Below, in pieces: positions 1 to 27,343 of a stretch of 27,343 bases of DNA. Both the position numbers and the translations under genes were made by a program. The notes under the pieces are model-generated. The model saw only the letters and a list, made by a program, of their open reading frames with translations, was not told the origin of the DNA and searched no databases. How positions within the stretch are numbered: position 1 is the first letter of the stretch; the number at the start of each line of letters is the position of its first letter. The stretch comes from a virus, in the IMG/VR virus record IMGVR_UViG_3300030101_000167, positions 1 to 27,343 of that record, one strand, 5' to 3'.

Positions 1-99
1 AAGAGAATTGTCAAGTACAATGTGTAGGTTGCAATATGTTTAAGCAGGGTGAACAATGGACATTTGGACTAAACTTAGATGCTAAATATGGTAGTAGTA
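1..99. repeat. Terminal direct repeat, left copy (circular assembly overlap)
   Basis: The first 99 bases are identical to bases 27245-27343. The repeat falls inside one reading frame (NinG-like), which becomes a complete gene when the ends are merged. This fits a circular or circularly permuted genome whose contig ends overlap by one assembly word length. A physical packaging repeat is less likely, since it would not be expected to bisect a gene at such a length. Confidence 0.95.
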
Positions 100-224
100 C
101 GTCTTTTGATTTGCACGTTTTATCTAAACAGACTTTAAAAATGACTAGAGTAGATTATGAAGAAGACATAAGATATTATAAAGCACTTGTTGATAACTTA
201 AAAAAAGAAAAAAATTTAGAGTAG
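1..224 (+). CDS. ninG: NinG-like recombination protein, C-terminal part (5' end at 27061)
   Basis: This is the 3' part of a 135-residue protein whose start is at 27061; joining 27061-27244 to 1-224 gives one open frame. The joined protein has a basic N-terminus, CxxC at residues 32-35, CGHF at 47-50 and a C..CxxC cluster at 65-72. This is the cysteine/histidine pattern of the lambda NinG (Rap) family, which cuts recombination intermediates. Only the last part of the zinc cluster and the charged C-terminus lie here. The next gene starts 21 bases downstream after an AT-rich gap. The family call is strong from motif order; nuclease activity is inferred from the family. Confidence 0.85.
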   Translation, partial: ENCQVQCVGCNMFKQGEQWTFGLNLDAKYGSSTSFDLHVLSKQTLKMTRVDYEEDIRYYKALVDNLKKEKNLE

Positions 225-245
225 TTTTTTTTATATATTTACCAA

Positions 246-602
246 ATGAGAAAACCAATATACTGTAATAAGCAGCACGAAGTAATAGTAGATGCTTACT
301 TGTATATGGTAAAAGACTTTGTAAGAGAAGTTAGTTCAGAAACTAGATATGAAAGTTTTGCACAGGTCTTAGATGTATTGATAGAATATCATAATAACTA
401 TGGTAAAGGTGTACGAGAAAATAACTATTGGGATTGGCTTATGATATTGCCTATAAACTTATCATTAATGGCTAATGGATATTTTGCAGGAATAGAAACA
501 AAAAGAAACACTAAGGCAATACACTCGTATAGAATACTTTTAAACGATATGGTACAAGATGTAGTAGATAAGATAGAAAAACTAGAGCCTATAAATGAAT
601 AA
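246..602 (+). CDS. Hypothetical early protein, 118 aa
   Basis: I do not recognise this protein. It is 118 residues, soluble-looking and rich in aromatic and charged residues, with a predicted helical C-terminus. The stretch WDWLMILPINLSLMANGYF near residues 62-80 is hydrophobic but broken by polar residues, so I do not call a membrane segment. Its stop overlaps the ATG of the sigma-like gene by eight bases, so the two are probably translated together from the early operon. No Shine-Dalgarno sequence precedes the start, as elsewhere in this genome. Confidence 0.75.
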   Translation: MRKPIYCNKQHEVIVDAYLYMVKDFVREVSSETRYESFAQVLDVLIEYHNNYGKGVRENNYWDWLMILPINLSLMANGYFAGIETKRNTKAIHSYRILLNDMVQDVVDKIEKLEPINE

Positions 603-1155
603 GATATATTTAGAAATATCAAAATTAGGCGACAAGTTCAGAACTATGTGTTATGGTATTACACAAGATAAAGAAAAAGTAGATGATGCTGTACAAGAAT
701 TAATGCTGTACCTTTTGCAAATGAATCCTGAAACAATTAAAAAGATTTATGATGCAGATGGTATAGATGGTATAACAAGATATGGAGCAGTAGTTTTACG
801 TAGGGCTTTAACAAGTACAAGAAGTCCTTTTTATTATAAATATAGAAAGTATTATACAAATCTTGTAGGTATTAATTATCAGACAGCAGCAACACATAAT
901 AACTTTCATAAAAGTATATATAATATACCTAATGAAATAGATTATGTACAAAAAGAAAAACAAGACAAGTTGGAAAAGATTGATGTAGTATTAGACAAGT
1001 TAGACAGTTGGTATGATAGGGAGTTATTCAAGTTGTATTACTATGAAGGTAATACGCTTGACTCCCTGGCTGCTAAAACTAAAATCAGTAGGAATAGTTT
1101 ATTTACGACAATAGACAAAGTAAGGACAATAATAAAAGAAGAATTAGATGAATAA
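595..1155 (+). CDS. Sigma-70-like transcription factor (candidate late regulator)
   Basis: This 186-residue protein has the layout of a small sigma-70-type factor. Residues 31-41 (DAVQELMLYLL) resemble the sigma region 2 helix with its DxVQE signature. Residues 140-182 look like region 4: a helix, then EGNTLDSLAAKTKISRNSLF as a helix-turn-helix, then a basic recognition-type helix. A long lysine- and tyrosine-rich linker separates them. Sigma factors bind core RNA polymerase and choose promoters. In this phage the obvious targets are the repeated CTATTATATANTATG elements ahead of the late genes, but that link is inference. It sits in the early/middle block, overlapping genes on both sides. 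It could instead be an ArpU-like late regulator with only a region 4 fold. Confidence 0.6.
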   Translation: MNKIYLEISKLGDKFRTMCYGITQDKEKVDDAVQELMLYLLQMNPETIKKIYDADGIDGITRYGAVVLRRALTSTRSPFYYKYRKYYTNLVGINYQTAATHNNFHKSIYNIPNEIDYVQKEKQDKLEKIDVVLDKLDSWYDRELFKLYYYEGNTLDSLAAKTKISRNSLFTTIDKVRTIIKEELDE

Positions 1156-1552
1156 GTTTTTTACATCACAACAAGTATATGAAGATAGACTTGCTATATG
1201 TAAGGCTTGTGATTATTATTTCAAGCCTACAGGAAGTTGTAAGGTGTGCAAGTGTTTTATGAAAATAAAAGCACGTATTGCTCCTATGGCTTGTCCTAAG
1301 ACTTATTGGAATAAGACTACAGTAATAGAAATACCAGAAGACTTACCACAAGAACTAATAGATGAAATACTAGATATTTGGAAATATTTAAAAACAGGAG
1401 TAGCAAAAGGACAAGATGCAAAAATAAGAATGATGGAATTATACAACACTATAACAGCATCTAACTACAATCCTAGAACAAGTTGTGGTTCTTGTTTGGC
1501 TACTGCTTTTGATGCAATAAAAAAATTATATATTAAATACAGTAAGATATGA
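1148..1552 (+). CDS. Cysteine-rich zinc-ribbon protein, 134 aa
   Basis: A small protein with two cysteine clusters. The N-terminal one has CxxC at residues 18-21, then C31, CKC at 34-36 and C49 in a basic context, which looks like a zinc ribbon. The C-terminal one has CxxC near residues 116-119 followed by an amphipathic helix. The middle is an acidic helical linker. The pattern is familiar from phages of Bacteroidota, but I know of no assigned function. A DNA- or protein-binding role is inferred from the zinc motifs. It overlaps the sigma-like gene upstream by eight bases and the small membrane protein downstream by four (ATGA), so translation is probably coupled. Confidence 0.75.
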   Translation: MNKFFTSQQVYEDRLAICKACDYYFKPTGSCKVCKCFMKIKARIAPMACPKTYWNKTTVIEIPEDLPQELIDEILDIWKYLKTGVAKGQDAKIRMMELYNTITASNYNPRTSCGSCLATAFDAIKKLYIKYSKI

Positions 1553-1668
1553 TATACACAATAATGATAGCGTTTATAACTTTTGCTATAGGTTGGTTTA
1601 ATGGCTTTAAAAGAGGTTATTCAAAAGGTGAACTAGATGCAAACTTAAAAAACTATGATAATGACTGA
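1549..1668 (+). CDS. Small single-pass membrane protein, 39 aa
   Basis: The ATG overlaps the preceding stop codon (ATGA at 1549-1552), and the frame stays open for 39 codons. Residues 1-20 (MIYTIMIAFITFAIGWFNGF) form a hydrophobic segment and the rest is charged, so it should insert once in the membrane with a cytoplasmic tail. It fills what would otherwise be a gap in a tightly packed operon, which supports it as a real gene. Its end overlaps the start of the DUF3310-like gene. Function unknown. Confidence 0.5.
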   Translation: MIYTIMIAFITFAIGWFNGFKRGYSKGELDANLKNYDND

Positions 1669-1876
1669 AAACGAAATACCAGAATACTATAAAGGAAAGA
1701 ATGGCTATATGGCTAAAGATGTAGTAAGTAACTTTGATTTATCCTATAACATAGGCACAGCAGTTACTTATTTATTAAGAAGTAAGAACAAACACAATGA
1801 TGGTGGTGTAGAAGATATACGTAAAGCAATAAACCACCTGCACTTTGAATTAGATAAGATAATCAACAATAATTAA
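1661..1876 (+). CDS. DUF3310-like small protein
   Basis: A 71-residue protein resembling the DUF3310 family of phage proteins. It has an N-terminal EYYKGKNGYMAKDVV segment, then FDLSYNIGTAVTYLLRSKNK, then an acidic DIRKAINHLHFELDKI helix. This matches the family pattern of a helix, a GNAIKYIWR-like motif and a KA..YL..E helix. Members are often found near phage nucleotide metabolism or replication genes; their role is not settled. I chose ATG 1661; an in-frame ATG two codons earlier (1655) is possible. The start overlaps the end of the small membrane protein. Confidence 0.65.
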   Translation: MTENEIPEYYKGKNGYMAKDVVSNFDLSYNIGTAVTYLLRSKNKHNDGGVEDIRKAINHLHFELDKIINNN

Positions 1877-1878
1877 TT

Positions 1879-2109
1879 ATGGAAACTATAGAACTAGTAA
1901 GTTGGAAACAAATTGTAAAAAGATATGGTTACAAACAAAAAGAATATGATGGTAAAAAAGGAACTAGATTTGGAATAAAATTAGAGTTAGATGGAATGCA
2001 CGATACACAATTTATATGGTGTGAAACTAATTTAGAAAGAAAGAAACTTTTTAAAACAATAATTAATATTGCAAAAAAAGAAGGGAGAGAATTAAATATA
2101 ATAAATTAA
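1879..2109 (+). CDS. Hypothetical early protein, 76 aa
   Basis: Not recognised. It is 76 residues, mixed-charge and net basic, with a beta-rich centre around KKGTRFGIKLELDGMHDTQF and a basic C-terminal helix. It starts two bases after the preceding stop and ends one base before the next start, so it is a regular member of the early operon. Confidence 0.7.
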   Translation: METIELVSWKQIVKRYGYKQKEYDGKKGTRFGIKLELDGMHDTQFIWCETNLERKKLFKTIINIAKKEGRELNIIN

Positions 2110-2110
2110 T

Positions 2111-2371
2111 ATGATTAGATTTATTTGTAATAGTTGTCAAGAAATTAAAGACTTACAAAAGGCAACGATTGTACTAAGGGAAGGTAGATGGGTTACAAAA
2201 GAAGCATTATGTAGTTGTGGTAAGTATATGCAAGAACTAGAAAAAGACTTTGATGGCTTTCCTAACCTAATAAGAACAGAACCTACATTAAGCAAAAAGA
2301 GAGATAATATGTGGAAAAGTGCAAAAGAAAAACTATGTGGAGAAAGAGGTATTAACGAATCATTTGATTAA
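2111..2371 (+). CDS. Zinc-ribbon-like protein, 86 aa
   Basis: The N-terminal half carries two cysteine pairs, CNSC at residues 6-9 and CSCG near 34-37, spaced like a rubredoxin-type zinc ribbon. The C-terminal half is charged and includes one more cysteine. Such proteins recur in phages of Bacteroidota without known function; binding of nucleic acid or a protein partner is a guess from the fold. The next gene begins one base after its stop. Confidence 0.7.
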   Translation: MIRFICNSCQEIKDLQKATIVLREGRWVTKEALCSCGKYMQELEKDFDGFPNLIRTEPTLSKKRDNMWKSAKEKLCGERGINESFD

Positions 2372-2372
2372 T

Positions 2373-2579
2373 ATGAGACCAAATAAAAGAACACCAGAAC
2401 AATTAGAGCAACTAAGTAAAGATGTAGTAGAATATTACTTTAACAATCCACACGCTAATAGTTCTAAATATATGCAGCAAAAGTTTAAAGCAAGTGAAAA
2501 GATAATACGCGATATACTTAGTTCAGAATTTGAAAGAAGATTAGAGAATAGTATAACAAGAAGAATGATTAACTTATGA
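2373..2579 (+). CDS. Small helix-turn-helix-like protein, 68 aa
   Basis: I chose ATG 2373, one base after the preceding stop. A longer frame from 2319 would overlap the previous gene by 53 bases. The 68 residues include a basic start, a helix (EQLSKDVVEYYFNNP), then SSKYMQQKFKASEKIIRDIL, which reads like a helix-turn-helix, and a basic tail. A DNA-binding role is plausible but unproven. Its stop codon overlaps the NinB-like start (ATGA at 2576-2579). Confidence 0.6.
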   Translation: MRPNKRTPEQLEQLSKDVVEYYFNNPHANSSKYMQQKFKASEKIIRDILSSEFERRLENSITRRMINL

Positions 2580-2959
2580 AGTTTGTGATAAAGGGCAATC
2601 AAGATAAGCAAAGCCTGATAAACTATTTAAAAGAATTAGGTAATGATTATATAGTAGAAGTAAAGAAACAAAGAAACAATAGAAGTAATATGCAAAACAA
2701 TTACTATTGGGCTTGTATAGTACAGCCATTAGCAAATGAGATAGGATATTTTCCTGATGAGATGCACGACATACTTAAAGTAAAGTTTGCTAGTCAATGG
2801 GAAAGCATAGACATAAACGATAAGCAAGTAGGACTACAAGTTGTTAATAGTTCTGCAAGAATGAATACTAAAGAGTTTGAAGTATATGCAGAACAAATAA
2901 GAGTATGGGCATTAACAGAACTAGGTATAAGATTAATGCTACCAAATGAATTTAACTAA
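2576..2959 (+). CDS. ninB: NinB-like recombination mediator
   Basis: The 127 residues match the general plan of lambda NinB (Orf), a recombination mediator that binds ssDNA and can stand in for host RecFOR. There is a basic RNNRSNMQNNYYWACIVQPL segment at 33-52, an acidic helix around DEMHDILKVKF (61-71), and MNTKEFEVYAEQIRVWA at 96-112. The QN..W and tKEF..y.e.ir.wa signatures are typical. Together with the annealing protein, SSB and NinG of the early operon it forms a recombination set. The family call rests on motif memory; a profile search should confirm it. Confidence 0.6.
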   Translation: MKFVIKGNQDKQSLINYLKELGNDYIVEVKKQRNNRSNMQNNYYWACIVQPLANEIGYFPDEMHDILKVKFASQWESIDINDKQVGLQVVNSSARMNTKEFEVYAEQIRVWALTELGIRLMLPNEFN

Positions 2960-2975
2960 TTTCTATTATATAATA
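2960..2975 (+). promoter_or_regulatory. Late-promoter-like element before terS (CTATTATATAATATA)
   Basis: The sequence CTATTATATAATATA at 2963-2977 is the same element found at the starts of three late genes, but here the final G of ATG is A. A transcript starting near 2975 would have a leader of about 30 bases before the terS ATG at 3005. This is where the early block ends and packaging genes begin. Confidence 0.5.
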
Positions 2976-3004
2976 TAGAATTGAATAATCAATCTTTTTC
3001 AATT

Positions 3005-3274
3005 ATGGATAAACGAATAAATAATGGTGGCGCTAGAAAAGGAGCAGGACGTAAGTCTAAGGCAGCAGAACAGAAGTTAATAGAGAACTTAACACCTATG
3101 AATGAGATGGCTTTAAAGTCATTAGAGAAAGGATTAGAAAAGAAAGAACAATGGGCAGTTAAGTTATTCTTTGAATACTTTTATGGTAAACCACAACAAA
3201 GAGTAGATGTTACGTCTAACGAAGAGAGCATTAATATGCCTTTGATAACATTTGTAGATACTGAAACTGAATAG
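3005..3274 (+). CDS. terS: Putative small terminase subunit
   Basis: An 89-residue protein directly upstream of the large terminase. Residues 8-17 read GGARKGAGRK, an AT-hook-like basic motif common at the N-terminus of small DNA-binding proteins in this position in Bacteroidota phages. Helical segments follow (residues 20-66), then a short acidic C-terminus. Small terminases recognise the phage DNA start site and recruit the large subunit. I chose ATG 3005; an upstream TTG (2981) would add eight residues without any family support. It overlaps the large subunit frame. Confidence 0.6.
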   Translation: MDKRINNGGARKGAGRKSKAAEQKLIENLTPMNEMALKSLEKGLEKKEQWAVKLFFEYFYGKPQQRVDVTSNEESINMPLITFVDTETE

Positions 3275-4463
3275 TAAATATAACGCACTATTTTCATCAG
3301 ATGCTAGATACTTTATCATAACAGGTGGTAGGGGGTCAGGTAAGTCATTTGCTGTAACTGTATTTCTTACATTACTTACAATGACAAAAGGCATAAGGGT
3401 TTTGTTTACTCGTTATACTATGACATCTGCAAGACTATCAATAATACCTGAGTTTTTAGAAAAGATTAATCTATTAGGTTATGATAATATCTTTAGTGTA
3501 AACAAAGCAGAAGTTGTTAACTTAGGTAATCAGTCAGATATACTATTTAGGGGTATTAAGACATCAGCAGGTAACCAAACAGGTAATCTAAAGTCATTGA
3601 CTAATGTATCTAATTGGGTACTAGACGAAGCAGAAGAATTAGTAGACGAAAATATATTTGATACTATTGATTTAAGTATTAGAGAAAAAGAAATACAAAA
3701 TAGAGTAATATTAATATTAAATCCTGTTACTAAAGAACATTGGATATACAGACGTTTCTTTGAAGACAAAGGCGTACAAGCAGGTTTTAATGGCGTTAGA
3801 GACAATGTATGTTATATACACAGTACATACCTAGACAACAAAGATAATCTCTCTACGAGTTTCCTAGAGCGTATTAAGGCTATAAAGCATAAGAATATTA
3901 AAAAGTATCAGCATTCTATAATGGGTGGTTGGTTAGACAAAGCAGAAGGTGTAGTATTTGAGAATTGGAGAATTGGTGATTTTAATCCTGATGGACTACA
4001 GACATCTTGTGGTATGGACTTTGGATTCTCAGTAGACCCTGATAGTCTTACAGAAATAGCAATAGACAAGAAACAAAAGAAGATGTATCTTAAAGAGCAT
4101 ATTTATAAGAATGGTTTAAAGTCACACGACTTAGCACAACTTGTATTAGACAAAGTAGGTAATAAGTTAATTATTGCAGATAGTGCAGAGCCTAGACTTA
4201 TAGCAGACTTAAAGCATTTAGGTGTAAATATAAAAGCAGTAAAAAAAGGTACTATAGAAAGTGGTATAACTAGAATGCAAGACTATGAGTTAATAGTATC
4301 ACCTGAATCTACTAATATTGCTAAAGAACTAAACAACTATGTGTATGCAGATAAAGGCTCTAAATTATACGTAGACAGTTATAATCACGCAATAGATGGA
4401 ATCCGCTACAACGTAATTTACCACTTAGATAATCTAAACTATGGTAAGTATTTTATACAGTAA
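3261..4463 (+). CDS. terL: Terminase large subunit (CTG start proposed)
   Basis: The packaging motor protein has an ATPase and a nuclease domain. From the proposed start it is 400 residues. Walker A (GGRGSGKS) is at residues 22-29, Walker B (WVLDEAEEL) near 120, and the nuclease domain carries GMDFGF near 252, IADSAEP with a conserved Asp, and a final Asp in NHAIDGIRY. This fits the PBSX-type Terminase_3 family. The first ATG (3381) lies after Walker A, so it cannot be the true start. The frame is open from 3258, just after a TAG at 3255. CTG 3261 gives a start of xKLNSKYNALF, the usual N-terminus in relatives. The overlap with terS suggests coupled translation. Confidence 0.9.
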   Translation: MKLNSKYNALFSSDARYFIITGGRGSGKSFAVTVFLTLLTMTKGIRVLFTRYTMTSARLSIIPEFLEKINLLGYDNIFSVNKAEVVNLGNQSDILFRGIKTSAGNQTGNLKSLTNVSNWVLDEAEELVDENIFDTIDLSIREKEIQNRVILILNPVTKEHWIYRRFFEDKGVQAGFNGVRDNVCYIHSTYLDNKDNLSTSFLERIKAIKHKNIKKYQHSIMGGWLDKAEGVVFENWRIGDFNPDGLQTSCGMDFGFSVDPDSLTEIAIDKKQKKMYLKEHIYKNGLKSHDLAQLVLDKVGNKLIIADSAEPRLIADLKHLGVNIKAVKKGTIESGITRMQDYELIVSPESTNIAKELNNYVYADKGSKLYVDSYNHAIDGIRYNVIYHLDNLNYGKYFIQ

Positions 4464-4477
4464 ACTAAATATCAACT

Positions 4478-4496
4478 TTTTCTATTATATATTATG
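4478..4496 (+). promoter_or_regulatory. Late-promoter-like element on the start codon at 4494
   Basis: CTATTATATATTATG ends exactly at the ATG of the chaperone gene. TATTAT (4483-4488) lies five bases before ATG, so transcription from it would begin at or next to the start codon. A T-run precedes it (CTTTTTC), as in the copy at 17837. Confidence 0.5.
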
Positions 4497-5135
4497 AAAG
4501 TCAATATCAAGAAAGAAGGTAAGACTAAAAACTACAAATTAATAAGTAAATGGGCAGATGTCACTTTAGAAAAGTGGATTAAACTCGTAGATTTACAAAA
4601 AGGCAGTAAGACAAAGGAAGCAGAAGAAACAATAGCAGCATTGTCTAATATTCCTAAGAAGTTAATTAAGGAATTATCAATAAGAGATGTGGCTGTTATT
4701 ATGGATAGATTAGGTGACTTACAAGATAAGCAAAGTAGTTCTTTAAATAAGATAGTTGAATTGGAAGGTAAGGAGTATGGTTTTCACCCTGACTTAGACT
4801 CTATTACTTTAGGTGAATATGCAGATATAGAAACATTTATTAAAAATGGTATAGAGCAGAATATGCCTGAGATAATGGCTGTACTGTTTAGACCAATAGT
4901 AGAAAAGAAGAATAATCTATATACTATTGAAGCCTATGATGGTAATATAAGAATGAGAGCAGAAGAATTTAAAAAGATGTCAGCACAGCAAGTACAAAGT
5001 TCTTTGGTTTTTTTTTGGAGTTTAGGCAACGAATTGTACAAGAGTATTCAATTGTCTTCAATGGAAATGCTGAAGGAAATGAAGACGCTATTACCACAGA
5101 ATCATTCGCAGAAAAGTGGGGTTGGTTCGGTGTGA
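4494..5135 (+). CDS. Tail assembly chaperone, G-like product
   Basis: The 213-residue product of the unshifted frame. It is mostly helical and acidic, with a LDxITLGEYADIE segment mid-protein and a hydrophobic helix (SSLVFFWSLGNEL) near residues 169-181. This layout resembles the G-type tail chaperones of siphoviruses, which hold the tape measure protein during tail assembly. A second frame overlaps its 3' end and carries a T-like domain reached by a -1 shift. Unlike in most phages it does not sit next to the tape measure gene, which is 7 kb downstream. The call relies on the overlapping-frame layout and helical character rather than on a strong motif. Confidence 0.6.
   Translation: MKVNIKKEGKTKNYKLISKWADVTLEKWIKLVDLQKGSKTKEAEETIAALSNIPKKLIKELSIRDVAVIMDRLGDLQDKQSSSLNKIVELEGKEYGFHPDLDSITLGEYADIETFIKNGIEQNMPEIMAVLFRPIVEKKNNLYTIEAYDGNIRMRAEEFKKMSAQQVQSSLVFFWSLGNELYKSIQLSSMEMLKEMKTLLPQNHSQKSGVGSV
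5009..5015 (+). promoter_or_regulatory. -1 ribosomal frameshift site (T TTT TTT)
   Basis: In the chaperone frame the codons are GTT TTT TTT TGG, so T TTT TTT lies in the X XXY YYZ register of a -1 slippery heptamer. The -1 frame is open from 4973 to 5272, and I found no other good slippery heptamer in the overlap. The run is nine T in total (5008-5016). Confidence 0.65.
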
Positions 5136-5272
5136 TGTATAGATTGACAAATGGTGAGATAGTAAATTTAGAAAGGATAACAAATTTAAGTTTGTTAGAA
5201 TGCTTAACTTGGTTAAGTTATGAAACAGATTTAGATTCACAAAATAAAGTAAAATTAAATGATAGCAAATAA
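5015..5272 (+). CDS. Tail assembly chaperone, T-like extension (-1 frame)
   Basis: This frame has no good start of its own and is most simply read by a -1 slip at 5009-5015, giving a 259-residue G-T fusion (174 residues of G, then 85). The extension carries FAEKWGWFGVMYRLTNGEI followed by helices (LSLLECLTWLSYETDL), a pattern seen in T-like domains of Bacteroidota phage chaperones. In lambda, the GT fusion contacts the tail tube protein while G binds the tape measure. The alternative is a sequencing error in the T9 run, which would make one long gene. The next gene overlaps its end by 14 bases. Confidence 0.6.
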   Translation: MEFRQRIVQEYSIVFNGNAEGNEDAITTESFAEKWGWFGVMYRLTNGEIVNLERITNLSLLECLTWLSYETDLDSQNKVKLNDSK

Positions 5273-5786
5273 GACGTATAACAACGTAATAAACACTATA
5301 AAGAATATAGGTGACAAACATCATCAAATAGCAACAGTTACAACAGGTGATATATTTGATATTAACTTAGAGAAAATGGAAAAGTTTGCTCTTATGCACA
5401 TTAATCCTGTTAATGTAACTACACAAGATAGTGGTCTGATTTATAACTTTCAGATTTTTATATGTGACTTAGTAACTGAGAAAAAAGATTGGACAACTGA
5501 AAATTATCAGTCAGCAGAAAGACTAAGTAGTGAACAACAGGTATTAAGTGACTGTCTACAAATATCAGTAGATATAATATCAATGCTTAGACACAGTTTA
5601 TATCAATCAACAGATGGTGACGTAAATAATCCTTTATACTTTTTACAGGGTCAACAAACATTAGAACCATTTACAGAAAGATTTGATAATGAATTAACAG
5701 GTTGGGTTTTTAGTTTAGGAATATTAGTACAGAATAACTTTGATGCTTGTATAATACCTGCATCAAGTGGTGGAGCAGGAGAATAA
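5259..5786 (+). CDS. Putative tail terminator / tail completion protein
   Basis: A 175-residue protein with a mixed alpha/beta look. It has an N-terminal helix, strand-like segments (LMHINPVNVTTQ, YNFQIFICDLV), a helix (QQVLSDCLQISVDIISML) and a C-terminal PFTERFDNELTGWVFSLGILV followed by DACIIP. The last motif is typical of a protein conserved in phages of Bacteroidota beside tail genes. The fold pattern suits the tail terminator (gpU-like) family. That assignment is inference from context and secondary structure; a plain conserved virion protein is the fallback. It overlaps the T-like frame upstream and a tiny gene downstream. Confidence 0.5.
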   Translation: MIANKTYNNVINTIKNIGDKHHQIATVTTGDIFDINLEKMEKFALMHINPVNVTTQDSGLIYNFQIFICDLVTEKKDWTTENYQSAERLSSEQQVLSDCLQISVDIISMLRHSLYQSTDGDVNNPLYFLQGQQTLEPFTERFDNELTGWVFSLGILVQNNFDACIIPASSGGAGE

Positions 5787-5851
5787 TGAAATTTAAGATA
5801 GGCAAATATAGAATAGAGATAGGATTTTTTAAGATAACAATAAAACTATGA
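5786..5851 (+). CDS. Micro-ORF, 21 aa, basic
   Basis: The ATG overlaps the preceding stop (TAATG) and its own stop overlaps the next start (ATGA at 5848-5851). The peptide alternates hydrophobic and basic residues (MKFKIGKYRIEIGFFKITIKL) and could form a beta hairpin. It may be a real peptide, or its translation may only serve to carry ribosomes to the next gene. Confidence 0.35.
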   Translation: MKFKIGKYRIEIGFFKITIKL

Positions 5852-6201
5852 ATTACGAAGATGTATTAGAAAAACTAGAAGCAATTAGTATAAATTTAGA
5901 ATCTTATACTGACTACCCACAAGCAGCAACTAACAATGCTAAAAGAGCAAGAAAATGGAAAGAAGAAAATGGTAGTGATTGTGGAACACGAGTAGGTTGG
6001 ACACGTAGTTCACAATTAGCAGATAGAAAACCTATAAGTAGAGATACAATAGCACGTATGGCTTCATTTAAAAGACATCAACAATATAAAGACATACCAT
6101 ATTCAGAAGGTTGTGGGGGTTTAATGTACGATGCTTGGGGAGGAAGTAGTGGTATAAATTGGGCAATAAATAAATTAAAACAAATAGATAAAAACAAATA
6201 A
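5848..6201 (+). CDS. Conserved phage head-associated domain protein, 117 aa
   Basis: A stand-alone copy of a domain often found in phage head proteins, sometimes fused to protease or portal proteins. It has DYPQAATNNAKRARKWKEE at residues 22-40, a CGTRVGWTRSSQLADRKPIS segment at 45-64, a short RMASFKRH helix, and CGGLMYDAWGG at 89-99 before the final WAINKLKQI helix. The molecular function of the domain is unknown to me. Two cysteines lie in conserved spots (45 and 89). Here it lies among tail genes, away from portal and protease, which is unusual. Start overlaps the micro-ORF. Confidence 0.65.
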   Translation: MNYEDVLEKLEAISINLESYTDYPQAATNNAKRARKWKEENGSDCGTRVGWTRSSQLADRKPISRDTIARMASFKRHQQYKDIPYSEGCGGLMYDAWGGSSGINWAINKLKQIDKNK

Positions 6202-6203
6202 TT

Positions 6204-6653
6204 ATGGCGGATTTAGTAACAACAATCACAGAAACAGTAACCTTAAATGGAGCAGTAAGAGGTTCATCAAATGTATTAACAACTACAGGAGTAGTAGATG
6301 TATTTGAACGTATATTAACTTGTGCGCATTCTAATACAACAACAGTAGCAGTATTTAATTCTACACCACACGGAGCAGCAGGAGCGTTAGATGTAGAAAA
6401 CTGTAAATACTTTCGTATAAGTAATCTTAGTACAGACCAAGATGTTATAGTAGCATTTGTAACTACTAACACTAACTATCAAGTTACTGTAAGAGCAGGT
6501 GGCTCACACGTATTATTTCAAGCAGAAAATGCAGCAATAGCAGAAGAAGATACAACACCTGCTTTTCCTACATTAGAAGACTTAGTAACAGTACAAGTAA
6601 GACCATCAGCAACAACTGATGTACAAGTAGAAATATTTGCAGGTCTTGTATAA
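6204..6653 (+). CDS. Putative virion structural protein, 149 aa (beta-rich)
   Basis: Not recognised as a named family. It is rich in Thr, Val and Ala with alternating strand-like segments through residues 5-115 and almost no lysine, as in compact beta-sandwich virion proteins. The last 35 residues hold a Pro/Glu linker and one more strand pair. Neighbours on both sides are tail or connector proteins. Its stop overlaps the start of the gp10-like gene, so a structural role, for example a tail or neck decoration, is likely but inferred. Confidence 0.55.
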   Translation: MADLVTTITETVTLNGAVRGSSNVLTTTGVVDVFERILTCAHSNTTTVAVFNSTPHGAAGALDVENCKYFRISNLSTDQDVIVAFVTTNTNYQVTVRAGGSHVLFQAENAAIAEEDTTPAFPTLEDLVTVQVRPSATTDVQVEIFAGLV

Positions 6654-7240
6654 TGAACACAGACAATATAGAAAGATACTTAAACTCTTTTGGAGCAGAA
6701 ATAGTTGCTAATGCAAAAAGAAATTTACAAGTAGCAGGTAAAGGAGGTGGTAACTTAGAACAATCTATAAAGTTTAATGTAGTTAAAAATGAAAGTGGGT
6801 TTAGCGTAGAATTTTCTATGGTAGATTATGGAACGTATGTAGATAAGGGAGTAAAAGGAGCAGGAGGTACTATTAAGTCAGGTGACCATAAAGGAACTTG
6901 GGGTGGTCGTAGATGGTATATAACTTGGGAAGGAAAAAGAAAAGACAGTCCTTATAAGTTTGGTACAGGTACAGGTAAAAAAGGTGGAATGAGAAAAGGT
7001 ATAGGGTCTTTTATTAGAAAGAAAGGTTTACAGCCAAGAAGTGAAGGTGGGCAATTTATGACTACAGCAGGATTAAGGACTGCAATAATGAGAGTATTAT
7101 GGATTAAGGGAATACACGGAATTAGTTTCTTTCAAAAATCTTTAATGTTAGGAATGCAAGACTTTGGGCAAGATATGGCTAAAGAATTAAAAGAAGATAT
7201 ATTAGATAGTTTAAAAACATATAAAATAACAGTAGGCTAA
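6653..7240 (+). CDS. HK97 gp10-like tail completion / neck protein
   Basis: The 195-residue protein carries the hallmark of the gp10-like family. The N-terminal helix is followed by LEQSIKFNVVKNESGFSVEFSMVDYGTYVDKGVKG (split here over residues 35-69), where YGTYVDKGVKG is the most typical part. A long Gly/Lys-rich insert (residues 70-135) precedes C-terminal helices. Proteins of this family complete the head-tail joint or tail terminator region. The insert is longer than in many relatives. Start and stop overlap the neighbouring genes by one base (TAATG style), typical of coupled structural genes. Confidence 0.65.
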   Translation: MNTDNIERYLNSFGAEIVANAKRNLQVAGKGGGNLEQSIKFNVVKNESGFSVEFSMVDYGTYVDKGVKGAGGTIKSGDHKGTWGGRRWYITWEGKRKDSPYKFGTGTGKKGGMRKGIGSFIRKKGLQPRSEGGQFMTTAGLRTAIMRVLWIKGIHGISFFQKSLMLGMQDFGQDMAKELKEDILDSLKTYKITVG

Positions 7241-8652
7241 TGGCGACAATAATAGAACAAAAACCACTATATACACAAACACCTGTAGGTCAAGATGTTA
7301 TATTTGTGGTTTCAAACAGTAATATAGTATCAACAAAAACTAGGGTAAAGTTTCAAGCAGAAGTACATATTAGTAATACCTTTTCTCCTAACACAGCAGT
7401 AGCAGATGATGTTGTAGGTAAATTCAAGACTACACCTAACAATGCAGGAGTAGGTATATTTAACTTACGTTCAGTAATAGAGAATTATGTAAGTGCTGAT
7501 AATATGGCTAGAATAGGAAGTTCTTATAAAGGTGAAACTACTACTGATGATAAAAGACACCCATTACACTTAATAGATAAGTATAGTGGTAATGTTAATC
7601 TAATGAGATATTTAGTGATACAATTTAAGACTGAATACTTTGATACAACTACAAATCAGTTAGTACAAGTAGAAGCAGTAAATAGTAGTTTGTTTCAAAT
7701 ATTTAATGGTTATTTAACTTATGCAGATGTATTAGATGTATCAGGCTCTAACTTTGGTTTTGATATGAGTGATGATTTTTTATTAACTAGCACTAAAGAT
7801 AAATTGTTAACTAATGCTCCTATTATACAATATGCTAATGTAGAAGATTATGGTACTGTTGCTATGTTTACTCCAAAAGCATTTAATGACCAATTAAGTG
7901 ATATATCTTATATACGATTAAGTTACAAAGACAGTTCTGGTAGTTCTTTAGGTAGTGAGAATATAAGTAGAAATACAGCAAATGGAGCATATGATGTTTT
8001 TAACGCTTTTATAGGTATGAATATAATGTACTTTGGTTGCTTTCCAGGTAATCTACAAAATTGGAGTCCGACATTTAAAGCATTAGTAACAGCAGGCACT
8101 ATACAGGGTGGTGAAATAGGTGTTGAAGTTTATAGTACGACTCCTGCACAAATATCATCATCTTATACTATAAAGGTAAATTGTCCTGATTTAAAAGGAT
8201 ATGAAAGTATAAGACTATGTTGGCTAAATCAATATGGTGTATGGGATTATTACACATTTACTAAAAAGTCTACTAAAAACATAACTACACAGGGTACTAC
8301 ATATAATCAGTTAGAGGGTAGTTGGAATGAAAGCAGATATAGACTAGATTCTTTTAAAGGTGGTAAGAAAACATTTAGAGTAAATTCAACAGAAAGAATA
8401 AGTATGAATACTGACTACATTACTGAGTCAGAGTCTATATGGTTAGAGGAATTAATAAACAGTCCTGAAGTATATATTTTAAAAGGACAAACAGGACAAA
8501 CTGATGGTACAGGGTCTGCATTAAATCAATATGTAACACCTGTAAGACTTACAACAACAAGTTATACAAGAAAGACTGTTGCAAATGATAAATTAATACA
8601 ATACACTTTTGAAGTAGAGAAAACTAAAACACTAAGAACACAAGCAATATAA
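7240..8652 (+). CDS. Tail-tip structural protein (Dit-like candidate), 470 aa
   Basis: A 470-residue, beta-rich protein. The N-terminal part has IEQKPLYTQTPVGQDVIFVV (residues 4-23), a strand-rich section and AGVGIFNLRSVIENYVSADN. The C-terminal half has WLNQYGVWDYYTFTKKST and a final SPEVYIL...YVTPVRLTT...YTFEVEKT barrel-like region. This protein precedes the large tail-hub candidate in Bacteroidota phages. Its size and position suit a distal tail protein, which links tail tube and baseplate. That role is inferred from position; the family itself has no name I can assign. Confidence 0.5.
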   Translation: MATIIEQKPLYTQTPVGQDVIFVVSNSNIVSTKTRVKFQAEVHISNTFSPNTAVADDVVGKFKTTPNNAGVGIFNLRSVIENYVSADNMARIGSSYKGETTTDDKRHPLHLIDKYSGNVNLMRYLVIQFKTEYFDTTTNQLVQVEAVNSSLFQIFNGYLTYADVLDVSGSNFGFDMSDDFLLTSTKDKLLTNAPIIQYANVEDYGTVAMFTPKAFNDQLSDISYIRLSYKDSSGSSLGSENISRNTANGAYDVFNAFIGMNIMYFGCFPGNLQNWSPTFKALVTAGTIQGGEIGVEVYSTTPAQISSSYTIKVNCPDLKGYESIRLCWLNQYGVWDYYTFTKKSTKNITTQGTTYNQLEGSWNESRYRLDSFKGGKKTFRVNSTERISMNTDYITESESIWLEELINSPEVYILKGQTGQTDGTGSALNQYVTPVRLTTTSYTRKTVANDKLIQYTFEVEKTKTLRTQAI

Positions 8653-11435
8653 TGTCTGTACAATTAATAGTATATCCACAAAGTTATAATGGTAGCAGTA
8701 ATGCTATTAGCAATAATCCTAATCAATTCTTAATAGATGGGCAAGACTTTAGTACGTTAAATATTTCTTCTAGTTTTGTTTCTTCAGCAAGTCCTAGTCT
8801 TGTTATGCAAGATGCTATAGACAACTATTCATCTATTGCTGTAAATACTTGGGCAAGATATAGAAATACAGTATCTACTATACCTGCTGAAATTTCAGGG
8901 GCTTTAGTATATAGTCCTTCAACAAATGCAGGTACAGGAGTAATACAAAAACTATCAAATCTTACAATAGGTACGACTTATGAAGTAACTATAGTATTAG
9001 GCACAGTAAATCCTGGAACATTAACTATGCGACTTTATACAGGAACAGTATTACAAAGTTCTACAATATATAATTCACCATCAGGAACAATAACAGCAAC
9101 ATTTACTGCTAACTCTACAAGTGATACTATTTTATTTGATTGGAATGGGTCTTTATTGACTGTAGATTCTATATCTATTATACCTAAATCACAAAGACCT
9201 AGTGAAACAATAAGTGACTTATCAACAGGTGAAGTAATTGTAGACTTATATGAAATGGAAGATATACCACTTACATTAAGTGTAGATGAGTTTAAAAACG
9301 TAGCAGAAAAAGTACAATCTTATTCTAAGGCATTTAACCTACCTGCTACAAAAAGAAATAATAAGATTTTTGATAATGTCTTTGAAATAACACGTACTGA
9401 TGATGGTATAGTATTTAATCCTTATGTTAAAACACAATGCGTATTAAAGCAAGATGGATATATACTATTTGAAGGGTTTTTAAGACTAATAGACGTAAGT
9501 GATAAAAGTGGTGAGATTAGTTACAACGTTAATCTATATTCAGAAGTTATAGCACTAGCAGATGTTTTAAAAGACAAGACTTTTCAAGACTTAGACTTTA
9601 GTGAATTAGACCACGACTACGATAAAGACAATATTAAGAATAGTTGGGTAAATACAACAGGTATTACTTTGACTAATGCTTTATCTTCTACTAATTCTTT
9701 TGCTTATAGTTCAGCAATAGGTAACTTAACAAATACAAACGTACTTAAATATCCTTTTGTAGATTGGACAGGTCAGATATTATTAGCAAATGGTTCTACA
9801 GGTAATAATGCTGTAGCAGGTTTTCCAGAATTGACTGCATTAGAACAAGCCTTTAGACCATTTATAAAAATCAAGTATATAATAGATAAGATATTTGCAG
9901 ATACTGAATTTACATATAGTTCTGACTTTTTTGATACTTCAAACTTTAATACTTTATATATGGACTTTAATTGGGGTGAAGGTAATGCTCCTAATGACAT
10001 AAATGCTCAGGGTGAACAAGTTAATAGATTTAACGACCCTGATAACTTTGCAGGTACAAGTTTTAGTAACGTAGTCTTTCCAAGTACGAATAATGTAAGT
10101 AATCAACCTTTCTTTAATAGTAACTTTCCAGCAGATGCAGGTTTTAATAGTGGTACAAGTACATTTACAGCGCCACAAGACAATGTAAATTATTCTTTAG
10201 ATTATTATGTAGAGATTATATTTTTAGGTTCTGCTACTTTGACTATAGAGTGGTTTACAAGTACAGGACAAGTAATAGACCAACAAATAGTGTCAGGTAC
10301 TACTAATGATACGTATATGTATTCAGGCTCTTTTAGTACATCTTTAAATACAGGTGACACTTTAGTATGTAGATTTAAAAGTAGTACAGGTACAACAGTA
10401 ATTAGACAAAGATATTCTACAAGTAATAATAATGCTAGTGTTTCAGGAACAATATCAAGTCAGTTAACAACTAATGCTTCTTTACTAAACACACTAAGAG
10501 GTGAAGTAGTACAATGGGATTTTCTAAGTGGATTAATTAAGATGTTTAACTTAGTTACAATGCCTGACCCTGATAATCCTAATAACATAATAATAGAACC
10601 TTACGCAGATGTATTTATTTCTAATACAGCAGGTACTAATTTAGCAGCAAGAAGCATACAGCACGATTGGACAGAAAAGATAGATGTGTCAGAGATGAAG
10701 TTAACACCATTAGTAGAGTTAAATAAACATACAGAATTCAAGTTTGTAGAAGATGATGACGACTATGCATTTAACTTGTATAAAAAATCCACTAGCGGCT
10801 TTCTATATGGCTCTAAAGAGTTTGACGCTTCTACATCAGCAACAGGTCTACCTACATTATTTACAGGTATAAAAGAAATTATAGCAGAGCCTTTTGCAGC
10901 GACAATAGTAAAACCTATTGCTTCTCAGTTTTCTAATTTTATAATACCTGTAGTATATAAGGGTAATGATGATGGTAGTACTGAAGGATTTGAAAATTCA
11001 CCACGTATAGTACACATAAACACAAAGAAAGAATTAGACAATGGTATGACTTACTACATACCTGCTCAGAATGGTGGTTCTAGTGAGAATCAGACACACT
11101 TTCTACAAGCAAGTCACTTATCAGCAATACCTACACAAGCAACGTCAGGAGCGTTACCAACAACAACCGATATAAACTTTGGAGAATGTCAATTGTTCAA
11201 CCCATTAAATCCTGTAGTAGATAATCTTTATAATACTTATTGGTCACCTTATTATAACGAATTATATAACGCTGATACTAGAATAATGACAATTAAAGTA
11301 AATCTAAATGCAGCAGACATAAACACATTTAAGTTTAGTGACAAAGTAATGTTAAAAAATAGAGTATTTAGAGTAAATAGAATAGATTATAAACCAAACG
11401 ACTTAGCAACAGTTGAATTTATACTTATACCATAA
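8652..11435 (+). CDS. Tail hub / receptor-binding structural protein, 927 aa
   Basis: The largest gene of the window, 927 residues. Residues 10-180 form a beta-sandwich-like region that could bind carbohydrate. Around 185-300 comes a section (VDEFKNVAEKVQSYSKAFNL, then VLKQDGYILFEGFLRLIDV) that resembles the hub core of tail-associated proteins in Bacteroidota phages. Ser/Thr/Asn-rich beta repeats fill the middle. The C-terminal part ends in short strands (FRVNRIDYKPNDLATVEFIL) typical of a gp27-like or Tal-like hub. It probably forms the tip that contacts the host. I saw no peptidase or lysozyme motif. Confidence 0.5.
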   Translation: MSVQLIVYPQSYNGSSNAISNNPNQFLIDGQDFSTLNISSSFVSSASPSLVMQDAIDNYSSIAVNTWARYRNTVSTIPAEISGALVYSPSTNAGTGVIQKLSNLTIGTTYEVTIVLGTVNPGTLTMRLYTGTVLQSSTIYNSPSGTITATFTANSTSDTILFDWNGSLLTVDSISIIPKSQRPSETISDLSTGEVIVDLYEMEDIPLTLSVDEFKNVAEKVQSYSKAFNLPATKRNNKIFDNVFEITRTDDGIVFNPYVKTQCVLKQDGYILFEGFLRLIDVSDKSGEISYNVNLYSEVIALADVLKDKTFQDLDFSELDHDYDKDNIKNSWVNTTGITLTNALSSTNSFAYSSAIGNLTNTNVLKYPFVDWTGQILLANGSTGNNAVAGFPELTALEQAFRPFIKIKYIIDKIFADTEFTYSSDFFDTSNFNTLYMDFNWGEGNAPNDINAQGEQVNRFNDPDNFAGTSFSNVVFPSTNNVSNQPFFNSNFPADAGFNSGTSTFTAPQDNVNYSLDYYVEIIFLGSATLTIEWFTSTGQVIDQQIVSGTTNDTYMYSGSFSTSLNTGDTLVCRFKSSTGTTVIRQRYSTSNNNASVSGTISSQLTTNASLLNTLRGEVVQWDFLSGLIKMFNLVTMPDPDNPNNIIIEPYADVFISNTAGTNLAARSIQHDWTEKIDVSEMKLTPLVELNKHTEFKFVEDDDDYAFNLYKKSTSGFLYGSKEFDASTSATGLPTLFTGIKEIIAEPFAATIVKPIASQFSNFIIPVVYKGNDDGSTEGFENSPRIVHINTKKELDNGMTYYIPAQNGGSSENQTHFLQASHLSAIPTQATSGALPTTTDINFGECQLFNPLNPVVDNLYNTYWSPYYNELYNADTRIMTIKVNLNAADINTFKFSDKVMLKNRVFRVNRIDYKPNDLATVEFILIP

Positions 11436-12259
11436 TGGAATTTAAAAAAGGATTTAGCGTAAAACCAATAGCAATATCTAGTCAGGGTATTGTACAGTTT
11501 ACTGATGGTACAAATGGTATTATACCTAATCAAGTACAATGTGAAGCGTATGGTTATTATTACAATACAGATTCTAATACTTGTACAGCATATAAGTTAA
11601 AACCATCTGTAAATGTTAATGCTAACAATATAAACAACTTTGTAAAAGGTAAAAACAACAAAACAGAAAAAGGCGCTAATAATACTATAATTATGGGTGA
11701 GAATAATATAGTAAAAGGCTCTTCAAGAAATAACTTGCTAATAGGTGATAACAATGAGATAGCAAACAACGTAAACAATGCAACAGTATTAGGTAACTAT
11801 GGTATAGCAGAAAGAGATGGTGAAGTAGTAATTGGTGGTGGTGGTTTTAACGGAGCAGGTAAAGGATATAATCAAAGTTCAGTAGTAAGTCTATCAGGAA
11901 CGACTACAGATGCTACACAGACTAATTTAAAGGTCAATAACAGCAGTTCTAATACAATTATAGCAAGAAGTTCTACAAGTTCTTTTCAGGGCTTTGAAGC
12001 AAACGTATTAGGCGTTAGAACGGGTGGTACAGCAGGTGGTAGTCCTAATGATAGAATCTTTTTAAGAGCAACAGGTATAGTTTACTTAAAAATATCAAAT
12101 GAAAGTGTAGCAACATTAGGAAGTTTCGGAACAGTAACAGGTTGGACAACTGCGTTATTCTTTGACTCTACTAATGATATGCACTTATCAGTAACAGGAG
12201 CAGCGAATATGAATATAAGTTGGAGTGCAACTTTAAATCTTTATGAAATAATAGTATAA
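11435..12259 (+). CDS. Putative tail fibre with YadA-head-like beta-roll repeats
   Basis: A 274-residue fibre-like protein. Residues 30-52 carry QCEAYGYYYNTDSNTC, a cysteine-bracketed motif I associate with fibre genes in flavobacterial phages. Residues about 65-137 hold a run of imperfect repeats of roughly 15 residues, each with an NN-x-hydrophobic-x-G core (NNTIIMGENN, NNLLIGDNNE, NNATVLGNYG, DGEVVIGGGG). This resembles the left-handed beta-roll of trimeric YadA-type heads. The C-terminal half is Ser/Thr-rich beta structure. A trimeric receptor-binding fibre is the likely role; receptor unknown. Confidence 0.6.
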   Translation: MEFKKGFSVKPIAISSQGIVQFTDGTNGIIPNQVQCEAYGYYYNTDSNTCTAYKLKPSVNVNANNINNFVKGKNNKTEKGANNTIIMGENNIVKGSSRNNLLIGDNNEIANNVNNATVLGNYGIAERDGEVVIGGGGFNGAGKGYNQSSVVSLSGTTTDATQTNLKVNNSSSNTIIARSSTSSFQGFEANVLGVRTGGTAGGSPNDRIFLRATGIVYLKISNESVATLGSFGTVTGWTTALFFDSTNDMHLSVTGAANMNISWSATLNLYEIIV

Positions 12260-12483
12260 TGGAAGAAATATTACAATTAATAGAGGGTTATGGTTTACCA
12301 TTAGTATTACTAATAGGGGCTGTTTATACAATATATAAGTTTATGGTTTTTAGTTTATATGAGGTTAAAAAAGAATTTGGTAAAAGGCACGAAGACAATG
12401 CAAAGTCTATGTCAGATTTAAAAGTACAAATAGCAGAATTAAAAGAGAAAATAAATACAATATTAGAATTTATAAAAAAATAG
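12259..12483 (+). CDS. Small membrane protein with coiled coil (holin-like), 74 aa
   Basis: One hydrophobic segment at residues 11-33 is followed by a charged region and a heptad-like helix from about 45 to 74 (SDLKVQIAELKEKINTILEF). This layout is seen in BhlA-type and related holin-like proteins, but also in tail-associated membrane anchors. It sits between fibre and tape measure, away from the lysis genes near 22.5 kb, so a role in DNA entry or tail tip is also possible. It begins at the fibre stop (TAATG overlap). Confidence 0.5.
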   Translation: MEEILQLIEGYGLPLVLLIGAVYTIYKFMVFSLYEVKKEFGKRHEDNAKSMSDLKVQIAELKEKINTILEFIKK

Positions 12484-12486
12484 GTT

Positions 12487-13902
12487 ATGGCGAATAAAAC
12501 AATAATAGAAGCAGAGATTACATCTAATGTTGGTGATGTTACTAAAGATGTAGATAAACTAGATAAGTCAACTAAAGAAGCGTCAGGTGGTTTTAAAGGT
12601 ATGGGTAAGTCTATACGAGGTATAGGTACTGCACTAAAAGCGGCAGGTATTGGTTTAATAGTAGGATTGTTTGCAAAATTAGCAGAAGTATTTACACAAA
12701 ACCAAAAAGTAGTAGATACATTTAATACTGCTATGGAATTTTTGAGTATAACTTTTAATGACTTTTTTAAATTTATACAAAACAACTTAAACACAGCCAC
12801 AGGATTTTTTGACAAGATATTTGGTAATACAGCAGTAAAACAAGTATTAGAATTTGGTAAGACTTTAGGTATAGAAGTAATAACAAGAGTTAAAAATCTT
12901 ATACAGGGTATAGGTGGTCTAGGAAAAGCACTTATGCAAGTATTTAAAGGTGATTTCAAAGAAGCATTAGAAACATCTAAAGAATCATTATTAAATTTTA
13001 AAGATGCGGTTACAGGTAATACTGCTGAGACTATTATGATGGAACATCAAATAGTAAAAATAACAGATAAAATAAAAGATTATACTAAGGCTAATTTAGA
13101 TAGTGCTAAGGCATTAGTAGACGTAAGAAAACAAAGTGAACTAGCAAGAGTACAAGTGCAGGGCTTAATTGAAGAGTTTGACAGACAAGCAGAAAAACTA
13201 AGACAAGTAAGAGATGATGAAAGTAAGACTTTTCAAGAAAGAATAGATGCAAATAATGAATTAGGTGATGTGCTAAGAAAACAAGAACAAGAGATGTTGA
13301 AACTTGTAGAAATACAAATTAAAGCAGCACAATTAGATGTAGATAAAAATAATAGTTTAGAAAATCAAATAGCATTAGAAGAAGCATTAAATGAAAAGAA
13401 AGCGGTACAAGCACAAATAACAGGTTTTCAATCTGAGCAACTTGTAAATAACATATCACTACAAAAAGAACAAAAACAAGTAGCCTTAGATAATGTTACT
13501 GCACAACTAGATGCTTATAGTAGTCTAGCAGGGTCTTTAAGTGAATTAGCAGGAGAAAATAAAGCCTTAGCAGTAGCACAGGCTGTTATAGATACTTATG
13601 CAGCAGCAAATGGAGCATTAGCAGCAGGTAAAGGTACTCCTTTGGCTATGTTACAAGCAGCAGCAATAATTGTATCAGGTTTAGCAAATGTAAAAAAGAT
13701 AATGGCTGTAGATGTAGGTAGTGGTGGTGGTGGTGGTGTACCTTCAGCAAGTCCTGAAACTCCTGCTCCACAAATGTTAGGTGGCGCATTTACTTTAGGA
13801 GGTGGTGAACAACCAGAACCTTTAAAAGCCTTTGTAGTAACAGATGAAATGACTAACAGTCAAAATCAATTAGCAAACATAAGACGTAGAGCAACAATAT
13901 AA
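12487..13902 (+). CDS. Tail tape measure protein
   Basis: A 471-residue, mostly helical protein with the features of a tape measure. It has a Lys/Asp-rich start, a hydrophobic segment at about 45-70 (GTALKAAGIGLIVGLFAKLA), long coiled-coil stretches between about 190 and 350, and a second Ala-rich hydrophobic region (AVAQAVIDTYAAANGALAAG). A glycine run follows near 415-422. The C-terminal VVTDEMTNSQNQLANIRRRA resembles the end of tape measures in Bacteroidota phages. By the usual 0.15 nm per residue rule the tail would be roughly 70 nm. It lies after the tail-tip genes, an uncommon order. Confidence 0.8.
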   Translation: MANKTIIEAEITSNVGDVTKDVDKLDKSTKEASGGFKGMGKSIRGIGTALKAAGIGLIVGLFAKLAEVFTQNQKVVDTFNTAMEFLSITFNDFFKFIQNNLNTATGFFDKIFGNTAVKQVLEFGKTLGIEVITRVKNLIQGIGGLGKALMQVFKGDFKEALETSKESLLNFKDAVTGNTAETIMMEHQIVKITDKIKDYTKANLDSAKALVDVRKQSELARVQVQGLIEEFDRQAEKLRQVRDDESKTFQERIDANNELGDVLRKQEQEMLKLVEIQIKAAQLDVDKNNSLENQIALEEALNEKKAVQAQITGFQSEQLVNNISLQKEQKQVALDNVTAQLDAYSSLAGSLSELAGENKALAVAQAVIDTYAAANGALAAGKGTPLAMLQAAAIIVSGLANVKKIMAVDVGSGGGGGVPSASPETPAPQMLGGAFTLGGGEQPEPLKAFVVTDEMTNSQNQLANIRRRATI

Positions 13903-13922
13903 AATCAAATAAATAACTAATA

Positions 13923-13940
13923 AATCTATTATATAATATG
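13923..13940 (+). promoter_or_regulatory. Late-promoter-like element on the start codon at 13938
   Basis: CTATTATATAATATG ends at the ATG of the next gene, with TATTAT (13927-13932) five bases before it. Upstream, after the tape measure stop, lies AAAATCAAATAAATAA, nearly the same as the sequence upstream of the scaffold element at 15376-15391. Confidence 0.5.
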
Positions 13941-14447
13941 CCCTGTAAAAAATGTAAAGATGGAAAATATAAGTATGGTAACACAGGAGAGTGTAAATAC
14001 TCTACTAAAGAAGCCTGTGAAAAAGCGAATCCTAAAAAATATAGTAAAATGAAACCAACACCATTAGGTAAGACGTATGAAGAATACGCAAAAGAATTAA
14101 AAGAATTTAATTTAAGTAAAGTTGAAAGAGTTGAGTTGGCTTTAGTTGATGATTTAGTTAAAAAATATGATAACATAAAATCAGAAGCAGATTCGCTTAC
14201 TTTAAAAGCAAGAAAAGCAGCACAAGAGTTAGATGAAGTATCTTCAAAATCAAAATCAATGTTAAAAGAAATTGCTGATGCACAAAAAATGGCAGATAAT
14301 ATATATAAGTCAGCAGAAGATTTAGGAGTAGGATTACCTAACGAAGCAGAAGTAGCAGTAAGACAAATAGATGCTTATAGAAGTGATATGTCTGAAGTAT
14401 CTTCAACTACTGCAAAAGCAAGTGATTTGATTTTTGGTTTATTATAA
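13938..14447 (+). CDS. Cysteine-rich N-terminus plus coiled-coil protein, 169 aa
   Basis: The first 30 residues hold a compact cysteine motif, CKKC at 3-6, then C19 and C27 in a Gly/Lys-rich setting (MPCKKCKDGKYKYGNTGECK). I have seen this type at the N-terminus of capsid-region proteins in flavobacterial phages, where it may bind zinc. The rest is helical with long heptad-like stretches. Its C-terminal 110 residues resemble the C-terminal part of the protease gene downstream (KVE.L.VDD..K.Y). A role in capsid assembly, as a scaffold-like or internal protein, is inferred from that likeness and position. Confidence 0.55.
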   Translation: MPCKKCKDGKYKYGNTGECKYSTKEACEKANPKKYSKMKPTPLGKTYEEYAKELKEFNLSKVERVELALVDDLVKKYDNIKSEADSLTLKARKAAQELDEVSSKSKSMLKEIADAQKMADNIYKSAEDLGVGLPNEAEVAVRQIDAYRSDMSEVSSTTAKASDLIFGLL

Positions 14448-14459
14448 AATTAATATAAT

Positions 14460-15377
14460 ATGAAAAACACAAAAATAGTAGAACTAGTAATAGAAGATGA
14501 TAACCAAGAGTTAGCAATTGATGCTATAAGTCTAGTAACTGCTCCTGCAATAGAGCAAGACTTTGTATTTTTTGGTAAAGAAAAAAACAATTTAACATTT
14601 GCTAAAGTAGATGAAGAAAAGCGTATGTTAGTTTCTCCTGCTTTAATACCTAATAAACACATATTTAGATATGACCCTAATACTGATTCGGATTATTATG
14701 TATATTTTTCAAAAGAAACAGTAAGAAGAGCAAGTGAGTTATACTTAAAACACAATAACCATCATAAAGCGACTTACCAACACCAAGACAGAGTGTCAGG
14801 AGTTCTAACAGTAGAGAGTTGGATAAAAGAGGGTGAACAGGATAAGTCAAAAATGTATGGTTTTGATTTGCCTAATGGTACTTGGTTTGTCAAAATGAAA
14901 ATAGAAAATGATGACTTATGGAACAAGATTAAGGAAGGAGAATTGCGTGGTTTATCTATTGAAGGATATTTTACTAACAAGTTTGAGCAAATGCAAAATA
15001 AAAAACCATCAGACTTAGAAATACTATCAGCACTTAATGAAATAATAAGAGAAAGCCAAAAACCTAAAAAGGTTGAGTTAGGTATGGTAGATGATATAAA
15101 TAAAATATATAAAGATGCACAAAAACTAAGTGCAGCAGCAGAAGGTAAGGGTTTAAATGATTTAAGAAAACTTACTTTAAAAGTAGAAAATGATTTTTTA
15201 CAACTTTCACGAAAAGCAGAAGAGGGATTAGAATTAATACAAAAAGCAGAAAAACAACTAAAAGAATTAGGTGTTGCAAAACCAAAAGAAATACAGGGAA
15301 TAGAGAATGTATTAAAGAGTTATGAAAATAATGCAGAAGATTGGATAAAAAGATTAGGAGCAGACCAATATAGATAA
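14460..15377 (+). CDS. Putative prohead protease, XkdF-like, with coiled-coil tail
   Basis: Residues 8-180 match the XkdF-type putative protease of phage capsids: AISLVTAPA at 22-30, a histidine-rich turn with H101, H102 and H108 before RVSGVLTVESW, and RGLSIEGYF at 163-171. By analogy to the S78 fold, a histidine of the first cluster and S166 could be catalytic, which is inference. Residues 190-305 form a coiled-coil extension resembling the C-terminus of the preceding gene, as expected for a scaffold-like delta domain. Prohead proteases cleave scaffold and capsid precursors. The scaffold and major capsid genes follow. Confidence 0.75.
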   Translation: MKNTKIVELVIEDDNQELAIDAISLVTAPAIEQDFVFFGKEKNNLTFAKVDEEKRMLVSPALIPNKHIFRYDPNTDSDYYVYFSKETVRRASELYLKHNNHHKATYQHQDRVSGVLTVESWIKEGEQDKSKMYGFDLPNGTWFVKMKIENDDLWNKIKEGELRGLSIEGYFTNKFEQMQNKKPSDLEILSALNEIIRESQKPKKVELGMVDDINKIYKDAQKLSAAAEGKGLNDLRKLTLKVENDFLQLSRKAEEGLELIQKAEKQLKELGVAKPKEIQGIENVLKSYENNAEDWIKRLGADQYR

Positions 15378-15390
15378 AAATCAAATAAAT

Positions 15391-15411
15391 AAATAACTAT
15401 TATATTATATT
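15391..15411 (+). promoter_or_regulatory. Variant late-promoter-like element before the scaffold gene
   Basis: CTATTATATTATATTATA (15397-15414) is a variant of the late element, sharing TATTAT (15398-15403) and a similar AAAATCAAATAAATAA sequence just upstream. The scaffold ATG is at 15440, so a transcript from here would have a leader of about 30 bases. Confidence 0.4.
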
Positions 15412-15439
15412 ATACAAACTTACTTAACAATAAATTACT

Positions 15440-16177
15440 ATGGATTTAAAAAAGCAAATATTAGTAGCCTTAGGACTAGATGAAAAAGAAGTACAACTAG
15501 GTTTTCAGGCTAAAACAGAAGATGGTACAATTATAGTATCAACTGCTGAAGAATTAGAAGCAGGTGTAGACATCAGCGTTTTAACTGAAGATGGTACTAC
15601 TATATTATTACCTGTTGGAACTTATAAACTTGATACAGGCGTTTCTTTTAGAGTAGAAGAAGAAGGAATCGTAGGAGAGGTTATAGAGTCAGAAACAGAA
15701 GAAGAAATTGAAGCAGGTTATAAAGATGATGAAAAAGAAGAAATGACAGAAGAAGTAAATTTAGATAAATTTCCAGAAACAGAAGCAGAAAAGGCAGATT
15801 GGGCTAAGTCTTATGAAGAAATGAAAGACAAAGTAGATAACCTTATGGACGCAGTAGCAGACCTTAAAGCACGTATGGGTGAAGGTGATACTGAAGAAGT
15901 AGAGATGACAGAAGAAACATCTGAAGAAGTTGTAGAAGAAAAAGTAGAAGAAGCAACTCCTAAGTCTATAAAGAAAACTGAAGTGGTTGAATTTACATCA
16001 GAAGAAGTAGAAGCAATCAAAGCAGAAAATGAAAAATTAAAAACTGAGTTAGCAGAAAGTCCTGCTGAGTCACCAATAAATACTAATAAGTTTAGTGTAG
16101 ACAGAAAACCTTTATCTACAAGAGAATACAAGAAACTTACTAGACAAGAAAGATTTTTATACAATTTAAACAAATAA
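15440..16177 (+). CDS. Capsid scaffolding protein
   Basis: A 245-residue, very acidic protein. Residues 1-75 are a small beta domain, followed by Glu-rich low-complexity stretches (about 80-105 and 145-170) and heptad-like helices (KSYEEMKDKVDNLMDAVADLKARM; EEVEAIKAENEKLKTEL). The C-terminus is basic (SVDRKPLSTREYKKLTRQER). Acidic coiled-coil middle with basic end, located between the protease and the major capsid protein, is the standard layout of a scaffold. The basic tail probably binds the capsid protein. The first 75 residues also look like the N-terminal domain seen in Bacteroidota phage scaffolds. Confidence 0.7.
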   Translation: MDLKKQILVALGLDEKEVQLGFQAKTEDGTIIVSTAEELEAGVDISVLTEDGTTILLPVGTYKLDTGVSFRVEEEGIVGEVIESETEEEIEAGYKDDEKEEMTEEVNLDKFPETEAEKADWAKSYEEMKDKVDNLMDAVADLKARMGEGDTEEVEMTEETSEEVVEEKVEEATPKSIKKTEVVEFTSEEVEAIKAENEKLKTELAESPAESPINTNKFSVDRKPLSTREYKKLTRQERFLYNLNK

Positions 16178-16200
16178 TTAATAACTAAAACAATAAAAAA

Positions 16201-17118
16201 ATGGCGTTTACAGTAACAAGTAATTTTAGTGGTAAAGCAGCAGGTTTTTACATCTCTGCGGCACTAAAAGAAACAAGAAGTTTAGACTTTTTAACTTTGA
16301 TAGAAAATATTAAGTTTAAGTCTAACATACAAAGAATGGCTGGAAGTTCAGTAGTAAGAGATGCTACTTGTAACTTTACTGACAATGGTACTCTAGCACT
16401 TACAGAAAAAGTATTAGAGCCTAAAAATTTACAAATCAACTTAGACCTATGTAAAAATACTTTACTTAGTTCTTGGGAGGCGTTACAAATGAGAGCAGGA
16501 GCAGGCGCTCCACCACCACCATCATTTGATGACTATGTTATATCTTATATGGGTGAAATCATAGCAGATGCAGCAGAATCTTCTATATGGTCAGGTGTTG
16601 CGGCTACAAATGGTGAGTTCGCAGGATTCTTAGGAACAGGTACAGGGTACTTATTACCAGGTGTTGATGCAACAGTTATACAGTCTTCTGCTTCAGGAGC
16701 ATATACAGCAGCAAACATTATAGCAAACTTACAAACTTTAACAGCAGATATGGCTGCTAATGTTTCACCAATCTTAAGAAAGGAAGATTTATATATTTAT
16801 ATGAATAGTAAGACTTATGCTTTATATATTTCAGCAGTATCTACATTAGGATATGTTAATGCTTATAATATGAATGGTGATTACGAGCCTGTATTTGAAG
16901 GATACAAAATCGCAGTTTGTCCAGGTATGGTTGATAATCAATTAGTAGCAGCACAAAGAAGTAATATGTTTGCAGGCACGGACCTCCTTAGTGATACCAC
17001 GCGAATAGCCCTCCTAGATATGAGTTCTCTTGATGGGAGCGATAATATTCGTATAGTAGCAAAATACTCTATGGGTGTTCAAACAGGAGTAGGAGCAGAT
17101 ATTGTAAGACAATCATAA
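16201..17118 (+). CDS. Major capsid protein (HK97-fold)
   Basis: A 305-residue protein directly after the scaffold. The arrangement fits an HK97-fold capsid protein: a Ser/Gly-rich N-arm, a long helix region (DDYVISYMGEIIADAAESSIWSG, residues about 110-132), then a middle domain and a C-terminal P-domain strand set (PVFEGYKIAVCPGM; RIVAKYSMGVQTGVG). A proline run (AGAGAPPPPSFDDY) lies at about residues 99-112. The protein would build the icosahedral head. Bases 16976-17050 use codons unlike the rest of the gene. A hairpin follows the stop codon, which may limit readthrough into the tail tube gene. Confidence 0.75.
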   Translation: MAFTVTSNFSGKAAGFYISAALKETRSLDFLTLIENIKFKSNIQRMAGSSVVRDATCNFTDNGTLALTEKVLEPKNLQINLDLCKNTLLSSWEALQMRAGAGAPPPPSFDDYVISYMGEIIADAAESSIWSGVAATNGEFAGFLGTGTGYLLPGVDATVIQSSASGAYTAANIIANLQTLTADMAANVSPILRKEDLYIYMNSKTYALYISAVSTLGYVNAYNMNGDYEPVFEGYKIAVCPGMVDNQLVAAQRSNMFAGTDLLSDTTRIALLDMSSLDGSDNIRIVAKYSMGVQTGVGADIVRQS

Positions 17119-17131
17119 AATTAATACAAGA

Positions 17132-17155
17132 AGTAGAGGTGTAAAAGCCTCTACT
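17132..17155 (+). terminator. Hairpin between capsid and tail tube genes
   Basis: AGTAGAGG and CCTCTACT form a perfect 8-bp stem with an 8-base loop. Only CCTTT follows, so it is a weak intrinsic terminator or an attenuator that lowers tail tube expression relative to capsid protein. It could instead stabilise the 3' end of the capsid mRNA. Confidence 0.6.
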
Positions 17156-17181
17156 CCTTTAACCTTTAAAACTTAAAAACA

Positions 17182-17748
17182 ATGGCGTGTACAGCATTAA
17201 CAAAAGGTAGAGGACTTGATTGTAATAGAATATCAGGTGGAATAAAATTTATTTATTTCGCAGTTTATGACCAAGTAACTTCAATACCAACAGCAAATGG
17301 TGAAATTACTGACTTAGAGATGGGAAGTAATAGTCTTTATAGATATACAATGCCTTTAGGTGTTGCAAGTCTTACAGATACTATTACAGGTTCTAGAGAA
17401 AACGGAACGATATTTTATACTCCAACAGTAAACATTATATTAAACAGATTAACAAAAGAAGACCAAAATCAGATAAAATTACTAGGAGCAACAAAAGTAA
17501 TTATATTTGCACAACTAAACCAAACAGTAACTGCTACAGGACACGATGTTATAGTATGTCTAGGTAGTGTTAATGGAATGGAATTAAATGCAGGAACTAT
17601 GGATAGTGGAGCAGCATTTGGTGATAGAAATGGTTACACTCTTACCTTTGACGGTTTAGAGCAGCAACCTTTCCAATTTGTGCCTGATTTTACTACCAAT
17701 CCATTTGATAATGGTGGATTTACATTAGGTGGTGTAGTATCTTCGTAG
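17182..17748 (+). CDS. Major tail tube protein
   Basis: A 188-residue beta-rich protein. It resembles tail tube proteins of Bacteroidota phages: LTKGRGLDCNRISGGIKFIY at the N-terminus, a central strand region (NIILNRLTKEDQNQIKLLGATK), and near residues 152-164 the YTLTFDGLEQQPF motif before a flexible tail ending in GG and SS. Tail tube subunits stack in hexamers around the tape measure protein. Its position right after the major capsid gene, flanked by a hairpin on each side, suits a highly expressed protein with its own transcript level. The call depends on motif memory. Confidence 0.65.
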   Translation: MACTALTKGRGLDCNRISGGIKFIYFAVYDQVTSIPTANGEITDLEMGSNSLYRYTMPLGVASLTDTITGSRENGTIFYTPTVNIILNRLTKEDQNQIKLLGATKVIIFAQLNQTVTATGHDVIVCLGSVNGMELNAGTMDSGAAFGDRNGYTLTFDGLEQQPFQFVPDFTTNPFDNGGFTLGGVVSS

Positions 17749-17782
17749 ACTTTAATTAGTAGTTTTCATATATTTCTTGATT

Positions 17783-17812
17783 AAGGTGGGCTTTTGTCCA
17801 CCTTTTTCTTTT
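17783..17812 (+). terminator. Intrinsic terminator after the tail tube gene
   Basis: AAGGTGG (17783-17789) and CCACCTT (17798-17804) form a 7-bp stem, extendable by a G-T pair, with a short loop and the T-rich tract TTTCTTTT after it. This is the strongest terminator in the window. A late-promoter-like element begins about 20 bases downstream. Confidence 0.8.
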
Positions 17813-17834
17813 AAACCCAAATAAAAAAGACGTT

Positions 17835-17852
17835 TTTCTATTATATACTATG
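17835..17852 (+). promoter_or_regulatory. Late-promoter-like element on the start codon at 17850
   Basis: CTATTATATACTATG ends at the ATG at 17850, with TATTAT (17839-17844) five bases before it and a T-run upstream (GTTTTTC). Because a terminator lies just before it, the downstream genes need a promoter here, which supports the reading of all copies as promoters. Confidence 0.6.
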
Positions 17853-18329
17853 ATACAAGTAACAAGTGAGTCTTCTTTTAATATGTACGTAAATACTGAA
17901 GGTAATCGTATAGACACATCAGTAAGTTCTGATTTAATAAGATACCTAGTAAAGTTTACTAATGATATGGACAAGTCTGTTCAATATGCGTACTCTGACT
18001 TACACTTAGTATATGAACGCTACACTAAATTAAGTTTTACTTACAATGCTACGCCTGATGTATATACAGGGGCTACTAAACTAATTCCAACAGGATATTA
18101 TAAATATGAAGTATATGAAGTTGCTTGGACAGGCGCAGTAGCAATAAGCGCAGGTAACGCTCCTATAAATGAAAATGATGTATTACCAATAGGGGCAACA
18201 CATGGAGTAGTACAGGGATTAGTAGCAATAGGAAAATTAAATGTTACTGCTAAGACAGGAACAGCACAAGTACAATATACACAAAGACAATCACCAAGTG
18301 GTACTAACTACATTTGGTATGGACAATAA
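17850..18329 (+). CDS. Conserved virion protein, 159 aa
   Basis: A 159-residue beta-rich protein. Residues 25-60 (SDLIRYLVKFTND..., YAYSDLHLVYERYTKLSF) and the central LIPTGYYKYEVYEVAW motif are typical of a protein conserved in structural regions of Bacteroidota phages. The C-terminal LVAIGKLNV strand ends the domain. The function is not known; a tail or head-surface role is inferred from context between tail tube and portal. It begins within a late-promoter-like element. Confidence 0.6.
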   Translation: MIQVTSESSFNMYVNTEGNRIDTSVSSDLIRYLVKFTNDMDKSVQYAYSDLHLVYERYTKLSFTYNATPDVYTGATKLIPTGYYKYEVYEVAWTGAVAISAGNAPINENDVLPIGATHGVVQGLVAIGKLNVTAKTGTAQVQYTQRQSPSGTNYIWYGQ

Positions 18330-18351
18330 TAACAAATAAAAACAATTAAAA

Positions 18352-18636
18352 ATGGCTATAGAAAACGTACAACAATTACTAACTGAACAACTAGGAAAGC
18401 ATAGATGTGATGTTATAGGAACAACTGCGATGTCAGGTAAGAAATACTATGCTGTTCATTTTCCTGTAGAAAGTGTAATAGCATCAATAACTGCAACTAA
18501 TGTACAAACAGGTACAGGTAGTGCAATATCTAACTTACATACGACAATGGCGGCAGGAACAACATTATTCCTTCAAGTTACTTCTATAACACTTACAAGT
18601 GGTGTAGGAATCTGCTACTACGAAGACGTTATATAA
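18352..18636 (+). CDS. Small virion-like protein, 94 aa
   Basis: A 94-residue protein with strand-like Thr/Val/Ile-rich segments (AVHFPVESVIASITATNVQTG) and a hydrophobic C-terminus ending in CYYEDVI. Not recognised. Its stop overlaps the LamG gene start (TAATG at 18633-18638), so the two are probably co-translated. The location suggests a minor virion protein. Confidence 0.55.
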   Translation: MAIENVQQLLTEQLGKHRCDVIGTTAMSGKKYYAVHFPVESVIASITATNVQTGTGSAISNLHTTMAAGTTLFLQVTSITLTSGVGICYYEDVI

Positions 18637-19412
18637 TGAAGATATTAAAATTAGGTCAAATGATTGGTGGCTCTAACTCACCAAAACCGTCAGGACTGCT
18701 TAATGAGTATTCTATAAACTTTGATGGTAATAATGACGAAGTAAACTGCGGTGATAGTAATGACTTTTCTTTTGGTAATGGTACAACAGACTCTGCTTTT
18801 AGTATCTCTGCTTGGATTAATGCTAGTAATTTGGCTGTAGATAGGGCAATTGTTGCTAAAAATTTTTCAGCCCAACAAGAATATACTTTTAAAGTTCTAT
18901 CAAATGGAGCATTACAATTTACACTATTTGATACTTTAGGGCCTAGTGCTGACCACGCTACTGTCCAATCAGCAAGTGCAGGAACAATAAGTACAGGTAG
19001 TTGGTTTCACGTAGTGGCGTCTTATGCAGGTGGTGGTGTTTCAGGTATGGGTATGTTTGTTAATGGCTCTGCACTTTCTACAACAGCATCAACTAATAAC
19101 TATACTGCTATGAGTAATGGTACTGCTGATTTTTTAATAGGAAAAGATGAAGTTATAAGAAGAATATGGAGTGGAAATATAGACGAAGTATCTCTATGGG
19201 ATAAGAAGTTAGACGCTAGTGACGCTTCAAGTCTTTACAATGGTGGTACACCTACAGACTTAACAGGTATGTCTAATCTTGTAGGTTGGTGGCGTATGGG
19301 TGACCCTAATGGTACTGCTGCATTCCCAACAATAGTAGACCAAAGCACTAACAGTAATGATGGTACAATGACTAATATGACTAGTTCAGATATAGAAACA
19401 GTAGTACCTTAA
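18636..19412 (+). CDS. LamG / concanavalin-A-like domain virion protein
   Basis: Most of this 258-residue protein matches the LamG-like jelly roll. It starts with YSINFDGNNDEVNCGDSNDF, then FSISAWINASN, GSWFHVVASY, MFVNGSALSTT, and ends with GNIDEVSLWDKKLDASDASSLYNGG, the classic end of a Laminin_G_3 domain. The final part reads LVGWWRMGD, a common after-domain motif. Such domains bind sugars and occur on fibres or capsid surfaces. Here the gene lies between capsid/tail-tube genes and portal, so a head decoration that attaches to host or environmental glycans is as plausible as a tail role. The binding target is unknown. Confidence 0.75.
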   Translation: MKILKLGQMIGGSNSPKPSGLLNEYSINFDGNNDEVNCGDSNDFSFGNGTTDSAFSISAWINASNLAVDRAIVAKNFSAQQEYTFKVLSNGALQFTLFDTLGPSADHATVQSASAGTISTGSWFHVVASYAGGGVSGMGMFVNGSALSTTASTNNYTAMSNGTADFLIGKDEVIRRIWSGNIDEVSLWDKKLDASDASSLYNGGTPTDLTGMSNLVGWWRMGDPNGTAAFPTIVDQSTNSNDGTMTNMTSSDIETVVP

Positions 19413-19422
19413 ACAATAATTT

Positions 19423-21513
19423 ATGGAAAATATACTTAATATAAACTTAGCAACTGAAACTGCGCCTGATGTACAAGAAGTACGAGGTAAAGACTATATA
19501 GAATATGGTACTGAGAATTGGAAAAATTTATATCCACAGTTTATTATAGACCTATACTACAACTCGTCAACACAAGCGGCCATTATCAATGCTACAGCAG
19601 AAATGATTGCAGGTGAAAATCTTATTATTGAAGACGAAGATGACAGAAATTTAGAAGCAAGAGTTAAATTACAAAACTTTATGGACAGGGCTAATGGTAG
19701 TGAAAGCCTACACGAAGTCTTAAAAAAAGTAGCATTTGACTTTAAGTTACAGGGAGCATTTGCACTTAACATAGTATGGTCTAAAGACAGAACACAGATT
19801 GCTGAAATATATCACGTAGGAGTAGAGAAAATTAGAGCAGAAAGACCTAATGAATTTGGTAAAGTAGAAGCATATTATATTTCTAGTGATTGGGCAAATA
19901 CAAGAATTAACAAGCCTTATAGAGTACCTGCTTTTAACACAAATGATAGAACATCAGCAAATCAGATTCTATATTCTGGTTTATATTCTCCTAATATGAA
20001 CGTATACCACACGCCAGATTACATAGCAGCAAATAATTGGGCGCTCGTTGACCAGCGGGTAGCCGAGTTCCATTTAAACAACATATCTAATGGTTTTGCA
20101 GGGTCGTATTTCATCTCGTTCGCAAATGGCGTACCAACACAAGAAGAGAGATTCCAAATAGAGCAAAGCCTATCAGATAAGTTTACAGGAGCAAGTAATA
20201 GTGGTAAGTTTGTACTTACGTTCTCAGACGATAGAAATAGAACACCAGAAATAACTCCTATAAGCGTTTCTGACGCAGACAAGCAGTATTTAGCACTACA
20301 AGAGTTATTAGTACAAAATATCTTAACAGGACACAGGGTAACGTCTCCAATGCTAATGGGTATTAAGAACGATACAGGATTAGGGTCAAATGTAGACGAA
20401 TTAAACGCTGCTGCTAACTTTTATCTAAACACAGTAGTAAAGCCATTCCAAGACCACATAGTTAAAGTTCTTAGAAAAATATTTAAAGTAAATAATATGG
20501 ATATGCCTGTTAACTTTGTACAATTAAAGCCTATTACTGTTAAATTTACAAGTGAAGACTTAAAGGCTGTAATGACTGAAGACGAAATTAGAGCAGAATT
20601 AGGATTAGAGCCACTAGACATTGAAATAAGAGAAGACTTTGCTAAAGTAGGTAGTATGATTACTGATGGCGTAGAATTGCCTTTGTTTGACACAAAAGAA
20701 GAAGCAGAAGCAGAAGCAAGAATAATTGGTTGTAGTGGCTCACACGAACATACACAAGATGGAAAGACTTATTATATGCCCTGCGAGTCACACGACCAAA
20801 TAACTAATCTTAGTAAGTGTAATTGTTCAGAAGAAGAGCCACATAGATTGTCAGACAAAACAGAACTAGAACAATTTATAGAAGAATATGGTGAAGATAT
20901 AACTGATGGTTGGGAATTGATAGAAGAAGAAAAAGTTGTAGATGAACACGAAGAGTTTGACTTTGAAAAGTCTTTAAATGACGCTACAAATGAAAAGATT
21001 GAATTAGCAACAAGCACAGGTAGAGCAATACCAAGTAGAAAATCTGAACAAGATGGTGTTTCTAAAAAGACTTACGATTATTTTAGAGTACGTTATGTAT
21101 ATACAAAAGATAATTTTTTAGTAAATAAAACAGGAGAAAATAGAGAATTTTGCAAAAAAATGATGTCCGCTAAAAAGTTATATAGAAAAGAGGATATATT
21201 AAGAATGTCTGATATGGTTGTTAATGACTATTATTATTCTGAAAGACAAAATAGAAATATAGGTTGGGGTGAAAAAGGCGCTTTAAAATATAGTGTATGG
21301 CTCTACAAAGGAGGCGGTAACTGTGAGCATTTTTGGCTAAGACAAATATACAAGACTACAATAGGAGAATCAAGAACAACTAAAATAGATGATGCAGAAT
21401 TAATAGGCTATACAAAGGCAAGAAGTGAAGGTTTTACTGCTAAAAAAAATAACGTGTTAGTAGCAAAGCCACCTAAAAGAATGAAGAATAAAGGATTTTT
21501 AAAACCAAGATAA
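19423..21513 (+). CDS. Portal protein with fused C-terminal virion domains
   Basis: A 696-residue protein. Residues 1-400 carry portal features: the start (YIEYGTENWKNLYPQFIIDL), a helical wing (AFALNIVWSKD), YHVGVEKIRAERP, and a long stem helix region with HRVTSPMLMGIKNDTGLGSN and a clip-type C-terminal helix. Residues about 435-470 form a Cys/His-rich insert (GCSGSHEHTQDGKTYYMPC and a later CNCSE). A third domain at about 548-645 has REFCKKMM, RKEDILRMS and WLYKGGGNCEHFWLRQIY, a module seen in Bacteroidota phage head proteins, possibly in place of a separate minor head protein. The portal is the DNA channel of the head. Confidence 0.75.
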   Translation: MENILNINLATETAPDVQEVRGKDYIEYGTENWKNLYPQFIIDLYYNSSTQAAIINATAEMIAGENLIIEDEDDRNLEARVKLQNFMDRANGSESLHEVLKKVAFDFKLQGAFALNIVWSKDRTQIAEIYHVGVEKIRAERPNEFGKVEAYYISSDWANTRINKPYRVPAFNTNDRTSANQILYSGLYSPNMNVYHTPDYIAANNWALVDQRVAEFHLNNISNGFAGSYFISFANGVPTQEERFQIEQSLSDKFTGASNSGKFVLTFSDDRNRTPEITPISVSDADKQYLALQELLVQNILTGHRVTSPMLMGIKNDTGLGSNVDELNAAANFYLNTVVKPFQDHIVKVLRKIFKVNNMDMPVNFVQLKPITVKFTSEDLKAVMTEDEIRAELGLEPLDIEIREDFAKVGSMITDGVELPLFDTKEEAEAEARIIGCSGSHEHTQDGKTYYMPCESHDQITNLSKCNCSEEEPHRLSDKTELEQFIEEYGEDITDGWELIEEEKVVDEHEEFDFEKSLNDATNEKIELATSTGRAIPSRKSEQDGVSKKTYDYFRVRYVYTKDNFLVNKTGENREFCKKMMSAKKLYRKEDILRMSDMVVNDYYYSERQNRNIGWGEKGALKYSVWLYKGGGNCEHFWLRQIYKTTIGESRTTKIDDAELIGYTKARSEGFTAKKNNVLVAKPPKRMKNKGFLKPR

Positions 21514-21515
21514 CT

Positions 21516-22091
21516 ATGTCATACGTATTATTTATATCAGAAGAAAAATTAAAAGAATCTACAGCAATTAACCTTAACGTAGACATTGACCTATTGCTCC
21601 CATATATACGTCAAAGTCAAAAGTTATATGTAGAAACTAAGTTAGGTACTGACCTTACACAAAAACTAAAAGACTTAATTACAGCAGGTACAATAGGTAA
21701 TGTAGGTAATGAAGCCTATAAGACTTTGTTAGACGATTACATAGGAGATATGCTACCTAATTGGGCTTTTTACCACGCTGTGCCTTTCTTACGCTTTAAA
21801 ATAGAAAATGGTAATATATATTCCAAAGTATCAGAAACAGGAACAGCATTATCAGAAACTGAAGCACAACACCTTAGAGAAGAAGTTAGAAACACAGCAG
21901 AATACTATACTGAAAGACTTATAGACTATATTAGAAACAATACATCTAGTTTTCCTGAGTACAGTACAAATAGTGGAGCAGATGTTAGTCCTGATTCTAA
22001 TGCGTATTACAATGGTATGAATTTAGAAAGACCAATGCAAAAAGGTACAAAGTTAACATTAAGAGATTTTTTAAGCGCAGGTGATTACTAA
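21516..22091 (+). CDS. Head-tail adaptor, DUF6712-like
   Basis: A 191-residue helical protein directly after the portal. It begins YVLFISEEKLKESTAINLNV, then LLPYIRQSQKLYVETKLGT, a helix pair around the DDYIGDMLPNWAFYHAVPFL segment, and ends in a flexible Asn/Ser-rich region. This pattern resembles the DUF6712 family, which I place with head completion or adaptor proteins that dock below the portal. Position supports that role. The next small gene starts on its stop codon. Confidence 0.65.
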   Translation: MSYVLFISEEKLKESTAINLNVDIDLLLPYIRQSQKLYVETKLGTDLTQKLKDLITAGTIGNVGNEAYKTLLDDYIGDMLPNWAFYHAVPFLRFKIENGNIYSKVSETGTALSETEAQHLREEVRNTAEYYTERLIDYIRNNTSSFPEYSTNSGADVSPDSNAYYNGMNLERPMQKGTKLTLRDFLSAGDY

Positions 22092-22216
22092 TGAAGAAAT
22101 TTTATAAAACAAAAATAAAGAACATAACTAAGTTGAAATCTTACTTGGATAGAAAACTAAACATTAAAAATGATGAACGAATTAAAAGACACACTACAAG
22201 TAGGAGCAGCAAATAG
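22091..22216 (+). CDS. Small basic protein, 41 aa (tentative)
   Basis: The ATG overlaps the adaptor stop codon (TAATG) and the frame runs 41 codons. The product is rich in Lys and Arg with a short helix (KNITKLKSYLDRKLNI). No function is recognised. Its second half overlaps the start of the next small gene in another frame, so at least one of the two may be shorter than drawn. Confidence 0.35.
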   Translation: MKKFYKTKIKNITKLKSYLDRKLNIKNDERIKRHTTSRSSK

Positions 22217-22331
22217 TATAGGAATAACAATGAGTATTACAGAGTGTAACGAAATATTAACGCTTGTATCTCTTGTTCTAGCAATATCTTTTACAATATA
22301 TAAGTTCATTAAATTTAAAAACGATGCCTAA
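22170..22331 (+). CDS. Small single-pass membrane protein (holin-like), 53 aa
   Basis: This frame encodes a polar N-terminus with a ...LQVGAANSIGITMSITECNE start, then one hydrophobic helix (ILTLVSLVLAISFTIYKFI) and a short basic tail. Small proteins of this plan recur before the endolysin in phages of Bacteroidota and are candidate holins. A second ATG one codon later is equally possible. Its stop overlaps the next start (22324). Confidence 0.5.
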   Translation: MMNELKDTLQVGAANSIGITMSITECNEILTLVSLVLAISFTIYKFIKFKNDA

Positions 22332-22452
22332 GAAAAGAAAACTTAACTCAACTAACCCTAAGTACATAAAACAAGAAGAAAGTGCTAAAGTGTCTAGAGA
22401 ATTTGTACACGAAGTTAAAGGGGTTAAAATATACAAACTTAAATTCTTATAA
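22324..22452 (+). CDS. Small basic hypothetical protein, 42 aa
   Basis: Starts within the end of the holin-like gene and stops one base before the proposed endolysin start. The product has a basic N-terminus (MPKKRKLNSTNPKY) and a beta-like end (VKGVKIYKLKFL). Not recognised. Its tight fit between two likely genes is the main support. Confidence 0.4.
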   Translation: MPKKRKLNSTNPKYIKQEESAKVSREFVHEVKGVKIYKLKFL

Positions 22453-22453
22453 T

Positions 22454-22819
22454 TTGGAATTAACATTTTTTAAAATGTCAGAATTTGATAGTCCTGATGA
22501 AGTAGGTAGTGGCTATAAAATGGACAGAAAATTGCTAATTAAATTAGATACAGCCAGAGGTATAGCAGGTATTCCATTTAAGATAAACTCAGGCTATCGT
22601 ACAGCAAATCATAATGACAACGTGTTAGGCGCAAGAGTAGGTTCAAGTCATAAAAAAGGTTTAGCAGTTGACATAGGTTATTATGGAAGTAGAGAAAGAT
22701 ATTTAATAGTACAATCACTAATGCACGTAGGAATAAATCGTATAGGTATAGGCAAGACTTTTATACATTGTGATGTGGATAACTTAAAAGACCCTGATGT
22801 TATATGGTTATATAAATAA
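22454..22819 (+). CDS. Endolysin, peptidase M15-like (D-Ala-D-Ala type)
   Basis: A 121-residue zinc peptidase of the M15 group, which cuts peptide cross-links of the cell wall. Seen are FKMSEFDSPDEVGSG at the start, FKINSGYRTANHN at 42-54, the zinc motif SSHKKGLAVD at 64-73 (H66, D73), and FIHCDVD with the third ligand H105. All three metal ligands are present. I chose TTG 22454, since relatives begin just ahead of the aromatic-rich FKMSEF segment and the upstream gene ends one base before. ATG 22475 is the alternative and would remove seven residues. The gene lies between two holin-like genes, completing a lysis cassette. Confidence 0.8.
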   Translation: MELTFFKMSEFDSPDEVGSGYKMDRKLLIKLDTARGIAGIPFKINSGYRTANHNDNVLGARVGSSHKKGLAVDIGYYGSRERYLIVQSLMHVGINRIGIGKTFIHCDVDNLKDPDVIWLYK

Positions 22820-22852
22820 ATAAATTTGAATATTAATTAAAACTAAATAAAA

Positions 22853-23041
22853 ATGAAAAATTACATTATTTCACAATTACTTACATCTAAGAAAGTATGG
22901 TTAGGTATATCTTCAATAGTTATACCTTTAATTGCTACAACTTTAGGTGTAGATGAATCAGCAGTTTCACAGATTTGGTGGAGTCTTATAGCGATGTTAG
23001 GTGGACAATCATTAGCAGACTTTGGAAAATCAAGCAAGTAA
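22853..23041 (+). CDS. Holin-like membrane protein, 62 aa
   Basis: Two hydrophobic segments, about residues 16-32 (WLGISSIVIPLIATTLG) and 40-53 (IWWSLIAMLGG), separated by a short acidic turn, with a basic C-terminal tail. The size, topology and position right after the endolysin suit a holin that opens the inner membrane for lysis. The start of the phosphoesterase gene overlaps its last 20 bases. Confidence 0.6.
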   Translation: MKNYIISQLLTSKKVWLGISSIVIPLIATTLGVDESAVSQIWWSLIAMLGGQSLADFGKSSK

Positions 23042-23750
23042 TAGATTTAGATTAAAGCCACACGAAATTGCGGCTCTAAAAAAGATGCGAGAAACTGACG
23101 CTAGGAATGTCCTAGTTGTCGGTGACTTGCACGAGCCATTTTGTAAAGATGGTTACTTAGAATTTTGTCAAGAACAATACGAGACTTGGAATTGTACAGA
23201 TGTGGTGAAAATTGGCGACATAATAGATAATCATTATACGAGTTTTCACGAGATAGACATAGAAGCAGAATATACAGGAAAGCAAGAACTAGAATATGCT
23301 ATTAAAAAGATAGCAAGATGGTATAAGGCTTTTCCAAAAGCAACTGTAATTTTAGGAAATCACGATAGAATGATAATGCGAAAAGCACAAACATCATTAA
23401 TTCCTAGTAAGTGGATAAAATCTTACAAAGAAGTCTTAGAAGTTCCTAATTGGGAATTTGTAGATAGATTAGTTGTAGATGGTGTACAGTACATACATGG
23501 AGAAGCAGGAACTGCAAGAACTAAATGCAGAGCAGATATGATGAATACTGTACAGGGTCACTTACACACACAATGTTACATAGAACACTACGTAGGACAA
23601 AACTTTAGAGTATTTGGTATGCAGGTAGGCTGCGGTATAGACCACGATACTTACGCTATGGCTTACGCTAAGCGTGGTAAGAAGCCTTCTATTGCCTGCG
23701 GAGTAGTATTAGGTGGTACTACACCTATAAACCTTTTAATGCCTTTATAA
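23022..23750 (+). CDS. Calcineurin-like metallophosphoesterase
   Basis: A 242-residue protein with all core motifs of the metallophosphoesterase superfamily in order: GDLHEPF at 34-40 (D35, H37), GDIIDNH at 65-71, GNHDR at 112-116, a histidine in IHGE at 158-161, and GHLHT at 179-183. These residues bind two metal ions and hydrolyse phosphomonoesters or diesters. The substrate cannot be read from sequence. In phages such enzymes may act on nucleic acid ends, cyclic nucleotides or protein phosphates. It is the last large gene of the late block. The ATG at 23022 overlaps the holin-like gene; the next in-frame ATG (23085) would leave the active site intact. Confidence 0.9.
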   Translation: MENQASNRFRLKPHEIAALKKMRETDARNVLVVGDLHEPFCKDGYLEFCQEQYETWNCTDVVKIGDIIDNHYTSFHEIDIEAEYTGKQELEYAIKKIARWYKAFPKATVILGNHDRMIMRKAQTSLIPSKWIKSYKEVLEVPNWEFVDRLVVDGVQYIHGEAGTARTKCRADMMNTVQGHLHTQCYIEHYVGQNFRVFGMQVGCGIDHDTYAMAYAKRGKKPSIACGVVLGGTTPINLLMPL

Positions 23751-23827
23751 TGACTCTAAAAGACTCTACAAAACTTACACTATTCTATTTCTTACTTATA
23801 GTAATAGTTTTACTCTTAGCCACATAA
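23750..23827 (+). CDS. Micro-ORF, 25 aa, membrane peptide
   Basis: The ATG overlaps the phosphoesterase stop (TAATG). After eight polar residues comes a fully hydrophobic stretch (LTLFYFLLIVIVLLLAT) up to the stop. It could be a tiny membrane protein made by coupled translation; alternatively it is chance. It is the last frame before the control region. Confidence 0.4.
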   Translation: MTLKDSTKLTLFYFLLIVIVLLLAT

Positions 23828-23833
23828 TATACA

Positions 23834-23892
23834 TATTAACATCTTAATTGTTAATAACTTTGTAAATAATTGTGTTAATATAGTTGTTAATA
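23834..23892. promoter_or_regulatory. Operator / iteron array (four TGTTAATA octamers)
   Basis: TGTTAATA occurs at 23849-23856, 23873-23880 and 23885-23892 on the + strand and as its complement at 23834-23841. The first two form an inverted repeat with a 7-base spacer. The + copies start 24 and 12 bases apart, about two and one helical turns. The last copy covers the -33 element of the promoter, as a repressor site would. A replication initiator site is the other option. Confidence 0.6.
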
Positions 23893-23913
23893 CAAATTAT
23901 TCTTGTATGTTTG
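23884..23913 (+). promoter_or_regulatory. Bacteroidota-type early promoter
   Basis: TTG at 23884-23886 and TATGTTTG at 23906-23913 are separated by 19 bases, matching the primary sigma consensus of Bacteroidota (TTTG or TTG, then TAnnTTTG). Transcription would begin near 23920, about 20 bases before the first early gene. A second TAACTTTG at 23855-23862 could be another -7 element but has no clear -33 partner. Confidence 0.6.
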
Positions 23914-23939
23914 CATCATATTAATCAAGAAATAATAAA

Positions 23940-24191
23940 ATGACACAATTTAAAGTAATAAACAGAGAAACTAAAGAAGTACAAATATTTAACACAGAAG
24001 AGATATTAAATTTTTTCAGATGTGAGTATGACCCACAAACTAAAAAGGTCAAGTATTACAACAATATGCGAGATTATGCTATTAGTGAGGTTAAGTCTAA
24101 AATACCTGCAATAGTAGATACAGTAATAAAATCAGTAATTGCAGTAGCAATAGTAGTATTAACAACTGAATTAATATTAAGATGGTTTTAG
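23940..24191 (+). CDS. First early protein, C-terminal membrane anchor, 83 aa
   Basis: Directly downstream of the early promoter. The N-terminal 55 residues are polar (an acidic and aromatic segment near residues 17-36), and residues 57-81 are a single hydrophobic helix ending in RWF. This is a tail-anchored topology. Function unknown; a first-expressed, membrane-linked phage protein often acts on the host or in exclusion, but this is only a guess. The next gene overlaps its last ten bases. Confidence 0.65.
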   Translation: MTQFKVINRETKEVQIFNTEEILNFFRCEYDPQTKKVKYYNNMRDYAISEVKSKIPAIVDTVIKSVIAVAIVVLTTELILRWF

Positions 24192-24466
24192 ATAGTGACA
24201 AAATAATATCTGAAGAGTGGTCGTTAAAGCCAACACTAAAAGCAGTATCAATGTATTGCTATAATCATAAGACTAGATATACTGATTATAAAGAAGTAGA
24301 TAGTACAGTAAGAGTAGTAGGTACTAGAAAGCAGGTACTAGACTTATTTAAGAAACTACTTATAGAAGAAGGTTTACAATTAAGGGGTAGTATTCAAATA
24401 GAAACTACAGACCTACATCTTAAATTATACAAAGAAAATAATAACGAAGCACTAATTATAAATTAA
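24182..24466 (+). CDS. Hypothetical early protein, 94 aa
   Basis: Not recognised. A 94-residue soluble protein with mixed alpha/beta character: an aromatic N-terminal half (SMYCYNHKTRYTDY), a central helix (RKQVLDLFKKLLIEEG) and a strand-rich end (GSIQIETTDLHLKLYKE). It lies between the membrane-anchored protein and the annealing protein in one early operon. Confidence 0.65.
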   Translation: MVLDSDKIISEEWSLKPTLKAVSMYCYNHKTRYTDYKEVDSTVRVVGTRKQVLDLFKKLLIEEGLQLRGSIQIETTDLHLKLYKENNNEALIIN

Positions 24467-24467
24467 T

Positions 24468-24866
24468 ATGAAAACTGAAAAATTAAAAGAAAAATATATC
24501 AAATACGAACTAACAAAAGATGATGTCTTTAAACAACAGTCAGGACATTATATTATCATAACACGTTCAGGCATAGAGAAAATCCAAGCCATAGAAAATA
24601 TTACAATATGGTATGAAGTGGTAAAATGTGAGCCTAATTTTGCAGGAGTAAAAGCAACTGCAACTAAAGATGGTTGTACTGTAGAAACTTTTGGTTCAGC
24701 ATTAAAAGGTAATAGTTTTAAAGACGGTAACACTAATACTTGGTATGTTTTAGAGATGGCTGAGAAAAGGGCTTTGTCTAGGGCTGTACTAAAAATGACA
24801 GGTTTCTACGAGTTAGGCGTATTTGGAGAAGACGAAGCAGAAGATTTTAAAAAGAATAATAACTAA
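24468..24866 (+). CDS. Rad52/ERF-like ssDNA annealing protein (putative)
   Basis: A 132-residue protein. Features resembling phage single-strand annealing proteins are a strand region around YEVVKCEPNFAGVKATATK, then VETFGSALKGN, and the helix WYVLEMAEKRALSRAVLKM, whose MAEKRALSRA motif is common to ERF/Rad52-type proteins where the helix faces DNA. The C-terminus is acidic. It lies directly before the SSB, the usual neighbour of annealing proteins, and the operon also holds NinB- and NinG-like genes. Annealing helps repair and recombine replicating phage DNA. The assignment needs structure-based comparison, since it is shorter than most ERF proteins. Confidence 0.5.
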   Translation: MKTEKLKEKYIKYELTKDDVFKQQSGHYIIITRSGIEKIQAIENITIWYEVVKCEPNFAGVKATATKDGCTVETFGSALKGNSFKDGNTNTWYVLEMAEKRALSRAVLKMTGFYELGVFGEDEAEDFKKNNN

Positions 24867-24880
24867 ATAAATAAATAAAA

Positions 24881-25189
24881 ATGGAATTTACAGGAAAATT
24901 AATTAAGAAGTTTGACATAGAGTCAGGAATAAGTAAAGCAGGTAAAGAGTGGAACAAGCAGTCTATACTAATAGAACAAAATGCAGAATTTAACAAAGAA
25001 TTAGTTATAAGTGCATTTGGTGAAAAAATACAAAAGATTAAAAATCTACAAGAAGGTGATAACTTAAAAGTGTTATGTAATGTATATTCAAGAGAATACA
25101 ATGGTAGATATTTTCACAACATTGATGGTTACCACTTTGCTAAAGCAGGTGAAGATGTAGAAGAAGATAATAACGATATGCCTTTCTAA
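24881..25189 (+). CDS. Single-stranded DNA-binding protein, DUF3127-like
   Basis: A 102-residue OB-fold protein. The N-terminus (MEFTGKLIKKFDIESG), the GKEWNKQSILIEQ strand pair and the LQEGDNLKVLCNVYSREYNG section resemble the DUF3127 family, SSB-like proteins frequent in Bacteroidota and their phages. The C-terminus is acidic and ends in DMPF, like the DDDIPF tip by which SSBs recruit replication and repair partners. It would coat ssDNA during replication. It lies between annealing protein and DnaA-like gene, separated from the former by a 14-base spacer. Confidence 0.75.
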   Translation: MEFTGKLIKKFDIESGISKAGKEWNKQSILIEQNAEFNKELVISAFGEKIQKIKNLQEGDNLKVLCNVYSREYNGRYFHNIDGYHFAKAGEDVEEDNNDMPF

Positions 25190-25190
25190 T

Positions 25191-25718
25191 ATGACATCAA
25201 AAGATAACTTTAAAGAAATATGTGACCTTACTACAAAGGTATTAGGGTTGCCTAAAAATCATCTGCTAGTAAAAAATAGAAAAGTAGAGTATATGATGCC
25301 TAGAGCAGTTGCTTGTATGATAAGTAGACTAGAAAATTGTACAAAACATAGCACTATGTCTAAGGTATTGGGATTTAATAGAGCAACTATATATTATTAT
25401 GAAAAAGAACATCATAAAAGATTTAAATTTTGGGCTGCTTATAGAAAAGCATTTAATAAAGTATATTTAGAATATAAAAATACTGAAACTAATAAAAAGA
25501 CTTTTTTACGTTCTGCTTCTATATATAACCACTTGATTAAACATGGTGTACAAGAAAGTGACAGACCTGATTTATCTATACTAATTAAGTCAGGTAATGT
25601 ATCTGCTGAAATAAAAAGTTGTTACTTTGAATGTTCATCACAATTAAAAAAGATTAAGTTTGCATTGAAAGAATATAAATATGAACTTAAACTAATTGAC
25701 CTTAATGAAGCAATCTAA
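25191..25718 (+). CDS. DnaA-domain-IV-like DNA-binding protein
   Basis: Residues 30-90 of this 175-residue protein resemble the DNA-binding domain IV of DnaA: RKVEYMMPRAVACMISRL, then HSTMSKVLGFNRATIYYYEKEH (residues 53-74), which corresponds to the IG..F.RDHTTV helix-turn-helix signature. There is no ATPase domain. The C-terminal part (100-175) is basic and helical and not recognised. It could bind origin repeats of phage or host and steer replication or repress host initiation. Its position before the replication initiator favours a role at the phage origin. The end overlaps the next gene by 14 bases. Confidence 0.55.
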   Translation: MTSKDNFKEICDLTTKVLGLPKNHLLVKNRKVEYMMPRAVACMISRLENCTKHSTMSKVLGFNRATIYYYEKEHHKRFKFWAAYRKAFNKVYLEYKNTETNKKTFLRSASIYNHLIKHGVQESDRPDLSILIKSGNVSAEIKSCYFECSSQLKKIKFALKEYKYELKLIDLNEAI

Positions 25719-26310
25719 ACCAAATTACTACGCTGTGATTCCTGCTGATGTTAGATACAGCAAGAAGTTAACACCTAATGCTAAACTACTTTATGCAGAA
25801 ATTACAGCACTATGTAATATGAATGGTAAATGCACAGCATCTACACAATATTTTGCAACACTTTATAATGTAAGTAAAACATCTGTACAGAATTGGTTAA
25901 AAATATTAGAAGATAATAAACACATTATAAGACACAATATATTTAAAGAGGGTACTAAAGAAATTTTGTCTAGGCACATAAAATTAGTTAATACCCCTAC
26001 ACAAAATAACTTTAGAGATAATACTAATATAAATATAACTAATAATAATACTACGTATAGTAATAAAGGGCGTTTTAAAAAACCTGATTTATTAGATATT
26101 AAAAATTATTGTTTAGAAAGACAAAATAATGTAGATGCTGAAGCGTTTATAGATTTTTATGATTCTAAAGATTGGAAGATAGGAAAGAATAAAATGAAAA
26201 ATTGGAAGGCTGCTGTCAGAACTTGGGAACGAAGAGAAAATAAAAAACCAACAATGTCTAAGTTAGATGCACAAATAAATGCTTGGACTAATGCAAAAAA
26301 ACTATTATAA
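25705..26310 (+). CDS. Replication initiator with HTH domain (O-like/DnaD-like)
   Basis: A 201-residue protein. Residues 5-75 form a winged helix of the HTH_36 type (YYAVIPADVRYSKKLTPNAK, STQYFATLYNVSKTSVQNWL). A low-complexity Asn/Thr linker follows at about 105-120. The C-terminus (about 125-175) has the WKIGKNKMKNWKAAVRTWE motif common at the end of phage replication initiators. Such proteins bind the origin and load the helicase. I chose ATG 25705; an upstream TTG (25696) would add three residues. No separate helicase is encoded, so host DnaB would be needed. Confidence 0.7.
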   Translation: MKQSKPNYYAVIPADVRYSKKLTPNAKLLYAEITALCNMNGKCTASTQYFATLYNVSKTSVQNWLKILEDNKHIIRHNIFKEGTKEILSRHIKLVNTPTQNNFRDNTNINITNNNTTYSNKGRFKKPDLLDIKNYCLERQNNVDAEAFIDFYDSKDWKIGKNKMKNWKAAVRTWERRENKKPTMSKLDAQINAWTNAKKLL

Positions 26311-26313
26311 TAT

Positions 26314-26385
26314 GAGCAGGGTTAGTAAATATAAATTAAATATTAATGTGAGGTTATACTTTGATTTATTTACAATTCCCTGCTC
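26314..26385 (+). ncRNA. Long hairpin in the early operon (possible structured RNA)
   Basis: GAGCAGGG (26314-26321) pairs perfectly with CCCTGCTC (26378-26385). Inside it GTAAATA (26325-26331) pairs with TATTTAC (26367-26373), and a third run (26334-26340 with 26360-26366) can pair including one G-U. It lies in the only sizeable gap of the early operon, 26311-26403. A 26-codon frame (26312-26392) overlaps it but looks non-coding. It could be an mRNA-stability element, attenuator, or small RNA. Confidence 0.4.
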
Positions 26386-26403
26386 TTATTAAAAAATAAA
26401 TAT

Positions 26404-26772
26404 ATGAAACTACTAAAACAAGAAAACATAAAAGAATTGTCTGAAAAAGTCTTAGATTTATTAGCAAAGACGTCAGTAGAAATAGGACACAAGACAGATG
26501 CTCAAACTTTAGCAACACTATCTAAAATATTTGCTAATGACTTAATGACTGAAAAAAGATTTTTTAATCTATGCTTTGAGCAGATAGAGACTGCCTTTCG
26601 TATAGGTGTTAGATTTGGAAAGGACGAGCCATTTTTAAACATTAGAACTTTTTACAAATGGGTGTATAGTCATAAGAAGACCATAGACGAAGCATACTAC
26701 GAAGTACACACACTAAACAAACCTATAGAACAAGTACCTTATTATCAAGAACCTTTAAAACTATTAATATGA
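26404..26772 (+). CDS. Conserved replication-region protein, 122 aa
   Basis: A helical, soluble protein of 122 residues. The middle (EQIETAFRIGVRFGKDEPFL) and NIRTFYKWVYSHKK resemble a protein that often follows the replication initiator in Bacteroidota phages. I do not know its function; a helicase loader or initiator partner is suggested only by position. It starts after the hairpin region and overlaps the next gene by four bases (ATGA). Confidence 0.6.
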   Translation: MKLLKQENIKELSEKVLDLLAKTSVEIGHKTDAQTLATLSKIFANDLMTEKRFFNLCFEQIETAFRIGVRFGKDEPFLNIRTFYKWVYSHKKTIDEAYYEVHTLNKPIEQVPYYQEPLKLLI

Positions 26773-27077
26773 AAACAAAAGAAAAAGTAAGATTTTGGTT
26801 AGAAAAGCACGAACACTTAAGAGATGATGATAATCGTCTATGTGCTAATATTTGGAATGAAGAATTGAAAGAATTTGTAGATATGAATACAGCAGGTATA
26901 AGAACATTTTTAAGACTGTATTCTTTTGGTAAACTAACACCTGCTCCTACTATAAAAAGGCTTAGAGCAAAATTACAATCAGAAAACCCACAATATAGAG
27001 GTGAAAATTATTACAAAAGAAAAGGAATATATGAAAAAGATTGGCGTAATAAGTTAGGTTATGAAAAGCGTAAGTAA
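26769..27077 (+). CDS. Conserved phage protein, 102 aa
   Basis: A basic protein of 102 residues with a recurring phage pattern: LEKHEHLRDDDNRLCANIWNEE at the N-terminus and LTPAPTIKRLRAKLQSENPQYRG in the second half. The pattern is common next to NinG in Bacteroidota phages and no function is known to me. The lysine/arginine-rich end suits contact with nucleic acid. Its last 17 bases overlap the NinG-like start. Confidence 0.65.
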   Translation: MKTKEKVRFWLEKHEHLRDDDNRLCANIWNEELKEFVDMNTAGIRTFLRLYSFGKLTPAPTIKRLRAKLQSENPQYRGENYYKRKGIYEKDWRNKLGYEKRK

Positions 27078-27343
27078 ATTAAAGAAAGAATTAGATAAGT
27101 GGTTTAGTCTTTATATAAGACTGAGAGATGCTACAGACGAAGGAATGGTACAATGTTTTACTTGCGGTAAGGTTGCACATTACAAAGATGGTATGCAGTG
27201 CGGACACTTTCAAAGCAGGAAACATCAGGCTACGAGATGGAATGAAGAGAATTGTCAAGTACAATGTGTAGGTTGCAATATGTTTAAGCAGGGTGAACAA
27301 TGGACATTTGGACTAAACTTAGATGCTAAATATGGTAGTAGTA
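27061..27343 (+). CDS. ninG: NinG-like recombination protein, N-terminal part (continues at 1-224)
   Basis: The gene starts at ATG 27061 and runs off the window end; because of the terminal repeat it continues at base 1 and stops at 224. This part holds the basic N-terminal helix and the zinc-binding residues CFTC (32-35), CGHF (47-50) and C65/C69/C72. The family acts on branched DNA in recombination. The last 99 bases here are the same as bases 1-99, so the gene should be counted once. Confidence 0.85.
   Translation, partial: MKSVSKLKKELDKWFSLYIRLRDATDEGMVQCFTCGKVAHYKDGMQCGHFQSRKHQATRWNEENCQVQCVGCNMFKQGEQWTFGLNLDAKYGSS
27245..27343. repeat. Terminal direct repeat, right copy
   Basis: Identical over all 99 bases to the start of the window, as checked base by base at both ends. 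The true unit length is therefore 27,244 bp. Confidence 0.95.

Follow-up and report, generated by a model that had tools for sequence, protein, structure and literature searches.

Ribosomal recoding has a textbook example in the G/GT frame change, whose mechanism is thought to be conserved across tailed phages. In lambda, one gene yields two C-termini by a -1 shift near its 3' end. The slip site is G GGA AAG, with 19 nt to the end of the frame-0 stop. The extension lacks a separate start, an obvious stimulator is absent, and the end of T overlaps the first part of the tape measure gene. Gene E of P2, which lies directly upstream of the tape measure gene, is extended to E+E' by a -1 shift on T TTT TTG, a heptamer with six T's and 22 nt to the end of the frame-0 stop. 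In PMC5009743, two C-termini obtained through a -1 shift were described as the hallmark of the tail assembly chaperone class, and the frameshifts described there are ribosomal, often without stimulators. Frames can also be joined by transcriptional slippage, which Baranov and colleagues judged very likely where every homolog keeps a run of nine A's or nine T's at the frame junction (PMC1088944). Conserved A/T runs between frames were given for Thermus dnaX (A9), Shigella mxiE (a U run) and IS elements with nine A's; such sites have a conserved extension and need no stimulator, and none of the sites reported there is a phage tail gene (PMC1088944).

The window, by which we mean the whole stretch of DNA analysed here, is a virus record of 27,343 bases. 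Because a direct repeat of 99 bases is present at its ends (1-99 and 27245-27343), the record suggests a complete, circularly closed genome of about 27.2 kb. The terminal repeat sits inside an ORF running across the window ends. No tRNA genes were found in the window. The record probably represents a small phage of marine flavobacteria. The features needed below are as follows.

3381..4463, plus strand: terminase large subunit (TerL), directly upstream of the frame-0 ORF (Pfam Terminase_3, 5.6e-27)
4494..5135, plus strand: frame-0 ORF, 213-aa G-like product (ORF call, relatives, phrog_32199)
5008..5016, plus strand: nine-T run, putative slippage site (sequence, run length in relatives)
5009..5015, plus strand: heptamer T TTT TTT, in register (X XXY YYZ register of frame 0)
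5015..5272, plus strand: -1 frame extension, 85 aa, which carries the conserved motif W-[GS]-W/Y and resembles T in position only
5015..5135, plus strand: doubly read overlap, 121 nt including the stop codon, both frames open
12487..13902, plus strand: tape measure protein, 471 aa (similar to P12024L gp50, E 1.5e-7)

The locus compares with the lambda and P2 genes in that a -1 extension without its own start would be joined to a single gene near its 3' end, and with P2 also in the T TTT TT-type heptamer. It shares with the transcriptional slippage sites a conserved A/T run between two frames and a conserved extension. It differs in a run of nine T's instead of the six of P2, and in the distance from the slip site to the frame-0 stop, which gives an overlap of 76-268 nt among the representative relatives described below; the doubly read stretch of the gene is also unusually long. 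The reading of the site in the initial annotation was borne out: frame 0 reads GTT TTT TTT TGG at 5007-5018, which places T TTT TTT at 5009-5015 in the correct register. In the -1 frame, a TAA at 4970-4972 is followed by an open stretch that starts at 4973 and closes with the stop whose last base is 5272. The two-frame reading after 5015 likewise stands, and extends over 5015-5135 when the stop codon is counted. It is the only run of at least nine T's on the plus strand of the window. An in-register heptamer alone is weak evidence, because 60 XXXYYYZ heptamers in register occur in 38 genes of the window. In an AlphaFold2 model of the frame-0 protein (mean pLDDT 82.6), a C-terminal helix at residues 164-199 spans the slip site; the extension modelled by itself reached a pLDDT of 55.9.

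From these sequences we infer that one gene would give two proteins. Most products would end at 5135 (213 aa), and a minority would shift to the -1 frame at the nine-T run and end at 5272, carrying about 174 shared residues and an alternative C-terminus of 85 residues. The switch would consist of slippage on the T run, with RNA polymerase adding one extra U as the slightly favoured route. By its architecture the pair would be of the G/GT type, in which the shared part would cover the tape measure, with the extension serving to recruit the tail tube protein; a candidate tube protein is encoded at 17182-17748. The frame switch at the T run and the chaperone-like role, taken together and apart from the choice of machine, are given a probability of roughly 0.8.

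An IMG/VR search with the frame-0 protein returned 105 related stretches, 80 of which were kept and formed, with the window, a first set of 81. T TTT TTT was in register in 81 of 81, and the extension lay in the -1 frame in 80, the contig of the 81st stopping just past the run. Further IMG/VR scans, independent of the T run, reached relatives down to about 30% identity, with 507, 554 and 590 related loci in separate scans. Four related loci came from a search of genome contigs, and among 395 genomes from the phylum of a Flavobacterium MAG the gene was found only in that MAG itself. Three MAG contigs labelled Euryarchaeota and Pseudooceanicola (L241, L242, L243) carry the gene at 52-70% identity to the window; these are probably misbinned phage contigs. 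The collection came to 400 loci with repeated contigs included, 398 of which matched the family HMM; the two without a match were L244 and L248, since only plus frames were read. Run length was counted in 397 of the 398, leaving out L081 (truncated upstream), and was at least nine T's in 397 of 397. De-duplication at <85% identity gave 158 representatives, 153 of them on contigs reaching the stop. The programmed -1 frame change and the slippery site named in the initial annotation hold throughout this set: T TTT TTT is in register in 158/158. The extension is 74-93 aa long in the 153 with the stop on the contig, and the frames are never fused. It had been supposed that a run of eight or ten T's would fuse the frames. 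Relatives with 10, 11 and 12 T's do exist; the four whose frames were read out, L302, L073, L279 and L108, all keep their extension in the -1 frame, and the difference therefore lies in substitutions and not in frame-fusing indels. The longest run, 12 T's in L108, is either real or an assembly error. The frame-0 protein matches the profile phrog_32199 (E 1.2e-10 for the window; 34 of 34 members).

The slip site and both frames beyond it bear marks of selection. Third-base T at codons 172, 173 and 174 occurs in 0.968, 1.000 and 0.981 of the representatives, compared with 0.00-0.70 in the other hydrophobic/aromatic columns tabulated, the exception being codon 188 (1.00), which lies inside the overlap; as judged from these comparisons, selection acts on the heptamer at its synonymous positions. 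For frame-0 positions 1/2/3, the nucleotide variability of.28/.18/.44 upstream of the run gives way to.19/.37/.36 past it, which is the periodicity of the -1 frame. The -1 frame also dominates the substitution pattern in the overlap, and the F and R directly after the slip are invariant (26/26). Past the run, 24-88 open codons precede the frame-0 stop (median 55), compared with 6 expected with the -1 protein fixed and with 2 codons for the third frame, and the long opening is individually significant (p<=0.05) in 94 of 153 representatives. The shortest frame-0 tails end at the end of the predicted helix 164-199 of the window protein. Because frame 0 is open far beyond expectation, both products, and hence both C-termini, appear to be used and under selection. 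Comparison among relatives thus supports the frame switch at the run, selection in two frames and a run never below nine. The third frame meets a stop within four codons of the run in 146 of 158 representatives, compared with 61% expected. An early stop there would truncate the products of transcripts losing one U; as support for the polymerase it was set aside, since the frame-0 Leu-Gly motif was left unfixed in the control and the representatives are related.

The cultured relatives found were the Nonlabens (Persicivirga) phages P12024L and P12024S only, at about 25-28% identity. Like the window, they have the TerL neighbour, the T9 site and a -1 frame running into gp41; unlike the reading proposed here, GenBank has two hypothetical ORFs, gp40-gp41, with no frameshift annotated. 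In P12024L gp41 (L158, 12423-12590) and P12024S gp39 (L159, 6351-6518) the -1 frame can be followed back to the T9 without a stop, and from its sequence each of the two is probably a frameshift extension's C-terminal half. The fusion has thus been missed in practice, with two ORFs annotated as unrelated hypothetical proteins. The window and P12024L have the gene order in common: TerL, two-product gene, neck/HK97-gp10-like gene, tail genes and tape measure. P12024L gp50, by which the window tape measure was recognized, matches the tape measure proteins of phrog_9483 (5.6e-12). The initial annotation had noted a separation of about 7 kb from the tape measure gene, and indeed this gene begins 7.2 kb downstream of the extension, unlike lambda, in which T ends at the tape measure gene, and P2. 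With 6.4 kb between the same genes in P12024L, the gap belongs to the group as a whole and is no artefact. At 471 aa the tape measure protein is very short, which would mean a short tail. Inspection by eye showed a similar motif in the neighbouring proteins encoded at 13938-14447 and 14460-15377, KVE-L--VDD with a helical stretch behind it; the second of these proteins matches head maturation proteases.

The frame relation could be questioned in two ways. Nine-base homopolymers are error-prone, and an assembly or sequencing error might have broken a gene that is in truth one ORF; the same frame relation in all 158 representatives, from independent metagenomes, and in the two cultured phages, together with a frame 0 open well past expectation, makes this explanation hardly credible, and it was rejected. 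Alternatively, the extension could be a separate protein begun in the -1 frame and coupled to termination of the first ORF, as in GenBank's gp41, which in P12024L/S opens with an ATG overlapping the gp40 stop. The profile phrog_38404 also spans the C-terminal part of the extension only, with a weak match (E 0.0056). Such an origin is very improbable given that 150 of 153 representatives have no ATG on the way from the slip to the conserved Trp, and 141 of 153 have none of ATG, GTG and TTG there, which agrees with the earlier claim that the extension lacks its own start; in addition, conservation of the -1 frame begins right at the codons that follow the run, and the heptamer is under selection at synonymous positions. 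The two-product gene may also be real and serve another role, for example as a packaging or neck factor beside the terminase. Of the 150 representatives whose contigs reach far enough upstream, 116 have TerL as the adjacent upstream gene, and P12024L keeps this neighbour too; the gene is not just upstream of the tape measure, as a G/GT-type gene is expected to be; and homology to chaperones is not seen. Among 34 members no Pfam TAC family was above cut-off (best Phage_TAC_7, E 0.012 in 1/34). Alignment of profiles by hhalign to lambda G and T and to P2 E and E' stayed under 1% probability throughout (P2 E' at 0.6%), so that the window gene has no detectable homology to either system. A fold search of the PDB returned 47 matches with E<=10, none of them at E<=0.001, VIA-align gave one row (Z 2.1), and a PDB sequence search gave chance-level chitinase-like matches only. 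Tail chaperone families are highly diverged, and a gene without profile similarity may still belong to them. BFVD contains models named tail assembly chaperone that are weakly matched (E 0.05 and 0.22), and with the Phage_TAC_7 match these lean, faintly, towards a chaperone. Against another role stand the two C-termini obtained by a -1 shift, the frame-0 ORF joined near its 3' end to a conserved extension without its own start, the gene order shared with P12024L, and the fact that no other candidate pair was seen. A role other than that of a chaperone is accordingly regarded as unlikely. The tail-assembly-chaperone assignment made in the initial annotation is thus kept on account of the two-product architecture and the genome context, while homology to chaperones, and a fold match to them at E<=0.001, were not detected; similarly, of the proposed T-like domain, the conserved W-[GS]-W/Y motif stands and a profile match to lambda T does not.

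As to which machine slips at the run, RNA polymerase is given an even chance, and the joint action of polymerase and ribosome is thought quite unlikely. Purely ribosomal -1 frameshifting, in which two tRNA-Phe would slip in tandem on T TTT TTT and the nine T's would come from a [VLI]FF[WY] motif, is a tentative choice with something like one chance in three. The heptamer is in register in every representative, and a nine-T run holds an in-register heptamer in any phase, so that the ribosomal model fits every case; P2 gene E, moreover, slips on T TTT TTG. Neither the second-base T of codon 172 (0.956) nor the first-base T of codon 175 (1.0) falls outside the range seen at other hydrophobic/aromatic codons. 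With flanking T's that are ordinary for such codons, conservation of the heptamer and of the protein could give nine T's without selection for run length, and the invariance of T9, taken alone as proof of such selection, is weakened by this similar T conservation elsewhere. P2, however, works with six T's, whereas no run of six, seven or eight was present among the 397 loci. Exhaustive IMG/VR scans for 8-T versions in the conserved context found family members at 0 of 86 and 0 of 109 places, compared with at least 118 family members among at least 119 places in a 9-T scan in the same context, one place being without a family HMM match. The middle T of codon 172 was lost in 7 of 158 representatives, all seven of which have a second-base T in codon 175, compared with none of the 151 keepers. 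Five of the seven have Arg at codon 172, and for these the heptamer itself needs the T of codon 175, so that compensation would be expected under the ribosomal model too. In the other two, L259 and L279, the heptamer is intact, yet a T was gained on the other side of the run, which regained nine or more. Long runs are also avoided elsewhere: in 724 other genes of these contigs, runs of at least nine T's numbered 0 against 5.7 expected and of at least nine A's 9 against 40.7, with shorter T runs also depleted (T8, 6 against 15.2; T7, 30 against 67.9). A stimulatory RNA structure downstream is common in -1 ribosomal frameshifts but is not obligatory; no such structure was detected downstream of the site (z +0.83 and +1.48 in the window, 0 pairs on 26 sequences, mean z -0.04, n=51). 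The site combines a T run of at least nine conserved at the frame junction with a conserved extension, as described for transcriptional slippage. Taken together, the rule of at least nine T's and the avoidance of runs point to slippage by the polymerase as much as by the ribosome, or more, although constraint on the protein accounts for much of the pattern. A sigma-factor-like protein is encoded at 595-1155 of the window (phrog_1740, E 0.0026; P12024L counterpart, E 0.003), and would be of interest if the polymerase does the switching.

What is new here, as far as the sequences tell, is a run never below nine T's in a G/GT-like two-product gene beside the terminase. For tail chaperone genes, transcriptional slippage was not found to be described in the literature searched. 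It is put at slightly under an even chance that flavobacterial-type phages, as a large and mostly uncultured group, rely on programmed slippage of the RNA polymerase for their tail-chaperone pair, with a run of at least nine T's as the obligatory site. The cultured P12024 phages allow the slipping machine to be tested directly. If the polymerase reading is true, the choice of frame would be written in the mRNA and would replace the ribosomal frameshift of lambda and P2. Being widespread and always keeping nine or more T's, the family would offer a natural test of whether the ribosome has been exchanged for the polymerase at this step.

Follow-up and report, generated by a model that had tools for sequence, protein, structure and literature searches.

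A conserved 12-bp array of altered DnaA boxes on the early promoter of a marine phage, a probable operator for a solitary DnaA domain IV protein encoded by the same phage

Introduction

The replication initiators of phages and plasmids act on iterons and operators, direct repeats at a fixed step which, together with an inverted copy, lie at the promoter of the replication operon. A precedent for self-control by a replication initiator is found in E. coli, where DnaA represses its own gene, dnaA (PMC5835720). The DnaA box is TTATNCACA (PMC5742627), and the DnaA residues that read it are R399, D433, H434, T435 and H439 (PMC7561715, PMC5742627). Solitary DnaA-C proteins are common among phage predictions, where they have many entries; neither a target site nor a role for a solitary phage DnaA-IV protein was found in the open-licence literature that was searched. 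In the Bacteroidetes, promoters follow the consensus TTTG/TAnnTTTG (PMC6847099; PMC9723704).

Here we describe a repeat array on a promoter of this type in an uncultivated phage. Our reading, to which we assign a probability of roughly 0.6, is that the array is an operator of the early operon to which a solitary DnaA domain IV protein made by the phage itself binds, probably repressing its own synthesis.

Results

The window, by which we mean the whole 27,343-base phage record, carries an exact 99-bp direct end repeat (1-99 and 27245-27343), which makes it a circular unit of 27,244 bp. The genome has about 31% GC, and the protein families on the record include a terminase, an SSB, a replication initiator, NinG and NinB; in relatives, NinG runs on into the genes that open the window. 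The closest annotated relatives are Flavobacteriia phages and, judging by the promoter type and the nearest cultured relatives, the hosts of this uncultivated marine phage family are flavobacteria.

The array gap is preceded by a metallophosphoesterase gene (23022..23750, plus strand), which served as the anchor for fetching relatives. A hydrophobic 25-codon ORF (23750-23827) overlaps the phosphoesterase stop (TAATG) and occupies the stretch ahead of the array. The gap that holds the array and the promoter is the largest intergenic gap in the window, and the description of it in the initial annotation as the only control-region gap was corrected, as other gaps of about 100 bp occur. Downstream, on the plus strand, lie the gene of the proposed binder (25191..25718), a solitary DnaA-domain-IV-like protein to which a C-terminal alpha/beta domain is added, and that of an HTH_36 replication initiator, Rep (25708..26310), a rival binder. 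With these two set aside, the only DNA-binding family detected among the early-region ORFs searched was the sigma-factor-like product of 595-1155 (phrog_36, E=2.6e-6; phrog_1740, RNA polymerase sigma factor, E=0.0026), a candidate late-gene switch by its sequence matches; the ORF at 2373, previously taken for a small HTH protein, had no Pfam or PHROG match.

The array is 60 bp long. Its inverted unit is an exact copy of TGTTAATA on the minus strand (23834..23841), and 15 bp downstream of it begin four direct units on the plus strand at exact 12-bp steps (starts at 23849, 23861, 23873 and 23885). Unit 1 (23849..23856) is an exact copy, TGTTAATA(A), which is TTATTAACA on the opposite strand; unit 2 (23861..23868) is TGTAAATA, with one mismatch in a slot that is conserved in relatives; units 3 (23873..23880) and 4 (23885..23892) are again exact copies of TGTTAATA. 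The inverted unit is the left arm of a dyad, TATTAACA-N7-TGTTAATA, that is completed by unit 1. The four exact octamers, three in the same direction and one inverted, had all been correctly located in the initial annotation, as had the 12-base step; its 24-base step is in fact two steps of 12, since the fifth copy, TGTAAATA at 23861, had been overlooked, and the steps thus form a regular 12-bp series. The helical phasing that it proposed fared similarly: one protein on a phased array is supported, but the phasing is loose, as 12 bp is not a whole turn and adjacent units are therefore rotated by about 50 degrees.

The octamer itself is not enriched, as TGTTAATA was found 7 times genome-wide against 5.3 expected and 30 of 100 shuffles reached 7. 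The signal lies in the clustering and spacing of the octamers, the frequency of the octamer itself being ordinary in an AT-rich genome; scored over three units, the array at 23849 reaches 42 bits, against 5 for the unrelated site that ranks next in the window. An RNA hairpin or terminator was considered for the dyad and rejected (MFE -6.3 kcal/mol, z -2.5, with no Rfam match and no terminator-like site). A DNA site is preferred because the right arm is fixed across relatives, whereas the left arm varies in its outer bases.

The initial annotation had staked its proposal on the conservation of the octamers in relatives, and we have found that the array is conserved across about 145 related phage loci, 86 of them non-redundant. 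In a first set of 127 unique gap regions downstream of the metallophosphoesterase gene, 69 of the 127 relatives had the dyad with at most one mismatch, against none of 127 shuffles and none of 119 control stretches; with at most two mismatches it was present in 48 of the 86 non-redundant arrays, 25 of which have four consecutive units. Same-strand TGTnnATA pairs occurred 75 times at a distance of 12 bp, against 0.1 in shuffles, and 47 times at 24 bp, against 0; depending on the word chosen, 12-bp pairs were counted 49-98 times, against no more than 0.3 in shuffles, and spacings of 24 and 36 also gave strong peaks. When up to 6 mismatches were allowed, arrays of three units were found in 95 gap regions of the 127-region set and in 1 shuffled region. 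In 37 phage records, mostly of 27-30 kb, the perfect two-unit pattern stood at a single place in each record that had it, and the dyad with at most two mismatches at a single place in most. There is one array per genome, located at the head of the early operon, upstream of its genes.

A second set of 69 loci was picked by the DnaA-IV-like protein alone, independently of the gap neighbour. At 51 of the 59 loci with at least 2.5 kb upstream the array beat the best control score, which makes it a near-constant companion of the protein; most of the remaining loci show shorter, two-unit arrays by eye. In this set the distance from the array down to the protein gene is mostly 1.3-2.5 kb. A search of 84,980 genomes gave one relative (L369, PBGL02000003.1, 29,000 bases), in which the array is present; it belongs to a MAG labelled Euryarchaeota and is a probable mis-binned phage. 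At another locus (L023) a variant, GGTGAAAAACTT, is repeated every 12 bp 3' of the phosphoesterase gene, the step being kept and the letters changed, which by its sequence is a possible case of altered specificity. Matches listed by a viral pattern scan for arrays fall in many unrelated contigs and were left out of the counts.

The early promoter, identified by a pattern match to the Bacteroidetes consensus, reads TTG-N19-TATGTTTG (23884..23913, plus strand). Its -33 element, TTG at 23884-23886, is overlapped by unit 4 at 23885, and the earlier observation that one octamer copy covers this element therefore stands. TTG-N18-22-TAnnTTTG occurs twice on the plus strand of the window, and the array is at one occurrence only, that at 23884-23913. 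In 71 arrays the -7 element was mainly 44-47 or 56-57 bases, and in a few cases 33 bases, from the start of unit 1, and in 62 of the 71 this offset was 8-10 modulo 12, which indicates that the number of units varies by whole units, with the last unit staying on the -33 element. Sites that overlap promoter elements in such a fixed register are expected of an operator, whereas for an origin the register would be superfluous.

On the opposite strand the units read TTATTAACA, TTATTTACA and the like, the usual form being TTATTAACA and the form adopted in our preferred reading TGTNNATAA. The unit reads as a DnaA box with one substitution, TTATtAACA, and in the common unit it is one and the same base that differs from the box (C to A). 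The units of the window are one or two substitutions away from TTATNCACA (e.g. TTATTAACA and TTATTTACA), and no exact box is among them; of 258 units in relatives, 9 match the box perfectly and 107 differ from it by one substitution. When compared with the unit profile, the DnaA box ranked 3 of 560 permutations of its own letters.

The product of 25191-25718 has 175 amino acids and consists of domain IV and the C-terminal alpha/beta domain only, with no AAA+ domain III. Its match to the Bac_DnaA_C profile (PF08299) has an E-value of 0.003 and falls short of the curated cut-off; among its homologues 51 of 56 match at E up to 0.1, the best at 2.5e-9. Its structure model (pLDDT 93.8) matched the DnaA-DNA complexes 3pvp and 1j1v with Z scores of 15.3 and 14.6, the first unrelated chain following at 5.3; as modelled, the product has the fold of DnaA domain IV. 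At the position of R399 an arginine is found in 53 of 56 homologues and a lysine in the other three, which, as judged from the alignment by eye, are short proteins (L163, L170 and L171) from loci without an array. D433 is kept as D or N in 48 of 56, T435 as T or S in 46 and H439 as H in 45, and the position of H434 is an arginine in all 56; the protein of the window has R, N, R, A and Y at the five places. The C-terminal domain (25490-25718) is conserved in long forms and largely absent from short forms; it gave only weak structure matches (Z about 4-5) and might be a dimerisation part.

Discussion

The question of which protein binds the array can be approached by asking which gene it follows. 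With a canonical DnaA-IV protein defined as one of at least 190 bits, a cut set after the table was seen, the array accompanied 111 of 118 canonical and 6 of 19 divergent DnaA-IV proteins (Fisher nominal p 3e-9, with shared ancestry ignored). Where a canonical DnaA-IV protein was combined with a divergent Rep the array was present in 42 of 42 cases, against 6 of 12 for a divergent DnaA-IV protein with a canonical Rep (shared ancestry again ignored). Because it is kept in the first combination and often lost in the second, the array seems to follow the DnaA-IV-like protein rather than the replication initiator. Among nine listed exceptions, L337 scores as having an array farther from the phosphoesterase gene, and so does the contig of L045, as L319. 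Both proteins had been named as candidate binders in the initial annotation; the box likeness, the fold and the tracking of the DnaA-IV type make the DnaA-IV-like protein the best candidate, and the initiator fits less well.

The Mantel (distance-matrix) correlation between array and DnaA-IV sequence was positive, at 0.20, in a first set, where it favoured the DnaA-IV protein, but weak, at 0.10, in a larger set, where it was no better than for Rep or SSB; some phages with near-identical recognition helices have somewhat different units (TGTTAATAACTT and AGTTAAAAACTT), and some loci with a canonical protein keep just one or two recognisable units. The similarly weak correlation of Rep, as well as its presence in nearly all array loci, could be taken to mean that the repressor is another phage protein, be it the HTH_36 initiator or some small protein that escaped recognition, and that the units resemble DnaA boxes by coincidence. 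We regard this as improbable, given that the array parts from Rep and stays with the canonical DnaA-IV protein, that the units match the DnaA box, and that the early-region ORFs searched offered just the sigma-like protein as a further DNA-binding family. No better placed is the proposal that host DnaA binds the array and links early transcription to the replication state of the host. The units are similar to the general DnaA box, TTATNCACA, which a few of them match perfectly, but the common unit differs from it at one and the same base, the array is often lost with a divergent phage DnaA-IV protein although host DnaA is always present, and cultured Nonlabens phage P12024L, which has the same phosphoesterase-gap order, is without the array.

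That the array is, or is also, the phage replication origin, with iterons for the HTH_36 initiator or the DnaA-IV-like protein that open the AT-rich gap, had been suggested in the initial annotation and seems to us unlikely, though less so than the two proposals above. DnaA-box-like 12-bp direct repeats resemble origin elements, the array occurs once per genome, and the early operon codes for SSB and the replication initiator. However, the GC-skew check that had been recommended found no sign change near the array, the skew being positive in every 2-kb stretch of the 27,244-bp circle, which is compatible with a one-way origin; moreover, the array is kept with divergent initiators, and its last unit is held in register on the -33 element. 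An origin within the rep gene was also looked for, and an AT-rich linker was present there but a repeated iteron was not found. It is very improbable that the array is AT-rich promoter context or chance repetition with no dedicated binder: the low GC content and the ordinary frequency of the octamer would allow it, but the 12-bp periodicity and the conservation are far above shuffles and coding-region controls.

With the array, its conservation, its promoter register, its dependence on the type of DnaA-IV gene and the fold and residue match established, we infer that the DnaA-IV protein binds the array, that it does so cooperatively and that the outcome is repression rather than activation; the same anatomy of array and promoter also makes an activator possible. 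In the operator reading, the modified DnaA boxes would be read by the solitary domain IV protein, whose gene lies in the same operon about 1.3 kb downstream of the array and whose molecules would line up head to tail on the 12-bp direct repeats. With the last unit on the -33 element, an occupied array should exclude RNA polymerase, and accumulated protein would turn its own operon off or at any rate hold it down. The phage has thus probably turned a reader of replication initiation into a regulator of its own genes. More tentatively, and with somewhat more doubt than belief, we suggest a free-standing DnaA domain IV of changed specificity (H434 to R, box C to A) that polymerises on 12-bp arrays over the -33 element; through the same array, early transcription might also be linked with replication initiation.

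If the proposed binding is true, a solitary DnaA-IV protein would be assigned a defined site and a promoter, together with a regulatory loop that can be tested, and the annotation of the early switch in a widespread group of uncultivated marine phages would be aided. The phages would also supply matched variants of reader and box, a natural series in which the evolution of DnaA specificity could be studied.

Comparison with known systems

Among phages, the nearest counterparts are the proteins of Nonlabens phage P12024L (I6RTB7) and Flavobacterium phage tooticki6-1 (A0A6B9LVJ5), which likewise have the domain IV fold alone and are encoded by an early gene, but identity to them is low (16-20%) and both phages are without the 12-bp array. 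A tblastn search with two DnaA-IV proteins gave no annotated phage, whereas the fold search did find distant ones. With phage and plasmid iterons the array shares the direct repeats at a constant step and the inverted copy at a promoter of replication genes, but the proposed binder here resembles DnaA domain IV and not RepA, O or the HTH_36 protein. The DnaA-box arrays of oriC (PMC5742627) share closely spaced same-direction boxes and the same reader fold; unlike them, the phage array has 12-bp steps, is tied to a promoter and bears no sign of an origin. Autoregulation of E. coli dnaA (PMC5835720) is alike in its DnaA-type DNA-binding domain, in the boxes at its own promoter and in the expected repression. 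In the phage, by contrast, the domain IV is solitary and has no AAA+ domain beside it, the boxes are altered and form a regular 12-bp array over the -33 element, and the setting is a phage early operon with a Bacteroidetes promoter. DnaA-type autoregulation is thus known, and what would be new here is the stand-alone domain together with the altered boxes.
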